Assembly (NCBI GenBank): GCA_021788565.1 | Contig: JAJYKO010000162.1 | Span: 1-8,884 of the forward strand | Reading direction: 5' to 3' | From: Chloroflexota bacterium | GTDB lineage: Bacteria; Chloroflexota; UBA6077 | Length of the DNA stretch: 8,884 nt | In this document: positions 1 to 8,884 of the stretch, one piece after another | Position numbering within the stretch: position 1 is the first letter of the stretch | Layout of the letters: each line of letters opens with the position of its first letter | Notes under the pieces: model-generated | What the model saw: only the letters and a program-made list of their open reading frames with translations | Database searches by the model: none | What the model was told of the DNA's origin: nothing | Position numbers and translations under genes: made by a program

Positions 1-2
1 TG

Positions 3-929
3 AGGCGCCTCACGCTCGCCGCCGACCACGTAGCCTCGGGTGACTTCTCCCAGCGGGTCGAGGTCAACTCCAGGGATGAGCTCGCTTCCCTGGCCGAAGC
101 TTTCAACACGATGGCCGCGAGCCTGGCGAAGACCGAGGAGCAGAGGAAGCGGCTGTTTTCCGACATCGCCCACGAGCTGAAGACTCCCATCTCGGTCATC
201 CAGGGCAACGTAGAGGCAATCATGGATGGGGTAGTCGACCCGACTCCCGAGCGGATGGCTTCGCTACGGGATGAGACCCTGCTTCTGTCGAGGCTGGTCA
301 CGGACCTGAGGGACCTCTCGCTCGCCGAAGCCGGGCAGCTCAAGCTGCACCCTGAGCCAACGGATCTCGAAGAGCTCCTGAAGACCGCCGCGGCAGGGAT
401 GCAGCCGCAGGCGGAGGAACGACGGGTACAGTTGGAGACGCACCTCGAAGGAGGACTGCCGCTGGTTCTCGCGGACCGAGATCGGGTCGGGCAGGTGTTG
501 CGCAATCTGGTCGCCAACGCCCTTCGATACACGCCTACCGGAGGGAGGGTTGAGCTATCAGCGGTAAGCCACCAGTCGTCAGCTATCAGTCATCACCCAT
601 CAGTCGCAGGTCGCAAGTGGAACTCAGAACCCAGCACCCAGAACCTAGAACCCAGAACCGGGGCATCTTCCCTCGTGGTGGTCACAGTCATGGACACCGG
701 CGCGGGAATACCTGCCGACGACCTGCCCCACATCTTCGAACGTTTCTACCGGGTCGACAGGTCCAGAACTAGAATTAGCGGCGGCACAGGGCTGGGCCTC
801 GCGGTGGTGAAACAGTTGGTGGAGTCTCAGGGGGGAAGAGTCTGGGCTGAGAGCGAGGTCGGGAAAGGCACCACGTTCCACTTCACCCTTCCAGCGGTCG
901 CTCGAGCCGCGGAGCCCGTTACCACCTGA
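3..929 (+). CDS. Sensor histidine kinase, 5' end outside the window
   Basis: C-terminal part of a membrane two-component sensor kinase, which autophosphorylates on His and passes the phosphate to a response regulator that should lie upstream. The frame is open from base 3. Visible residues 1-40 are the end of a HAMP linker (SGDFSQRV, DELASLAEAFNTM). The H-box FSDIAHELKTP follows with the phospho-accepting His at visible residue 57. The ATP-binding domain has an N-box (NLVANALRYTP, near residues 169-178), a G1 box (DTGAGIP, about 231-237), an F-box (FERFYR) and a G2 box (GGTGLGLA, about 260-267). All catalytic motifs are intact. The oddity is about 35 low-complexity residues between the N-box and the G1 strand, encoded by a heptanucleotide repeat; homologues normally have a short loop there. 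The ATG at 111 is internal to the HAMP-DHp coding sequence and is not the start. The signal sensed cannot be told. Confidence 0.95.
   Translation, partial: RRLTLAADHVASGDFSQRVEVNSRDELASLAEAFNTMAASLAKTEEQRKRLFSDIAHELKTPISVIQGNVEAIMDGVVDPTPERMASLRDETLLLSRLVTDLRDLSLAEAGQLKLHPEPTDLEELLKTAAAGMQPQAEERRVQLETHLEGGLPLVLADRDRVGQVLRNLVANALRYTPTGGRVELSAVSHQSSAISHHPSVAGRKWNSEPSTQNLEPRTGASSLVVVTVMDTGAGIPADDLPHIFERFYRVDRSRTRISGGTGLGLAVVKQLVESQGGRVWAESEVGKGTTFHFTLPAVARAAEPVTT
557..661 (+). repeat. Degenerate heptanucleotide tandem array inside the kinase gene
   Basis: Fifteen contiguous 7-base units (15 x 7 = 105 bases = 35 codons) with a purine at position 1 of every unit. The left part consists of variants of ATCAGTC (for example 585-591 and 599-605, with ATCACCC between). 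The middle has GCAGGTC and GCAAGTG. The right part consists of variants of GAACCCA (627-633 and 648-654 identical). The phase never breaks. It resembles in kind the short tandemly repeated heptanucleotides (STRR) described in cyanobacteria, though the units are different. Since 105 is divisible by both 7 and 3, the kinase frame survives and no stop occurs in this frame. Confidence 0.85.
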
Positions 930-975
930 TCCGCGCGCCCTGTCAACTGCTAGCTCCCGCTTTTGATCTCCTTTG

Positions 976-1019
976 TTCACAACTTCCCCACAGTCCCTTC
1001 ACGGGATCTTCACAGTCGT
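976..1019. promoter_or_regulatory. Four tandem 11-bp direct repeats, Pho-box-like operator
   Basis: Units begin at 976, 987, 998 and 1009, exactly one 11-base step apart. Each opens with a pyrimidine pair and CAC (TTCAC three times, CCCAC once), and two continue as CACAGTC. Direct repeats at 11-bp spacing, close to one helical turn, are the usual target of OmpR/PhoB-family winged-helix regulators; Streptomyces PhoP units, for example, have a GTTCAC-type core. The regulator could be the partner of the kinase just upstream, but that is inference. A possible extended -10 (TG-T-TACGAC) follows at 1023-1031. Confidence 0.6.
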
Positions 1020-1169
1020 AAGTGTTACGACTCCGCGGCCAGGCCAATCAGGAGGGGTGACGATCACCCACGTGATGCACGGGGGCATGGACGGTCAGCA
1101 CCTGTTTGAGGTGACAGCCGAGACCGGCTCGTCGACAAAGCCTGTGTACCACCTGTATGTCCGTGCCAA

Positions 1170-1206
1170 CTGGGTAAAGGGGAGATCGGCTCGCCCCTTT
1201 ACCCAG
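1170..1206. terminator. Perfect 13-bp hairpin, possible transcription terminator
   Basis: CTGGGTAAAGGGG at 1170-1182 pairs perfectly with 1194-1206, leaving an 11-base loop. It sits exactly where the similarity of the DUF1573-like fragment ends. No T-run follows on either strand, so it is either a non-canonical terminator, an mRNA 3'-end stabiliser or a palindromic repeat. Confidence 0.55.
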
Positions 1207-1324
1207 TCATCCCGCGCTCGCCTATCTTTCCGCTACCGCAGGACTCGTCGCCCTCTCGGTGATGCCCCCTCGTAACGGCGAAATCAAACGTGGGCGGTCA
1301 GGCCAGGTCGTCCTTCACCCTGCG

Positions 1325-1774
1325 TCAACTGGTCTGTCTGCTGGGTGACCCCGAGGGCATCTCCATCGCCGCGGCAGACAGGTCCGACGTGCAGAAGGCG
1401 CACTTGGTGGCCGCCAACGGGACCTTGCTCAGGCAGTAGGGGCACTCCTTCATGTTCACGGGCTCGGCCGGCGGCTCCCCCTTGTAACGGTCCATCATCC
1501 TCTGGACTGGAACAACGACGAAGTAGTAAACAACCGCGGCGATAACCAGGAAGCCGATGAGCGCGTTGATGAAGTCCCCGATCAGGAACTTCGAGCCATT
1601 GACGGTGAAGAACCAGGCCGAGAAGTCGGGCACACCACCGAAGGCGCCGATGACAGGGGTAACCATGTCCTTGACGAGCGCCTGTACCACCGTGCCGAAC
1701 GCAGCGCCGATCACGACCGCGACTGCCAGGTCAACCACGTTCCCGCGAAGCAGAAACTTCTTGAATCCGCTCAC
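1325..1774 (-). CDS. mscL: Large-conductance mechanosensitive channel MscL with C-terminal zinc ribbon
   Basis: Pore of the inner membrane that opens under membrane tension and releases solutes in hypo-osmotic shock; MscL works as a homopentamer. The amphipathic N-terminus and TM1 (residues about 3-45, with FLLRGNVVDLAVAVVIGAAF) and TM2 (about 64-90, with GDFINALIGFLVIA) match the family closely. After RMMDRYKG comes a Pro/Glu linker and a CPYC (C111, C114) / CAFC (C125, C128) knuckle pair, then a short Ser/Pro tail. This ribbon replaces the plain charged helix of the E. coli protein and is seen in several other bacterial MscLs. The start is GTG, chosen because AAGGAGG (1782-1788) lies 7 bases before it. 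At 149 residues it is a little longer than the usual 130-150. It has its own promoter and no gene is coupled to it. Confidence 0.97.
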   Translation of the reverse strand: MSGFKKFLLRGNVVDLAVAVVIGAAFGTVVQALVKDMVTPVIGAFGGVPDFSAWFFTVNGSKFLIGDFINALIGFLVIAAVVYYFVVVPVQRMMDRYKGEPPAEPVNMKECPYCLSKVPLAATKCAFCTSDLSAAAMEMPSGSPSRQTS

Positions 1775-1829
1775 CTCTCTACCTCCTTTTTCATTTCGCG
1801 AATTTTAGTAAGGCCCGAAGTGCATCTAT

Positions 1830-1858
1830 AGTATCATCTTTACGAAGACATCCGGCAA
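1830..1858 (-). promoter_or_regulatory. Predicted promoter of mscL
   Basis: On the minus strand TTGCCG (1853-1858) and GATACT (1830-1835) are spaced 17 bases, a sigma70-like arrangement with four matches in each hexamer. Transcription would start near 1823, giving a leader of about 50 bases before the GTG. This short AT-rich stretch stands out from the GC-rich surroundings. Confidence 0.4.
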
Positions 1859-1887
1859 CCCGCCTTGCTCACGAGCAGGAAGAGCCC

Positions 1888-2035
1888 CTACGCTAATCTG
1901 GCCTCGCGGACCAGGTTCAGGAGATCGCGGAGGATCGAGGCCGCGGCAGGTATCCTGCCAGAGGTCCCGCCGATGATCGTGACTGTGCCCACAAGATCTG
2001 GGTGGTAGTCCGATAAAAGATGCCAGGGCGAACGG
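1888..2035 (-). pseudogene. Possible 3' gene remnant of unknown family
   Basis: Just downstream of the DUF72 stop, a minus-strand frame gives a protein-like stretch (SDYHPDLVGTVTIIGG, then GRIPAAASILRDLL) ending in TAG at 1888-1890. It has no credible start or ribosome binding site, and the open frame extends upstream only as a shadow of the DUF72 gene. The alternating hydrophobic strand, Gly-rich turn and amphipathic helix faintly recall the end of a homoserine dehydrogenase-like domain, but I cannot assign it. It may equally be chance. Apart from this and the mscL promoter, I see nothing in 1775-2041. Confidence 0.25.
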
Positions 2036-2041
2036 AGCGGG

Positions 2042-2887
2042 CTAGAAGAGGGTATCGGACTGGCTGGCCGGCGCCGTAGCCACGGGCAGGCCAAGGCGGG
2101 CCTGAAGGGCGGCGATGGTGCCGGGGGCGAATCCCTGATAGTGGTTGTTGGAGGCGACGATAATTCGCTTCACTTTGCGCTCCACCAGTTCCATAACTCC
2201 TTGAGCCCAGAAGTCCAGGGCGTCGTCTCGCTCGATCTGGACCTCGTCCATTCGGGTGATCTCTTTGCGGCGTCCCTGGAGCCGCACGTAGGCCAGCTCG
2301 GCAGTGGTGACCTCAAGCTGCTTTGGCATGTAGTAGAGGTCCTGGGCAACCAGGGCGACACCTCTCTCCCTGAGAAGGCTCCCGACCTCGTCATTCAGCC
2401 AGCCGCGGTGGCGAAACTCGACCGCCCACCGGAGGTCGGCCGGCAGCGCCTCGAGGAATGCACGCAGCACGGGAAGGTTCTCGGGCTTCCAGTGCCACTG
2501 CGGCGGCAACTGCACCAGCAGGGCAAATAGCTTGTCCTCCAGGAGGCGCATGGTCTCGACAAAGGTCTCCATCTGCCTCTTCCATCCCTCTCCCCGCAAC
2601 GGCTTGCGGGGAAAACCGGTCTTGGGATCCGGGTCGTGGGTCACGACCTGGGGGACCTTCGCGGCGAAGCGGAAGTCCTCGGGGGTGGAGTCGTACCATT
2701 TCAGTACCGTGGGTGGGCTTGGCGTGGCGTAGAAAGTACTGTCGATCTCGACGAAATCGAAGGCGGTGGCGTAGGCTGAAAGCCGGTCCGACGCCTTCGT
2801 GCCGCCCGCGTAGAACGGCCCCTGCCAGTCGCTTTCCGTCCAGCCCTGACAACCGAGACGGACCTCCGTGCCCTGGATGTCTGCCAT
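2042..2887 (-). CDS. DUF72 (YecE-like) TIM-barrel protein
   Basis: A 281-residue protein of the DUF72 family, whose biochemical function is not established. The family landmarks are all visible in order: the N-terminal RLGCQGWTESDWQGPFY; FDFVEIDSTFYATP after the first helix; FRFAAKVPQVVTHD; LLVQLPPQW; RWAVEFRHRGWL; AYVRLQG; and the C-terminal SNNHYQGFAPGTI near residue 250. These conserved Glu, His, Arg and Asn residues line the barrel's putative active site, so the protein looks functional. I start it at the ATG at 2887 because GGAGG (2893-2897) lies 5 bases before it. The in-frame ATG at 2920 has no comparable site and adds 11 unlikely residues. There is no signal peptide, so it is cytoplasmic. 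It is divergent from the PAP2 gene. Confidence 0.93.
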   Translation of the reverse strand: MADIQGTEVRLGCQGWTESDWQGPFYAGGTKASDRLSAYATAFDFVEIDSTFYATPSPPTVLKWYDSTPEDFRFAAKVPQVVTHDPDPKTGFPRKPLRGEGWKRQMETFVETMRLLEDKLFALLVQLPPQWHWKPENLPVLRAFLEALPADLRWAVEFRHRGWLNDEVGSLLRERGVALVAQDLYYMPKQLEVTTAELAYVRLQGRRKEITRMDEVQIERDDALDFWAQGVMELVERKVKRIIVASNNHYQGFAPGTIAALQARLGLPVATAPASQSDTLF

Positions 2888-3053
2888 TGGATCCTCCTTC
2901 ACCGCGATGCTGAAGGCCATTGTGCAACTTGCCTGCCATCACCGCAGCACAGCTAGCACGCTCTCGGGCGGTATCAATCGCGCACGTCTCAGCGGAGTTA
3001 AAGATCGCGGATACGTCGCCGCTTACCTTCGGCCGCGCCGTTAGTACACTTCC

Positions 3054-3062
3054 TGCTAAACT
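3054..3062 (+). promoter_or_regulatory. Extended -10 promoter, probably giving a leaderless PAP2 mRNA
   Basis: TGCTAAACT is an extended -10 element (TG, one base, then TAAACT at 3057-3062). I see no -35 hexamer 17 bases upstream. Transcription would begin about 3069-3071, on the start codon itself. There is no Shine-Dalgarno sequence before the gene, which fits leaderless initiation. The rest of the 2888-3067 divergent spacer shows no clear promoter for the DUF72 gene. Confidence 0.35.
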
Positions 3063-3070
3063 TCTGGGTG

Positions 3071-3835
3071 ATGAAACTCGACGAGAGAGTAACCAACAAG
3101 CTGTCAGATGAGACCCCGACAGGGGTTGTCGCCGGACTGCAAAGAATGGGCACTGAGGCCAAGCTTGGTCTCGCCGGCCTGGCAATATTCGTCCTAATAA
3201 CGATCCTCGTGCAGTGGGGTCTCCTGCGTGGTCTAGATTACTCGGTTGCGACCTCCATGCAGTACGTCGAGAATCCGGTGCTGGACCTGTGGATGACGGT
3301 TGCCGGCGACCTGGCGGTCGCAGAGCTGTCGGTGGTGTACGCCAGCGTGCTCAGCTTCGCTCTGTGGCGGGCAGGAGCAAGCAGGTGGTCCCTCGCTCCA
3401 TTCGCCTTCCTGCTGCCCACTGTGATCGAACTGGCATTCAAGACCTGGATTTATCAGCCTTCGATACCGCTCAGCCTTCACTTCCACATATCGGGAGGCA
3501 ACGTGTTCCCCAGCGTTCTGCTGGAGGGCTCGTTCCCAAGCGGCCATTCGCTGAGGAGCGCCTTCTTCTGCACATTCCTCGCGATCCTGATGTGGCAACA
3601 GCGGGGACCTTTCCCGAAGTTACTCGCCCTGGTAGTTTTTCTAATCGCCCCTGCCATCGGTCTGGCAATGCTGTATGCAGCCTGGCATTGGACTAGTGAC
3701 GTGGTCGCGGGGCTCATACTTGGGGCATCGTTCGCTCTCCTTGTGGCCCCGCCCGTAGCGACACGACTTGATGCCCATCGTAGCAGCTTTCGCCGTAGTC
3801 GAGCCGGCGATTTTGGGGACGGCGCTCGGAAGTGA
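3071..3835 (+). CDS. PAP2-family membrane phosphatase-like protein, divergent active site
   Basis: Integral membrane protein of the PAP2/acid-phosphatase superfamily, members of which dephosphorylate lipids such as phosphatidic acid or undecaprenyl diphosphate on the outer face of the membrane. About six hydrophobic segments are visible (numbered from the GTG at 3068: near 33-53, 72-100, 108-125, 160-176, 184-203 and 211-230). Motif 2 is present (PSGH at 157-160), as is the HxxxD of motif 3 (H207, D211). However, motif 1 (K-x6-R-P) is reduced to K125 with no arginine at 132, and the Ser-Arg that opens motif 3 is Ala-Met at 200-201. Two phosphate-binding arginines are thus missing, so activity is uncertain. 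Start: GTG at 3068 and ATG at 3071 are adjacent; I prefer ATG because the predicted transcript begins there. The tail is short, basic and cytoplasmic or disordered. Confidence 0.85.
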   Translation: MKLDERVTNKLSDETPTGVVAGLQRMGTEAKLGLAGLAIFVLITILVQWGLLRGLDYSVATSMQYVENPVLDLWMTVAGDLAVAELSVVYASVLSFALWRAGASRWSLAPFAFLLPTVIELAFKTWIYQPSIPLSLHFHISGGNVFPSVLLEGSFPSGHSLRSAFFCTFLAILMWQQRGPFPKLLALVVFLIAPAIGLAMLYAAWHWTSDVVAGLILGASFALLVAPPVATRLDAHRSSFRRSRAGDFGDGARK

Positions 3836-3840
3836 TCGAC

Positions 3841-3869
3841 GTAGAGGCGGGCTTGAAACCCGCCTCTAC
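3841..3869. repeat. GTAG-headed palindromic repeat (REP-like)
   Basis: GTAGAGGCGGG at 3841-3851 pairs perfectly with 3859-3869 around a 7-base loop. It begins 6 bases after the PAP2 stop codon. A GTAG tetranucleotide at the foot of a hairpin is the hallmark of REP elements mobilised by REP-associated tyrosine transposases. The ends also match those of the element at 6235-6323 (GTAG, one purine, GGC). It may end or protect the PAP2 transcript, but no T-run follows. Confidence 0.65.
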
Positions 3870-3915
3870 AGTCCTGATCCCGAGGCAACCCTGCGCCCGG
3901 GCACAGCGTCATCAG

Positions 3916-3944
3916 CGACGCGTCGGTCTGCAACGACCGGTCGT
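3916..3944. promoter_or_regulatory. Twin CGAC-NN-GTCG palindromes
   Basis: CGACGCGTCG (3916-3925) and ACGACCGGTCGT (3933-3944) are perfect palindromes sharing the pattern CGAC-NN-GTCG, with centres 18 bases apart. Such pairs can be operator sites for dimeric regulators. However, they lie between convergent genes, where an operator is not expected. They may be chance in GC-rich DNA. Apart from these and the hairpin at 3841, I see nothing else clear in 3836-4079. Confidence 0.25.
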
Positions 3945-4079
3945 CTTGACCGCCGGATGATCCTCCCGCGGGTTTGGCTCGGACTCCACCGGTCGGACAC
4001 AACGCTCATTCCCTTTTGTCAAGGGGCGTGCCACACATCCTTGTTGTAGACAGAAGGACCGTCGCGTGGGCCTGGTCGG

Positions 4080-5018
4080 TTAAGCCTGAACGTGGTTGGG
4101 ATCGATGACGTATTCCCACCAGTTCCAGGAGATGCCGTGGCCCGCGCCGGTAGCGTGGGGGAAATGCCGGAGCCACCACCGGTGATGCTCGCGAACGTCG
4201 CCGTTGCCCCACTCCCTGCACGTAACTATTCGCGGCTGGCCGCTCAGGTCGGGGAAGCTGTACCAGACGTCGCACCTGCTCGCGACCGGTCGAGGATTGC
4301 CCCAGTCGTAGTCCCGTAGGCTATTGGGGGCAAAGTGGACGTTCCCGACCTCGGCGCGGCCGGGGAATCTTAGATCGTAGCGGGTGAAGCGCTCAAACAG
4401 GTTGGCGTCGCCGTTGGTCTGCTCGAAGAGCTTGCCGAGGATGGATTCCGCCCTGTGCCCCAGGTCCTCGAGCATTTCGCCGACGCCGCGCTCGTAGTTG
4501 AAGCCCATGATGACGAACCGGCGCGAGCAGCGCTGAGTCCCGCTCAGGGGCGGGGCGTTGCACCAGAAAGCGCCCGGCCCTGCCATGATGGACTCCCAGT
4601 AGCCGGCGCCGGGCGGACCGAACAGCCATACCTCATCGATTTCGGCGGAGTCTACCCTGTCGATCAGGTCGAACTCGCGAACCAGTTCCAGGTAATCGAC
4701 TTCGTCCGGGTCGTGAAAGTGGCCGGTTCGCCTGGCCGTGAGGTAGCTCTGCTCGCTGTAGCGAAATCGGTCACGCTTGATGGGGAAGCCATCCACCACG
4801 ATCCGTTCGACGATTTCGTAGTTGGCGTATCCGTGGCTGCACTCCCGAACATCGTCAATGTACCCTTGCGCCAACCGCTCCGGATCGTTCCACAGGGAGT
4901 ATTCTCGCAGCGTTCGTCCACCGTGTGAGCGGAGAACGGGATCGTGAGTGATCATGAGCACAGCACGGGACACCGGCACCGGCAGATTCACCCCCGACGC
5001 CGGAAAGCTGCTGCTCAT
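4080..5018 (-). CDS. Uncharacterised protein, coupled to an esterase
   Basis: I do not recognise a named family, although its sequence looks strongly constrained. It is 312 residues, soluble, with no signal peptide or membrane segment. It is rich in Trp, His, Tyr and Asp, and has five cysteines (C60, C153, C164, C249, C267). Likely motifs are THDPVLRSHGG (24-34), IDEVWLFGPPGAGYWES (127-143), GPGAFWCN (147-154), FVIMGFNYERGVGEML (168-183), EVGNVHFAPNS (223-233), YDWGN (237-241) and EWGNGDVREHHRWWLRHFPH (269-288). The cluster of His, Asp and Glu suggests an enzyme or metal site, which is inference. The start ATG lies two bases after the TAA of the upstream esterase. Its AGGA ribosome site, 7 bases before, sits in the esterase's last codons, so translation is probably coupled. 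It is the last gene of the operon. Confidence 0.8.
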   Translation of the reverse strand: MSSSFPASGVNLPVPVSRAVLMITHDPVLRSHGGRTLREYSLWNDPERLAQGYIDDVRECSHGYANYEIVERIVVDGFPIKRDRFRYSEQSYLTARRTGHFHDPDEVDYLELVREFDLIDRVDSAEIDEVWLFGPPGAGYWESIMAGPGAFWCNAPPLSGTQRCSRRFVIMGFNYERGVGEMLEDLGHRAESILGKLFEQTNGDANLFERFTRYDLRFPGRAEVGNVHFAPNSLRDYDWGNPRPVASRCDVWYSFPDLSGQPRIVTCREWGNGDVREHHRWWLRHFPHATGAGHGISWNWWEYVIDPNHVQA

Positions 5019-5020
5019 CC

Positions 5021-6070
5021 TTAGGTCCTGCCACCCGTGATGCCCTTGGCGAGCGGGTGCTTATGCTGCGCGAAGAGCCAATGGAAGACGCTATTGGAGG
5101 GATTGGCGGGATCCACAGCGTATACCCGAGCCCAGATATCGTGCTTGGCCCCCGCATACTCGGTGTAACGAGGGTGGCCGCCCGCGGCCTCGATCGCCTT
5201 GACCATGTCGCGCGAGCCCGATACCGGCACAATCGGATCGTTGCTGCCATGGAATACCCAGATGGGCATATCCTTCAGCAGGTACGCTTTGGACGGATCG
5301 CCGCCTCCGGATACGGCCACTGCGGCCGCAAAGTAGCCGGGCCATCGCTCAATGGCGTCCCACGTACCGTAGCCCCCGAGGGAGATTCCAGTTATGTAAA
5401 GGCGGTTGGGATCGACGTTCGCATACTGCTGGCGCAGAAGACCCACGATCTCCTTCGCCATCCGCAATTCCGCGGTCGGGCTGGCAGCCATCCTGTACGA
5501 GCCCTGGCTGGGCGGCACGTCGACCCATCGGCTGAGCCCGTCGAGCTGGGGAACGACGATGAAGCTGGGCCAGCGCGACTGAACGGTAGGATCGTCGAGG
5601 CGCTTGGGTTTCCCCACCCAGCACTTCACGTACGGCGCGTGCTCCAGTACGGAATCACTCGCGGCCGGCGTCATGCCGGGTCTGGCGCGTTCTCCACCCC
5701 CCTGCAGCACCAGCACGAGTGGATACTTTTGGTTTGGATCGAACGGAGTCGGCACATAGAGGAAGAAATTCATGGTCTGGCCGAGTTTATCGGTGTACCG
5801 GCACTGCTGGTAGCGGTTCGCTCCGCCCGACACACAGCTGATTGATCCAGCGGCGGGCCCGGGTGTCCCGGAATCGGCCGAGGCCTCTGCTGGGCCTAGA
5901 GCGCCCAGAGATCGGGTCGCGAGCGCCTCGGTTCTGGTCAGAGTCCGACCGAGAAACACAAATTGGCCACCTATGGCCGGCAACGGAAAATGAACAAGCC
6001 CGAACAGAACAAAGACCGCCAGTGCACCGCTGCCCACGATAACCAGCGGTACCTTTGCCCCTGCAAGCAT
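5021..6070 (-). CDS. Membrane-anchored alpha/beta-hydrolase esterase (PHB-depolymerase/feruloyl-esterase-like)
   Basis: Serine hydrolase, 349 residues. Residues about 7-29 form one hydrophobic segment, a signal anchor or uncleaved signal peptide, placing the catalytic domain outside the cytoplasm. A Ser/Ala/Gly-rich linker (about 55-77) follows. C79 and C90 may form a disulfide. The hydrolase domain begins near YVPTPFDPNQKYPLVLVL; QGGGERA (123-129) is the oxyanion loop. The nucleophile elbow is GISLGGYG with Ser230, the acid is Asp278 in HGSNDPIVP, and the base is His310 in AGAKHDIW, so the triad is complete. This arrangement matches esterases of the PHB-depolymerase/LpqC and prolyl-oligopeptidase-like group, which cut ester bonds in polymers or polysaccharides; the substrate is unknown. 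The start is ATG with AGGAG (6078-6082) 7 bases before. It is the first gene of a two-gene operon. Confidence 0.9.
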   Translation of the reverse strand: MLAGAKVPLVIVGSGALAVFVLFGLVHFPLPAIGGQFVFLGRTLTRTEALATRSLGALGPAEASADSGTPGPAAGSISCVSGGANRYQQCRYTDKLGQTMNFFLYVPTPFDPNQKYPLVLVLQGGGERARPGMTPAASDSVLEHAPYVKCWVGKPKRLDDPTVQSRWPSFIVVPQLDGLSRWVDVPPSQGSYRMAASPTAELRMAKEIVGLLRQQYANVDPNRLYITGISLGGYGTWDAIERWPGYFAAAVAVSGGGDPSKAYLLKDMPIWVFHGSNDPIVPVSGSRDMVKAIEAAGGHPRYTEYAGAKHDIWARVYAVDPANPSNSVFHWLFAQHKHPLAKGITGGRT

Positions 6071-6099
6071 GGAGGTGCTCCTGTGATGTTCTTTATGTC

Positions 6100-6126
6100 A
6101 TTCTATCACGGGAGCATGCCTCGCAA
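6100..6126 (-). promoter_or_regulatory. Extended -10 promoter of the esterase operon
   Basis: On the minus strand TG-A-TAGAAT (TAGAAT at 6100-6105, five of six consensus bases, with TG at 6107-6108) forms an extended -10. TTGCGA (6121-6126) upstream at a short 15-base spacing could be a weak -35. Transcription would start near 6093, leaving a leader of just over 20 bases that holds the AGGAG site. Confidence 0.45.
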
Positions 6127-6142
6127 CCACAATGGTTCTGTC

Positions 6143-6190
6143 TGGGTGACGGGGAAATGGAATGGGTGGGAGACGAGGAAATGGATTAAG
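6143..6190. repeat. Imperfect 24-bp tandem duplication in a purine-rich tract
   Basis: Bases 6143-6166 and 6167-6190 match at 19 of 24 positions. The best core is GACGGGGAAATGGA (6148-6161) against GACGAGGAAATGGA (6172-6185). The surrounding stretch of roughly 6143-6220 is almost all purine on the plus strand and holds no credible gene. The word GGTTCTG just before it (6134-6140) also occurs, on the opposite strand, in the heptamer array of the kinase gene. Confidence 0.5.
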
Positions 6191-6234
6191 AGATCGAATG
6201 CAGAAAGAGGTGGGAGTCCATTCGTCCTAGCAAT

Positions 6235-6323
6235 CTTGTAGGGGCCGCGTGACGCTGTGCTCGCTCGCGTCACGCCCTGCCGGCCCGTTCTGGCGGGCGG
6301 ACACGGCGGTCCGCCCCTACAAG
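6235..6323. repeat. REPIN-like double hairpin with GTAG ends
   Basis: An 89-bp element is bounded by a perfect 11-bp inverted repeat, CTTGTAGGGGC (6235-6245) and its complement (6313-6323). Inside are two hairpins. One pairs GCGTGACG (6247-6254) with 6268-6275, extended by GGGCC (6242-6246) with 6282-6286. The other pairs GGGCGGAC (6295-6302) with 6309-6316. Read from either end it starts GTAGGGGC, the layout of two REP units in opposite orientation. It lies 15 bases beyond the acyltransferase stop, so it could also act as that operon's 3' end. Confidence 0.7.
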
Positions 6324-6338
6324 CATCGTTAGGGGATC

Positions 6339-7628
6339 TCAGCGCTCGCTACGCCGAGAGTCGAGCACCCGGCCGGCGATCGGCGTAAGGCCTGGGAACT
6401 GCCTAGGCAATGAGATGGGAAGAGGGCGACTGTGGGCGCGGCCGATGAGCCGGCAGAAGAACGGCACGTAGAGCAGCGCGATACAGGCCGCGGCGGTCAG
6501 GCCGGCGGCGAGCCCCCACACCATGGCGACTCGAATCGCGACCGGAATGATCACGGGAAGCTTCGGCGCCAACCCGGTTTCGATCGGGATCAGGATCAGC
6601 GGGTGGATCAGGTAGATGCCAAACGTGGCATCGGAGAGAAGCGACATTAAGCCCTGCCCGCGTGGCGCCTCAGGCGAACGGCTGCTGGCCCATTTGACTC
6701 CCAGCCAGTACAGGAAGAGCGCTACCGCGGCGGCGTAGAACACCATCACCGGCTGGAAAACTGAGGTGTTGTATGCGTCGCTCTGATGCTCGACCCAGAC
6801 GTCGACACCGTAGCGCAGCCAAAGCGCTCCCAGGCCGAGAGCAAAGGCGGTCACCACCCAGCCACCGTGCTGCCGGACGAACGGGCGCACCCTGCCGGCG
6901 TGAAGCGCGGCGAGCGCCCCAAGGACAGCATAGAACTGGTAGAGCGGAAGGAAGCTGGCCTGGTATGAGTTCACGAACTGCCCAAGCTGGGTCGTCGGGA
7001 AAGCGCCGCTCTCGACGTAGTTGTGGTCCACGTAGAGCATGATGGCCTGCAGGACGGCGCTCGCGAGCAGCAAGCGCCAGGGGTAGCGTTCCCCGAGACG
7101 CCGTATCGCCGGAAGGAACAGCGGCAGGATTATGTAGAACTCGATGCTCAGCAGGATGAAGTAGAGCTGGAACGAGGCATTGCCGGTCAGTATGTCCACC
7201 AGGGCGGTCGATAGCCAACTCTGAACGGGATTGTGAGGAACCCCAAGCCAGACATACACGAGGCTCCAGAAGATATATGGCAACAGCACTCCCAGCCCGC
7301 GCTTTCGCCAGAACGTCCATATCGGGAACGGGCGGCGGGCGTAGACGTACACCATCACGAAGGCGGTGATAGATAGGAACACCTCCCTGGTGAAGTGCAG
7401 TGCGTCGATCACGCCGTTCTGCAGCTGGGCGCCCTGCGCAGTGGTATTCAGAAACAGGGTGAAGAAGGTCGCGTGGACACCGACCACACAGATTGCCGTC
7501 ACCACCCTGACGAGATCGATCTCGTAGAGGTGCGAGCGCCCGGCATCAGCCTTGGCGGGCCTCGACTCGCTCCCCTGCGGCGCGGGTGCGTCGAGTGTCC
7601 CGCCCTGTGGCTCGAGCACCGCTTTCAT
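6339..7628 (-). CDS. Membrane acyltransferase, acyltransferase-3 family
   Basis: Integral membrane O-acyltransferase of 429 residues, the family that acylates surface polysaccharides, lipids or secreted metabolites. After a cytoplasmic Pro/Ala-rich tail (1-33) the first membrane segment carries EIDLVRVVTAICVVGVHA, with the R-x10-H motif of the family (R41, H52) needed for activity. Further landmarks are FLSITAFVMVY (TM2), the basic RKRGLGVLLPYIFWSLVY (108-125), FILLSIEFYIILPL (157-170), and the late GIYLIHPLIL (337-346). About ten membrane segments are visible, the usual number. There is no extra periplasmic SGNH domain. The ATG overlaps the TGA of the upstream ligase by four bases (ATGA), so translation is coupled and the two products probably work together. 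The acceptor cannot be told. The ribosome site is weak, as expected for coupling. Confidence 0.92.
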   Translation of the reverse strand: MKAVLEPQGGTLDAPAPQGSESRPAKADAGRSHLYEIDLVRVVTAICVVGVHATFFTLFLNTTAQGAQLQNGVIDALHFTREVFLSITAFVMVYVYARRPFPIWTFWRKRGLGVLLPYIFWSLVYVWLGVPHNPVQSWLSTALVDILTGNASFQLYFILLSIEFYIILPLFLPAIRRLGERYPWRLLLASAVLQAIMLYVDHNYVESGAFPTTQLGQFVNSYQASFLPLYQFYAVLGALAALHAGRVRPFVRQHGGWVVTAFALGLGALWLRYGVDVWVEHQSDAYNTSVFQPVMVFYAAAVALFLYWLGVKWASSRSPEAPRGQGLMSLLSDATFGIYLIHPLILIPIETGLAPKLPVIIPVAIRVAMVWGLAAGLTAAACIALLYVPFFCRLIGRAHSRPLPISLPRQFPGLTPIAGRVLDSRRSER

Positions 7629-8884
7629 TGCCCTACCACCGCCCAGGCCGGCCCAACGATCACCGGTTGTCCGGAGGGACGCTCGCTCGTAACAAGCCGC
7701 CGCTGGACCTTTCCGGTCCGGGTGCGCGGCAGGTCATCGACCAGGATGAAGGCAGTAGGCACCTTGTACTTGGACAGCCGCTGCGACGCGTAGTCTCGAA
7801 GACGAGACTCCAGATCACGCAGCCCGGGCTGGCGCGGAACCACGTATGCCACCGCCCGTTGCCCATATGTGGGATCTGGCTCTCCGATCACCACGACGTC
7901 GCTGACATCGTCGTGCGTCAGAAGCGTCTCCTCGACCTCGCGTGGCGAGATCTTCTCGCCGCCCCTGTTGATCACATCCCTGATCCGGCCGGTGATGAAG
8001 AGGTAGCCATCCTGGTCTCTATAACCCATGTCACCTGTTCGGAACCATCCGTCGACGAATGAACCGGCACCCGACCCACCGTCGTAGCCACTGATGACGC
8101 TGGACCCCGAGATGCAGATCTCCCCTTCCTCGCCGTGCGCGACGTCTTTGAGTCCGCGAGGGTCCCCCTCTTCAGCTGGCAGGCAGATCCTCATCTCCAC
8201 GCCCGCGGGCAGGCCGACCGAGCCCGGCTTGTGGCGGCCTGGCGGCACCGGATTCGCTGCCACCTGACTCGCGGCCTCCGACAGGCCATAGGTCTCCACT
8301 ACCGGAATGCCGAAGCGGCTCTCGAAGGCTCGAAGATGGAAGGCGGGCAAGGGCGCAGACGCAGTTCGTACGAACCGCAACTCGCCAGGCAGCCAATCCG
8401 GCTTCTCGGTGTCGAGCAGTACCGCGACGATGGTGGGCACGATGCTGGCCCACGTCACATGCTCGTCCCTGAGCCATCCCCAGAAGCGCGACCGGCTGAA
8501 GCGGGGCGCTATCGCCACGCTGGCACCGGCCATCAGCGTCGCGCTGAGGCTAACGACGGGCGCATTGATGTGGGAGAACGGGAGCGCCGTGAAGCCGCGG
8601 TCCGCCGAGCTGAGGCGATGGCTCACCCGGACGTGCTCCGCCGTCCAGGCGATCTGGCTGGCTCGAAGAGTGACGCCTTTCGGCGCTCCGGTCGTTCCGG
8701 ACGTCGTGAGACAAACCTCCCCCTCGCGTCCTGGCAGACGGTCATCGATCAAATCAGATGGGTCGCTTGCGGCAGCCCATCCTCCTATGGCCGAATCGAG
8801 CTCGGCCCGGGTCAACACGGACCGCCCGGTCAGGCCGAACCCGGTCGCGACACAGGGCTGCTCCACGACCAACAGATCAGGATG
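7625..8884 (-). CDS. AMP-forming acyl-CoA ligase, N-terminus outside the window
   Basis: Class I adenylate-forming enzyme (acyl-CoA synthetase/AMP-binding family), which activates a carboxylic acid with ATP and usually transfers it to CoA. The frame stays open to the window edge and begins HPDLLVVEQP, so the TTG at 8872 is internal and roughly the first 90-120 residues are missing. Numbered from the edge: the phosphate loop LTTSGTTGAPKG (59-70), ETYGLSEAA (197-205), GWFRTGDMGY (279-288), the hinge region FITGRIRDVINRGGEKISP (296-314), and PRTRTGKVQRR with the catalytic Lys at 392. All core motifs are intact. The overall pattern is closest to short acyl-CoA/oxalate-CoA-ligase-like members; the substrate cannot be read from the sequence. 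It overlaps the acyltransferase gene (ATGA), which suggests that it supplies that enzyme's acyl donor. Confidence 0.92.
   Translation of the reverse strand, partial: HPDLLVVEQPCVATGFGLTGRSVLTRAELDSAIGGWAAASDPSDLIDDRLPGREGEVCLTTSGTTGAPKGVTLRASQIAWTAEHVRVSHRLSSADRGFTALPFSHINAPVVSLSATLMAGASVAIAPRFSRSRFWGWLRDEHVTWASIVPTIVAVLLDTEKPDWLPGELRFVRTASAPLPAFHLRAFESRFGIPVVETYGLSEAASQVAANPVPPGRHKPGSVGLPAGVEMRICLPAEEGDPRGLKDVAHGEEGEICISGSSVISGYDGGSGAGSFVDGWFRTGDMGYRDQDGYLFITGRIRDVINRGGEKISPREVEETLLTHDDVSDVVVIGEPDPTYGQRAVAYVVPRQPGLRDLESRLRDYASQRLSKYKVPTAFILVDDLPRTRTGKVQRRLVTSERPSGQPVIVGPAWAVVGQ

Follow-up and report, generated by a model that had tools for sequence, protein, structure and literature searches.

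A heptanucleotide repeat array in a recurrently occupied loop of a Chloroflexota sensor histidine kinase

Our analysis of a stretch of 8,884 nucleotides from a Chloroflexota bacterium (the window) showed that 15 tandem heptamers lie within the ATP-binding domain of a sensor histidine kinase gene. The array is a repeat of a known kind whose coding position is unusual and recurrent, and we consider it likely that it represents a heptamer repeat that spreads and expands, is kept in frame by selection and survives in a permissive loop. Recent spread of a repeat family had been suggested by an earlier sequence-only reading of the window, and it provides the best explanation, as period-7 arrays recur in the same loop of homologous kinases. 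Arrays of this kind show that repeats in DNA can give rise to new disordered loops in proteins, and their repeated in-frame entry into one loop of a catalytic domain amounts to a natural insertion-scan of the kinase fold.

Period, register and drift of the array

Positions 557–661 of the forward strand consist of 15 consecutive heptamers in one register, according to both the unit table and lag-7 statistics (Table 1). Units 1–8 read ATCAGCG, GTAAGCC, ACCAGTC, GTCAGCT, ATCAGTC, ATCACCC, ATCAGTC and GCAGGTC, and units 9–15 read GCAAGTG, GAACTCA, GAACCCA, GCACCCA, GAACCTA, GAACCCA and GAACCGG. Identity at lag 7 was 62/98 (0.63), whereas 100 dinucleotide shuffles of the entire window gave 40.5 on average and never more than 45, which rules out chance or composition as the source of the array. 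The highest-scoring 105-base stretch of the window at this lag (63/98) began at position 553. Lags 14, 21 and 28 gave identities of 0.62, 0.50 and 0.49, and the remaining lags from 1 to 33 that are not multiples of seven gave 0.11–0.32. A scan of the 8.9-kb window at lags 4–19 detected lag 7 at 603–659 and lag 14 at 546–605 and 622–659, and it found no second array elsewhere in the window. Tandem Repeats Finder returned pieces only (569–605, 573–605 and 620–659) because the units are degenerate. The unbroken 7-base phase of 15 units described in the sequence-only reading was confirmed in its coordinates, period and register.

Identity between units was 63% for neighbours, 37% at a distance of six units and 14–22% beyond. 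Since likeness between units fades with distance, the words do drift from ATCAGTC-like to GAACCCA-like, which bears out the gradual word change that had been noticed from the letters, and this graded decay looks like local duplication and mutation. Stops are absent from two of the array's three forward frames, one of which is the coding frame. Structural roles for the repeat at the nucleic acid level were rejected: the predicted RNA fold was weaker than that of shuffles (z +2.35), the best inverted 14-mer match was 8 against a mean of 9.75 in 40 shuffles, and four GGG runs were present on neither strand, with a two-G pattern on the minus strand only, leaving no hairpin, inverted pair or G-quadruplex. 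The two word classes of the array are not complementary, and no complementary arms were found within it.

Table 1. Coordinates of the kinase gene, its domains and motifs, and the heptamer array in the window
Feature	Position	Strand	Remarks
Sensor histidine kinase ORF (HAMP, HisKA, HATPase_c)	3..929	+	5' end beyond window
HisKA, dimerisation and phospho-acceptor	141..335	+	Pfam residues 47–111; DIAHELKTP holds the presumed phospho-acceptor His
HATPase_c, interrupted by the array	474..896	+	Pfam residues 158–298
N-box region QVLRNLVANALRYTP	492..536	+	N168, N172 invariant
Heptamer array, 15 units	557..661	+	Encodes about residues 185–220 of the kinase fragment
Left array part, TCAGC/ATCAGTC-like words	557..605	+	First unit holds TCA GCG (conserved Ser-Ala, strand end)
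Transition units GCAGGTC, GCAAGTG	606..619	+	Unit table
Right array part, GAACCCA-like words	620..661	+	Tandem Repeats Finder, unit table
G1 box DTGAGIP	693..713	+	D231, G233, G235 invariant; end of post-loop strand 224–231
G2 box GGTGLGL, ATP-lid end	780..800	+	G260, G261, G263, G265 invariant; residues 251–260 low pLDDT

Host kinase and predicted position of the loop

The window ORF is the C-terminal part of a kinase for which a full-length homologue, P0001 (530 aa), is 99% identical and carries an identical loop. HAMP, HisKA and HATPase_c each exceeded their Pfam cut-offs, the reading frame is open through the array, and the gene possesses the domains and catalytic motifs of a HAMP-HisKA-HATPase_c sensor kinase. 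His57, which we take to be the phospho-acceptor, was invariant among 51 aligned sequences; N-box, G1 and G2 are names that we presume for the motifs. The kinase motifs had been called intact before, and all of them were indeed present; open frame, domains and motifs together support the related suggestion that the gene may still be functional. Repeats are prone to assembly error, and an assembly or sequencing artefact is nevertheless extremely improbable here, given that the frame is intact, that comparable loops occur in other homologues and that P0001, which differs from the window kinase elsewhere and whose largest contig measures 7,582 bases, shares the loop exactly.

An AlphaFold model built from an alignment of 51 sequences (mean pLDDT 83) had histidine-kinase-type structures as its closest structural matches. 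Loop residues 194–217 fell below pLDDT 50 and the flanking strands 182–190 and 224–231 were intact, the array filling the hairpin loop ahead of the G1 strand and the core being preserved in the predicted model. The array-coded loop is predicted to be disordered and probably leaves catalysis unchanged. The sequence-only reading had placed the array in the loop between the N-box and the G1 strand; it does fill that loop, but its first units also overlap the end of the preceding strand (residues 182–190 in the model). A variable loop near the ATP lid, which had been offered as an alternative role, did not hold. Strand 224–231 joins the loop to the G1 aspartate 231, so, judging by the succession of elements in the model, the loop should lie at the far end of this strand and point away from the nucleotide; a position close to the lid is rejected on that basis.

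Replacement of the ancestral loop and recurrence in homologues

The segment from N-box to G1 comprises 66 residues in the window in comparison to 44 in the array-free homologue P0018, and the net effect of the array relative to P0018 is +22 residues (66 bases). The net gain is 22 residues and not 35 because the ancestral loop residues are gone, and on this comparison the array is judged to have replaced the ancestral loop rather than added to it. About 35 extra residues in frame had been proposed, of which the preserved frame stands and the number does not; the argument from an exact multiple of 7 and 3 is lost as well, as 105 bases is not the inserted length. Close homologues had been expected to lack the array, as is the case for P0004–P0012 and P0018, which have 44-residue segments without period 7. 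Long non-repetitive loops in other kinases, which had been regarded as evidence against a repeat insertion, were encountered in part: P0017, P0032 and P0061 have segments of 64–76 residues with no period-7 signal. Such long loops exist without period 7, so the loop tolerates length in general. An unrelated SPLPLGEG/LPLPLGEG-like repeat peptide was observed in the same kinase loop of P0022 and P0030.

Period 7 was assessed in a homologue set of 193 proteins from two protein searches, with the best 120 matches listed in each, by back-translating each loop peptide to period-7 DNA and comparing it with shuffled peptides, lags 4, 5, 6 and 8 serving as controls. Among the 193 homologues listed, 173 loops were located and 70 were testable by length, the 103 that were too short for the test being counted as array-free. 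Fifteen loops were specific to lag 7, with z values of 3.2–7.3 in comparison to at most 2.2 at the control lags. P0023, P0028 and P0030 initially appeared periodic (0/100 shuffles) but their other lags rose too, and P0016 gave a weak signal (2/100 shuffles); these four were excluded from the strict set of 15 and carry no score in the strict count of changes on the tree. P0002, P0003 and P0127 contain both word classes in the same order as the window (SAISRQ-type and then EPRTQN/ELRTQN-type peptides), the period-7 call for P0002, P0003 and the other nearest array-bearing homologues resting on peptides rather than DNA. An exact-word search with the window's own loop peptide, a weak search of four candidates, found it in P0001 only.

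The kinase tree was calculated from 59 rows with the loop excluded, 55 of which were scored after the four ambiguous rows were omitted; P0024, which the loop pattern did not pick up, is not among the rows of this tree, whose bootstrap is unsettled. The 15 array rows required at least 11 changes on it, and 200 label shuffles required a mean of 13.4 (range 10–15). Counting P0016, P0023 and P0028 as arrays raised the requirement to 12 changes, and an earlier tree (50 rows, 11 of them with arrays, these three among the 11) required 9. The number of changes is nearly as high as for random labels, so arrays come and go. P0127, with a similar array, is the sister of P0001 (100/98), and P0126 (99/95) and the weakly placed P0018 (90/37) fall just outside this pair and have no array. 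If both arrays share one origin, the array would predate the split of P0001 and P0127 and would be young in the family.

These distributions also bear on whether the loop has itself been selected, as a disordered segment recruited for signalling or partner contact with heptamers as its raw material. Recurrence of long loops without period 7 at this position (P0017, P0032, P0061) and the SPLPLGEG-like repeat in P0022 and P0030 agree with such a function, but the presence of arrays is scattered over the tree almost like shuffled labels, their words, lengths and peptides vary between lineages, the loop is modelled with very low confidence, and array-rich genomes carry arrays in other genes and at intergenic sites too. 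We therefore regard a selected functional loop as unlikely.

Arrays with other words in the same loop

A survey of loops at the DNA level covered 113 sequences (112 loci and the window), in which ten loops of at least 46 residues were found by pattern. Six of these ten had excess lag-7 identity (0/200 shuffles), namely the window, L103, L106, L109, L110 and L112. The loop words of L110 and L112 were GATTGCA with TGCAATC or CAATCAA, the latter word occurring in one arm of L110, while those of L106 and L109 were GGATGAA/TTCATCC and L103 had a weak GATTGCA. In L110, L112, L106 and L109, unlike in the window array, the arms are complementary at least in part. The L110 kinase has 30 orthologues in 30 of the 82 genomes of its order, and the array was present in two sister species but not in the other 28. 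The array of the window is therefore no isolated case, as the same loop bears heptamer arrays in other kinases, often with other words.

Genome G619 yielded 126 HATPase_c matches, of which 50 were examined (the 30 best-scoring and 20 others longer than 350 bases). Five of the 50 had an array within the domain (L191, L194, L195, L199 and, weakly, L197), and all five were located in the same N-box-to-G1 loop. The 76 remaining HATPase_c domains are at most 350 bases long, which makes long arrays unlikely in them, although small ones could be missed, and whole-locus scans of L187 and L190, which are cut by contig ends, found no array. In L106, L195 and L109 a unit is altered where pure GGATGAA would place TGA in frame, which suggests that selection maintains an open frame. 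Heptamer arrays, mostly with paired arms, were also observed just outside HATPase_c, and apparently downstream of it, in L168, L171, L178, L184 and L209 of the same genome.

Relation to known heptamer repeats

Several tandem 7-base units in one register are characteristic of STRR-like repeats and were found in the window (15 units), and the usual though not strict intergenic location of such repeats was not, as the array lies inside the ORF at 3–929. Cyanobacterial STRR heptamers were reportedly described by Vioque in 1997, including some inside the RNase P RNA gene. Those within this gene occupy a variable part of it. Both cases represent short tandem repeats inside a functional gene, but the cyanobacterial host is an RNA gene in another phylum. 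Rickettsia palindromic elements (RPE) are inserted in frame.

RPE and REP elements are small and dispersed and occur also inside genes, as in the case of the GTAG/CGTC REP elements (PMC3733652). The inverted heptamer pairs of G619 and G459 are likewise palindromic. RPE and REP elements are not, however, tandem heptamers, and the window array is not palindromic.

Heptameric repeats are over-represented in bacteria, and their cause and fate have been little studied, according to a study of such repeats (PMC4692102). Its account of two Xanthomonas genomes gives 89% and 93% of GGGAATC repeats as intergenic and counts 70 and 75 inverted heptamer pairs, proposes polymerase slippage over a 7-base segment as the cause of heptamer repeats, and states that Xanthomonas GGGAATC and Nostoc GGGGA(C/T)T repeats can form G-quadruplexes (PMC4692102). 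The window array resembles these repeats, which are dispersed genome-wide, in its tandem 7-base units and variable words, and it differs from them in lying inside a catalytic domain and in lacking four GGG runs. The Xanthomonas layout of inverted pairs is also common in G619 and G459, and the window array may belong to another subtype than these pairs. Dispersal of heptamer arrays was seen in the relatives G619 and G459 and, by few arrays, in G587; we infer that the genome of the window itself would hold more array copies.

TAACTGA direct repeats occur in Beggiatoaceae, Cyanobacteria and Bacteroidetes with a minority in ORFs, and in one Beggiatoaceae genome most of them lie just upstream of start codons (PMC4679880). 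The reverse orientation, TCAGTTA, is free of stops and encodes the 7-residue repeat LSVISYQ (PMC4679880), which is close to the SAISHQ-type peptide of the window and likewise derives from a 7-base unit. Unlike in TAACTGA repeats, the words of the window array drift within the array. Neither TAACTGA nor its complement TCAGTTA occurred in the array or the window, and none of the 15 units equals TCAGTTA. Chloroflexus aurantiacus is named among satellite-rich genomes in a further study (PMC6749651). No description of heptamer arrays in the HATPase_c loop of histidine kinases was found in the accessible literature, which mostly excludes subscription journals.

Array-rich genomes and replacement of words

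Samples of G619 (220 kb) and G459 (164 kb), on contigs mostly picked for kinase arrays, contained 62 and 47 lag-7 arrays respectively, in comparison to 0–8 at the control lags 4–6, 8–13 and 15–19. Many consisted of two complementary arms, each some 32 bases long, others were single and graded like that of the window, and the same words occurred inside and outside genes. After merging, 33 of 79 arrays fell within long coding-like ORFs, an approximate count that rests on long GC-biased, uncurated ORFs and includes overlapping ORFs of both strands. In-frame heptamer arrays were observed at L115:17444–17517 in a gene that we take from its peptides to be LeuA-like, at L120:4681–4748 in a presumably ABC-transporter-like ATPase gene, and at many places in the 2970-aa ORF of L128 (11085–19998). 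Comparison of flanks showed that one array in the LeuA-like gene is present in one and absent from the other of G619 and G459, with a net difference of +51 bases.

G619 and G459 represent two sister species. In the direction from G619 to G459, 44 sites were tried, of which 25 had no flank match (some on a contig without a compared partner) and 19 were scored: 6 had the same word, 7 a different word and 6 no array. The reverse direction (38 sites tried, 13 without flank match, 4 not collinear, 21 scored) gave 6 same, 6 different and 9 absent; the two directions overlap and counts are taken from G619. Inspection of the seven different-word sites by eye left four clear swaps, the others being a one-base word difference (39482), mixed words (122880) and an unfair pair with a 1,469-base slot (119007). 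At least two of the six absent sites were threshold effects, as the partners of 40230 and 132326 have short diverged repeats. In the clear swaps the flanks of the two species agree up to near the arrays, but the words are not the same: GATTGCA arms stand opposite GAATGTT arms ahead of a gene presumed to be pheA-like, for instance, and GGATGAA stands opposite GATTGCA at a second, intergenic site. One site has an inter-arm spacer that lies in exactly opposite orientation in the two species, which implies recombination between arms. Different words at some shared sites of two sister species were unexpected, and they render the origin of 7-base repeats testable in close strains.

For two intergenic slots (L218–L247 and L248–L277) the 30 best loci within the order were read, from matches in 68/82 and 61/82 genomes. 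Period-7 arrays were present in 5 of 29 readable loci of the pheA slot, with four different top words, and in 8 of 30 readable loci of the second slot, with six. Several of these arrays had paired arms, and the remaining slots had no array by the period-7 test; by eye, several of the array-free slots were ordinary hairpins or gaps of 0–6 bases.

We cannot explain the word changes at these fixed sites by slippage alone. A tentative and rather improbable reading is that in array-rich Chloroflexota the heptamer words of fixed sites are exchanged wholesale by some active process of rewriting, the loop of the window being one such slot. Such rewriting, should it occur, which we doubt to the same extent, would keep the site, the 7-base period and often the paired-arm layout, the word of both arms changing between close species. 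Equally speculative is its agent, which would not be ordinary slippage but a word-replacing system, with templated re-synthesis or ectopic conversion among arrays as examples. A simpler alternative to active rewriting is that a favoured slot received insertions independently.

Origin and maintenance of the window array

Under the explanation that we prefer, a spreading heptamer repeat kept in frame by selection, arrays would originate at or reach many sites of some Chloroflexota genomes, lengthen and diverge through slippage (duplication of units) and point mutation, and recombine. Coding arrays would persist only where their peptide is tolerated, which in HATPase_c would be the hairpin loop that is exposed between the N-box strand and the G1 strand. 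As seven is not divisible by three, an array runs through every codon phase, so that only versions in frame and free of stops would survive. In the window the array most likely arrived or began at the Ser-Ala strand end and then grew by slippage, and selection would have retained in-frame, stop-free versions, the loop being exposed and tolerant.

Whether the array began in place, with a native TCAGC seed (the Ser-Ala codons at the strand end) extended by slippage, or was copied in can be addressed by its phasing. The Ser-Ala codons TCA GCG fall within the first unit, and SAx[SG] occurs at offsets 0 and 7 from Ser-Ala in P0001, P0002, P0003, P0013 and P0127. In P0016 and P0125 it occurs at offset 0 only, and it is out of phase in P0014, P0021 and P0122 and absent in P0015, P0020 and P0124. 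The phasing hints at a native TCAGC seed or at microhomology, and it is not decisive because several rows are related (P0001, P0002 and P0127 are not independent). Loop words of G619 and G459 match many other sites in the same genome, which argues for copying in, at least there. Birth in place is therefore possible for the window array, though we hold it to be somewhat unlikely.

A 7-base step does shift the reading frame, and phase-variable genes with heptanucleotide repeats have been described, so the array could be imagined as a contingency locus at which gain or loss of one unit switches the kinase on or off. We consider phase variation very unlikely. Neighbouring units are only 63% alike and slippage should thus be slow, the array lies deep in the protein away from its start, and P0001, which differs elsewhere, has exactly the same loop. 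The authors of the heptamer study judged phase variation unlikely for the Xanthomonas and Nostoc repeats as well (PMC4692102).

Near relatives and other repeats in the window

A universal kinase-motif scan of contigs gave at least 80 loci, the first-ranked of which was 46% identical to the window kinase. A draw of the class around G001 (5/393 genomes) contained distant kinases only, and in a draw of the phylum (17/400 genomes) the closest was G477, with a kinase 55% identical and a non-repeat loop. No kinase closer than that of G477 was found in its order (3/13 genomes). The GAACCCA pattern had no match in G477 itself and matched 3/13 genomes of its order, in comparison to 2/13 for the reversed control pattern; another scan with this pattern matched 4/14 genomes, and the reversed control 3/14. 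G587 contained few, dispersed heptamer arrays.

Three further repeats were observed in the window. Positions 3841–3869 form an inverted repeat with 14-nt arms and a 1-nt loop, and positions 6235–6323 one with 11-nt arms 67 nt apart, both with GTAG/CTAC in or at the arms, and they are reminiscent of GTAG-tagged palindromes (PMC3733652). The third, at 1169–1207, is an intergenic 17-nt inverted repeat (94% complementary) with a 5-nt loop and is possibly a terminator.
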